Origin: a virus
Direction: 5' to 3' (one strand)
IMG/VR virus record: IMGVR_UViG_3300021959_000231
Coordinates: 1-30,932 of that record
DNA: 30,932 nt
The notes beneath the pieces were generated by a model. The model did not search any database. It had not been told where the DNA came from and was given only the letters and a program-made list of their open reading frames with translations. Numbering within the stretch: the stretch's first letter is position 1; each line of letters begins with the position of its first letter. Shown here piece after piece: positions 1 to 30,932 of this stretch. Both the position numbers and the translations under genes were made by a program.

Positions 1-21
1 CGAGTGGAGGCAAGGATACCG

Positions 22-282
22 ATGAGAGCATTTAGTACACTAGAACTTCTGGTTTGTATTGCAATCATTTCTCTTTTGATTTCAATGACCTTCTTCTTTC
101 GTTGGGATGATACCAAGAAGGAACTCGAAGATAACCGAGAAATTCAGAATGCAACCGCCGAGTTGTGGTTGCTTCGTATCGAAGATCCGAGTCAGCCCGT
201 TTACTGGGTCTGGGAAGACAACGACGGCGTGATGTGGATGCTCTCTCGCAAGGACAACAAGGTAAGGAAGGTTGGACCATGA
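22..282 (+). CDS. Small prepilin-like membrane protein
   Basis: This is an 86-residue protein if it starts at the ATG at 22, which has AAGG (12-15) six bases upstream. A GTG at 4 would add six residues. Right after the start comes MRA followed by FSTLELLVCIAIISLLIS. That is the arrangement of a type IV prepilin: a very short basic leader ending in a small residue, then Phe at +1, Glu at +5 and an unbroken hydrophobic helix. The rest (about residues 27-86) is charged and Trp-rich (VYWVWEDNDGVMWML). In bacteria such a signal is cut and N-methylated by prepilin peptidase, and the protein is held in the inner membrane or added to a pilus. Whether this phage protein is processed is inference. It could simply be a signal-anchored membrane protein. 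Its stop overlaps the next start (ATGA), so the two are probably translationally coupled. Confidence 0.65.
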   Translation: MRAFSTLELLVCIAIISLLISMTFFFRWDDTKKELEDNREIQNATAELWLLRIEDPSQPVYWVWEDNDGVMWMLSRKDNKVRKVGP

Positions 283-500
283 AAGGCGAAGTTCATGATT
301 TTGCTGGACCATACCAGATTCATACTCACCCCGATCGTGATATTGTTTTCGTTAAGAATGATGGTATGAGTGGTCTTGGTGGTGCGTATGATTACGACAG
401 TCCTCGACTCCTTGAGATTGTTCAGGGTAAGATTGCCGAACATGAAACGGCACTGATGAAGTGGAACCTTCTTTTAGATAGGATCAATGACAATGTTTGA
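279..500 (+). CDS. Hypothetical protein, 73 aa
   Basis: I do not recognise this protein. It begins MKGEVHDFAGPYQIH and ends LLLDRINDNV. The start at 279 is chosen because the ATG overlaps the stop of the upstream gene as ATGA (279-282) and GGTAAGGAAGG (261-271) lies just upstream. A longer open frame reaching back to 165 would lie wholly inside the prepilin-like gene and gives unlikely Arg-rich sequence. The N-terminal half looks like short beta strands with a His/Asp-rich segment (YQIHTHPDRDIVFV). The C-terminal half looks helical (PRLLEIVQGKIAEHETALMK). It has no membrane segment. Its 3' end overlaps the next gene by 14 bases, so the three first genes form one compact unit. Confidence 0.7.
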   Translation: MKGEVHDFAGPYQIHTHPDRDIVFVKNDGMSGLGGAYDYDSPRLLEIVQGKIAEHETALMKWNLLLDRINDNV

Positions 501-747
501 ACAACAGTACGCAATGACTATGCTTTTGATTATGACCGTGACCAATGTCTTTCTTGGTATTGTAATGGTCGCTGGATTTGTCCCGATTGAATACGGAATG
601 TCGCTTGCTTTCTTCGCAATGTGTGGTATGATCTGGAAGTGCAAGGTGGATCTCATGGGCAATGTTCGCCTCTGGGAGAACCCGAAGCAGTATCGAGAAC
701 GTATGGATACTCGAATTCTCCGTGGAAGATTTGAAGAAGAGAAGTGA
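487..747 (+). CDS. Small two-helix membrane protein
   Basis: This 86-residue protein has two hydrophobic segments, about residues 11-31 (TMLLIMTVTNVFLGIVMVAG) and 37-50 (GMSLAFFAMCGMIW). A basic and acidic tail of about 35 residues follows, ending in RGRFEEEK. The layout suggests a hairpin in the inner membrane with a cytoplasmic tail. Two in-frame ATGs (487 and 493) are possible starts and no strong ribosome site separates them. It overlaps the upstream gene by 14 bases. The function is unknown. Small membrane proteins next to early phage genes can act in lysis control or superinfection exclusion, but nothing here shows that. Confidence 0.65.
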   Translation: MTMFEQQYAMTMLLIMTVTNVFLGIVMVAGFVPIEYGMSLAFFAMCGMIWKCKVDLMGNVRLWENPKQYRERMDTRILRGRFEEEK

Positions 748-753
748 TATATA

Positions 754-780
754 TGGTGTCCCCTTACAATAGAGACACCA
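754..780 (+). other. Inverted repeat / RNA hairpin
   Basis: TGGTGTC (754-760) and GACACCA (774-780) are perfect complements around a 13-base loop, directly after the stop of the two-helix protein and ending four bases before the ATG at 784. No U-run follows, so it is not a standard intrinsic terminator. It could protect mRNA ends or be part of a small structured RNA together with the GC hairpin at 887-904. Confidence 0.5.
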
Positions 781-783
781 CAC

Positions 784-912
784 ATGTTAAAACGACTCCT
801 GCTTTCTCGCCGTCGTAGGTTATATCTGAAGCGGTTTCGCCGCAACCCAAACTACTTCACTAATTTATCTGGAAGGTATCAGGACTGGGGCCGACCACGG
901 CCCCTACCCTAA
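784..912 (+). CDS. Possible tiny Arg-rich ORF (42 aa)
   Basis: The frame ATG 784 to TAA 912 encodes 42 residues: MLKRLLLSRRRRLYLKRFRR at the N-terminus, then NPNYFTNLSGRYQDWGRPRPLP. It is extremely basic at the start and could be an RNA- or DNA-binding peptide. Against it: there is no Shine-Dalgarno sequence before 784, a hairpin (754-780) sits immediately upstream, and its 3' end is occupied by a strong GC hairpin (887-904). The stretch may be a non-coding structured RNA instead. Confidence 0.35.
   Translation: MLKRLLLSRRRRLYLKRFRRNPNYFTNLSGRYQDWGRPRPLP
887..904 (+). other. Strong GC hairpin with ACCA loop
   Basis: GGGGCCG (887-893) pairs perfectly with CGGCCCC (898-904) around the tetraloop ACCA. 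It ends 16 bases before the DksA-like gene. No T-run follows, so simple termination is unlikely. Attenuation, mRNA stabilisation or a structural role in a small RNA are possible. It overlaps the last codons of the doubtful ORF at 784-912. Confidence 0.5.
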
Positions 913-920
913 CGAATAAT

Positions 921-1130
921 ATGAACTGTCTTGATTGTAACAATGAAATTTCTCCCGCTCGGCTCGAAGCACTGCCCGACACAGAATATTGTGTCGATTG
1001 TGCTGATAAAAATTCTACCCCCACGATCGCCCGCGTGATCTACAGTCACAAGTGCGACAGTGAACTCTTTATCGCAAAGGGTAAGGAGAATGTTCGTCGT
1101 CTGGATCGTGAGTGGGCGCGGGCACGGTAA
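921..1130 (+). CDS. Miniature DksA/TraR-type zinc-finger protein
   Basis: This 69-residue protein contains the four-Cys zinc finger of the DksA/TraR family: C3-x2-C6, then 17 residues, then C24-x2-C27, with the family's conserved spacer ISPARLEALPDTEYC. Family members bind in the secondary channel of RNA polymerase and change promoter selection. Plasmid TraR and phage homologues are short versions that work without ppGpp. This one lacks room for the N-terminal coiled coil with its acidic tip, since the finger begins at residue 3. It is therefore either a polymerase-binding remnant or a finger reused for another partner. The C-terminal half (about 28-69) is charged and probably helical. No clear ribosome site precedes the ATG. 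It lies between the hairpin region and the SET gene, in an accessory cluster that fits host takeover. Confidence 0.8.
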   Translation: MNCLDCNNEISPARLEALPDTEYCVDCADKNSTPTIARVIYSHKCDSELFIAKGKENVRRLDREWARAR

Positions 1131-1154
1131 TATATACTTTAAAGGATATTCATC

Positions 1155-1724
1155 ATGAAAGAAGAACTAAAGATTGCAACAAAAGTTTCTGTGCGTCCCT
1201 CTGAACTCCATCGATATGGTTTGTTTGCTACAGACAATATCGAAAAGGGAGAGGTGATCGAGGAGACGATGTTCATCCGAACAACCCAACGTGCTAAGGA
1301 TGAAAACAGAGATCCTGCGTTGTATCATTACTCTTACGGTATCAATTGCAGTTGTGATAAGTGTAAGAAAGAGGGAATCAACTTTGCGATTCCATTCGGT
1401 TATTGTCAATACACCAACCACTCCGTAGAACCAAACGCTGGTCTAGTCCATGATTATCAGGAAGGACTAACCTCCCTCGTTTCACTTCGTCCTATTGAAA
1501 AGGACGAGGAAATTCTTATGAACTATGGTGCTGGTTTCCAAGAGTGGCTAGACAAGATGCACGAAATCCAAAGCCAGATGAAACTAGAAAACTCGCAGCA
1601 GACTGAAAAGTTTGAAGAGGGACCAATCAAATTCCGTGCTAGGGAAATCCCAACACAAGAACCCACGCCGCGTGGTATCAAGGAAATGGTTGATCAGGCG
1701 AATGAACTAAACGACGAAGAGTGA
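1155..1724 (+). CDS. SET-domain protein (putative protein lysine methyltransferase)
   Basis: This 189-residue protein carries the two diagnostic parts of a SET domain. The N-terminal signature is at about residues 16-36 (SELHRYGLFATDNIEKGEVI). The C-terminal signature is YTNHSVEPNAGL at about 86-97 (the NHSxxPN motif) plus EEILMNYG at about 118-125. In known enzymes these residues bind S-adenosylmethionine and form the knot that holds the target lysine. A Cys cluster (CSCDKC, about 65-70) sits in the middle insertion and could bind a metal. Residues beyond 130 are charged and look like a flexible tail. The start at 1155 has AAAGGA (1141-1146) eight bases upstream. The stop abuts the stop of the minus-strand gene with no gap. 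A phage SET protein would most likely modify host or phage proteins; the target is unknown. Confidence 0.85.
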   Translation: MKEELKIATKVSVRPSELHRYGLFATDNIEKGEVIEETMFIRTTQRAKDENRDPALYHYSYGINCSCDKCKKEGINFAIPFGYCQYTNHSVEPNAGLVHDYQEGLTSLVSLRPIEKDEEILMNYGAGFQEWLDKMHEIQSQMKLENSQQTEKFEEGPIKFRAREIPTQEPTPRGIKEMVDQANELNDEE

Positions 1725-3203
1725 TTAGGCGGGTATAATTGGAGTGTCATCAGTCTCGGTGTCGCTGTCGGTTCTTGGTTTCTTTCCGAGAACGTCACAA
1801 GGTTGAGGAACGCCTTTACAGATGTAGAAAGCATTTCCACAGTCGGCGCAAACCCCTGTAACCTTTTTACATATTCCTGCTTGAACATTACAGTCCATGT
1901 AATCAGGAACCTGTCCATCTGTCCAGAAGTAGTTTGCTCCTCCTGTTGGATCTGGGAGTCCACGATAGTTAGAGTGACCAATCTGTCTACAGATCAAGTC
2001 TGCTTTTCGTTCGCATTCTCTTGATAGTGGATTTGTTGTGTTTCCACAGAAACATGAATTGAATTTTGCATTTCCCCATCCACCTTCAAATCTACCACGC
2101 ATTCTTGCTTGGTCGCAATAACTGTCTTCTTCTCTTCCGTTATATGCTGGGACTGCACCGCCTGGAACTCTATCTCTTCTTCGATTCCATATAGCCCATG
2201 CAGTGCATTTTTGGCATTGATCGTTATTGCACTCACCCTCTGCATAGACAAGACACTTACAACAATTCATGTCTCTATCTAACCACTTTCTGAATTCAGC
2301 ACCGCCTTGCGGCGTTGGCATAGGTCCGTAGATGGGCGGCTCGCAGTCTGTTCCTCCAGATGTTGTATAAACAACAGCAGCGGCTGGCTGTCTTTCTATG
2401 GGATTGTCTTGTGTATCTTCTGACTTGTAAATAGATACAATAATTTGCGTGTCGGTTAGATCTTCTTTTACAACTTCCTCATCGACCTCAAGTATCTCAA
2501 ATCCGTTTTCGTTGTACATGTTGACAACGGTAAATTTCTTGTTGTTATTCTTTGTTTTTTTGAATTCTAAAACACTACCACGCCTAATTCCGAGGTGTTC
2601 TAGTGACTGAGAAGATAGAAGGTTTATGATTCTTTTAACTGGTGTGGAGGTTTCGTTCTTTTGAGTTTTGGTCCACTGTGGTAGATCGATAAAGTAATCA
2701 CCATTGAACTGAACGGCAGTTGTCGTGGTGATTGGTGTTTCTTTAATTGCAACTATGGTTTTACTTGTTACATCAACCTTAGATAGTGTATAGGTATCAG
2801 CAAAGTCAGTCTTTGGGATTCCTGTTACATCGTTAATGAAATTACATGTGGTTGTAACTGCACCAGCCAAGCCAAGTGTTGATCCACAACAAGTCGCTCC
2901 AGAACACCCAGTAACACCAGCGGCACATGTAGTGCCTTCTTGCAAACCACGAAAGAATCCATCGAAGATCGAAGCCTGCTCAGAACCTTTGATTGATGAA
3001 TAATCAAAGATTGCAGTTTGTCGATCCTCCTTTACAACGACATCAGGTCTAACAGAAAATCTAGTCTTCTTTTCGTTGAGAAGAAAGTCCGTATTGGATG
3101 TAGCAAAGTACAATCCATATAGGGTAGCAGTATTCTCACGAATCAAAGCAACTTCTTTATTTGAAGTTCTTGATTTTTGTTTCGATCTAGATCTTTTAAT
3201 CAT
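1725..3203 (-). CDS. Cys-rich protein of unknown function, probably virion-associated
   Basis: I do not recognise a family for this 492-residue protein. It starts with a very basic stretch (MIKRSRSKQKSRTSNK). A mixed beta-like region follows (about 17-280), containing an early Cys cluster near 93-120 (TTCAAGVTGCSGATCC). The C-terminal third (about 285-475) is rich in Cys, Trp, Gly and Arg, with pairs such as CCKC, CFC and CADC and a segment WAIWNRRRDRVPGGAVPAY. The last residues are acidic (DSDTETDDTPIIPA). Its ATG lies one base past the stop of the fibre-like gene, so the two are one transcription unit, with the ribosome site inside the upstream gene's end. The neighbour and the Cys-rich style shared with the adhesin at 26602 suggest a virion surface protein. 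This is inference. Confidence 0.6.
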   Translation of the reverse strand: MIKRSRSKQKSRTSNKEVALIRENTATLYGLYFATSNTDFLLNEKKTRFSVRPDVVVKEDRQTAIFDYSSIKGSEQASIFDGFFRGLQEGTTCAAGVTGCSGATCCGSTLGLAGAVTTTCNFINDVTGIPKTDFADTYTLSKVDVTSKTIVAIKETPITTTTAVQFNGDYFIDLPQWTKTQKNETSTPVKRIINLLSSQSLEHLGIRRGSVLEFKKTKNNNKKFTVVNMYNENGFEILEVDEEVVKEDLTDTQIIVSIYKSEDTQDNPIERQPAAAVVYTTSGGTDCEPPIYGPMPTPQGGAEFRKWLDRDMNCCKCLVYAEGECNNDQCQKCTAWAIWNRRRDRVPGGAVPAYNGREEDSYCDQARMRGRFEGGWGNAKFNSCFCGNTTNPLSRECERKADLICRQIGHSNYRGLPDPTGGANYFWTDGQVPDYMDCNVQAGICKKVTGVCADCGNAFYICKGVPQPCDVLGKKPRTDSDTETDDTPIIPA

Positions 3204-3204
3204 T

Positions 3205-4692
3205 TCACGATCCTATTGCATGAACTGTTGATGCTCTAGAAGTAGCCGTTCTTAGATAAATCTGAGACGAGTCTGATATACTGATGAAGATTTCTTCACC
3301 TGGCTCTAGTGGATATCCATTAGTTGACGAATTCTGTAGGCTCGTTGTTCCTACGAATACCTGTCCTACATTATTCTGTGATGCCTTGATTGTTACACCG
3401 TTTTGTAATGTTCTAGACTTAAGTGGTTTTCCATTACCAGTGACTGATATGGTTTCCACGAACATGGTTGAAGGTGGGACAACTTGGTTTACACTTGTCT
3501 TTACAAACTTCTCTGTTCCGACTGTGGTTACAGAATCTGCAACTGAACTTAGAGATGTGTTTGCGGTATCAACCTTTCCACTAACCGTAGTTACAGTGGA
3601 GTTTAGAGTGGCAATCTTACTATCCACGTTAGTCACTGACGTTGCGGTGTTTAGTGTGTTAGTTGCCACAGTTCCCACCACGGTAACTTCATCTGTGGAA
3701 GTTAGGTTGCGAATGTCAAGATCACTGGCAGAAACGATAACCGAATCTCCTGCCCCTTCTCCATTGACTTTCACTGGGACCATATTGACCTTACCTTCAA
3801 CTGCCATTGTGGTTCCTGATGTGTTAGACACACCGATGTTGCTTGCCACGTTGACTGAGAACGTAATTCCACTAGTGTTTGTGAAGTTCACATTCAGAGC
3901 GTCCCCAGAGACCCCTAGACGGGTTCCTGCTGCGTAGAGATCGACTGGGAGGGTCGTACCTCCAGATGAGTTGTAGACTGCTACAGAGTCCGTTCCTGCT
4001 GCGAGATCGCGGATGTCTAGATCTGTTGCGACGGCTGTTACCGTACCAGTAACACCCAAGTTCGATCCAATTGTGCCTACTACTGATACGGTATCACGGG
4101 AAGATTCAAGAGATCGAATATCAAACGATGATCCTGAGATTGGAACGGCAAGTCCACCCGACATACCCTGAACGGCAACATTATCTCTACCAGAATCTGT
4201 TCCAGTAAATCCTAGAGTTCCGCCTGCTAAACTACGAATATCGAGATCAGTTCCCTTAACGGTTACTGCATAACCACCAGAGATTCCCTGAATAGATCCA
4301 GTAATACCAACGGCAGAATAAACGGCTGGGTTTGCAGAAGAACCAATAGAACCAGTTCCACCTACGGTTCCAGTTACACCACCAGCAACGATTACCTTAA
4401 GGAATGATGCGGTGCTTCCGTAAATCTGTAAGGAGTTTCCAATGTCTAAAGTACCCTTGACTTTCAGTTCACCATTGTCTATAATAGATGCAGTTGATCC
4501 TCCTGAATAAGCGGAGAACAACTGAACAGGCATAGGATTGGTATTTGATACGCGAGTTGATGAGGTGTTGTCGCCAAAAACGGGTTTGATGATTTGAACG
4601 TGTGCGTCTGCGGTAGCACCAAATCCAAAGTCAGTAGCCATATTATATGTGGCTCCTGAAGGTCCGCTAGCGATGATGATATTATCGGGCAT
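3205..4692 (-). CDS. Repeat-containing fibre-like virion protein
   Basis: This 495-residue protein is dominated by Gly, Ser, Thr and Val in short beta-strand patterns (VTGTVGGTGSIGSS, TVSVVGTIGSNLGVTG), as in phage fibres and beta-helical adhesins. A seven-residue motif recurs four times: DLDIRSL (149-155), SFDIRSL (189-195), DLDIRDL (224-230) and DLDIRNL (324-330), each followed by a short variable-strand-variable unit. Residues about 343-395 are Thr/Ser/Val-rich with a heptad-like rhythm, possibly a trimeric coiled coil, and lead to a C-terminal beta domain. The start is supported by GGAG seven bases upstream on the minus strand. It heads a two-gene minus-strand unit, divergent from gp33. 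The exact virion position is unknown. Confidence 0.65.
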   Translation of the reverse strand: MPDNIIIASGPSGATYNMATDFGFGATADAHVQIIKPVFGDNTSSTRVSNTNPMPVQLFSAYSGGSTASIIDNGELKVKGTLDIGNSLQIYGSTASFLKVIVAGGVTGTVGGTGSIGSSANPAVYSAVGITGSIQGISGGYAVTVKGTDLDIRSLAGGTLGFTGTDSGRDNVAVQGMSGGLAVPISGSSFDIRSLESSRDTVSVVGTIGSNLGVTGTVTAVATDLDIRDLAAGTDSVAVYNSSGGTTLPVDLYAAGTRLGVSGDALNVNFTNTSGITFSVNVASNIGVSNTSGTTMAVEGKVNMVPVKVNGEGAGDSVIVSASDLDIRNLTSTDEVTVVGTVATNTLNTATSVTNVDSKIATLNSTVTTVSGKVDTANTSLSSVADSVTTVGTEKFVKTSVNQVVPPSTMFVETISVTGNGKPLKSRTLQNGVTIKASQNNVGQVFVGTTSLQNSSTNGYPLEPGEEIFISISDSSQIYLRTATSRASTVHAIGS

Positions 4693-4704
4693 GATCTACT
4701 CCGT

Positions 4705-4733
4705 TTGATATTCTGATCTTTAATATATATAAT
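4705..4733 (+). promoter_or_regulatory. Sigma-70-type promoter for gp33-gp32
   Basis: TTGATA (4705-4710) and TATAAT (4728-4733) are separated by 17 bases: a five-of-six -35 box, a perfect -10 box and ideal spacing. Transcription would begin near 4740, about 20 bases before the gp33 ATG. The AT-rich core (ATATATATAAT) may also serve the divergent minus-strand gene that starts at 4692. Confidence 0.8.
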
Positions 4734-4760
4734 AGTAACCAACACCCAAAAGGATTCGTA

Positions 4761-4979
4761 ATGATTGAAGATATAAACTTCCCACATGAGATTGAAACTT
4801 ATGTGAAGGAAAATGGTGGAACCTACGTTGAGGCTGTGTTGAGTATTTGCGAACAATACGATATTGATCCCGTTTTCGTTGCGAAGACTCTCACAAAGCC
4901 TATCATTGAGAAGTTAGAAATTGAAGGTAGAGATCTCAATATCCTACCTCAACTAACCTCAGCAAAACTCCCAATTTAG
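4761..4979 (+). CDS. gp33: Late-transcription coactivator gp33
   Basis: This 72-residue protein has the core seen in T4-like gp33: IETYVKENGGTYVEAVLSIC, then a helix-turn segment, then KPIIEKLEIEGRDLNILP (about 46-63). In T4, gp33 links the sliding clamp to host RNA polymerase at the flap and, with gp55, drives late promoters while blocking ordinary activation. T4 gp33 is longer (112 residues); environmental relatives keep mainly this core. The position supports the call, since gene 33 lies just before gene 32 in T4 (with gene 59 between, absent here). A good ribosome site (AAGGA, 4750-4754) and a consensus promoter precede it. Confidence 0.85.
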   Translation: MIEDINFPHEIETYVKENGGTYVEAVLSICEQYDIDPVFVAKTLTKPIIEKLEIEGRDLNILPQLTSAKLPI

Positions 4980-5007
4980 TTGACAAATGACTTTTGGGTG
5001 GTATAAT
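4980..5007 (+). promoter_or_regulatory. Consensus sigma-70 promoter for gp32
   Basis: TTGACA (4980-4985), 16 bases, TATAAT (5002-5007): both hexamers are perfect. The -35 box starts one base past the gp33 stop codon. Transcription would start near 5014 and give a leader of about 68 bases carrying two hairpins. This gives gp32 its own strong promoter in addition to read-through from gp33. Confidence 0.85.
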
Positions 5008-5022
5008 AAATCTAACATTCGT

Positions 5023-5066
5023 GCAAGGTAGTTCCTTGCGTAACTCAGGCTAGGGTAGATCCCTAG
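5023..5066 (+). promoter_or_regulatory. Paired hairpins in gp32 mRNA leader
   Basis: There are two perfect six-base-pair hairpins with five-base loops: GCAAGG-TAGTT-CCTTGC (5023-5039) and CTAGGG-TAGAT-CCCTAG (5050-5066). The loops share TAG-N-T. They sit between the predicted transcription start and the ribosome site (AGGA, 5071-5074). T4 gp32 represses its own translation by binding a structured leader and then coating the start region. This pair may be the corresponding operator; that role is inference. Confidence 0.6.
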
Positions 5067-5081
5067 AGAAAGGAAAAGCAT

Positions 5082-5960
5082 ATGGGCTTTTCAGACATGA
5101 AGAAGAGAAGCGGAGACGTATCTGCTCTCTCAGACAAGATGGAAAAGATGAACGACAAGAAGTCTTACAAGGATGACCGCTACTGGCGTCCCGAACTAGA
5201 CAAGTCGAGTAATGGTTATGCCGTTATTCGATTCCTCCCCGCTCCTGGCGATGAGGAACTCCCGTTCGCTCGTCTTTACACTCACGGATTTCAGGGTAAG
5301 GGTGGCTGGTTCATTGAGAACTGTCCTACCACTATCGGTGGCAAGTGTCCACTCTGTGAGGTAAACAACGATCTTTGGAACAGCGGACTCGAATCTGATA
5401 AGGATATTGCTCGACAGCGTAAGCGTCGTCTCTCCTACATCAGTAACATTCTCGTGGTGAGCGATCCCAGCAACCCACAGAATGAGGGTAAGGTCTTCCT
5501 CTACAAGTATGGTAAGAAGATCTTTGACAAGATTCAGGAATCTATGAAGCCTGAATTTGCAGACGAAACTCCAGTCGATCCCTTTGACTTCTGGAAGGGT
5601 GCCAACTTCAAACTCAAGGTTCGTAAGGTTGCTGGTTACATCAACTACGATAAGAGTGAGTTCGAGGCACAGTCTGCACTGTTTGATGGTGATGATTCTC
5701 GTCTTGAGGATCTCTGGAAGTCTGAACACTCTCTCGCAGAGATCATCGCTCCCAGTGAGTTCAAGTCGTATGAGGATCTCAAGGCGCGTCTCAATGACGT
5801 TCTTGGCAACGATGTTCGTTCCACTCGGGATGATGCTGTTACTGAGACCGCAGAGACTAGTGAGCCTGAAGTCACTACTGCTCCCGCAGCCGCTCCCACT
5901 GCTGAGACTGAAGAGGACGCCTTGTCCTTCTTCAACAAACTCGCAGCAGATGACGAGTGA
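5082..5960 (+). CDS. gp32: Single-stranded DNA-binding protein gp32
   Basis: This 292-residue protein (T4: 301) coats single-stranded DNA during replication, recombination and repair. The N-terminal basic LAST-like region (MKKRSGDVSAL, about 6-16) mediates cooperativity. The OB-fold core begins around YWRPELDKSSNGYAVIRFLP. The zinc ligands of T4 gp32 (His plus three Cys) are matched by H68, C81, C89 and C92 in the segment ending GGKCPLCE. The C-terminus is a flexible Ala/Thr/Glu linker and an acidic tail (EEDALSFFNKLAADDE), which in T4 recruits other replication proteins. It has its own consensus promoter, two leader hairpins, a ribosome site seven bases before the ATG and a strong terminator 21 bases after the stop. 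Confidence 0.97.
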   Translation: MGFSDMKKRSGDVSALSDKMEKMNDKKSYKDDRYWRPELDKSSNGYAVIRFLPAPGDEELPFARLYTHGFQGKGGWFIENCPTTIGGKCPLCEVNNDLWNSGLESDKDIARQRKRRLSYISNILVVSDPSNPQNEGKVFLYKYGKKIFDKIQESMKPEFADETPVDPFDFWKGANFKLKVRKVAGYINYDKSEFEAQSALFDGDDSRLEDLWKSEHSLAEIIAPSEFKSYEDLKARLNDVLGNDVRSTRDDAVTETAETSEPEVTTAPAAAPTAETEEDALSFFNKLAADDE

Positions 5961-5981
5961 AAAACAGGAGAGGGATGATCA

Positions 5982-6010
5982 GGGGAGTGGCTTCGGTCAC
6001 TCCCCTTTTC
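5982..6010 (+). terminator. Intrinsic terminator after gp32
   Basis: GGGGAGTG (5982-5989) pairs with CACTCCCC (5998-6005). The inner G-C and G-U pairs close a TTCG tetraloop, giving ten pairs, followed by TTTTC. It ends three bases before the convergent minus-strand gene and has no T-run on the minus strand, so it should work for the plus strand only. Confidence 0.9.
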
Positions 6011-6012
6011 TA

Positions 6013-7917
6013 TTATGCAAATCTAGGTGAAGAGAATCCACCGTATTTTGCTAGAGCATTTGCCATCGCGGCTGATGGTTCATTGTTACCTACACCGACA
6101 CCATTTATCGTGGTATTCGTTGTGGTTGAATTGCCAGAGTTCACAGTGGGTGCAACAACGGATGTGTTATTTCCACCTCCACCAGAACTTGCTCTCCCTT
6201 GTTCTGCACTAGCGATAGTAGATGTTGCAGTGCTTATTGGAGATATTGTAGTGGGTGTTAAAGCAGAAGTTTCTCTTGTAAATTGTTGCAAGTCTGAGTC
6301 ACTTATACTCTTCAATCCTGCGGATTTACTTTGAGCATTTAATGATTGCATTGCAGATAGAAGACCATCTTTATCAGCAGATATAAATTCAGGATCGAGA
6401 CTAACTGCTTGTATCGCTTTATCTATCTCACCACGAACCAAGAACGGTCTAGCAATCCTCATTGCTTTTTTAGCAAGCATCATTGAGTTTGATTTATCAG
6501 CCGAAAGCCTTTGACTCTCGGCGTTGAAGTCAGTGTCCGCTGCTACTCCGGCCTCTGCTTCCTTTGATGTTGCGAGCATACCCGTCATTCGTCCAAGAAA
6601 ACCTATGGGTGTAGCACTAAACATATTAATAAGAGCGTCGTTGAACTTATCTTCACCAAAGACCGCACTGCCTAGTTTGTTTAAACCATACCCAGCAGCA
6701 CCACCTGCGACTGCGGCGCCGGCAACTGCGGCCGCTGGTAGTGCTAATGCACTTGCTCCACCGGCCGCTCCAGCGGCAAGACCTCCTAATTTACCAAGAC
6801 CAAGGCCAGTGAGGAGCGTTCCGCCGATCTTTAGTGCGCCGCCCCCAACTTTTTTACCAAAACCCAGAAGTTTTCCTAATTTACCTTTAGGTTTGGGTTG
6901 GGGTCCGAATGGGACGGGGGGTTTTTTTCCTCTTCCTAAGAATCCTAAACCAGCCGCAGTTGCAAGTCCCTCAATAAGACTTCCTAATAAACCCCCACCA
7001 CCTTCTTCATCTGTTCCCTTACCTGATTGCATAGATGCTGCTCTTGTTGCATCACCGCTTGCCTTTTTTCTTCTACTTGCTTCTAGTTTGTCTTCTCTTG
7101 ATTGTAGTTTGTCTGGGGTGAGTAACTTCTCTATATTTCTTAAAATTACGGTTTGTCTTACTAGTTCCTTTGTTATCCCATCACCACTTGGTTTTCCTGT
7201 GATTGGACCACCTGTGTATGGACTAGATGGAGATATATCAGCACCACCACGAGGTGCTGCCATTCCCATTCCACTTTTCTTTAGTCCAAGACCAAACGAA
7301 CCACCCGTTACTGTAAGACCAGCCTGCTCTGCTCTCTCTGATAATGCAAGAGTTAGTGCGTTTTCGTCAAAATCACCAGATCCATATGTTTCTAAGAGGG
7401 ACTCCATTTCATCCTCAGTGGTCGCTCCTAGTTGAATAAGAATATCAATGAAGGCGCCAGGGTCGTCAGATCCCTTTACTGCTTTAGCAAAAATTGCTTC
7501 GAGTGCTTCACCACCACTCTCGTTCTTGGCTTTCGCCGCATCGAACATTTTTTTAATAGACTTTCTTAACTCTAGTTGATCCTTTTTTGCTTTCTTAACA
7601 AGACCCTTTTGTCTTTTAAATCTAACTGCTGATCTAAGTAGACCACCACCGGGAGTAATCGAAACCGCTCTTTCTTTAAGATCGGATACACCACCACGAA
7701 CTGCTCCACCAAGAGCGCCCAGTGTGCTTCGGTCATCTGGTATGAAGTCAGCAGAAGACTTACGAGTCATCGCTCTCATATTGTTAATAGACTTGCGATC
7801 AAACGATCCACCAACACCTTTTTTACCACTTCTATCTCGTTCTAAATTCTTTAAAAATTTATCGAGACGCTTGGCGTTCTTTTGGGTTAGTTCTTCTGTT
7901 TTTTGTGGATCGGCCAT
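6013..7917 (-). CDS. Probable tail tape-measure protein
   Basis: This 634-residue protein has no obvious enzyme motif. Residues 1-130 are highly charged and helical (NAKRLDKFLKNLERDRS, KKDQLELRKSIKKMFDA). The middle contains long Gly/Ala/Leu hydrophobic stretches (about 308-328 and 360-420, for example GGLAAGAAGGASALALPAAA), and the C-terminus is Ser/Thr/Asn-rich. Hydrophobic patches in a long, helical, low-complexity protein are typical of tape measures, which set tail length and can enter the host membrane. The size is near T4 gp29 (590 residues). It is the last gene of a minus-strand unit and directly follows the gp26/gp51 pair, the usual place for a tape measure after tail chaperones. Its ATG lies four bases past the stop of the gp51-like ORF. 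A gp29-like identity is inference; another baseplate hub protein is the alternative. Confidence 0.55.
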   Translation of the reverse strand: MADPQKTEELTQKNAKRLDKFLKNLERDRSGKKGVGGSFDRKSINNMRAMTRKSSADFIPDDRSTLGALGGAVRGGVSDLKERAVSITPGGGLLRSAVRFKRQKGLVKKAKKDQLELRKSIKKMFDAAKAKNESGGEALEAIFAKAVKGSDDPGAFIDILIQLGATTEDEMESLLETYGSGDFDENALTLALSERAEQAGLTVTGGSFGLGLKKSGMGMAAPRGGADISPSSPYTGGPITGKPSGDGITKELVRQTVILRNIEKLLTPDKLQSREDKLEASRRKKASGDATRAASMQSGKGTDEEGGGGLLGSLIEGLATAAGLGFLGRGKKPPVPFGPQPKPKGKLGKLLGFGKKVGGGALKIGGTLLTGLGLGKLGGLAAGAAGGASALALPAAAVAGAAVAGGAAGYGLNKLGSAVFGEDKFNDALINMFSATPIGFLGRMTGMLATSKEAEAGVAADTDFNAESQRLSADKSNSMMLAKKAMRIARPFLVRGEIDKAIQAVSLDPEFISADKDGLLSAMQSLNAQSKSAGLKSISDSDLQQFTRETSALTPTTISPISTATSTIASAEQGRASSGGGGNNTSVVAPTVNSGNSTTTNTTINGVGVGNNEPSAAMANALAKYGGFSSPRFA

Positions 7918-7921
7918 TTAA

Positions 7922-8065
7922 CTACCTTTTGTTTGATGCTTCTTTTTCTTCCTGTAGCCATCTTTGCAACTGTGCAATGTAAATGTCTCTCTCCCACGGA
8001 ATCCAGTTCATGATGTCCTGATATGAATACTTATAATGGTGCATTAATTGAAATGTCAATTTCAT
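7922..8065 (-). CDS. gp51-like short ORF / -1 frameshift extension of gp26
   Basis: The ATG at 8065 gives 47 residues: MKLTFQLMHHYKYSYQDIMN, then WIPWERDIYIAQLQ and a charged tail. The pattern (Leu-Met-His-His, aromatic, Asp-Ile, then PWER-x-IY) is what I recall for the short gp51-type hub assembly proteins of marine T4-like phages and for C-terminal parts of tail chaperones. The same frame is open upstream of this ATG as far as the slippery site in gp26 at 8101-8107. It may thus be made as a 59-residue extension of gp26, giving a 295-residue product, as well as or instead of separately. No convincing ribosome site precedes 8065 beyond GGAG at 8075-8072, which itself lies in a stem. T4 gp51 catalyses hub assembly and is not found in the virion. 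Confidence 0.75.
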   Translation of the reverse strand: MKLTFQLMHHYKYSYQDIMNWIPWERDIYIAQLQRWLQEEKEASNKR

Positions 8066-8069
8066 GTAC

Positions 8070-8107
8070 GTCTCCAAATTCAGGTGGGAGACACTAATCC
8101 AAAAAAA
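8070..8107 (-). promoter_or_regulatory. Predicted -1 ribosomal frameshift site in gp26
   Basis: On the minus strand, codons GAT TTT TTT GGA of gp26 contain the heptamer T-TTT-TTT (8107-8101). After eight bases, GTCTCC (8092-8087) pairs with GGAGAC (8075-8070) around an 11-base loop that contains the gp26 stop codon (8082-8080). Two G-U pairs can extend the stem. A -1 slip leads to WISVSHLNLETYMKLTF and on into the gp51-like frame with no stop. Slippery sequence, spacer and stem all match the known layout for programmed -1 frameshifting. Confidence 0.75.
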
Positions 8108-8808
8108 TCGTTGAGTCCTGTCAGGGTAAATTCTTTCTCTTCGTCCTCTGAAATATTCTGCTTGAATGTGTATGAAAGAACAGGTGCCTTTTCTGCAAAC
8201 TTGATTAATTTTGTGAACTGGTCTTCGGTCATGTTTTCAATGAACTCAATTTTTTCTTTCAGTGATATATCATTTCCGCTGAGTGATTCTTCTTGCATCG
8301 TTATAGTGTCTATCATACATGCTAGACTTTTAATGATTACTTCTTGTGTTGGATCATACACATTTATCTCATGCTTGATGATATCACTCATCGTAAGATC
8401 ACGCATTGTGATGTTAATATTTTGCGTTATGGCTACTTTAGAACTTCTTCTTTTTGCCTTTGCTGGGGGTTTCACTTCTTTCAAATCAACCTTTACGGTT
8501 GTTGGTGCTTTGTTTATTTCTCTGTAGACCAAATCTAATTCATCACCAATCGACTTTTCTCTTAACTTAAGAAACAAATATTCTGCCTCTGCTAGGGGGA
8601 TAGATGAAATATCAAGGTCTCTATAGCAACTGTCTAAAACGTTTTTGATTGTTCGTATAATATCAACAAATTCACCTTCCTCTGAGATGAGGAGTAAGGT
8701 CTTCTCTTCTTTCACTAAGAAAGGTCTGAAGCACAGAGTATTATCGATCGAAGATAACTTCGTTGAATACTCGGGTAGTTCAGATTTTAACATTTCAACT
8801 AATTTCAT
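8080..8808 (-). CDS. gp26: Baseplate hub / tail assembly protein gp26
   Basis: This 242-residue protein (T4 gp26: 208) shows the family core near the N-terminus: FRPFLVKEEKTLLLISEEGE, a helix around IIRTIKNVLDSCYRDLDISS, then IPLAEAEYLFLKLREKSIGD. In T4, gp26 acts in central hub assembly of the baseplate. The C-terminal third ends with a helical acidic segment (EFIENMTEDQFTKLIKFAEK) and FSLTGLND-type residues before the last six codons, which follow the slippery T-run. The start at 8808 has GGAG (8822-8819) ten bases upstream. By position and frame it probably makes two products, the short form and a -1 frameshifted long form, like the paired tail chaperones G and GT of lambda. Confidence 0.8.
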   Translation of the reverse strand: MKLVEMLKSELPEYSTKLSSIDNTLCFRPFLVKEEKTLLLISEEGEFVDIIRTIKNVLDSCYRDLDISSIPLAEAEYLFLKLREKSIGDELDLVYREINKAPTTVKVDLKEVKPPAKAKRRSSKVAITQNINITMRDLTMSDIIKHEINVYDPTQEVIIKSLACMIDTITMQEESLSGNDISLKEKIEFIENMTEDQFTKLIKFAEKAPVLSYTFKQNISEDEEKEFTLTGLNDFFGLVSPT

Positions 8809-8833
8809 TTTTCATAAACTCCAATAAATTAAC

Positions 8834-9433
8834 TTAGATTCTAGACTGAGGTAATCCTGATGCTGCGTCGGTCATCGCCTCTCCACGACTTCCCACTTGT
8901 AGTTCAAACTGTCTGAATGACCAAGAGATAGACATCGTTTGGTATTCATTTTGTGATGCGGCGTTTAGTTCGATTCCGTTCATCGTTACTGGGAAGCAGT
9001 CATATAGGTTGTATATAGTCCGAGACATATTATCCCAGCGGTCGCCACTGTAATAAGTTATAACGAGACCACCTATAATCTCATTATAGTAGTTTACTTT
9101 ATCATCGGGAGCATTTTTTATTGTATTCATCCAGTTCGTGATGTATTGGTGTAGTGGTTGACTGTATAGGCAGGTCATCTCAAAATCACCACTATAGACA
9201 CGCTCTGTTGGAACGTTATACACAGGGCCCCATATCGTTTTTTGTTCTGTTCCTACCTGACGGCCTGGTGTGGTACAACTTAGAACATGAAAATCACCAT
9301 TGAATGTTGTAATCGAGTCTGGACCTACAAAGTCTTCGGCTAGAGGTGAGGTTATACTCACATCAAATGTGTGCTTATAAGATAGATTATTCTTACTTTT
9401 TGACTGTAGTGTACTAAATGATCGTGAGGTCAT
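8834..9433 (-). CDS. Tail-tube-fold protein (gp54/gp19-like)
   Basis: This 199-residue protein shows the pattern of T4-like tail tube proteins: FDVSITSPLAEDF, a strand with LSCTTPGRQVGTEQ, YSGDFEMTCLYSQPLHQYIT, NWMNTIKNAPDDKVNYYNEI, and a closing strand near FPVTMNGIELNAASQNEYQT. gp19 builds the tube that the sheath surrounds, and its relative gp54 starts tube polymerisation on the baseplate. Placement next to gp26 and close to gp48, rather than beside the sheath gene, favours the gp54 role. However, 199 residues is nearer gp19 (163) than T4 gp54 (320). It lies between gp4 and gp26 in a minus-strand unit and has CGGAG about ten bases before the ATG. Confidence 0.75.
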   Translation of the reverse strand: MTSRSFSTLQSKSKNNLSYKHTFDVSITSPLAEDFVGPDSITTFNGDFHVLSCTTPGRQVGTEQKTIWGPVYNVPTERVYSGDFEMTCLYSQPLHQYITNWMNTIKNAPDDKVNYYNEIIGGLVITYYSGDRWDNMSRTIYNLYDCFPVTMNGIELNAASQNEYQTMSISWSFRQFELQVGSRGEAMTDAASGLPQSRI

Positions 9434-9458
9434 TGGTTTTCTCCGTAGTATATATGCC

Positions 9459-9896
9459 CTATTTGGAGAAAATATCCAGTTCTGTGATCACGATAAACTC
9501 CCAACCTTTTTTTTCACAGTATTCTTTTGCTGCTTTCCATTTTGCCATGTTTGTTTCGTAGGTCATACACTCACGGAGGTAGTTTCTAGTCTTCTTTTTA
9601 GGCTGCTTTGGTGGTTTCGTTTGCTTTTCTGGTTTGACTTCTACTACAAGAGTTTTCACTTCTCCATTTTCATCTGCTTTTTCAAGGATAAAGTCTGGAT
9701 AATACTTGTGATTTTTCCTATCTACAGGAGAGTAGTATGGAACGAATAGTTCTTCAGAACCCCATCGAATGATTTTGGTGTTCTCGTCTAGGAACCTACA
9801 AACTCTACGTTCCCACAAAGAACGACAGATTATGTTGTTTGGGTTACCTATATACTTTTGAGGATTTTGTGGTGAATATTTTGTTTTATATGCCAT
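9459..9896 (-). CDS. gp4: Head completion nuclease gp4
   Basis: This 145-residue protein matches T4 gp4 (gene 50/4, about 150 residues), which is needed to finish filled heads before tails attach. Conserved blocks are RSLWERRVCRFLDEN (25-39), WGSEELFVPYYSPVDRK (45-61), HKYYPDFI (63-70) and LVVEVKPEKQT (83-93). The set P67-D68, E86 and K88 forms a PD-(D/E)xK nuclease signature, with E29 as a further likely metal or active-site residue. It is divergent from gp48 with only 21 bases between the two starts, and heads the minus-strand tail unit. Confidence 0.92.
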   Translation of the reverse strand: MAYKTKYSPQNPQKYIGNPNNIICRSLWERRVCRFLDENTKIIRWGSEELFVPYYSPVDRKNHKYYPDFILEKADENGEVKTLVVEVKPEKQTKPPKQPKKKTRNYLRECMTYETNMAKWKAAKEYCEKKGWEFIVITELDIFSK

Positions 9897-9917
9897 AATT
9901 TTACTAAGGATTAGAAG

Positions 9918-10703
9918 ATGCCATCATACAATTTATCATATCCACCTAACGTAGATAATGAAAACATACCTTATGTATTCTTCAAGGCCCGTCCCTATGA
10001 AACTGCAATAAAACGTGTGGAGCGTGGTAGTGCGGATCCAGAAACCGAACAAACGTTTCGCATAGCCATGTCACCACAATTGACTAGTTCAGATAGTTTT
10101 AACTACGAGTCAACCAGTCTGCTAAAAACACAGGCACTCGCAAGTCTTGTGAATGGAGACATTGGTGATTCAGTAGAGGCAGCGATTGGAGCAGCCTTAG
10201 CACGATTTGTTCCTGATGGTTTTCAGCAGTCCGCTCAGTTACTATCAGGTAAATCTATTAATCCAAAAGAAGAGTTGTTATTTAAAAATCCAAATCTAAG
10301 ATCTCATACTTTTACATTCAATCTCTTTGCAAAAAGTGAATCTGAGGCACAAACGATAGTAAATATAGTTAGAGAATTTAGAAGAATTGCATATCCAGAC
10401 ACCACGTTGGCCGGGATCGGTAACGGAAATGTAGCAACATTTTTCCAGTTTCCATACCAGTTTGCAATTGGAATCCATCCACAACCACAAAATGGAATGG
10501 CTGGTAATGGATTTCCTCCTATCCCCGCGGCCGTCTGTACGTCGGTTGAAACTAATTTTGCAGGGGGTGGTAGAACAGTGTTAACTAAAGGTGACTACTT
10601 CCAAGCAATAGATCTAACTTTAACTTTCCAAGACATTCGTGTCATGACGAGTGAAAAGATTAATGGTAAATTTGAAAGGGATGGTGATAATAATGTTCAG
10701 TAG
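9918..10703 (+). CDS. gp48: Baseplate tail-tube cap protein gp48
   Basis: This 261-residue protein (T4 gp48: 364) contains the family block INPKEELLFKNPNLRSHTF, then FNLFAKSESEAQTIVNIVRE, and a C-terminal strand set including FQAIDLTLTFQDI. gp48 sits on the central hub and makes the platform on which gp54 and the tail tube start. TAAGGATTAGAAG places a ribosome site (AAGGA, 9905-9909) eight bases before the ATG. It opens the long plus-strand baseplate unit, and its end overlaps the gp53 start by 11 bases. Confidence 0.85.
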   Translation: MPSYNLSYPPNVDNENIPYVFFKARPYETAIKRVERGSADPETEQTFRIAMSPQLTSSDSFNYESTSLLKTQALASLVNGDIGDSVEAAIGAALARFVPDGFQQSAQLLSGKSINPKEELLFKNPNLRSHTFTFNLFAKSESEAQTIVNIVREFRRIAYPDTTLAGIGNGNVATFFQFPYQFAIGIHPQPQNGMAGNGFPPIPAAVCTSVETNFAGGGRTVLTKGDYFQAIDLTLTFQDIRVMTSEKINGKFERDGDNNVQ

Positions 10704-11646
10704 TTTATTTCCTACAACCACGTTTGTAAACTATCCCAACAACATAGGCGGGACGAGAGATGTAAAAGAGGTCTTAGATATTTTACGTCGTTTTAGATTT
10801 ATTGATAAGTTTGGAGCGGTCAAAAATTACAGATCATATGAAGTAAAAACTGGAGAGACACCTGATATTGTTTCCAGTAAGGTGTATGGAGATTCAGAGT
10901 TCTATTGGCTCTTGATGGTTTTCAATGACATGACCGATCCGTTTAGAGATTGGCCTAGAGATGGTTTGGATATCAATAATACTACACTTGCTATCAACTT
11001 CGATTCGATTAGTTTTCTTCCAACAGGACAAACGGAAAATGAATTATATCCTTTCGCTGTTGGTGATATAGTTGCTAGGTGTGATGCTGGTGGTAATATA
11101 GATCCAGATCAATTTACCTCTAGAGTTTCTGCCGTTCGTCGTGAACTTTTTAGTATTGATCTTGATATAAAAAATTCAATTGGTCGCCGGCTCACTAAAG
11201 GAGAATTTTTTGGTAGACTAAATGATCGGGGTGAGATAGGAAGAGTTCAGCAGGTTGGTCTTGCTGAAACTCCATATTCTAGAATAGATACCTTTAGAAC
11301 ATCCAGTGGCAGAATTCTAAGTCCTTTCACTTGGAGATCTAACATTGACACTCCCCTAGAGAGAATCAATGATCCATCAGATACATCGTCAACAAGTAAC
11401 TTAACTACAACATTGATATATCGGTATATTCTAAATCCAAATAATCAAGATGTAAGTCCATATTCAAGAACTAAAATATTCGATATCGAAACTGGTATTG
11501 ATGCGAAGAGAAAACTTAAAGTGTTCCCTCCAGAGTTAAAATTTCAAGCATACGACGAAGCGGCTAAAATATTAAAACAAAAGCCATCAGCAGGTAGAGT
11601 GCTGGACATTAAAACAGCAAACGCAAATAACTTGTCCCTTTTATGA
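10693..11646 (+). CDS. gp53: Baseplate wedge protein gp53
   Basis: This 317-residue protein has the gp53 core with a LysM-like segment: FRFIDKFGAVKNYRSYEVKT, then GETPDIVSSKVYGDSEFYWL, then FNDMTDPFRDWP. gp53 joins neighbouring wedges around the hub. It is longer than T4 gp53 (196), the extra being mostly the C-terminal half. I start it at 10693 (MFSSLFPTTTF), which overlaps the gp48 stop and matches the hydrophobic start usual for the family. An earlier in-frame ATG at 10651 would add 14 unlikely residues inside gp48. AAAGGG (10675-10680) can serve as ribosome site. Confidence 0.88.
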   Translation: MFSSLFPTTTFVNYPNNIGGTRDVKEVLDILRRFRFIDKFGAVKNYRSYEVKTGETPDIVSSKVYGDSEFYWLLMVFNDMTDPFRDWPRDGLDINNTTLAINFDSISFLPTGQTENELYPFAVGDIVARCDAGGNIDPDQFTSRVSAVRRELFSIDLDIKNSIGRRLTKGEFFGRLNDRGEIGRVQQVGLAETPYSRIDTFRTSSGRILSPFTWRSNIDTPLERINDPSDTSSTSNLTTTLIYRYILNPNNQDVSPYSRTKIFDIETGIDAKRKLKVFPPELKFQAYDEAAKILKQKPSAGRVLDIKTANANNLSLL

Positions 11647-11660
11647 GTCACGGAGAATAG

Positions 11661-14600
11661 ATGTCATTTTACGAAGGTGGTATAGAGAAAATTAGTATTG
11701 CAAGCGATGGTTGGATTATTGGAAAAGGCAATAGTGTCGATGTTCCAATTGATGTTGATGTAATCGCTTTAGATTTTACTGAGGACATGTTTCGTAATTC
11801 AATAGCAGGAACACTTGTAGTCTCTACAAGATCTGGGTGGGATGCTGACTTGGGTAGTATTAATGGAACCGAGTGGATCACTATTACATTCAACAGTTTC
11901 TCTAGTAATGAGAATAGTGATGCAGATTCCTTCCAAGCAGAGATTAGATTTAAGGCATATAAAGTGTCAAACACTGTTGCTGATAGTGGCAATATGAACA
12001 CTTATGTTTTTGCTTTTACCTCATACCAAGCGTTGATTGATACACATAAACTAGAAAGACATTTGAGCGACCAGCACATTGGTCCAATTTCTACAGACTC
12101 AGCCAATTCCGAATCCAACAATGAGCCGACAAATCAAGATTTCGGTTTTGTTAATAAAATTTTTGATCATCTATACGTCGAGTCGGATCAACAAAAAGGT
12201 TTTGTCTCAGGTGAGGATGTAGAAAATCAAATACCAAATCCAGACATCGAAGCCACAACTAACTGGATTAACTACGTTCCTGCTTATCTTGATAACAGAA
12301 CCAGTTCGGGTATCCTTGATGAATACTGGAGATTTGGTTCGTATTATAGTGGTCATAATGATGATGCAGGAAAGGATAGTAGACCGAGAAAAGTATTTGA
12401 GATACTTAATGAATTAGCCGAAAATGCAATCTCGAAAGAAAATCCAAACGCAGCAAACTTTTTTGTATGGCAGGATCTTAGTGGATGGCACTTTAGGTCG
12501 GTTGATAGTTATCTCAGAGATAGGGGTGAAAATGTTGAAGATGTAGATCGCACATATCAATATGATATTACCAATATACAAGTGCCATCGGAAACAGAAA
12601 TTGTTCGAGTCATCGATTTGAAAGTTATTAAACAAGTTGACATGATGGATTTACTTGCAAGTCAAGCATTATCCTCTAAGGTTGTTTATTACGAACTAAA
12701 TCCAGAAAACGAGTTTGCATCATACTACATGTCTCTACCAGAGAATCTACTAGGAACAACCAGAGTTATTGGTCCGAATGGTTTTCAAGATAGTGTCGGT
12801 GAGACTTTGATAGAAAATGAAACAATAGAAGAATCAAGTATAAGATATGATTATCTTTTAGACTATGATAAATGGGCAAAAGTAGAGGCATATCCATTGC
12901 TTCAAGACAAAGATAATCAGTATACAGATTACAGTAAGCCTAGTTTCTTGGAAGTTCCACCTGCATATACTAAATCTAGTGCAGGTAATGATTCATGGTT
13001 TTCTTCTGCAACATACGATGAAAACGATTTAACATATCGATGGTATCAGCAGAATAGAGTTGGAACTGAGATGAGTTTTAGAGTAAACAACCGTGCAGAA
13101 TATTTTAAACAAAAATTCTTACGGCAAACAACTCTAGAGGGATATAAGTTTAGAACTGTTTATGATAAAATCAAAACACCAATTATTAAGGCTTTACGGG
13201 ACTATTACAACATCAGTCTTCAGAGACTTTACTTGGAACATAATCTAGTCATTGAAGGAGGATTAAATACTCTAGAAGCCGGCGAGGGCAAAATTGGTCG
13301 AGGTGATGGTGGTTCTTATTGTGATTATTGTTTAAATAGAGAACAAACAATTTCTGATGGTGAGGCTGAACTCAAAAGAATTTTTGGTGATGAGTATTTT
13401 CAACAACAATATATTGATGGATTTACATATAAAGTAAGGACTAATCGTGATGAACCAACTGAAGAACCTCAGTATGATATAATTGGTTTTGATCAAGTTG
13501 GATATGAAAATGCGGTAATAAATGCATATCTTTTTGGTGCCAATAACGTCGGGCCTGTATCAGGTCTTCCTCCAGTTCAAACGTCGGCTTTCGCAGATTT
13601 CTTAGATTTTAATATAAATGATTTTGATGGGAATGCCTTTCAAACATGTACGGCAAAGAATAGAGACAGAAGGACTCAAATATTAGGGTTTCCCTACATT
13701 CCCACTACGTCCTTCAACAACCCTAATTTCGGAGAAGAGGAAGAACGGAGAATCGCTGAGTTTTTATTAGATCTACCAGTTATAGAGTTTGATAATGTGG
13801 CAAGAGTAGATGAATCAATTCAAGGTCTATCATATCCAAGATGCACTACGCCCGAACCACTTCTTCCATATGATGGTAGCGAAGTTGATTGTGTTTCAAT
13901 TCGTGAAAAGTGGGAAGCCATTCCATCTGAATGTGAATTGGTTAGCACGCATCTAGGTCCAGAGTATGTGTCTCCTATAATCAGAGGAGATTATGGACAA
14001 CCAATAAACATCGACAATCCAACATTTTGGAATGGGTATTGGATTAATCCAAAATTTGGACTACCAAACCGACGAAACTATATTTCATTCTTTAGAGATT
14101 TGGATGCCAACTTTAGTGGTTCTGAGGCACAGTTATATGCAGTACACGAATCAAACATGTTCCTCAAAGACTTCTTACCTAATAATCTAGCAGAAACTGG
14201 TTTGCTTAATTTTGATTTTGGCACTCCTTATCTAAATACAGATTCTCTAGGGGATATAGTTTACAACCAGTATGGTAGTGGTTCTATAGATACTCCTAGA
14301 AAATATTTCGGGGAGTCGTATGCTTCGTTTACCATCGATTTGGTGAGAAGCAGCGTTACTGAAGGAGATATTCGTAATTCTACATTTGAAGATCCAGATC
14401 CAGTTCAAGAAGGTGATGAAATTACCACTACTTTCTCAGTTGATGTTAACTATATTCAAAATCCGAAGTATGACAAAGCGACAATCTGCTCAACTCCGTT
14501 CCTGTGTGGTCATCAAACAACAAGTGAAGAAACCATATCAGTTCCATATGTGAGTAAACTAACATATCGTGCAGAGGAAGTCAGCACCGGTGGATTTGGC

Positions 14601-15575
14601 GGTGGCGGTGCCGGAGGTCTCGGTGGTCAGTCGAGTACAGGGTTCGATCCTGGCTTCCCAGGCGCCGGCGAGGGTGGCGGCTTCGGCGGCGGCGGCGCCT
14701 TCGGCTTGCCCGACGACGATCCCGACGGCGGCTTCGGCGGCGGAGAACCGGTATATGTTATGAGATTGGCTGATGTACAAACAAGTACAATCAGTGTGAA
14801 ATTCCCTGCGGTTTGGTCCAGAGGACTTCCATACAACTACGGTAATATATCAAACTTACCAAAAAGATTCATAGGGTATCAAGGTAATTTCTTGGATAGT
14901 TCTTACATCGAATTCCTAAAGCAGTTTGGAATTATTAATGACGACTATCTTCAGAACCAAACTGGTGGCGACTTTGTAATTCAAGAACAGAATTCCGACA
15001 CCACTGGATTTGGGAATCGGGCTGGTATCGCAGAATTGTCTGGTACGCTCAGACAAAAGGGAATAGAAACTTCTTACGTTGGTAATAGGGCATTAAATCT
15101 ATACGATGCAAACAGACCAATATATCATAAGAAAGATTGGCAAAACTTCCTTGATTGTAGAGGAACTTGCGTAGGATCAGTTGCTGACGGTGAACCAAAT
15201 AATATAAATCCAGAGACGAACAAAGCAGTTGAATATGCTAAGTTGTGTTCATATGCTTGGAATCGATATTGGTCAACACCGAAAGAGCAGCCCATGTATA
15301 GAAGGGCGCAAGTTGCTCTTATTCAGTCTCAAGAGGTTGAGATCACAGTTCCGAATGACATGAACTTGACTATTGGTAATTTAGTTCGCTTAATTCTACC
15401 CAAGTCGAAATCTCTTGCAAAAACAGAAGATAGTGCTAATCAGGAAAGGATCAATCCCTTATCGGGTAGATACTTGGTTACGGGTATTCGACGAACGTTC
15501 ACAGGAAATAATACACAAGCAATGAGGGTTAGATTAAACCGAGATAGTTTACCTTATGATCCAAATAACTCGTAA
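11661..15575 (+). CDS. Giant baseplate hub protein (gp27-like ends)
   Basis: This 1304-residue protein has an N-terminal region like T4-type hub proteins: DVIALDFTEDMFRNSIAGTL, then WITITFNSF. An internal stretch around 265-290 (NFFVWQDLSGWHFRSVDSYL) and MDLLASQALSSKVVYYELNP further on also fit. The C-terminus has the hub-type ending SGRYLVTGIRRTFTG...RLNRDSLPY. T4 gp27 is 391 residues, so roughly 800 extra residues lie between these parts. The inserts contain Cys pairs (YCDYC near 555) and a glycine-rich, GC-rich segment (about 973-1032). The hub forms the centre of the baseplate under the tube and carries the puncturing device. It lies between gp53 and gp25, where T4 has gene 5. No lysozyme motif was seen. 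GGAG (11650-11653) precedes the ATG. Confidence 0.7.
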   Translation: MSFYEGGIEKISIASDGWIIGKGNSVDVPIDVDVIALDFTEDMFRNSIAGTLVVSTRSGWDADLGSINGTEWITITFNSFSSNENSDADSFQAEIRFKAYKVSNTVADSGNMNTYVFAFTSYQALIDTHKLERHLSDQHIGPISTDSANSESNNEPTNQDFGFVNKIFDHLYVESDQQKGFVSGEDVENQIPNPDIEATTNWINYVPAYLDNRTSSGILDEYWRFGSYYSGHNDDAGKDSRPRKVFEILNELAENAISKENPNAANFFVWQDLSGWHFRSVDSYLRDRGENVEDVDRTYQYDITNIQVPSETEIVRVIDLKVIKQVDMMDLLASQALSSKVVYYELNPENEFASYYMSLPENLLGTTRVIGPNGFQDSVGETLIENETIEESSIRYDYLLDYDKWAKVEAYPLLQDKDNQYTDYSKPSFLEVPPAYTKSSAGNDSWFSSATYDENDLTYRWYQQNRVGTEMSFRVNNRAEYFKQKFLRQTTLEGYKFRTVYDKIKTPIIKALRDYYNISLQRLYLEHNLVIEGGLNTLEAGEGKIGRGDGGSYCDYCLNREQTISDGEAELKRIFGDEYFQQQYIDGFTYKVRTNRDEPTEEPQYDIIGFDQVGYENAVINAYLFGANNVGPVSGLPPVQTSAFADFLDFNINDFDGNAFQTCTAKNRDRRTQILGFPYIPTTSFNNPNFGEEEERRIAEFLLDLPVIEFDNVARVDESIQGLSYPRCTTPEPLLPYDGSEVDCVSIREKWEAIPSECELVSTHLGPEYVSPIIRGDYGQPINIDNPTFWNGYWINPKFGLPNRRNYISFFRDLDANFSGSEAQLYAVHESNMFLKDFLPNNLAETGLLNFDFGTPYLNTDSLGDIVYNQYGSGSIDTPRKYFGESYASFTIDLVRSSVTEGDIRNSTFEDPDPVQEGDEITTTFSVDVNYIQNPKYDKATICSTPFLCGHQTTSEETISVPYVSKLTYRAEEVSTGGFGGGGAGGLGGQSSTGFDPGFPGAGEGGGFGGGGAFGLPDDDPDGGFGGGEPVYVMRLADVQTSTISVKFPAVWSRGLPYNYGNISNLPKRFIGYQGNFLDSSYIEFLKQFGIINDDYLQNQTGGDFVIQEQNSDTTGFGNRAGIAELSGTLRQKGIETSYVGNRALNLYDANRPIYHKKDWQNFLDCRGTCVGSVADGEPNNINPETNKAVEYAKLCSYAWNRYWSTPKEQPMYRRAQVALIQSQEVEITVPNDMNLTIGNLVRLILPKSKSLAKTEDSANQERINPLSGRYLVTGIRRTFTGNNTQAMRVRLNRDSLPYDPNNS
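14580..14755 (+). repeat. GC-rich glycine-repeat insert inside hub gene
   Basis: This in-frame segment encodes Gly/Phe/Ala/Asp/Pro low-complexity sequence (GGFGGGGAGGLGG, then LPDDDPDGGFGGGEP). By my count 84 of the 110 bases at 14641-14750 are G or C, against 21 of 60 at 14821-14880. The 17-mer GGCGGCTTCGGCGGCGG occurs at 14676-14692 and 14727-14743, both in frame and 51 bases apart. It probably forms a flexible surface linker. Confidence 0.85.
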
Positions 15576-15594
15576 CATAAGGCATACATAAGAT

Positions 15595-15984
15595 ATGGCA
15601 AAAGTAACAGATAGGTATCGATATTCTGATTTAGATTTCAACTTCGCAAAGTCAGCGTCGAATGATGTCGCACGGAAATTTGACAACAACGCAATTAAAC
15701 AGTCTTTGAAAAATCTATTACTTACTAATTTTTATGAAAGACCTTTTCGTCCGTCGTTGGGTGCGAATTTAATATCCAGATTGTTTGGTAGTTTTAGTGA
15801 TGGTGATTTGTCGGAAATGCGACAACATGTTGCTGAAGTCATCACAGACTTTGAACCAAGAGTAACATTACGATCCGTTAAAACGGCATACAATGATGTG
15901 ACACAAACAGTATCTGTTGATGTAGAATACAGTTTCTTGGATGAAGAAGACACCTTAGACATAGTAATAGAGAGAGTAAAATAA
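15595..15984 (+). CDS. gp25: Baseplate wedge protein gp25
   Basis: This 129-residue protein (T4: 132) has the family layout: YRYSDLDFNFAKSASNDVAR, then NAIKQSLKNLLLTNFYERPF, then FEPRVTLRSV with the EPR core. It is the conserved gp25 that nucleates sheath assembly on the wedge core with gp6 and gp7, and it resembles a sheath C-terminal domain. Its stop overlaps the gp6 start by one base (TAATG), so the two are translationally coupled and probably made in fixed ratio. Confidence 0.95.
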   Translation: MAKVTDRYRYSDLDFNFAKSASNDVARKFDNNAIKQSLKNLLLTNFYERPFRPSLGANLISRLFGSFSDGDLSEMRQHVAEVITDFEPRVTLRSVKTAYNDVTQTVSVDVEYSFLDEEDTLDIVIERVK

Positions 15985-17714
15985 TGGCAGACTCATTTAT
16001 AAAACTTAGTCAAACAGATTTTGATCAAGTAAGAAGTTCTTTGATTGACTTTCTACGAACAAAGGAGGAGTTTACTGACTATGATTTCAGTGGATCTGCT
16101 CTTAGTACGTTGCTTGATATCCTAGCATATAACACTGCTTTCTTTTCAACATACACGAACTTCCTTGCAAACGAAAGTTTCATCGATTCGGCACAGAAGA
16201 GAGATTCATTGATGTCTCTTGCTAGATTAGTAGGTTATACACCTCGTTCCAGAATTGCTTCTAGAGCCGTTCTTACTGTTACCTCTACAGAGAACAACAT
16301 ACCAGCAGGAACTGCCTTCAATGGAGCAGACACTGGTTATGTCTTTACTACAATTGACAACACAGAACTCAGTAACAATACAGGTGAGATAACAGTATAT
16401 CAAAACGCATCTAGAAACTTCACAGTCAACACTACTTTTTTCAATGGGAAGGTTACTGTTCCAGAAGATGCAGACGTTTCTACACTAAGAGTTTTTGTTG
16501 GTGGTGAAGAGTATCAAAAAGCAGATAGAATTTCTGCGTTGAATTCAAACTCAAAAGTCTTCTTTATTGATCCCATCTACTCGGGAGCATACGAAGTCTC
16601 GTTTGGTGACGGAACTTATGGATTGCTCGTACCAGAAAACTCTGATATTAGAGTCGAATATCTTACACCAAATGGTATTAACAATGCCAATGGAGAGACT
16701 AAGTTTAGTGAAACTGGAACTACGATCATATCATCTATCACTGTGAAAACTCCTTCCTTCGGTGGAGCAGAGCGTGAGAGTGCAGAAAGCATTAGAACGA
16801 ATGCTCCGTCATACTTTCAGGCACAGAATAGAGCAGTCACGGCAAATGATGCCGAGATTGTTTTCAAGGTAGACAACCCAGAAGTATTTGATGCCACCGC
16901 ATGGGGTGGAGAGGATAACAACCCACCCCAGTATGGTAGAATTTTCCTTGCTGCAATTAAAGATGCAACTGGTGCTACTTTTAGTGCGAGTGAGTTGTCG
17001 GAATTTGGTGCTAAACTACAAGAGAAAATGGTCGTTGGTGTTTTGCCTGAATTTAAAAATCCAACCTGTTACGATATTAATGTTCCAAGAGGAACTGTCG
17101 TATATGATTCGATAATCAACTCAGATGGAACAGGGATTCGTGACAAGGTGACAAGTAAGATACGATTGTACGACCCTGACTGTGGATTTAAAGCAGTGTT
17201 TCCATATTCAAATATTGTGTCTGAGTTGGTAACAGAAAATGATGACATCAGATCGGTGGACTTTGACGTAAACATATCTGCATCATTTTCAAATTCAGCC
17301 TATAATCAAGACATTACAGATCCACTACCAAGAAACTTCTTCATCTCCTTCGCAAATAGAATTGTACCTGGCAGTATCTTCTCTAATGAATTCGCAATTC
17401 TAGTGGACCTGTTAGATAACGACGACGAAAACTTAGGTTTCATTGATGATGACGGAAATGGTTTCCTTCGCTTTGGTGGATATGTAAATAGTGCAAAGAA
17501 AATTATTAATTCTAGAATAGGAACCGTAAATTATCAAACGGGAAATATTACTATTCAAAATCTATCAGGATGGGATGCAAAGAGAGATGCAGGTGATGCA
17601 GCAGCGATGGATCTAACCATATATGCCACACCATTTAGTAAATCAGTCAGAGGAATTAGACAGGCTTCATATAGTCTAGGAACAATAACAAATACAATGA
17701 CGGTAACTGACTAA
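15984..17714 (+). CDS. gp6: Baseplate wedge protein gp6
   Basis: This 576-residue protein (T4: 660) has the gp6/baseplate J-like hallmark near the N-terminus: FSGSALSTLLDILAYNTAFF, then NFLANESFIDSAQKRDSLMS and LARLVGYTPRS. A J-like middle segment follows (GGAERESAESIRTNAPSYFQ, then NRAVTANDAE). gp6 dimers form the ring that holds the baseplate together and changes shape at contraction. Start and stop both overlap neighbours as TAATG, giving a coupled gp25-gp6-next gene set. Confidence 0.94.
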   Translation: MADSFIKLSQTDFDQVRSSLIDFLRTKEEFTDYDFSGSALSTLLDILAYNTAFFSTYTNFLANESFIDSAQKRDSLMSLARLVGYTPRSRIASRAVLTVTSTENNIPAGTAFNGADTGYVFTTIDNTELSNNTGEITVYQNASRNFTVNTTFFNGKVTVPEDADVSTLRVFVGGEEYQKADRISALNSNSKVFFIDPIYSGAYEVSFGDGTYGLLVPENSDIRVEYLTPNGINNANGETKFSETGTTIISSITVKTPSFGGAERESAESIRTNAPSYFQAQNRAVTANDAEIVFKVDNPEVFDATAWGGEDNNPPQYGRIFLAAIKDATGATFSASELSEFGAKLQEKMVVGVLPEFKNPTCYDINVPRGTVVYDSIINSDGTGIRDKVTSKIRLYDPDCGFKAVFPYSNIVSELVTENDDIRSVDFDVNISASFSNSAYNQDITDPLPRNFFISFANRIVPGSIFSNEFAILVDLLDNDDENLGFIDDDGNGFLRFGGYVNSAKKIINSRIGTVNYQTGNITIQNLSGWDAKRDAGDAAAMDLTIYATPFSKSVRGIRQASYSLGTITNTMTVTD

Positions 17715-19024
17715 TGATAACAACAACAGAAAATCCATTCAATGAATTTGAAAATAATCTAGGTCTTGCATTCTATAATGCACAACAGAGTCTATTAGGC
17801 TCGACTGCTGCGGTAGATGTTGATACACCAAGATTTCCTTTTTATGTTCGTGATAGATTACCTGTTCATGTTTTAGAAAACCATGAATTATATGTAAAAT
17901 TCATTGATGGTTATTTTGAGTGGTTAGGAATTTCTAACGGTATCAACCAAATTCCATATCTCATGGACATTGATAATGTCTCTCCTGCTCTGTTGATTCA
18001 CCACAAAGAATTATTGGCTAAACTATTCCCAATAAATCAAAATTATCTATGGTCGGATCCAGCAAATTCTGAAATTGATCTTAGAAGATTCTTGACTTTT
18101 ATCAGACAGTTCTATTTGACCAAAGGAACCGAGGAGTCAATTCGTTTTCTCCTGGCTTCTCTTTTCGGTTTAGAGGCTGCTTCTATTGATTTTGACTATC
18201 CCAAACTTCAACTTTGTTTTTTGTCAGATTCGATCTGGGTTCCAAACATAGATGGTTTTGATAAAGATGCGGCTGGTGTAACATACCAAGGATACTGGAA
18301 AGATAGTAGAAGCACTCTTAGTGGTGGAGTAAGATTTAGAGACAAGTATTTTCAAGAGTTTTCTTACTCAGTAACTTCTGTTGTGCCAGCGGGACAGGGT
18401 AATTTGCCTGTGGAAGATGTAGCAGGTGGAGTTGATTTCAATTTAAATCCAATAAGACAAATTGCACACCCAGCAGGATTTAGACTATTCAATAACGTTG
18501 GACCAGATTCATATATTCCAGCCGCACCTGGCCCTATTGATACGGGTTATTCTGAACAGCCTTTGGTTGGACACTATCTGGCATACACATTCTCAACCAC
18601 CATAGATCCAAGACAACCATTTCCAGATGCTTGCTCTGCTAAGGACTGGTTCACTTGTGGATACAATCCATATAATACTAATCCATTAACACTAGGATCA
18701 GTAAACTGTTTCACAGCGGTTCATGATTCAGGTGGGTATCCAATAGGATGGACCGCAGGCACTTCTGGTGAGAACGGTTACACTGGTCCAACCTATGGAG
18801 CAGATACATATACTACGGCAGCGGCTAGAGGTTATACGTTATGGCATGTTTATCATCATCCCAGTGTTTGGTCTGTTGGTCCAACAACAGGAACAGCGTT
18901 TGGTGATATGAGACTTGGATGGTTAATGAACTTGATCCCAGATGCTGCAAAGGGATACAATGTTTCACCAAACGATCCGCTTGAGACTTTGGCTTGCTCA
19001 ACGCCTTTAGCGACTGGACAATAA
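17714..19024 (+). CDS. Baseplate wedge/tail protein in gp7 position
   Basis: This 436-residue protein contains a helical N-terminal region ending FYLTKGTEESIRFLLASLFG (about 135-154) followed by DFDYPK, a pattern shared by tail proteins that follow the J-like protein in contractile tails. Its position directly after gp6 and before gp8 is where T4 has gene 7 (1032 residues). If it is the gp7 counterpart it is much shorter. Residues after about 280 are Gly/Tyr/Pro/Trp-rich with scattered Cys (DWFTCGYNPYNTNPL) and look like an outward-facing beta domain, not like T4 gp7. The start overlaps the gp6 stop (TAATG). Confidence 0.6.
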   Translation: MITTTENPFNEFENNLGLAFYNAQQSLLGSTAAVDVDTPRFPFYVRDRLPVHVLENHELYVKFIDGYFEWLGISNGINQIPYLMDIDNVSPALLIHHKELLAKLFPINQNYLWSDPANSEIDLRRFLTFIRQFYLTKGTEESIRFLLASLFGLEAASIDFDYPKLQLCFLSDSIWVPNIDGFDKDAAGVTYQGYWKDSRSTLSGGVRFRDKYFQEFSYSVTSVVPAGQGNLPVEDVAGGVDFNLNPIRQIAHPAGFRLFNNVGPDSYIPAAPGPIDTGYSEQPLVGHYLAYTFSTTIDPRQPFPDACSAKDWFTCGYNPYNTNPLTLGSVNCFTAVHDSGGYPIGWTAGTSGENGYTGPTYGADTYTTAAARGYTLWHVYHHPSVWSVGPTTGTAFGDMRLGWLMNLIPDAAKGYNVSPNDPLETLACSTPLATGQ

Positions 19025-19036
19025 GAGGAAATATAG

Positions 19037-20599
19037 ATGGCTTCACAAAGTAATGTAAATATAAGCAACAGAACAATATCGAACACAAGTTCCACGATGT
19101 TTCGTAGTTTAGCGGCAAGAACTACTCTCGATTATATCTGGAAAGATAATCAATTGTTCTTCTTTGCTGCAAAGGAATCAACGCCAGGTGGCATCTCCGC
19201 AGATTCTCTTAAGTCTGATGAGGAAGTTTATGAGAACATAGTTGTCATGGAAAGAGTTACTGAGGACGATGTGTCTTTGGTTGTGCCTCGAATTAATTGG
19301 ACCCGAGGCACAGTATATAATGCCTTAGATCCTGATGTAAATTTTTACGATTACACTGTTGCATTTGATGGAACTGTAGTTTACAAGTATAAACCTTACG
19401 TTATGACAGATGATTACAACGTATATCTCTGCATAAAAAACTGTGAGTCGGGATTAGAAAGGGACAGAGTTGCTTCCCATGTCAAACCCACTAGTGTTGG
19501 AACTGACGAGTTTACTACAGAAGATGGATACACATGGAAGTATTTGTATTCGGTGAGTGATGAACTGTTCACATTCTTGACAACCAAGTGGCTACCAGTC
19601 CCAAGACCAATCGAATCTATACCAACAAATCTAAACACATCTAGTGCAAAGTACCGTCAATTTCAGGTTCAAGAAAAGGCAAAAACAACCGCAGGTAAAA
19701 TCAATGATGTCAAGATTGATTTGAAACAACAGAATGTTTACTTTGATATGCCAAATCCACAAGCAACTGTAGTTGGTCAGGGAACTGGTGCGTCTGTTCA
19801 ACTTAGCACAGCGTTTGAGCCTGGAAAGGGTTATAAAGTAACTGGTTATAGAGTAGCCAATGGAGGGGTTGGTTATGTTGGAGGTATACTATCTTTAGTA
19901 GATTCTCCTAATAGTAATGGTGATATCACCAGCAAGACAGATCTTGAATCTAAAATTACTCTTTCCTCTTCCTATGGTGGAACTGAAACAGATTTGGGTA
20001 GTGATCCCACTATCACACTACAGGCAAGAACAATGATGTTTGTCGGTAATATGAGACAGGGTGACGACTCTATTGGTTCTTTCCCAAATGGAGTTACCAT
20101 GTCGGCATTTGGATTGATTGGAAACCCAGTTTACGCCACAGGTGATTATCAAGGTCAGATTGCAGGTCAAGAATTCGGACAGGGTGGAAGTAAAACACTC
20201 AACCTACGACAAGCAACTAAAACTAGATTGAAAGATAATAGTGGAACTGGGTTTGTGATATCTACTGCAAAGTCCACAATCAATGATGATAGGTTAAAAT
20301 TCAATAGCACAATTCTGTTTGATACGTCAAAAACCACAGCAAAGGTTATTGATCTTACCCCACTTAAATTTTCAGATTCAGGAACTAGTAACCGAGCAGA
20401 TCTTTTCCTCACAGGTGCAAAGACACCACCATTGCCAGGAGAGACAATGGCTGCCAGTGGAGGAGAGACCTTTGAAGTTGAGCAAGTTTTTGAGCCAACG
20501 TTAAAGGTAGGCTCTGGGGATCTCTTATACATAATACCAGTAACGTTTAACATTTTAGAAGAACAACTATACACAACTAGATTCATAATTCCGTTGTGA
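19037..20599 (+). CDS. gp8: Baseplate wedge protein gp8
   Basis: This 520-residue protein (T4 gp8: 334) keeps the gp8 order: YIWKDNQLFFFAAKE, then VPRINWTRGTVYNALDPDV, then DDYNVYLCIKNCES, then TEDGYTWKYLYSVSDELF and TTKWLPVPRP (about 160-196). gp8 links wedge parts and contacts gp10 in T4. The additional C-terminal 300 residues are Gly/Thr/Ser-rich beta sequence, perhaps an extra peripheral domain. GAGGAAATATAG gives a ribosome site (GAGGA, 19025-19029) before the ATG. Confidence 0.85.
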   Translation: MASQSNVNISNRTISNTSSTMFRSLAARTTLDYIWKDNQLFFFAAKESTPGGISADSLKSDEEVYENIVVMERVTEDDVSLVVPRINWTRGTVYNALDPDVNFYDYTVAFDGTVVYKYKPYVMTDDYNVYLCIKNCESGLERDRVASHVKPTSVGTDEFTTEDGYTWKYLYSVSDELFTFLTTKWLPVPRPIESIPTNLNTSSAKYRQFQVQEKAKTTAGKINDVKIDLKQQNVYFDMPNPQATVVGQGTGASVQLSTAFEPGKGYKVTGYRVANGGVGYVGGILSLVDSPNSNGDITSKTDLESKITLSSSYGGTETDLGSDPTITLQARTMMFVGNMRQGDDSIGSFPNGVTMSAFGLIGNPVYATGDYQGQIAGQEFGQGGSKTLNLRQATKTRLKDNSGTGFVISTAKSTINDDRLKFNSTILFDTSKTTAKVIDLTPLKFSDSGTSNRADLFLTGAKTPPLPGETMAASGGETFEVEQVFEPTLKVGSGDLLYIIPVTFNILEEQLYTTRFIIPL

Positions 20600-20611
20600 T
20601 TGGAGTAGAAG

Positions 20612-21361
20612 ATGGCCCAGCAATCATGGTATGAAAGTTTCTTTCCAACTGATCCTTATTTGGACAGTTGGAGTCCAACCAAAAATTACATGTCGCTTGG
20701 TTTTGCTCCAGGCTATGCTTTGCAGTCGAGGGAACTCCTTGAACTACAAACTATTATTATGCACCAAATGTCAACCACAGCAAGAACTATGTTTAGACAT
20801 GGACAACCTAGAGTTGACTTGGAGGAAGAGTCTCTAGTAGATACTAGGTTCACTTCTCCAGTTGCCGTAAATACATCCACACATACATTTTCGATTATCC
20901 GAAATGCTCAATTCTTTGCTAATTTTCAACTTGGTGCTGGTGGTGCAGAACTGTCGAAACCAAATGGTTTTTGGTTAACATTTCCCCCAGTGACAGACAA
21001 TCTCTATACAGAGCAGATAAACAATGGACAAGATCCAGGCACAAATGACATCGTTGGTTTTGAAATAGAGAGTCTAGAAAATATTCCTGGCCCTGAGTAT
21101 GTCGATTATACAACCGATGAAAGTCTACTAGATCCAGCAGGAGATCAGTTTGCAAATAGCAATGCGCCAGGAGCGACACGATTTGCGTATAGAGTTAAGA
21201 ATCAAGATCCCACTAGTGACACTCCGAGATACTTAAAAATAAATGACTCATCTATAGGTGCAAGACCTATCGGAGAGTTCTTTGTCCCTATTGCTATTTT
21301 CAGAAACAACACATACTTCTGGGCGTTTGACAACACCACACCTCTTCGAGCAACCAACTAA
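20612..21361 (+). CDS. Baseplate-to-fibre connector (DUF4815-like)
   Basis: This 249-residue protein has near its start the motif FAPGYALQSRELLELQTIIM, followed by HQMSTTARTMFRHGQPRVD. That is the PG-x-x-LQ-x-REL-x-x-LQT pattern I associate with the N-terminal attachment domain of baseplate wedge/fibre proteins in T4-like marine phages (DUF4815-type, in the gp9/gp10 position). The remainder is short beta sequence (FWLTFPPVTDN, YLKINDSSIG). It follows gp8 and precedes the fibre genes, so a role in anchoring the fibres to the baseplate rim is likely. It may form part of the short-tail-fibre connector. Confidence 0.65.
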   Translation: MAQQSWYESFFPTDPYLDSWSPTKNYMSLGFAPGYALQSRELLELQTIIMHQMSTTARTMFRHGQPRVDLEEESLVDTRFTSPVAVNTSTHTFSIIRNAQFFANFQLGAGGAELSKPNGFWLTFPPVTDNLYTEQINNGQDPGTNDIVGFEIESLENIPGPEYVDYTTDESLLDPAGDQFANSNAPGATRFAYRVKNQDPTSDTPRYLKINDSSIGARPIGEFFVPIAIFRNNTYFWAFDNTTPLRATN

Positions 21362-21379
21362 TTGACAGGAAAGATTTAA

Positions 21380-24130
21380 ATGGCAGATATCACAAAAAAC
21401 AATGAGCAAATCTCGATAGTGTCGTTAGGTGATACTATCAATGATTGGCGAACCTTAACAAATACTGACATCATCGGTAAGTTAAACTTGATGAAGGTTT
21501 ACGATATCTCTGCTCTTACTGGTCTTTCAGTTACTGGTGGTTTTGCTGGTGGTGGAACTGGCGGAACTTTCGAGATGTCAGTTGCCGATACAATTGGTAA
21601 AGGAATTACAATCGACGGTAATCTTGTGGTTACTGGAAACGTCTCCTTCTCTACAGCGGGAGAAGTCTCTTTCCCTAATGGTTTGGTTAATGTTAATGGT
21701 GATGACAATCCACCCGCAGGAGAAGCGACTGCTGGTATTGTAGTTGGTGCTTACACTGGTGGTGGTGGACCATACTGGAATTCAGGGACAACTCACCCAT
21801 ACTTCTTGAATTGGAATGGACAGTGGTTCACTAATCAAGATCTTAAGTTAGTTGGCGGAGGAACTCTAGCCGATAGTGCGATGCAGCAGATCATCTTCGG
21901 ACAGGCAAATGGTAAGACTTTATCCTTCAAGCAGACCGCAACCGATTTGGTTATTGGGAATGGTCACACATACGACGCACTGATAACTGGTGCCACTCAT
22001 GCGGGTGAGATCGCTCGAATCCGAGCAAGCGACGGTAGAGTTGATATTCTAAAGGGTGTAAACAAGAGAAGAGTCACTGGTGTTTCTCACGGCTTCAACT
22101 TTGGTCAAGTCGTTAGAGCATCCGACGCATATGCCGCAGGGTTTACTCTTGCGATTGCTAGTGGTGCAACATCAGCAGAAGCAGTCGGTATGATTTCTAG
22201 AGTCAATGGTAACTCTGACTTTGAAGTAACATTCAACGGAGAAGTCGAAGGTACATTCACTAGTGTTACTGATGATACAAACATCCTTTCGGTTGGTTGT
22301 CCTTACTTCCTCTCCCCAACCAATATTGGTAACATTACACTCACAGAACCATCAACCGAGGGACATGTCTCGAAGCCAGTGTTCGTTGGTCTATCTCCAG
22401 ACAGAGGCGTGTTACTGAACTATCGCGGACAAGTAATCAACACAGTCGGCGGCGCTGGTGGTGGTGGTGGTTCAACCGCAGACGGTGTTTCTGTTAGAAC
22501 CACAATCGCTGGATCTGGTTTCGCAATCGGTGACATCATAGCACTCGAAGAACAGGGTGGTGGATACGAAAAACTAAGTGAGTCTAATAAGGCTAGAATT
22601 TTTGGTTTGGTGGTCAATGAAGTTTCTGGTGGATACGAACTCCTTCTTTATGGAATGTCAAAGGACAGTGATACTTTCAGAGACACAATTCACACGAACA
22701 GAAAAGCAGGAGATGACCACTTACTTTATGCAAATCAAGAGAATGGAACTGCTGGTCAATTTGGATTAACCTCGACTACTCCAAATACAGACTTTATCTC
22801 ACCCTCGGCAATTGTCTTGGGAGATAAGGTATTTTACTTCAACGCCAGATTTGCTCAGAGTTACGCAACTCCTGTTGACAACAATCTTACGACAACCCAA
22901 AGATCAGCACAGGCGTTTACAGCAGCAGAGGTTGCTGGATCTTCAGATGGCGACACGATCGGTGGTGGTGGTTATGCAGCGTCCCGTGTGGCTGAAGGAG
23001 TAGTAAACGAATTTGTAAACGGTGGCTTTGATATATGGCAAAGAGGAATTGGTGTTGACTCTGCCCACACAACAACCGACGATACTTACTTTGCAGATCG
23101 TTGGATGAGAGAGTCCACCTTAACAGGATCATATGATAAAGACTTCTCAATTAAGAGAGAGAACTTCTCATTCGGTCAGTCCGAAGTTCTAGGAAACCCT
23201 GAATATTACTCTGTACTTAGATCGGGTGCAACTGGTAATACTGGTGCTACGTTTGGGGATAAAATTCTCTACAGTATAATCATAGAAGATGCAAACAGGT
23301 ACGCAGGTATGCCAGTTACAGTTTCATTCTATGCGAAGGGTGCAACTGGTGCGACTGGTTTTGTCGCAACAGAATACGCACAGTATTGGAACGGCGCTCC
23401 TGCTGGTCACGGGAAAATTGTAAGCAGACAAAAATTAGATCTTGTTTATATCGATGGTGCTACTGGATGGACACGTTATGCCATGTCGTTCAAACCAAGA
23501 ACCCTACCACCTGGCGCAACGACAAACTCTGAGGATAGTTACGCAACGTTCTCGGTTTTACCTTATCGATACAATGGAACAACAGGTAACACTGGCGCGG
23601 CTGATGTTACATACAACGCCGAACTCTTCCTTGCCAAGTTCCAGATGGAATCTGGTTTTAAGGTGACTAATCCACTCAGAACCGACAGAAACGAAGAGAG
23701 AAGAAGAGCGAGTAAGTTCTATCAAACTAGTTATACGGTAAATGAATATCGTGCTAAGAATACTATGGTGACTGGAACCAACATTCCCAAGTACGGAAGT
23801 CCTACAGTGACGATGAATAGCAGTGGTAACATTCAGTTTGAACTCCCAATTGAAATGAGAGCAGCACCAACCACAATTGATATTCTCTCTCCAACTGGTG
23901 TCGATAAAATGATATTCAATCTGGATGCAGGTAAGGATCTGGATAAGACTTCTGGAACAAAGGGTTACAATGATGCTACGAGAAGTGTCACGAACCTTAA
24001 GAGTCTGTCAGCAGCCTCCAACTCGGAGAAGGGGTTCAACATATTCGTTCCATCTGGTGCCGTTTTTGGTGATGCTCTAACATTCCACTACGCAGCGAAA
24101 GCAGAATTCAATACAGGAGTTGACGCCTAA
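21380..24130 (+). CDS. Tail fibre with carbohydrate-binding-like domain
   Basis: In this 916-residue protein, residues 1-100 are an attachment region ending in a beta stretch (GITIDGNLVVTGNVSF). Residues about 235-350 (VSHGFNFGQVVRASDAYAAG onward) and about 370-480 (GSGFAIGDIIALEEQGGGYE onward) look like two copies of one module that recurs in the next gene. A Gly linker (356-364) separates them. From 547 comes NGGFDIWQRG, then YFADRW, then FYAK and finally NEERRRASKFYQTSY (about 771-785). This is the fibre domain with a carbohydrate-binding-module-like jelly roll followed by the R-x-x-x-x-YY-type tail. GATG tracts interrupt its loops. It probably contacts a surface glycan of the host. Its stop overlaps the next start (TAATG). 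Confidence 0.75.
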   Translation: MADITKNNEQISIVSLGDTINDWRTLTNTDIIGKLNLMKVYDISALTGLSVTGGFAGGGTGGTFEMSVADTIGKGITIDGNLVVTGNVSFSTAGEVSFPNGLVNVNGDDNPPAGEATAGIVVGAYTGGGGPYWNSGTTHPYFLNWNGQWFTNQDLKLVGGGTLADSAMQQIIFGQANGKTLSFKQTATDLVIGNGHTYDALITGATHAGEIARIRASDGRVDILKGVNKRRVTGVSHGFNFGQVVRASDAYAAGFTLAIASGATSAEAVGMISRVNGNSDFEVTFNGEVEGTFTSVTDDTNILSVGCPYFLSPTNIGNITLTEPSTEGHVSKPVFVGLSPDRGVLLNYRGQVINTVGGAGGGGGSTADGVSVRTTIAGSGFAIGDIIALEEQGGGYEKLSESNKARIFGLVVNEVSGGYELLLYGMSKDSDTFRDTIHTNRKAGDDHLLYANQENGTAGQFGLTSTTPNTDFISPSAIVLGDKVFYFNARFAQSYATPVDNNLTTTQRSAQAFTAAEVAGSSDGDTIGGGGYAASRVAEGVVNEFVNGGFDIWQRGIGVDSAHTTTDDTYFADRWMRESTLTGSYDKDFSIKRENFSFGQSEVLGNPEYYSVLRSGATGNTGATFGDKILYSIIIEDANRYAGMPVTVSFYAKGATGATGFVATEYAQYWNGAPAGHGKIVSRQKLDLVYIDGATGWTRYAMSFKPRTLPPGATTNSEDSYATFSVLPYRYNGTTGNTGAADVTYNAELFLAKFQMESGFKVTNPLRTDRNEERRRASKFYQTSYTVNEYRAKNTMVTGTNIPKYGSPTVTMNSSGNIQFELPIEMRAAPTTIDILSPTGVDKMIFNLDAGKDLDKTSGTKGYNDATRSVTNLKSLSAASNSEKGFNIFVPSGAVFGDALTFHYAAKAEFNTGVDA

Positions 24131-25425
24131 TGAGCAATTGCAATAATTCAAGTTCAAATATATCAGGGACTCCTATTGCGGGAACCGTATCACAGGTAGG
24201 TTCTAACCTAGAAATAGGACCGATTGTTCAAACGAACCACGGGTTCACCGCTGGTAATGTCATTCGTTTTGATGTTGGTTCAAATGGATACACTCTAGCA
24301 CAAGCCGATAGTCCAACAAACGCAGAGGTTTGTGGTGTGGTTACTTCAACATCTAGTGCGAGTGTCTTTAGGTTTGTAGTCGAGGGTGATGTAGAAACAT
24401 CTCAGTTTATCCTAAACAACACAATCTACGGATCGACAGGAGGAGAGGTCTTCTTCTTAAGCGGAGAAACTGCTGGTGTATTAGATAGTGTTCCACCTAA
24501 CGATGCTGGAAAAGTTCTCAAATCTGTCGTAGTGCGGTTGCCTTCAATTCCAGACGGCTCTGGCATAACTCAAGAAAGAGGATTAGTTAAGAACTACGTT
24601 GGTAATTATCTGGGTGGAGATACTGCAATCTACATGAGTGCAGTAAACCCAATAGGTTCAATCCATGCCTTCGTTGGAGATACTACAACCATTCCATCTG
24701 GATGGGCTGTCTGTGATGGTAGTCCCATCAGTGTGACGACTTATCCAAACTTCTCTACAGCAATTAATAAGAGATATGGTTTCAGAGAGGTGCTTACTTT
24801 TGCAGGTAATATTCCAGCAGGAAATATTATAGAGCAAGGTGATATTCAAGCAAGGTTAATCGAAAGAAGCGGACAAAAGGCTTTGGTTGAACACTTAATT
24901 CAAGATGTTACGAGAATAGACAATGTTCGCGGTTCTGGAACTGGATCACAAGACGCCAAGTTAACTACTACACCAACTATTGTTGGATTTGATGCAACAA
25001 AAACAGTTAACGTAATTAATGGAAGTCAAGTTTCTCCAAACCAAACAATAACTTTAGTCACGCTAGACTCGGCCCTGACTCCTGATTTAAGAAATAAATT
25101 TATCATGGGTGCGCCCGCTGACACTGAAGAAGTGGCAGGACTAAACCAAGAGGGTGGTCATGATAAATTAGAAATGGATCAGATCGGTGATGTTACTGGT
25201 ACAATCAACCGAGGGTTTAATGAAAACACATATGAGTATCTAACAAACCTCCCTCCTTACGTTACTGTAAATTGGATCATCCGCGTGGGAGACTCAAGTT
25301 ACACTTCCCTGCTTAATCAGTTGAGTCTAAAAACTCTCAGTCTAACTGAACTACCTACTAGTGCCAGTGGACTGGCAGTTGGATCTGTATATAACGATGG
25401 CGGTGTTCTTAAAATCGTAACTTGA
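24130..25425 (+). CDS. Short tail fibre / collar-domain protein
   Basis: This 431-residue protein contains a tail collar domain at about 173-218: NPIGSIHAFVGDTTTIPSGW, then AVCDGSPISVTTYPNFSTAI. The matching C-terminal block is near LPPYVTVNWIIRVG, where such proteins usually read LPPY-x-x-x-x-YII. Between them lie insertions rich in beta sequence. Residues about 35-140 (TNHGFTAGNVIRFDVGSNGY onward) repeat the module seen in the preceding fibre. T4 gp12 carries a related collar fold. The last 50 residues (QLSLKTLSLTELPTSASGLA) resemble a trimerising tail. It is translationally coupled to the upstream fibre. Confidence 0.8.
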   Translation: MSNCNNSSSNISGTPIAGTVSQVGSNLEIGPIVQTNHGFTAGNVIRFDVGSNGYTLAQADSPTNAEVCGVVTSTSSASVFRFVVEGDVETSQFILNNTIYGSTGGEVFFLSGETAGVLDSVPPNDAGKVLKSVVVRLPSIPDGSGITQERGLVKNYVGNYLGGDTAIYMSAVNPIGSIHAFVGDTTTIPSGWAVCDGSPISVTTYPNFSTAINKRYGFREVLTFAGNIPAGNIIEQGDIQARLIERSGQKALVEHLIQDVTRIDNVRGSGTGSQDAKLTTTPTIVGFDATKTVNVINGSQVSPNQTITLVTLDSALTPDLRNKFIMGAPADTEEVAGLNQEGGHDKLEMDQIGDVTGTINRGFNENTYEYLTNLPPYVTVNWIIRVGDSSYTSLLNQLSLKTLSLTELPTSASGLAVGSVYNDGGVLKIVT

Positions 25426-25433
25426 GGCGATAA

Positions 25434-26582
25434 ATGTCAAATAGCGTAATAGGTTATAACTTCGGAGCAGTCGGACCCACTGGTGATACAGGTGGGTTCG
25501 GCCCTAATGGTCAACTAGGCCCAGCAGGACCAACTGGAGCAACGGGTGGTATTGGTCCCACTGGTTCTTCTGTCTCTGAAGTCATAATCGGCGACTTCAA
25601 CGAAGACGGTTCAATAGACATCAAAACAGTTTACACCAATGGTGTGAGTGTTCTGTCTAGTGATGTTGTTGGTTCGGGGGGATCACTTGGACCTGTTGGT
25701 GATTTTGTTTATAAACTATTCGTTGAAGATATTGGAACTGCGGGTGCAACTGCACTTGTTAAGGGTATCATTGACAATTGTTACATCGGAACAATGGATC
25801 TAAAAACCATCAAGGGAACTGGTGGTATTCAGGTCACACAAACTGAAAATGAAATTTACATCAGTTATAAAGATAATAAACAAATTGTCGGTGTTACCCC
25901 TGCAACAAAAAATCAAATTGCATACATGTCTGGCACTGCTGGTAATAGTGCAGAAGCCACTCCTCTTGTTCGGGGTGCAACAGGTTTTAATTATAACCCC
26001 GAAGACAAAACTATCAGTGCCGTTGTTCGTAAGTATAGAGAGGTTGGTTTTAGATTTGGTATAACAGAAGTGAGTGGTGGATCTATAAACGATTCAACAA
26101 GAGTCATAGAATTTAATGTAGATCCAGGCTTACATCTTGGTACAAGATACGTTCGGGAAGATCAGTACGGACCATCTGGACCGTGGGGAAACACTTGGTA
26201 TATTGACGTTGATCAATTGTACATATCTCAAGTTCCCGCCGCCGCGATTCCTCTCGGAGTATCGGCTCCTTTCATTAAGATCAATGACGTTACGGCAACT
26301 GCCGACACATTTGAACACTACTTCGGAAGTGGTAGAGCAACTTCCTTTACTCTTGCTATCAAGGGTGGAAGTAACAAACCAAGAACTGATGGAAAAACTT
26401 GCGGTATTGTTTGGCCTCAAAACTGGATATTCCCATACAGAGAAAATCCAGTATTAACTTCGGGTCTTGATGTATATCAGTTCTATAGTCTTGGTAAGAA
26501 AGACTCTGAAAAAAGAACCGTGTGGTATGGTGTTCCACTAAAATCTAGTTCAGGCACAGATATATTCTTTCCTACATATTAA
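25434..26582 (+). CDS. Collagen-like adhesin/fibre protein
   Basis: This 382-residue protein has Gly-x-y triplets at about residues 8-43 (GAVGPTGDTGG, GPAGPTGATGGIGPTGSS), as in phage collagen-like fibres that form a triple helix. Then comes a region with VYKLFVEDIG, GGIQVTQTENEIYISYKDN and YMSG...RGATGFNYNPEDKTI. A C-terminal domain with Trp/Tyr-rich strands (GPSGPWGNTWYIDVDQLYIS) follows. The first half has the same order as the start of the following giant protein, so the two appear to be paralogues. It is part of the fibre cluster at the end of the baseplate unit. The C-terminal domain is unrecognised. Confidence 0.7.
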   Translation: MSNSVIGYNFGAVGPTGDTGGFGPNGQLGPAGPTGATGGIGPTGSSVSEVIIGDFNEDGSIDIKTVYTNGVSVLSSDVVGSGGSLGPVGDFVYKLFVEDIGTAGATALVKGIIDNCYIGTMDLKTIKGTGGIQVTQTENEIYISYKDNKQIVGVTPATKNQIAYMSGTAGNSAEATPLVRGATGFNYNPEDKTISAVVRKYREVGFRFGITEVSGGSINDSTRVIEFNVDPGLHLGTRYVREDQYGPSGPWGNTWYIDVDQLYISQVPAAAIPLGVSAPFIKINDVTATADTFEHYFGSGRATSFTLAIKGGSNKPRTDGKTCGIVWPQNWIFPYRENPVLTSGLDVYQFYSLGKKDSEKRTVWYGVPLKSSSGTDIFFPTY

Positions 26583-26601
26583 GACTATCGTGAGTTAAAG
26601 C

Positions 26602-29600
26602 ATGACGAATTCCTCTATCTCTACAATCATGGGACCAAGTGGACCGAGAGGACCACAAGCACCTATAGGATCAACAGGACCAAGTGGTCCAAGTGGTCCT
26701 ACTGGATCAACTGGTGCCACAGGAGAAATTGGATACGCTCTGGTTGGTTGGACTGCTGGAACGATAAATTGTAAGAATAGAGTTTTAGTCAACGCTGATG
26801 GAACGACTGCCTCAATCGGGCCCGTCTCTGGAAACACAGCAGGATCTGATGGATCTGTAGGAACAGCAAAGTTCTATGTTCAGCAGTTGGGTGGCGGGGC
26901 TAAGATCTTCAAGAACTCAGTAGGCGATACTGCGTTCTTCCGATCCTTCAGAACCAGTCCTGACATTACAATCAATGAAACTGGAAACAACATTGAGTTA
27001 AATGCTCCACTTGGTTCTGGTCTATTATCACAAGTTGTTGGTAAGACAGGTGAACTCTTACACTATGCGGGAACCACTTTCATCAGAGGTGCTGATGATA
27101 CGTTTTTTGCGGAAGGTGTCAGTGCAGAAGAGGGTTCTCTTCAGGCAGTAATTGGAGATTTCAAAGAGTTAATCAAACGATATGATCCAGTAAATAATGA
27201 GTCCATAACTGTAGATACAACGATTACCAACAACCACTACGTTGTAGGTCGCACTGGTTTTGAAATTACAGATGCGGTGGCAAATGTTCACGGTTTTGAA
27301 CCTGTAACAACAGACGGTGTGACTTTTGGTGAAACAGTAAACACAACATTCATAATCAAAAATGGTGGGCTAGCAACAAATCAAAATCCATTCAATGAAG
27401 ATAAATTCTTATTCAGTCCAGCAGGCCCCACCTTTACTAGATCTGGCACTGATATTGTAAACTGCATCACGTTTAACAATGGTGACACTTGGCAATGCTT
27501 CATCGCTGGTAAAGATTATGATACTACGTTTGATGGAACACTTAGAGTAGGAGCCTGTTGTCAAGGACCAGATCAGTGTAGTGATTATGTTCTTTCTCAG
27601 AACTGCTCTGGTACTTTCTTCAATCGAGTAAGTTGTAATGCAGATCCATGTGATGGCACTCTTGGTGCGTGTTGTGTGAACAACTCTTGCTTTAACTATT
27701 CTCTTTCCAAGTGTGATGATATTGGTGGCCAATTCTTTTCAAATCTATCATGTGGTGAATTTACATGTCCGGGACCGTGTGATAATTTAGGTTGTTGCTG
27801 TCTCGGTATTGAAGGACAAGTCACTTCGACTAAACCCATATGTGATAATCTGGGTGGTGTATTCAATGCTGATAAATCATGTGAAGAATTTATAGCAGAC
27901 GGTGAAAATGGTTGTGAAGAACTAACAAGAGGAGCCTGTTGTTTACCAGATACATCTAAGTTATGTAACGTACTACCAATCGAATGTGTAGAGGCAGGTG
28001 GTATTCACATGGGTGCAGGCACTGTATGTGATCAGGTAGATTGTTGTGCAGGTAGAAGCATTCCTCTTGGTGCGTGCTGCTGCTCAAACGGAGAATGTAA
28101 TGATCAAATTGTAGAGTCACTTTGTCCTTCCCAATGCCAGTGGACTGAAAACGCTGCGTGTGATGTTTGTGGAACAGTCCTAAATTGTAACTGCACAGAG
28201 GAGGGTGGTAACCAACCCGCTGGATTTAAAAAGTGGGCCTTGTGGATAAAGGATATATTTGTTTCAAATCTTTCTGAGAATCCAGATTCCCCTGACGTAA
28301 AACTTCTAGGAAGTGGAGTTGCTGTAGCAGATATAAGCGGACCATTTGGTTGTGATAGACTATCCGATGGACTACACAACACATACTACACAAATTATGC
28401 AAACGCATCACACAATCCATTAACAGAGGCAATTCCATACGCACGTTCATTGAACGTACCAGGCTTTGCTAATGAAAATGATTATTACATTCCAAGTCTA
28501 AATGAGATGGCTTTCATTGTGTTGAAGAACAGCATTCACTTCAACATTCTAATCGGAGATACAGTCAACAACTCTCCATACTGGACATCAACAAGATCAA
28601 GTGATACTGAATTCTTCACCATAAACGAAGCAGGATCTGTCCTAGAAACTCAGATGTCTAACATAGGTGAACCAAATCTAGGTAAGAGAGCCGTTGTTGT
28701 TAGACGAGAGATGTTAGAGAATGGAGCAGACGAGAGCGGTCTGCCTGCCGTTGGAGAAGAAAACGCTGACGGTGAAAAGTTTGTTGGTGTTTTTGCTGCT
28801 GGATGTTCTGTGATCTTGAGTAATCAAAACACAGGAACCTTTGAACTTCCAACATACACATGTTCAGATCCACTAGAAACTGGACAGTGCTGTACCAATA
28901 ACCAGTGTAGTATAGCAAATGAATATGACTGTATTTTATCTACACCACCTGGCGTTTATTCTGGAGACAACCCAGATGCTAGTTGTGATGACAATCCATG
29001 CGAGCCAGATGATCCAACACAAGTTGAAACCTTAAACTGTGCGAGAGCGGGAGTCATCTCATACAAAGCAACGGAATTTGATTGTGCATTTGGAATATCA
29101 AAGCAACTCTACTACTACGCAGGAACCGTAGATATCAACGGTGTCCCCAATGATCTTGCGAACTACGACAAACTAAATGTCACAGGTAAAAATGATTCAA
29201 CTCCAGACTATGATATTCGTGCCACCGCAGTAGATGCAGACACAGGCATTCTTGCACAAGGTTATTGTCTTGGACACGATAAGGCTATGGAGTGCGGTAC
29301 AGATAGAAATATTCTAGCACCCACTGCGATTGCAGCGGCAACACTGAGAGCATATTGCAATCAAGATTGGTTATATGGAGAAAATTATTCATGTGGCGAT
29401 TCTGACGTTTGTGGTCAAGCAAAATCTACCTTTGATACGGTGATTGATGATTGTTTATCACCAAACTCTATTGCTCTTTGTGGAAAAGCAATTCAAAGAG
29501 ATACCATAAACATCTTGAATGAATTAGAGAACACAACATGCAGCACCACAAACTGGCCATCGGATGTCATATGGATTGATAGCAATAACTGTGCCCCTAC

Positions 29601-30932
29601 TGATGGTGTCTGTAATAAAGCCATTCGCATATGGAACGGTGAACAGGCAAACTGGCCACAGGCAACCACAGGAAGAGCAAGCGTATTTACATGCGAACCA
29701 TGTCTAAATGCCTTCTGTGCATACACTACATCCGTTGGGGATAACACGGTAGATTGTTGCAAGAGTGGTGGTGAGTGGAGCGATACTTGTGCTGATCTTT
29801 ACAAGAGTTATTTAGAGAGTGTTTACTATAATGAGTGTGGTAACTCTGATAACCTAGATAATCCTTTCTGTGGATTAGACGCTACAAACATCAATTGGCT
29901 TACTTTAAGTAATTCTGATATTGGAGAATATGATGATCAAGATCGAGTAGTGTTTAGTAACAATTCAAGAAAATGTCGTTCTGAACTAGATCAACTAAGA
30001 TCATCCAATCTGTCAGGACCGGATTGTAATGTATTCAACAATCCTGAGTTTGAAACTTTACAGTATGTTGATTACTCTGTTAAGGCAGACTATTTAACAC
30101 TCATGCAACCATTATCGCCACTACCTGGCGGATTGAATTTCCAGTTCGTCCCTGTTATCTGTAACCAAACAAATCCTTGTATTGCAGGACAGTCCGACTG
30201 GCCATCAGAGTTTTCTAACCCAAGATATACTTCACTACTCTATGGCATCAACGATCCAGCAAATGAAAACCAGTCTTTGATTGGTTCAGCAACGAGCAAT
30301 AGCAATTTAGGTCTTTGTATCGGTGGTAGTTGTGTAGATAGTTTGCCTTCTCGATCTGGAACTCCAAAGGCTAGAATCGAAGCGACTATTAATCAAACTC
30401 CTGCCGACGAAAGGATCAATGAGCAGAGAGGTCTGTTGATCACAAACTGTCAGAACAGAGTATTCTGTAGAGGAAATAGTTGCACCGAGTGTGGTGGCTT
30501 TGAAGATCTTGTCGAACCATTCGATCAACCTTTAGTCTCTTGTTGGAATTGCTCGACTGGACAGTGTTTAGAAACCACAACATGTAGTGAGGACTCCTCA
30601 CTCTTCCCCGCAGAGTCATGTGATCCATCAGACAACCCATGTCCATTCGGTCAGTGCTGTGATGCAGATTGTACAGAAACGAGATTCGCAGACTGTGGTG
30701 GAGTGTGGAGTCAAACAGATACTCCATGTCCGAACGGTAACTTAACATGCGACTGTGGATCCGATGCACTCGGCAACTGCTGTACAGATTCGGTTCATAG
30801 TTATACATGTCAAAGTCAGTGTGCAGGTGCATGGGAAGAAGGACCAGACGAAGGGCCTGGATCTTGTATTCCAACAGGCTGCTGTTATCAGGTTGAAAAT
30901 GTCAGTGGTGATCCCTCGACCGCCCGCGCCGT
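26602..30932 (+). CDS. Giant collagen-headed Cys-repeat adhesin (partial, 3' end beyond window)
   Basis: From the ATG at 26602 the frame stays open to the window edge, at least 1443 codons. Residues about 10-44 are collagen-like (GPSGPRGPQAPIGSTGPSGP). Residues to about 310 parallel the previous protein. Residues about 314-533 hold five Cys-rich units of the form GACC-x-C-x-C-x-GG-x-C-x-C, with 36 Cys in the 220 codons 27541-28200 by my count. Residues about 534-706 look like a DUF1566/C-type-lectin-like domain: DYYIPSLNEMAFIVL, then YWTSTRSSDTEFFT, then RAVVVRRE. More Cys units recur near 762, 1051, 1322, 1349, 1391 and 1427. It is likely a receptor-binding or particle-surface protein. No strong ribosome site precedes the ATG (only TTAAAG). 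Confidence 0.8.
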   Translation, partial: MTNSSISTIMGPSGPRGPQAPIGSTGPSGPSGPTGSTGATGEIGYALVGWTAGTINCKNRVLVNADGTTASIGPVSGNTAGSDGSVGTAKFYVQQLGGGAKIFKNSVGDTAFFRSFRTSPDITINETGNNIELNAPLGSGLLSQVVGKTGELLHYAGTTFIRGADDTFFAEGVSAEEGSLQAVIGDFKELIKRYDPVNNESITVDTTITNNHYVVGRTGFEITDAVANVHGFEPVTTDGVTFGETVNTTFIIKNGGLATNQNPFNEDKFLFSPAGPTFTRSGTDIVNCITFNNGDTWQCFIAGKDYDTTFDGTLRVGACCQGPDQCSDYVLSQNCSGTFFNRVSCNADPCDGTLGACCVNNSCFNYSLSKCDDIGGQFFSNLSCGEFTCPGPCDNLGCCCLGIEGQVTSTKPICDNLGGVFNADKSCEEFIADGENGCEELTRGACCLPDTSKLCNVLPIECVEAGGIHMGAGTVCDQVDCCAGRSIPLGACCCSNGECNDQIVESLCPSQCQWTENAACDVCGTVLNCNCTEEGGNQPAGFKKWALWIKDIFVSNLSENPDSPDVKLLGSGVAVADISGPFGCDRLSDGLHNTYYTNYANASHNPLTEAIPYARSLNVPGFANENDYYIPSLNEMAFIVLKNSIHFNILIGDTVNNSPYWTSTRSSDTEFFTINEAGSVLETQMSNIGEPNLGKRAVVVRREMLENGADESGLPAVGEENADGEKFVGVFAAGCSVILSNQNTGTFELPTYTCSDPLETGQCCTNNQCSIANEYDCILSTPPGVYSGDNPDASCDDNPCEPDDPTQVETLNCARAGVISYKATEFDCAFGISKQLYYYAGTVDINGVPNDLANYDKLNVTGKNDSTPDYDIRATAVDADTGILAQGYCLGHDKAMECGTDRNILAPTAIAAATLRAYCNQDWLYGENYSCGDSDVCGQAKSTFDTVIDDCLSPNSIALCGKAIQRDTINILNELENTTCSTTNWPSDVIWIDSNNCAPTDGVCNKAIRIWNGEQANWPQATTGRASVFTCEPCLNAFCAYTTSVGDNTVDCCKSGGEWSDTCADLYKSYLESVYYNECGNSDNLDNPFCGLDATNINWLTLSNSDIGEYDDQDRVVFSNNSRKCRSELDQLRSSNLSGPDCNVFNNPEFETLQYVDYSVKADYLTLMQPLSPLPGGLNFQFVPVICNQTNPCIAGQSDWPSEFSNPRYTSLLYGINDPANENQSLIGSATSNSNLGLCIGGSCVDSLPSRSGTPKARIEATINQTPADERINEQRGLLITNCQNRVFCRGNSCTECGGFEDLVEPFDQPLVSCWNCSTGQCLETTTCSEDSSLFPAESCDPSDNPCPFGQCCDADCTETRFADCGGVWSQTDTPCPNGNLTCDCGSDALGNCCTDSVHSYTCQSQCAGAWEEGPDEGPGSCIPTGCCYQVENVSGDPSTARA

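Follow-up and report, generated by a model that had tools for sequence, protein, structure and literature searches.

The slippery sequence of the tail chaperone pair G/GT of phage lambda is GGGAAAG, unlike the T TTT TTT of the locus described here. A comparable layout occurs in an unrelated gene, E. coli dnaX, in which a Shine-Dalgarno (SD)-like element ~10 nt upstream, a slippery heptamer and a downstream hairpin form a cassette as in our locus, with A AAA AAG as the heptamer compared with T TTT TTN here. For T4-like phages, Vladimirov, Gautam and Davidson (Virology 2022, 566:9-15, doi 10.1016/j.virol.2021.11.003) reportedly identified the chaperone genes, assigning T4 gene 26 as TAC-N and gene 51 as TAC-NC, and are said to have found frameshifting conserved in several T4-like groups. 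The T4-like chaperones of that work, as far as accounts of it reach, belong to the same families as ours (the PF12322 gp26 domain and the gp51 extension); the window differs in coming from an uncultured virus.

A 2025 paper describes polyT frameshift signals in the TAC-N genes of T4-like phages, crediting Vladimirov, Gautam and Davidson 2022 (PMC12846349), and a further paper reports that some T4-like phages do not frameshift but carry one short and one longer, fused gene (PMC10885494). Both papers cite the 2022 work for two routes in T4-like phages: some frameshift, while others encode the short and the long form in genes of their own (PMC10885494, PMC12846349). In the Vandenendeviridae/Andersonviridae, which are different phage families, every genome has an open −1 frame, and GTTTTT occurs invariantly at the TAC-N end (PMC12846349), features shared with the window. 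The original prediction had regarded a gp26/gp51 frameshift as undescribed, which was not borne out, since both papers cite the 2022 Virology work (PMC10885494, PMC12846349). The kind is therefore already known, and the window contig is an additional member. Its gp26 and the gp51-like −1 frame very probably constitute a single tail-assembly-chaperone gene, from which −1 programmed frameshifting would make a short and a long form. The 5′ element and hairpin described below may be new detail relative to earlier descriptions.

The gp26 frame, slip site and gene order in the window

The window is the whole 30,932-nt stretch of DNA that was analysed (IMG/VR record IMGVR_UViG_3300021959_000231). The features relevant here all lie on its minus strand and are listed in the direction of reading.

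8834–9433, minus strand: tail tube protein (gp19-like), directly upstream of gp26, in the position of lambda V (phrog_45, E 5e-19)
8080–8808, minus strand: gp26 homologue, 242-aa product of the 0 frame, predicted short tail assembly chaperone, TAC-N (PF12322, phrog_150, AlphaFold2, BFVD)
8112–8119, minus strand: Shine-Dalgarno-like stretch (AGGA core), candidate 5′ stimulator, ~8–12 nt before the slip site (sequence; position and synonymous enrichment in relatives)
8101–8107, minus strand: slippery heptamer T TTT TTT (direct reading; T TTT TTN in 99/99 loci)
8093–8100, minus strand: 8-nt spacer GGATTAGT (direct reading)
8070–8092, minus strand: hairpin GTCTCC-11 nt-GGAGAC, loop holding the gp26 stop TGA (folding energy; family-wide structure excess; covariation in relatives)
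7922–8101, minus strand: −1 frame extension, gp51-like domain (TAC-C), 59 residues, WISVSHLNLETYMK...SNKR and stop (phrog_634, phrog_150)
7922–8065, minus strand: possible independent internal start ATG 8065, −1 frame, 47 aa (GGAG 6 nt upstream)
6013–7917, minus strand: 634-aa ORF in the tape-measure position (position/synteny only)

Read directly, the gp26 register on the minus strand is GAT TTT TTT GGA, with the T run at 8107–8101; the run fits the slippery pattern X XXY YYZ in the 0 frame, inside the overlap of the 0 and −1 frames. The gp26 stop TGA (8082–8080, minus strand) lies inside the hairpin loop of 11 nt, between the arms GTCTCC (8092–8087) and GGAGAC (8075–8070). The −1 frame has no stop over a stretch that starts 160 nt ahead of the gp26 end and reaches 158 nt past it. 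Re-reading of the sequence located the T run, spacer, arms, loop stop, −1 frame and ATG 8065 where the original prediction had put them, and its 295-residue fusion through a 59-codon −1 frame was likewise borne out, with 236 residues through FF and 59 −1 frame codons making up the fused product of 295 aa. After the slip site, the 0-frame tail of the window comprises six codons, longer than in most relatives. Homopolymers are error-prone in general, but a T run that arose by chance or by an assembly indel, with gp26 and gp51 truly in one frame, finds no support in any result of the analysis. The same T-run register occurs in two independent metagenome contigs, L001 (3 mismatches) and L002 (1 mismatch), over ~2.3–2.4 kb, which excludes an assembly indel. 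Together with the finished reference genomes of isolates, which share the register, and with the 99/99 conservation given below, these independent contigs refute the chance or indel reading, whose probability we consider vanishingly small.

The assignment of gp26 is supported at several levels. It matches PF12322 T4_baseplate with E 3e-37, above the cut-off (Pfam), and phrog_150 with E 9e-42 (PHROGs); its predicted structure has a pLDDT of 92 (AlphaFold2), a BFVD comparison matches it to the gp26 structures predicted for other T4-like phages, and hhalign of the gp26 family against T4 gp26 gives a probability of 99% for homology of the N domain. In a fold search for a relative among solved tail assembly chaperones, neither HK97 2ob9 (E 2.6, probability 0.16) nor the best match overall (E 0.36) was significant, and a profile search of PDB sequences returned a chance match only.

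The gp26/gp51 locus sits between the tail tube gene and the ORF in the tape-measure position, so that the lambda order V-G-T-H matches tail tube, gp26, gp51 and tape-measure position; the proposed correspondence of gp26/gp51 to lambda G and GT is supported. The 634-aa ORF found no match in PHROGs, in Pfam or by tblastn against 50,697 phage records, and its equivalent in phiM12 is annotated as having 'similarity to phage tape measure proteins'. Elsewhere in the window, a 495-aa glycine/serine/threonine-rich ORF (3205–4692, minus strand) without PHROG or Pfam matches adjoins the tail genes, and the best-matching stretch of a 1304-aa ORF (11661–15575, plus strand), its last ~115 residues, fits the phage tail family phrog_350.

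Conservation of the slip site and of the gp51-like extension

We assembled a comparative set from related-phage records, 80 further contigs found with a gp26 pattern blind to the junction, and the window together with the two contigs nearly identical to it. Once T4 itself and a second copy of the window locus are excluded, the set contains 99 loci with 95 distinct junctions, and thinning below 60% identity yields 35 representatives. The loci span KVP40, rhizobial, Stenotrophomonas, Pseudomonas and Methylophilales phages and many cyanophages or marine phages, and, the two near-identical contigs excepted, they share ~38% gp26 identity or less with the window. A DNA-level search for phages with the window locus gave no match, and single-protein scans for close relatives returned the near-identical contigs only. 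An alignment of gp51 alone proved too variable to scan the collection with.

Alignment of the gp26-gp51 junctions, the check that had been proposed for the original prediction, places T TTT TTN on the same pair of FF codons in 99/99 loci, in each of which gp51 occupies the −1 frame, the overlap being accompanied by a family-wide excess of structure (see below); all of the thinned representatives (35/35) keep the heptamer. The slip site is located 9–33 nt before the gp26 end, and the −1 frame runs 158–206 nt beyond the gp26 stop (one contig ends before the stop), while in the same loci the +1 frame, as the alternative, closes within 7–82 nt. At other gp26 codon positions, an in-frame T TTT TTN occurs only 3 times in 17,100; against this background, its presence at the same codons in every locus cannot be attributed to chance. 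In 95/95 distinct junctions, T is the last base of the codon preceding FF, where 63% would be expected, and in 95/95 TTT encodes the first Phe, where the expectation is 71%. Conservation of the slip site thus is greater than protein coding requires. Taken with the downstream folding, the conserved heptamer, its rarity elsewhere in gp26 and the synonymous codon test support the central claim, namely that gp26 is joined to gp51 by programmed −1 frameshifting.

The run of seven T in the window would also be compatible with slippage of the RNA polymerase rather than the ribosome. Such transcriptional slippage usually needs longer runs, however, and in 77 of the 95 junctions the run stops at six T, with C as the next base, the codon phase being invariant throughout; in addition, the SD-like element on the 5′ side and the hairpin on the 3′ side are signals that act on the ribosome. 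We therefore hold slippage by the polymerase to be highly improbable and favor ribosomal frameshifting.

For 58 aa of the extension, the PHROGs match is phrog_634 ('baseplate hub assembly catalyst'), with E 4e-19. The fused protein covers positions 9–277 of 282 in phrog_150, with the score rising from 144 to 171.5 bits, and positions 4–113 of 121 in phrog_634; since it spans both profiles, some phrog_150/phrog_634 members already contain both parts. In the aligned extensions, homology sets in at the slip site, ahead of ATG 8065, and a start at this ATG would remove conserved residues. As the slip site marks the very beginning of the conserved gp51 domain, the annotated 'gp51 ORFs' are fragments. 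This bears on whether gp51 is instead an independent downstream gene, translated from ATG 8065 by translational coupling, with an incidental T run. The finding expected to speak against the original prediction was a gp51-like frame that starts on its own behind a clear ribosome site, and here the outcome is mixed. The window does contain a GGAG-6 nt-ATG arrangement; moreover, gp51 is annotated as a separate CDS in GenBank records. However, a Shine-Dalgarno-preceded start is present in this stretch in only 13 of the 95 junctions, extension residues are conserved from the slip site on, and T TTT TTN is kept by synonymous choice in every junction. The records of S-BM3 (L003, 3182–3366) and P-RSM1 (L014, 3221–3398) call no gp51, leaving the extension unannotated, but have the −1 frame intact. 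An independently translated gp51 is thus very unlikely, and ATG 8065 is considered a secondary or unused start; because of the GGAG 6 nt upstream, initiation there could still yield a side product, but such starts are not conserved. Of the original claim, the fusion of gp51 to gp26 by frameshifting stands, whereas the view of gp51 as an independent gene that has become fused here does not, given that the domain starts at the slip site.

T4 and six relatives present the opposite arrangement. In these phages the gp26 end is kept with non-slippery codons (e.g., GAG TTC TTT) and gp51 is separate, gene 26 being divergent to gene 51; T4 has no slippery site. PF12322 matches residues 1–201 of the 249 of T4 gp51, a protein with the length of an N+C fusion, and its C-terminus matches the extension profile with a probability of 90% (E 2e-6). 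By its domain content, this protein represents the long form in T4. T4 gp26 thus has the N domain only and gp51 the N and C domains, like the short and long products predicted for the window. Because T4 gp51 carries both a gp26 domain and an extension-like C-terminus, T4 uses two divergently oriented genes where the window would rely on one frameshifted gene.

Candidate stimulatory elements flanking the slip site

Set against lambda G/GT, the locus described here has a 5′ SD-like element and a hairpin. In the relatives, SD-core 4-mers concentrate at positions −15, −14 and −12 from the slip site, and 19 of the 35 representatives have one at the fixed offset, compared with 3.7% in controls. The Glu codon before a conserved Gly is GAG in 61/73 cases (30% background), and in 13/15 cases among thinned representatives at the same position (p 9e-6). 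As judged from codon usage, the SD-like element ~10 nt upstream is held through synonymous codon choice, which makes it a testable codon-level signal. In the window it consists only of AGGA and is weaker than the GGAGG of most relatives.

On the 3′ side, the window hairpin is modest when taken alone (−8.1 kcal/mol, z −1.4), and the synonymous recoding test on the L001 junction, near-identical to the window, is not individually significant (p 0.065). Across the family, the 45 nt after the slip site compared with synonymous recodings of the −1 frame protein give a mean z of −1.67, with 39% of cases at p ≤ 0.05, as opposed to a z of 0.02 and 3% at p ≤ 0.05 for a control segment in the same test. 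At the family level, the predicted downstream structure is therefore significantly stronger than synonymous recoding predicts. A 10-pair stem covaries in a subgroup of 17 sequences (score 0.127 vs 0.038 shuffled, 0/500), the signal vanishing when the partner is slid; this subgroup was chosen for sharing the stem, which biases the percentage paired but leaves the covariation score informative. The window hairpin occupies the same place as the stem of the relatives, except for a shift of 2 nt in its 5′ arm.

In some lineages, including the window, a Shine-Dalgarno sequence and a start codon either fall within the 3′ hairpin arm or follow it closely. In the window, the 3′ arm GGAGAC doubles as a possible Shine-Dalgarno for ATG 8065 (8092–8065, minus strand), and the hairpin could thereby mask this start. 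Tentatively, and as a reading less likely than not, we suggest that a conserved three-part cassette of a fixed-distance SD-like element, a U-rich heptamer and a 3′ hairpin drives the frameshift, that the hairpin could also gate separate C-domain synthesis in some lineages, and that the T4 group lost the cassette on moving the long form into a gene of its own.

Proposed frameshift mechanism and its meaning for gp51

Sequence comparison shows the conserved slip site, the frames, the 5′ element, the family-level hairpin and the gene order, whereas slippage in infected cells, how often it happens and the role as a chaperone are inferred. Most ribosomes would terminate at the gp26 stop (8080), yielding the 242-aa short chaperone (TAC-N). 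At T TTT TTT (8107–8101), a fraction would slip back by one base, the P-site and A-site tRNA-Phe re-pairing with TTT, and continue in the −1 frame to 7922, thereby producing a 295-aa TAC-NC whose last 59 residues form the gp51 domain. The rate of slippage is probably raised by the SD-like element ~10 nt upstream and the hairpin ~8 nt downstream. By analogy with lambda G/GT, many short and few long copies would coat the tape-measure protein, recruit tail-tube subunits and leave, with the minor long chaperone serving as a likely link between the tape measure and the tube subunits.

The 95 distinct junctions confirm frameshifting as the usual chaperone route in non-T4 members of the T4 superfamily. 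Frameshifting on the one hand and gene splitting on the other form an evolutionary contrast, in which the loss of slippery codons in T4 represents a natural control. Many GenBank genomes list gp51 as a gene by itself, under the name 'baseplate hub assembly catalyst', or miss it; its proper annotation is as the end of a joined CDS with gp26.
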